Positions 1 through 7,814 of a stretch of 7,814 nt of DNA are shown piece by piece. A program made the position numbers and the translations under genes. Source of the DNA: Candidatus Firestoneibacteriota bacterium (GTDB lineage: Bacteria > JACRDZ01); contig JACRDZ010000262.1 of NCBI GenBank assembly GCA_016212735.1, positions 1-7,814 on the forward strand. The letters are read 5' to 3'. Under the pieces are notes generated by a model. It had not been told where the DNA came from. It saw only the letters and a list, made by a program, of their open reading frames with translations, and did no database searches. Positions within the stretch are counted from its first letter, which is position 1. Each line of letters begins with the position of its first letter.

Positions 1-1
1 A

Positions 2-139
2 GCTTATTATTATATATTTCTATTTTCAAAAGAATGGTTAGAAAAAGAAAAATCAATTAAATTTAATAATGATGCTCAAGATCATCAATTAGTAGCTGAT
101 ATAATATTAAGAATAACATTAGGGATATATTTCATATGA
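2..139 (+). CDS. Possible C-terminal fragment of an unidentified protein (cut by window edge)
   Basis: The second frame is open from the window edge to a TGA at 137-139 and gives 45 residues. It has an aromatic, hydrophobic start (YYYIFLFS), a charged middle (KEWLEKEKS) and a hydrophobic end (IILRITLGIYFI). I do not recognise a family. An open frame of this length can arise by chance in AT-rich DNA, and it overlaps the end of a minus-strand open frame at 119-274. If it is real, it is the tail of a gene that starts outside the window. No terminator-like hairpin follows it before the cstA-family gene. Confidence 0.2.
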   Translation, partial: AYYYIFLFSKEWLEKEKSIKFNNDAQDHQLVADIILRITLGIYFI

Positions 140-274
140 ATTGCTTTGTAACTGCCTTTTATCCGTAGTATCAAAAGGTATTAAATCCTTTAATTTATTA
201 ATATTTTGAAATTCTTGAACTAATTGTTTCCAATTATTTTTGGTCTGGGCTAACAGATTAACCAAAATTACATT
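119..274 (-). pseudogene. Possible gene remnant: 51-codon open frame without a clear start
   Basis: On the minus strand a frame is open between stop codons for 51 codons and ends with TAA at 119-121. The translation includes KNNWKQLVQEFQNINKLKDL and then IPFDTTDKRQLQSN, which looks more protein-like (an amphipathic helix followed by a polar tail) than random AT-rich sequence. It has no ATG and no ribosome binding site, and its 5' end is a stop codon just upstream of the cstA-family ribosome binding site. It could be the decayed tail of a gene displaced by rearrangement. No family is recognised, and it may equally be noncoding leader sequence of the transporter gene. Confidence 0.15.
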
Positions 275-290
275 TTAACAGGAGATCTGC

Positions 291-1970
291 ATGAATTCAG
301 TAATTATACTTATTCTTGGAATAATTGTTTATTATCTGGGCATAAAAGTATATGCTCAATACATTGATGAAAAAATAATCAAATCTGATCCAAAACGTGC
401 TACTCCGGCTCGAATGTATGCAGATGGAGTAGACTTTATGCCGACTCCAAAAAATATTCTTTTCGGGTATCAGTTTAAATCGATTGCAGGTGCAGCTCCA
501 ATATTAGGGCCGATTATTGCAATAAAATGGGGTTGGTTGCCCGGACTCGTCTGGATTCTTCTGGGTACCTTATTTATTGGATGGGTACAGGATTATACAA
601 GTGCTGTAGTATCAATACGCAATGACGGCAAAACATTTGGAAGTATCAGTTACTCTCTTATTTCTCCAAGAGCGAGAACAATTCTTCTGTTTTTTATATA
701 TCTTTATTTATTATTGATTGCTGCAGCATTTACTGATATTGTTGCAAAATTCATGTCAAATAATCCATCACTGCCATTATCTATTATTGTATTAGCATTA
801 GACGGAATGCTTGTTGGTTTTATGATTTATCGCAGTCAGTTCAATTTAGTAGTTGTTACTATAATTGGACTCGGTCTGTTTTATGGCGCAATGATTCTTG
901 GCAATTTTATTCCTATAAATTTTTCTGATCCATCTTTCAATCTGATTTTTTGGGCAATTTTTGCTCTGGCATTTTCTTTCCTTGGTTCAATTCTGCCAAT
1001 ATGGAGTTTTGTTCAACCAATAAATTATCTCGGATTTTTTATAATTTTTATAGGAATGATTGGTATAATTTTTGGTATAGTAGTTGGACATCCAAATTTA
1101 TCTGCTCCAGCTATAACTGGCTTTACTGTTGATAATCTGCCTCTGTGGCCAATGTTATTTGTTACTATCGCATGCGGCGCAACATCCGGCTGGCATAGTA
1201 TAGTGTCTTCAACAGGTACTTCACGGCAATTAGAAAAAGAAACTGATACAAGACCTGTGGCAGGAGGAGCAATGTTTTTAGAAATGATTCTTGCGCTTCT
1301 TGCACTTATAATTGTCAGTATTAATACAACTAAAGTTCCGCCGCCTGTTTTGTTTGGTAATGGTATGGGTGATATTTTGCATTATCTGGGTTTACCTGTT
1401 GAATGGGGAAAAGCATATGGTCCTGTCATGATTGTTATTCTTGCTATTACAATATTACATCTTGTTATAAGATTTATGCGCATAGCAACCAATGAATTGG
1501 CAGGTAAAGCTTTTCCTCTGCTAAAAAATCAAATAGCAGGAACAATGTTTGCTCTTATTTTAACATTTATTTTAGTTTATACTGGTACTTTCAACTATAT
1601 CTGGGTATTGTTTGGTTCAGCAAATCAGTTAATGGCAAGTCTCGCACTTCTTATATGCAGTATCTGGCTTGTGTCTCAGAAAAAACCGTCTTATTTTACT
1701 TTTTATCCAATGATTTTCATGTATGTTACCACTATGGTTGCTCTTATTATTACAGATTATCAGCTTCTAAAGCAAGCTATAAATAGAATCGATCTGGCAG
1801 GTAAACCTTTAGCTCTAAATTCAATTTTAGGAAATTGGTTCGCAGGTATAATAGGTATTACACTTTTTATTTCAGCAGTTATCCTGGCATATGATGGAAT
1901 AAAGGCATTTATAAGGTATAGAAAAGAATTATTTATTAAAATAGAGGAGAAACCAAATGTGTCTCTATAG
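291..1970 (+). CDS. cstA: CstA-family carbon starvation protein (peptide/pyruvate transporter)
   Basis: This is an integral inner-membrane permease of 559 residues with about 13-14 hydrophobic segments spread over its whole length. Family hallmarks are visible: [18 protein letters not shown] (about residues 46-63) followed by the [14 protein letters not shown] segment and WVQDY near 97; [11 protein letters not shown] near 300 followed by [17 protein letters not shown]; and [16 protein letters not shown] near 440. E. coli CstA and BtsT are about 700 residues and import peptides or pyruvate by proton symport. This protein belongs to the shorter form common in anaerobes and archaea, so the substrate class is inferred and not proven. 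The ATG is preceded by AGGAGA at 280-285, five bases away. I see no convincing promoter in the upstream 150 bases. The 3' end overlaps the truncated dgt gene by 14 bases. Confidence 0.93.
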
Positions 1971-2376
1971 AACGAGTCGTGAGGCTTGGGAATGGGCTAC
2001 TCTTGCACCTTATGCAACAAAATCAGATGACAGAAGGTTTTCCTGGAGGTATACAGATAATATAAAACTAAAAGATATTTATACAAGGTTTCCCTCAGAA
2101 AAAACTAATGATCCTATTGACCAAAGTGGCTCAAAAAGCAGGTATAAAACTGCTTTTCAAATTGACAAAGAAAGAATTATAGAGTCTCAAGCTTTTAGAC
2201 GGCTTGAGTATAAAACGCAGATTTTTGTTTCGCATGAAGGAGACCATTTTAGAACTAGATTGACTCATACACTAGAAGTAGCTGCAATATCTCGGGCTGT
2301 TGCAAATGCATTAAGGCTTAATGAAGATTTATGTGAAGCTATTTCCCTGGCTCATGATTTAGGACATACACTCTAA
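1957..2376 (+). pseudogene. dgt: dGTPase (HD-domain dNTP triphosphohydrolase), truncated after the HD motif
   Basis: The 139 residues match the N-terminal part of the Dgt-like family, which cleaves dGTP to deoxyguanosine and triphosphate. Recognisable parts are TLAPYATKS near the start, [31 protein letters not shown] with the first metal-ligand His (H104), [18 protein letters not shown] with the HD pair H133/D134. Family members normally continue as GHTPFGHAGE and total roughly 330-400 residues. Here the frame reads GHTL and stops, so the last metal-ligand Asp and the whole C-terminal half are missing. The following DNA does not resume the family in another frame, which points to deletion or insertion and not a point frameshift. 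GAGGAG at 1944-1949 precedes the ATG by 7 bases, and the 14-base overlap with cstA implies that the intact ancestor was translationally coupled to the transporter. The product is probably inactive. Confidence 0.85.
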
Positions 2377-2418
2377 ATTGTATTTCGAATAGGCTCTTAA
2401 TATCAAAAAAAATATTTA

Positions 2419-2447
2419 TTTACAAACCTCCCTCTTCCTACTATAAT
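2419..2447 (+). promoter_or_regulatory. Near-consensus sigma70-type promoter of the nucleotidyltransferase module
   Basis: TTTACA at 2419-2424 and a perfect TATAAT at 2442-2447 are separated by the ideal 17 bases. The expected transcription start, near 2454, leaves a leader of only about 16 bases containing the ribosome binding site GGAG (2457-2460) before the ATG at 2470. The promoter starts about 43 bases after the dgt stop, so the downstream module is independent of cstA transcription. An 8-bp inverted repeat, TTTCGAAT at 2383-2390 and ATTCGAAA at 2461-2468, brackets it and could be an operator. Confidence 0.7.
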
Positions 2448-2469
2448 AATTATTTCGGAGATTCGAAAA

Positions 2470-2961
2470 ATGCTTGATTATTTAGGAATTTTTCAGAAAT
2501 TTAATAAAAATGATATAAAATATGCTGTAGTCGGGGGATTAGCAGTGAACTTATATGGTATTCCTCGGATGACATACGATATTGATTTAATTCTTTATTT
2601 GGGGAATGAAAATCTTTGCAATTTTTTAAGCATTATGCAAAAATGGGGATTCAAACCAAAAATTCCTGTTGATATTTTGGATTTTGCTAATTCTGATAAA
2701 AGAAAAGATTGGATTGTCAATAAAAACATGAAAGCTTTCAACCTGGTAAACCCAGATTGGGCTATTTCAGAAATAGATATTATTATTGATACTCCCATAG
2801 ACTATCAAAAAGCTGTAAAAAATTTAAAATATGTAACGATACGCGATGTTTCTATTCCACTTATTTCCATATATGATCTTATTATTATGAAACAAAGCTC
2901 TAATCGGTTGCAAGATAGGGAAGATATAAAGCTTTTAAGAAAGGTTATTAATGAAAAATAA
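2470..2961 (+). CDS. AbiEii/MNT-like nucleotidyltransferase-fold protein
   Basis: This 163-residue protein has the minimal nucleotidyltransferase signature: VVGGLAVNLYG with the GG pair at residues 22-23, then YDIDLIL with the two metal-binding aspartates D37 and D39, and a later acidic strand SEIDIIID (D103, D107) that can supply the third carboxylate. The C-terminal part, ISIYDLIIMKQSSNRLQDRE followed by DIKLL, is the usual ending of AbiEii-like or DUF6036-like stand-alone enzymes. Such proteins transfer nucleotides to tRNA or to partner proteins in several toxin-antitoxin and abortive-infection systems; the target here is unknown. All catalytic positions appear intact. The gene has its own strong promoter, GGAG at 2457-2460 as ribosome binding site, and an 11-base overlap with the next small gene, which suggests a co-translated pair. 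Confidence 0.8.
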   Translation: MLDYLGIFQKFNKNDIKYAVVGGLAVNLYGIPRMTYDIDLILYLGNENLCNFLSIMQKWGFKPKIPVDILDFANSDKRKDWIVNKNMKAFNLVNPDWAISEIDIIIDTPIDYQKAVKNLKYVTIRDVSIPLISIYDLIIMKQSSNRLQDREDIKLLRKVINEK

Positions 2962-3127
2962 AATTACTGGATTCAGTTATCATATTAGTATTGAGAAAAT
3001 ACGCGAATACAAGAAAATGCCATTGGAAAATCGACTTATTTGGCTCTATCAGGCTAATTTATTGCGTCTTCATTATCCTGAAGATATTATTCGTGTACAG
3101 GACAAATTTCGGAGTGGAGAAATTTAG
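2951..3127 (+). CDS. Small 58-aa partner of the nucleotidyltransferase, function unknown
   Basis: A 58-codon frame starts at the ATG at 2951-2953, inside the end of the nucleotidyltransferase gene, and runs to TAG at 3125-3127. GAAAGG at 2939-2944 lies six bases before the ATG. The product is basic and helical, with a Lys/Arg-rich first helix (SIEKIREYKKMPLENRLIWL), a WLYQANLLR segment near residue 31 and the ending DKFRSGEI. The pattern of a short helical ORF with ENRLIWLYQ and a GEI ending next to a stand-alone nucleotidyltransferase looks familiar from other anaerobe genomes, but I cannot name a family. The 11-base overlap with an independently promoted enzyme is the organisation of a toxin-antitoxin pair, so an antitoxin or specificity role is a reasonable inference. 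It carries no recognisable DNA-binding motif. Confidence 0.65.
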   Translation: MKNKITGFSYHISIEKIREYKKMPLENRLIWLYQANLLRLHYPEDIIRVQDKFRSGEI

Positions 3128-3149
3128 AATATTATAAAGAGGAGTTATT

Positions 3150-3434
3150 ATGTCAGATAAAGAAGAGAAAAAGGAAAAACCAAAATTCAATTTTAAAAAG
3201 AATATTAAAGAATTTATTTACGGTATGGCATCACATGATACAGCGCGGTTTGCTCTTAAAACTCGCGGCAGTATGGAGCACCTTTTTATACTTATTACAA
3301 TGGGTGACATGCTTGGAATTCCAATCCTACCGCCATATTATTCTCTAAAACTCCTTCCCTATGTTGTCCCTCAAATAGCAACATGGAAGAGAAGGATGCT
3401 GAGGGAAAAAGATTTTACAGATACATTGGCGTAA
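3150..3434 (+). CDS. Conserved-looking 94-aa protein of unknown function
   Basis: The start is supported by AGAGGAG at 3138-3144, five bases before the ATG, and the gene begins 22 bases after the 58-aa ORF. The first 20 residues are very rich in Lys and Glu. They are followed by FIYGMASHDTARFALKTRG (22-40), a hydrophobic segment MEHLFILITMGDMLGIPILPP (42-62), a YYSLKLLPYVVPQIATW stretch (63-79) and a basic end, KRRMLREKDFTD. The dense run of specific residues (HD, MGDM, IPILPPYYS, WKRR) indicates a constrained family and not a random frame, but I cannot assign a function. The prolines inside the hydrophobic part suggest a re-entrant or peripheral membrane association more than a simple spanning helix. 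It could be read through from the upstream promoter; I see no promoter of its own. Confidence 0.7.
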   Translation: MSDKEEKKEKPKFNFKKNIKEFIYGMASHDTARFALKTRGSMEHLFILITMGDMLGIPILPPYYSLKLLPYVVPQIATWKRRMLREKDFTDTLA

Positions 3435-3491
3435 AGTACTCAAGTTGACTGACTTTTTAGCCATAAATTTTCTAATTGAGTATGTTATATA

Positions 3492-4598
3492 TTATTGAAA
3501 TTCTTCAATAACAATATTTATATTTTCAAGTGTTTCTCCATTTTTCAGCTTAACAAGATGATCCTGTGTCCCATTATAACTGCCAACCAGGTCGCCTGGT
3601 TCAAGAGGGCCGCCAAAAGTATTTCTTGCACCTATATAATAAATTCCGCCTTCTTTTAAAAATATTTCATATTTCCCATCTTTTTGTGTAGCCAGTGAGC
3701 GTGATAGCGGTTTCCCGACCATCTGATAATCTTTATACACAAAAGCATAAATATTTTTTATTTTTTCACCTTTTTTATTTGTAATAAAACCTTTTATAAC
3801 TGTTGTTAAATTTTTATTAGATGCAATATCCCCTTTTTTAATATCATTAAGTTTTTGTGAATCAATTTTTTTAAGATACAGTTCCCCTGCATCAAAATAT
3901 TCATTTTTAATCACATTAATAGGATTCTTTTCGTAAATAGAGTTAAAATCTCCTTCATCAAGCGGTCCCAGTTTGGAGCCTGATTTTCTTTTTCTTGCAA
4001 CAAGGAAATATGTCCCTGGTAAAAGATTTATTTTAAAGCTGCCATCATCTTTTACAGGTTTTGTAAGATAATATGATGGGCCGCGTAGCTGTGAATCGTC
4101 ATTATTATATATGTAAACAAAAACGTCATCAATTTTTTTATCATCAATAATAACTTTGCCTTTTATTCCGCTTCCTTCAGGAATTTTATCTCTCTCTTCT
4201 CTTATTTCATTAAGTTCTATTTGTCCAATTTCGGTAAATTGGTTTTCTTTTACTATAATCGGATTATTAAAATAGGATGCATCAAAATCCCCTGTGCGCA
4301 AAGGCCCTACTTTAGCATAATTCCATCGTTTGCGGGCAACAAGATAATATTTGCCGGGTTTTACATAAATAGTAAATGTCCCGGGAGTTCCTGTAGCTTC
4401 AGAAACCTGGGTAAATTCCTGGCGGAAATTAGTATTTTCTGTGGGATATACATAAGCATAAGCCCAATTAACACCTATTCCCTGATAAACAACAGTCCCT
4501 ATAATTCCAGATTTTCCTTTTTCTTGTGTCTTTTTTCCCTGTTTTGAGCAGGAAAATAATATTAAACTTAAAACAAATAACAAAAAAGTTTTTTTCAT
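3492..4598 (-). CDS. Lipoprotein with three carboxypeptidase-regulatory-like repeat domains
   Basis: The 368-residue product starts with a lipoprotein signal peptide (MKKTFLLFVLSLILFSC): two lysines, a hydrophobic core and an LFSC lipobox, so Cys17 is the predicted lipidated residue. After a short Lys-rich linker it has three homologous domains, roughly 30-130, 143-243 and 264-366. Each opens with a G-x-V/I strand, continues with Y-Y/F-V-Y, has a G-x-F/Y-x-I turn and then P/E-G-x-Y-Y/F, and closes with GPL-x-x-GD-F/L (GPLRTGDF at 98, GPLDEGDF at 211, GPLEPGDL at 330). Domains 1 and 2 also share LVARKR (86-91 and 199-204). Such transthyretin-like or CarboxypepD_reg-like beta sandwiches act in binding or adhesion outside the cytoplasm; the ligand here is unknown. 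TCCTTT at 4605-4610 (AAAGGA on the coding strand) is the ribosome binding site. The gene is divergent from the propeller lipoprotein gene. Confidence 0.85.
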   Translation of the reverse strand: MKKTFLLFVLSLILFSCSKQGKKTQEKGKSGIIGTVVYQGIGVNWAYAYVYPTENTNFRQEFTQVSEATGTPGTFTIYVKPGKYYLVARKRWNYAKVGPLRTGDFDASYFNNPIIVKENQFTEIGQIELNEIREERDKIPEGSGIKGKVIIDDKKIDDVFVYIYNNDDSQLRGPSYYLTKPVKDDGSFKINLLPGTYFLVARKRKSGSKLGPLDEGDFNSIYEKNPINVIKNEYFDAGELYLKKIDSQKLNDIKKGDIASNKNLTTVIKGFITNKKGEKIKNIYAFVYKDYQMVGKPLSRSLATQKDGKYEIFLKEGGIYYIGARNTFGGPLEPGDLVGSYNGTQDHLVKLKNGETLENINIVIEEFQ

Positions 4599-4627
4599 CT
4601 TAAATCCTTTTTAGTATAGGAATTTCC

Positions 4628-4656
4628 TTGACATCTATATTATAGCACCATATATT
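4628..4656 (+). promoter_or_regulatory. Consensus-type promoter for the propeller lipoprotein operon
   Basis: A perfect TTGACA at 4628-4633 and TATATT at 4651-4656 (five of six positions) are separated by exactly 17 bases. Transcription would start near 4663, giving a leader of about 59 bases to the ATG at 4722. It overlaps the minus-strand promoter, so the two RNA polymerase sites should exclude each other or share a regulator. The downstream genes at 4722, 6025 and 7179 could all be read from here. Confidence 0.6.
4639..4647 (-). promoter_or_regulatory. Extended -10 promoter for the repeat-domain lipoprotein
   Basis: Read on the minus strand this is TGCTATAAT, an extended -10 element (TGn plus a perfect TATAAT). 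No good -35 is present at 17 bases (ATAATT), which is typical of extended -10 promoters. The predicted start near 4632 gives a leader of about 34 bases to the ATG at 4598. It lies between the -35 and -10 of the plus-strand promoter. Confidence 0.5.
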
Positions 4657-4721
4657 TATTTAATTATTGCAATTAAAGTTTCGATTTGAATAATTATATA
4701 TTATACTACAGAGGAATAATA

Positions 4722-6011
4722 ATGAAAAAACTTTTTAGGGCTTGCGAAAAAATAAATTGGGCAAATTATCGCGCAGGATTTTTGTCGGAGTTCAAGGCGC
4801 ATCCGCAGGTGCATAGCAGAATTGAGCTATGCAGCAAGGATGCAACTCAGAAATCCGGCAAAAAGACAAGTGAGAATGTCCAAGTTATTTTTTCGCAAGC
4901 CCTAAATATATTTATTATTTTTGTGTTTTATTCTTGCATCTTTAGCTGTACAACTAAAGTACAAGTGCGTTCAAAAGATGTTTCTCCTAAAGACTGGCCA
5001 AATTTTCATTATGATATTTATCGTTCAGGATTCTATGGTGAAGCTCCGAAAAATTCCTTAAAAGTATTATGGAAGATAGAATTAGGCGGTCCAATAGAAT
5101 CAACCCCTGCTTATGCAAAAGATGTTTTATATGTTGGATGCAGGGATAATTATTTTTATGCAATTAATGCATCAAACGGTAATATTATATGGAAGTTTAA
5201 AACAGATTCATGGATAGATTCTTCTCCATGTGTTTTTAATGATATTGTTTATTTTGGCTCCTTAGATAAAACTTTTTATGCAGTAGATGCTGTAGAAGGG
5301 AATCAAATATGGAAATTTTCAACATGGCAGCCCATTCGCTCGTCACCTGTTATTAATGGAGATTTTATTTATTTTGGAGGATTTGATAATTATATCTATG
5401 CATTAAATGCACAAAAGGGCGATGTTATTTGGAAATACAGAACCAATGCAAGTATATTTTATGCTTCTCCTATAACTGATGAAAATAATGTATATTTTGG
5501 CGGATGGGATTCTAATTTTTATGCATTTGACAAAAAAAACGGTCAAATGAAATGGAAATTCAGAACAGAAGGAAATATTGAATCATATCCTGCAGTTCTA
5601 AATGGTAAAGTTTATATAGGTTCATGGGATAAATATTTTTATGCTTTAGATACGAACACAGGGAAATTGATCTGGAAATTTAAAACTTATGGAAATATAT
5701 GTGGAGCAGGAGCTATTTATAAAGATAAATTATATTTTGGTTCATGGGATAATTTTATATATTCTTTAAATACAGAGACAGGTGAGTTAATCTGGAGGTA
5801 TCGTACAGGTGGACGTATTCTTTCTTCTCCTTCTGTTGGTAAAGATAAAGTATATGTTACTTCCCTTGACCAGAATTTATATGTTTTCCATTCTGATTCA
5901 GGAGAATTAATTTCAAAATTTCCAACTGAAGGAGCTCCTGGAAGTCCAATAGTAGTTAATGGGAAAATATATTTTGGATCGAATCATGGTGTGTTATATG
6001 CACTGGAGTAG
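4722..6011 (+). CDS. PQQ/BamB-like beta-propeller lipoprotein with a palindromic element in its signal peptide
   Basis: The ATG at 4722 is chosen because AGAGGA (4710-4715) precedes it by six bases; a TTG at 4686 is in frame but has no such site. The product has 429 residues. Residues 1-5 (MKKLF) and 62-76 (NIFIIFVFYSCIFSC, predicted lipid Cys76) are the two halves of a lipoprotein signal peptide, separated by 56 residues encoded by a palindromic repeat. DWPNFHYDIYRSGF (91-104) is the usual entry motif of PQQ-type propellers. Eight repeats of about 40 residues follow from 115 to the end, each of the form WKF-x-T, S-x-P, VYFGS-x-D, YALN-x-x-x-G-x-x-I-W. The fold resembles BamB and the quinoprotein propellers; no PQQ ligand or enzyme domain is evident, so a scaffold or binding role is inferred. 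If the 56-residue extension blocks export, the gene is functionally broken despite being open. Confidence 0.85.
   Translation: MKKLFRACEKINWANYRAGFLSEFKAHPQVHSRIELCSKDATQKSGKKTSENVQVIFSQALNIFIIFVFYSCIFSCTTKVQVRSKDVSPKDWPNFHYDIYRSGFYGEAPKNSLKVLWKIELGGPIESTPAYAKDVLYVGCRDNYFYAINASNGNIIWKFKTDSWIDSSPCVFNDIVYFGSLDKTFYAVDAVEGNQIWKFSTWQPIRSSPVINGDFIYFGGFDNYIYALNAQKGDVIWKYRTNASIFYASPITDENNVYFGGWDSNFYAFDKKNGQMKWKFRTEGNIESYPAVLNGKVYIGSWDKYFYALDTNTGKLIWKFKTYGNICGAGAIYKDKLYFGSWDNFIYSLNTETGELIWRYRTGGRILSSPSVGKDKVYVTSLDQNLYVFHSDSGELISKFPTEGAPGSPIVVNGKIYFGSNHGVLYALE
4734..4906. mobile_element. Palindromic repeat element inserted in frame in a coding sequence
   Basis: The left end at 4734-4755 begins TTTAGGGCTTGCG and the right end at 4885-4906 is its perfect 22-bp reverse complement. 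Inside, further complementary pairs are nested: TTGG/CCAA (4757-4760 with 4880-4883), TTTTTGTCGG with CCGGCAAAAA (4779-4788 and 4855-4864, one G-T pair), GAGTT with AACTC (4788-4792 and 4844-4848), GCATCC with GGATGC (4799-4804 and 4838-4843). The tip is GCATAGC, 8-base loop, GCTATGC (4811-4832). The whole forms one long hairpin centred near 4821. It carries no transposase, so it would be non-autonomous (MITE-like or RPE-like). TA flanks both GGG/CCC ends, but those bases are part of the palindrome, so a target duplication cannot be distinguished. The interior is richer in G and C than its flanks. Confidence 0.85.
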
Positions 6012-6024
6012 GGCAGGGGTATAT

Positions 6025-7164
6025 ATGAAACCCAAAGTTACAATAATCAAATGTTCAACATATAATCAGTCTGAAGTTGATGCAGCAATAGAAGAATGTT
6101 TAAAGCCGCTTGGCGGAATAGAGAAATTTGTTTTTACCGGGCAGAAAGTTTTAATTAAACCAAATTTATTAATGGAAAGACCTCCTGAAGATTGTGTTAC
6201 AACGCATCCATCAATTATACGCTCATTAATTAAACAGATAAAAAAAGCAGGAGGAATTCCTTTTGTTGGAGATAGTCCGGGAGCTGCAATACGCGGTACA
6301 GAAAAAATATTAGAAGTCTCCGGGATACGTGAGGCTGTATTGAATGAAGGCGGTAAAATTGTAAATTTCGAGTCCGGCGGTATTAAAAAAGTACAAACAC
6401 AATTCTCATTTATGCCTTTTTATTATATATCCGGTATAATTGATGAATTTAATGTTATTATAAATGTTCCAAAATTAAAAACACACGAATTAACAAAATA
6501 TACCGGAGCAATAAAAAATATGTTTGGAACAGTTCCCGGGATGTGTAAGCCTGACGTTCACAGGTGTGCTCCGGGTATTAATAATTTTTCGCGTATAATT
6601 GTAGAAATATTTGCAGGAATAAAACCTATTTTGAATGTTATGGATGCAGTTTATGGTATGGAAGGAAATGGCCCATCAGGAGGTCATCCTAAAAAAATAG
6701 GTTATATATTAGCAAGTCAGGATGCTGTTGCATTAGATGCAGTTTGTTCTTATATGATTGGATATAAAGTCACCGATATTATTACTACTGTAATAGGATC
6801 ACAGTACAGACTTGGTGAAATGGATATTAATAAAATTGATACAGAAGGAAAAGATATCAAATCACTGCGTATTAAAGATTTTAAAAGACCAATAACACAT
6901 CATAGCCGTATTATACCTAAAATATTATTAAAATATGCTTACTCTAAAATAAGAGTATTACCTTATATAAATCTTAATAAATGTCAGCGCTGTTTAATAT
7001 GTATTAAACATTGTCCTGTATCTGCAATTGAATTTAATAACGATATATTTAAATTTGATTATGATAAGTGCATAGAATGTTTCTCGTGTCATGAACTTTG
7101 TAAATATAAAGCTGTAGTTTTGAAAAAAAATTTTTTAGCCAGAATTATTTTAAGAAATAGGTAA
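6025..7164 (+). CDS. DUF362 domain protein with C-terminal double [4Fe-4S] ferredoxin domain
   Basis: The 379-residue product starts at the ATG at 6025, which has AGGGG at 6015-6019 five bases upstream and lies 13 bases after the propeller stop; an upstream in-frame ATG at 5959 lies inside the propeller gene and lacks a site. Residues 40-290 form the DUF362 domain, with QKVLIKPNLL (40-49), TTHPSIIRSLIKQIKKAGG (59-77), GDSPGAA (82-88), NVPKLKTHELTKYTGAIKNM and later DAVALDAV. The end has two CxxCxxCxxxC sets: C320, C323, C326, C330 (followed by Pro) and C349, C352, C355, C359, predicted to bind two [4Fe-4S] clusters. DUF362-ferredoxin proteins are widespread in anaerobes but their reaction is not established. 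There is no signal peptide, so it should be cytoplasmic and probably handles electrons for an unknown step. Confidence 0.9.
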   Translation: MKPKVTIIKCSTYNQSEVDAAIEECLKPLGGIEKFVFTGQKVLIKPNLLMERPPEDCVTTHPSIIRSLIKQIKKAGGIPFVGDSPGAAIRGTEKILEVSGIREAVLNEGGKIVNFESGGIKKVQTQFSFMPFYYISGIIDEFNVIINVPKLKTHELTKYTGAIKNMFGTVPGMCKPDVHRCAPGINNFSRIIVEIFAGIKPILNVMDAVYGMEGNGPSGGHPKKIGYILASQDAVALDAVCSYMIGYKVTDIITTVIGSQYRLGEMDINKIDTEGKDIKSLRIKDFKRPITHHSRIIPKILLKYAYSKIRVLPYINLNKCQRCLICIKHCPVSAIEFNNDIFKFDYDKCIECFSCHELCKYKAVVLKKNFLARIILRNR

Positions 7165-7178
7165 AAAAGGTTATTTTT

Positions 7179-7622
7179 ATGAACTTACTTGAACGAATTT
7201 CTGCGATTTCATTTGGTTGCCTTGCTTTTATACTTATTTTGCTTTTTTATGTACATTATAAAAATATCAGTCCAAAAGATAGTGCACCAAATTATAATAT
7301 ATCACATAAGAAAAAAATAGATAATAATTCAGAAGATGATTTTATTAATGCAAAAAAACATCTTGATGAAGCCAGAAAATTAAAAGAAAAAGATGATTAT
7401 ATTAAATCTGTTGAAGAATATCGTAATGCAGCAAAGCTTCATTCTGGATATATGGATGCTTCAAGTAAAGATTTTCTTGGAGAAGAACTAAAAAATATTA
7501 TAAAACTGGCTATTGTAAAACTTAATCAGAAATTGCGGCAGAATCCCCAGGATAAGGACACAATTGCAATACTTAAAACAGTATATAAAATGGAAAGAAA
7601 TTTCGGTCGTGGGTGTGAGTAA
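7179..7622 (+). CDS. Small membrane-anchored helical-repeat (TPR-like) protein
   Basis: This 147-residue product begins 14 bases after the DUF362 gene, with AAAGG at 7166-7170 eight bases before the ATG, so it is probably the last gene of the operon. Residues 7-27 form one hydrophobic segment (ISFGCLAFILILLFYVHY within it) with positive charge nearby, which predicts an N-terminal membrane anchor. A polar linker rich in Ser, Asn and Asp runs to about 50. Residues 55-100 then carry TPR-like paired helices (AKKHLDEARKLKEKDDY, then IKSVEEYRNAAKLH). The C-terminal part from 104 continues helical (IIKLAIVKLNQKLRQNP) and ends GRGCE with a single Cys near the terminus. I recognise no named family. 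A role holding or organising partners of the operon at the membrane is inference only. Confidence 0.75.
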   Translation: MNLLERISAISFGCLAFILILLFYVHYKNISPKDSAPNYNISHKKKIDNNSEDDFINAKKHLDEARKLKEKDDYIKSVEEYRNAAKLHSGYMDASSKDFLGEELKNIIKLAIVKLNQKLRQNPQDKDTIAILKTVYKMERNFGRGCE

Positions 7623-7702
7623 TACTACAGTGCTACAGTATGACAGAGCGGCAGTACAACAGTTTTTATTCTATCGCATTATCGCACTGTAGCGCTGTAG
7701 TA
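7623..7702. repeat. Long hairpin with 8-base internal periodicity after the operon
   Basis: TACTACAGTGCTACAGT at 7623-7639 pairs with 7686-7702 over 17 positions with one G-T pair, around a 46-base loop. The left half is also five imperfect tandem 8-mers (7624-7663): ACTACAGT, GCTACAGT, ATGACAGA, GCGGCAGT, ACAACAGT. The minus-strand reading of the right half shows similar units (ACTACAGC, GCTACAGT, GCGATAAT). It sits between convergent genes, immediately after the TAA at 7620-7622 and 4 bases before the opposing stop at 7707-7709. It could stop transcription from both sides, but no T-run follows either arm, so it is better described as a repeat than as a standard intrinsic terminator. Confidence 0.75.
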
Positions 7703-7706
7703 GTAA

Positions 7707-7814
7707 TTAAGCATTATCCAATACAGAACGTACTTTTTTTAATATTTCTGTCATTTTAAATGGTTTTTGTATAAAATTATTTATTCCTATTTTATTTAGT
7801 TCAAATACTTTATA
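7707..7814 (-). CDS. Response-regulator receiver domain, C-terminal end (cut by window edge)
   Basis: The minus strand is open from the window edge to TAA at 7707-7709, giving 35 residues. Its pattern, ELNKIGINNFIQKPF followed by MTEILKKVRSVLDNA, is the final beta5-alpha5 part of a CheY-like receiver domain. The lysine of QKPF is the conserved lysine that contacts the phosphorylated aspartate, followed by the usual cis-proline, and the last helix is amphipathic. The protein ends right after the receiver domain, so it is either a stand-alone CheY-like regulator or a hybrid kinase or multi-domain protein with a terminal receiver. It converges on the operon that ends at 7622. Confidence 0.8.
   Translation of the reverse strand, partial: YKVFELNKIGINNFIQKPFKMTEILKKVRSVLDNA

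Follow-up and report, generated by a model that had tools for sequence, protein, structure and literature searches.

We found a lipoprotein gene whose signal peptide region has most probably been entered, in frame, by a MITE of the ISAzo13 type. The gene lies in a 7,814-nt stretch of DNA from a Candidatus Firestoneibacteriota bacterium (contig JACRDZ010000262.1; in the following called the window). For this explanation as a whole, we estimate a probability of roughly 0.86. At the level of sequence, the insertion, its reading in frame and the recurrence of the encoded peptide in other predicted proteins are demonstrated. An earlier note on this DNA had arrived at the right reading; it lacked the true boundaries of the mobile unit, the 3-bp target duplication and the link to ISAzo13.

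The host gene (4722..6011, plus strand; 429 codons plus stop) encodes a lipoprotein with a PQQ-like beta-propeller of the BamB/ACSF4 type, matched by Pfam PF13570 and PF13360 (PQQ-type beta-propeller) from residue 114 on. Its reading frame runs uninterrupted from the ATG at 4722 to the stop codon at 6009-6011 and stays open through the element, just as the earlier note had it. Because a Shine-Dalgarno-like AGAGGA, read from the sequence, precedes this ATG at 4710..4715 (plus strand), it is likely the original start. The insert comprises 56 codons (residues 6-61, RACEKINWANYRAGFLSEFKAHPQVHSRIELCSKDATQKSGKKTSENVQVIFSQAL; 4737..4904, plus strand), as delimited by translation and protein search, and encodes a hydrophilic peptide; a KKT cluster lies close to the end of the insert, and none of its stretches is strongly hydrophobic. 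Directly 3′ of it follows the displaced hydrophobic stretch with its lipobox, NIFIIFVFYSCIFSC (residues 62-76, ending in Cys 76; 4905..4949, plus strand, read from the sequence), with a Kyte-Doolittle maximum of 2.8 in IFIIFVFYSCIF. The hydrophobic region and Cys 76 are intact, yet 61 residues precede this region. Removing 168 bases restores a lipoprotein signal, as had been proposed, and yields MKKLFNIFIIFVFYSCIFSC.

Elsewhere in the window, an ORF at 1957-2376 (plus strand) has a partial HD domain (PF01966), looks dGTPase-like by eye and ends just past the HD motif (AHDLGHTL), so that this gene appears truncated. A second, unrelated palindrome lies at 7625-7692, 3′ of the last ORF (CTACAGTGCTACAG / CACTGTAG); a 16-base piece of its arm matched none of the four genomes of the phylum of G003, a genome introduced below (≤2 mismatches). 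In no part of the window did an Rfam family score up to its gathering threshold.

The two 22-bp ends of the element (4734-4755 and 4885-4906) form an inverted repeat without a single mismatch. Folded as RNA, the element strand forms one near-full-length hairpin of -90.3 kcal/mol, a value matched by none of 200 shuffles (mean -40.6, z -14). Both the perfect ends and a nested central hairpin had been noted before, and the latter appears in the fold at 4810..4833 (plus strand; TGCATAGC ... GCTATGCA). The 18-bp core of the ends occurs at just two sites in the window (≤3 mismatches), namely the two element ends, against a chance expectation of 0.04; two sites were reached in 0 of 200 shuffles.

The palindrome of 173 bp at 4734-4906, previously taken as the element, is real, but the mobile unit itself is shorter. 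Copies elsewhere bound the unit at GGGC...GCCC, and the outer TTTA and TAAA are therefore target DNA. The unit thus measures 165 bp (4738..4902, plus strand), as judged from the fold, the paired ends and their likeness to those of an insertion sequence at locus L087 (see below). Its left terminal inverted repeat, with the core GGGCTTGCGAAAAAATAA, spans 4738..4763 (plus strand, by inverted-end match), and the right one 4877..4902 (minus strand, reading GGGCTTGCGAAAAAATAACTTGGACA, by end comparison). Being short and transposase-free and having perfect terminal inverted repeats, the unit has the structure of a MITE.

On either side of the unit lie TTA (4735..4737, plus strand) and TAA (4903..4905, plus strand), which, by comparison of flanks, we take as the two copies of a target duplication; they are one base off a perfect one. 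A 165-bp unit plus a 3-bp duplication adds 168 bp, so that 56 codons are gained and the frame is kept. We rejected a 2-bp TA duplication: with it the insertion would come to 167 bases, out of frame, and the duplications of elements elsewhere measure 3 bp. One of the unit's six frames is open, and among 5000 dinucleotide shuffles of the unit core at least one frame was open in 58% and the window's frame in 22%. That a frame should be open across an element of this kind is for this reason unremarkable on its own.

The insertion and the ancestral signal had originally been deduced from one copy. They are now backed by an orthologue in G003, the closest genome compared (CstA 79% over residues 174-549; lipoprotein 52%). 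This syntenic orthologue (locus L040) has an uninterrupted lipoprotein signal, MKTNFLFLPVIFLCLIFLNSC, and the 56 residues are absent. In a global alignment of the two proteins, the gap opens straight after MKKLF/MKTNF, and joining the flanks lifts the alignment score from 149 to 204. Insert-free orthologues, which the earlier note had named as support, are thus found at L040 and in other genomes of the phylum: matches to the window protein in four genomes of G003's phylum (E ≤1e-60) begin at residue 54 or later and touch at most the last 8 insert residues, where the relatives' own hydrophobic starts align. The two closest matches from the other three phylum genomes (38-39% identity) have short hydrophobic N-termini without the insert. 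None of 12 fetched loci of relatives contained an end-like sequence (≤4 mismatches). A protein search with the whole lipoprotein returned thousands of propellers and nothing on the N-terminus; the window protein itself was absent among the 120 matches listed.

The divergent neighbor of the host gene (3492..4598, minus strand) is also a lipoprotein gene, and its match to the carboxypeptidase-regulatory-like family PF13620 is weak (28.4 bits, under the cut-off of 32.3). It shares 65% identity over 358 aligned positions with its counterpart at L040, in the same arrangement. The order of the divergent lipoprotein pair (3492-4598 and 4722-6011) is thus kept in G003. Short repeats are classic misassembly points, and a repeat could have been fused to an unrelated contig at the palindrome. 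We regard such an artefact as very improbable: both sides belong to one gene, as in the syntenic orthologue, with the Shine-Dalgarno start and the divergent neighbor to the left of the element and, to its right, the hydrophobic stretch with the lipobox and then the propeller.

We searched for residues 6-61 in other predicted proteins. Among proteins of about 236-750 amino acids, four candidates yielded three proteins (P0121, P0122 and P0123), each with all 56 residues, at 91, 89 and 77% identity; none was found among proteins of about 70-230 amino acids. The three hosts, known as predicted proteins only, are unrelated to each other, and P0121 and P0122 carry the source name Candidatus Firestonebacteria. 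An occurrence in other genes, which the earlier note had named as support, is seen for the peptide in three predicted proteins, and for the first two there are insert-free relatives.

P0121 is a multihaem cytochrome-c7-like lipoprotein that reads MKIF-[56]-SIILLIFSISAC, that is, with the insert in the signal peptide. Its relative in G003 (58% over residues 146-302) reads ...MLLLIFVLFLGISAC and lacks the insert, and no end-like sequence was present at this locus. A match back to residue 30 across a stop codon, considered as a decayed insert in this relative, was rejected, as its score of 24 was reached by 78 of 1000 shuffles. P0122 is an RsmE protein with the insert at residues 163-218, between a helix and a strand. 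In all five genomes compared, RsmE lacks the insert and the match breaks around it: one piece stops at 154-165 and the next begins at 216-220. Just 9 bases separate the two pieces in G003. An AlphaFold2 model of P0122 (six sequences; mean pLDDT 73.2, with pLDDT ≥70 in 210 of 300 residues) has a sole stretch of at least 3 residues with pLDDT <50, residues 164-218, which is the insert; this is consistent with a disordered loop. In P0123, a methyltransferase, the peptide is located at the N-terminus, followed by MITPKEYD. Database matches identified a generic methyltransferase only, and the true start may be located downstream of the element. In-frame reading is thus seen in the window, P0121 and P0122, and is ambiguous in P0123, the copies outside the window being predicted proteins. 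A protein search sees open in-frame copies only, and hence no bias toward genes or toward this frame can be inferred.

The 56 residues might alternatively represent an ancient functional N-terminal domain that was never inserted, since no stop interrupts the frame and three other proteins carry the peptide at 77-91% identity. These proteins are unrelated and one carries the peptide internally, relatives lack it, and the DNA is a palindrome with transposon ends. We consider this idea, which is refuted by the unrelated hosts and the insert-free relatives, the least credible of those weighed here.

To place the element in a wider context, we scanned GTDB for exact matches to 19 end bases and obtained nine loci, in genomes G001-G009. 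Taken together, their records bear the names Desulfobacteraceae (2), Desulfobacterales, Deltaproteobacteria, Desantisbacteria, Chromatiaceae, Clostridia, Dehalococcoidia and simply "bacterium". The whole genomes of G001 to G009 contained 3, 2, 5, 4, 12, 1, 147, 1 and 17 sites of the 18-base core, respectively (≤2 mismatches), and the backward-sequence control gave 1, 1, 1, 0, 1, 0, 0, 0 and 0 sites. Paired ends were found in six of the nine; the unpaired-only matches in G002, G006 and G008 were taken as chance. From the 188 sites in the six genomes, we hand-picked 40 stretches, some of them without an element. The sample comprised 34 two-ended elements, namely the window's and 33 from the six other genomes.

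Identical 3-bp flanks bordered 23 of the 34 elements, with the window counted as a mismatch. Shuffling the right flanks gave a mean of 12.4 identical pairs and reached 23 in none of 10,000 rounds; identical 4-bp flanks were found in none of the 34. All but one of the 23 pairs were TTA or TAA, the remaining one being TAT, and the TTA/TAA pair of the window occurred in two other sampled elements. At the family level, the elements are therefore dispersed copies with target duplications, as is typical of MITEs (34 elements, 23 with identical flanks). The sub-type of the window is known from four copies including the window's own, three of them at the protein level alone. With respect to length, the 33 elements elsewhere divide into 24 that would put a reading frame out of register and 9 (156, 168 or 180 bp) that are frame-neutral.

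In G007, the Chromatiaceae record with 147 end sites, 12 of 16 sampled units are 179 bp long and frame-shifting. A 38-bp miniature with the ends nearly back to back and TTA/TAA flanks lies at 1274-1311 of locus L086 (G003:C290). Spanning frames also exist in the 156-bp units of G009; four of these were tested and had no Pfam match, and we do not claim in-frame copies there. Searching the genomes of 386 relatives at E 1e-10, without a positive control, we detected no full-length DNA copy, and a DNA search of plasmids and phages gave no match. Three scans of viral contigs for the exact end returned 0, 0 and 1 matches; the single match was unpaired and, taken as chance, was rejected as a related element.

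A candidate source of the transposase was found in G003. There, a 1896-bp insertion sequence of the ISAzo13 family (contig C99; 586-2481 of L087) is flanked by TTA on both sides, and its ends read GGGGCTGCGCAAAAATAACTTGG and GGGCTTGCGCAAAAATAACTTGG. Compared by eye with the right end of this one insertion sequence, the right end of the window element has 3 differences within its first 26 bases. Since ends and flanks match, we read the element as an ISAzo13-type MITE; from these matches, both this assignment and its mobilization by an ISAzo13 transposase are inferred. The element resembles insertion sequences of the family in its ends, which follow the pattern GGGCTTGCG(A/C)AAAAATAACTTGG, and in TTA flanks (G003:C99 being the example, other members agreeing more loosely); unlike them it measures 165 bp, has no transposase gene and is read inside genes. 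The target duplications of the family elements and of the insertion sequence are mostly TTA or TAA, and the window copy has TTA/TAA. An origin from IS5 or IS630, suggested by the TWA/TA targets, was dropped once the ISAzo13 insertion sequence proved to share the ends. The ORFs flanking the L087 insertion sequence enter its ends in the phase of the window insert (RGCAKITW and RACAKITW, then a stop), so that the ends prolong neighboring reading frames.

The insertion sequence on G003:C99 holds the whole ISAzo13 catalytic domain (PF07592, 2e-107; NF033519, 1.2e-109, model residues 96-386). Its transposase is split: one ORF covers residues 96-386 of the model, and a weak match to residues 2-35 lies in another ORF upstream. 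As this is the sole end-matching insertion sequence found near the window, the split weakens the ISAzo13 case. The link is weakened further because three of the six element-bearing genomes (G001, G005 and G009) have no PF07592 match; in G007 and G004 the matches are fragmentary and such ends are absent from the fetched flanks. Across the 386 relatives' genomes, an ISAzo13 transposase (E ≤1e-40) was found in six, at eight loci. Those in G003 and G237 have TTA flanks, one in G160 has very similar ends with CTA, one in G276 is weak with TAA, and four have none. We also examined 7 of the 163 plasmid records with a related transposase, requiring an exact 3-bp duplication and at most 5 of 20 mismatches. 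Four had inverted GG-type ends with TTA flanks, one was a weaker candidate with ATT, and two had none.

To our knowledge, the mover of Rickettsia palindromic elements (RPE) is not established. According to the available parts of the publications, these palindromes of about 105-150 bp are read in frame within many genes (PMC10969869, PMC2229807), and their target duplication is entered as "?" in one tabulation (PMC2229807); a transposase is not named in the accessible texts. The analogy drawn in the earlier note is apt as to the mode of working: as far as these sources describe RPE, both are small palindromic mobile DNA that reads in frame as a peptide inside unrelated genes (PMC2229807, PMC10969869). 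This likeness concerns the mode of working only. Unlike RPE, the window element belongs to another host lineage, and we can propose for it both a transposase family and a duplication of 3 bp. An RPE gained by transfer would fit the similar size (105-146 bp in the accessible text of PMC2229807 and about 150 bp in that of PMC10969869, vs 165 bp) and the long hairpin with in-frame reading that both sources describe. The ends and flanks match ISAzo13 elements, and we judge such a transfer to be even less probable than a misassembly.

Comparable cases are documented in other prokaryotes, again as far as the accessible texts go. Protein-coding palindromes occur as in-frame inserts in Wolbachia and Methanocaldococcus (PMC2996958), and palindromic repeats lie in enzyme genes of Pseudomonas aeruginosa (PMC4496055); like these, the window element resides inside protein genes, a likeness drawn by description only. 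The Yersinia element YPAL/RU-2 is described as a 168-bp MITE encoding 56 residues, which in one fusion supply a portion of a predicted signal peptide (PMC2229807). In that case a hydrophobic MITE peptide helps to build a signal, whereas in the window the peptide is hydrophilic and interrupts a lipoprotein signal already in place. In the literature searched, which covered few subscription papers and some sources in part, we found no description of ISAzo13 MITEs read in frame; within the same coverage, none joined Firestonebacteria with transposable elements, and the one paper mentioning both ISAzo13 and MITEs gives no account of ISAzo13 MITEs in its accessible text. In-frame MITE fusion is an already known kind of event; what is new is the transposase family, the frame arithmetic and two split lipoprotein signals.

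In the mechanism that we propose, a transposase acting in trans would have moved an ISAzo13-type MITE into a TWA site across codons 5-6, in the n-region of the signal peptide. The 165-bp unit with its 3-bp duplication would have added exactly 56 codons, using the element's one open frame, so that the host frame runs on. The predicted product would consist of MKKLF, the 56-residue hydrophilic peptide and the intact hydrophobic stretch with its lipobox. If exported, it would have a long n-region with the KKT cluster ahead of the hydrophobic stretch; this cluster and the lack of a strongly hydrophobic run in the insert would suit such an n-region. We give about even odds that the gene yields this protein and that it continues to be exported as a lipoprotein.

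The same insertion may instead have knocked the gene out or down, the hairpin blocking translation or the long, charged n-region stopping export, with the frame open by luck and the event recent. This scenario shares the insertion with our preferred explanation and differs in the outcome. The hairpin of -90 kcal/mol begins some 13 nt downstream of the A of the start codon and could hamper translation, one of six frames is open and chance open frames are common in shuffles, and MITEs are known to inactivate genes by insertion, as stated in the available part of PMC10969869. Against it, no stop or frameshift disturbs the 368 codons that follow the insert, the second lipoprotein, P0121, is arranged alike with its downstream lipobox intact, and the conserved enzyme P0122 carries an internal copy with both halves preserved. 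We give this scenario a somewhat less than even chance.

Returning to the in-frame insertion, its copies probably persist since a protein is little harmed by an insert at its very N-terminus or within a loop, and not because the peptide is useful. A broader proposal would be that the ISAzo13 MITE of the Firestonebacteria lineage is a translatable insert, always adding 56 codons, with ends stop-free in one phase, repeatedly entering lipoprotein n-regions or loops without gene loss, and that the extended lipoproteins are made and exported. We consider this broader proposal possible but rather unlikely. The element shows RPE-like behavior in a little-known lineage, here with a candidate transposase family. 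It also offers a simple rule for frame survival, that unit length plus duplication be divisible by three, and the idea of mobile elements as suppliers of protein segments becomes testable in one transposon family. For the lipoproteins themselves, the insertion raises the question of how long and how charged an n-region may become before export fails.
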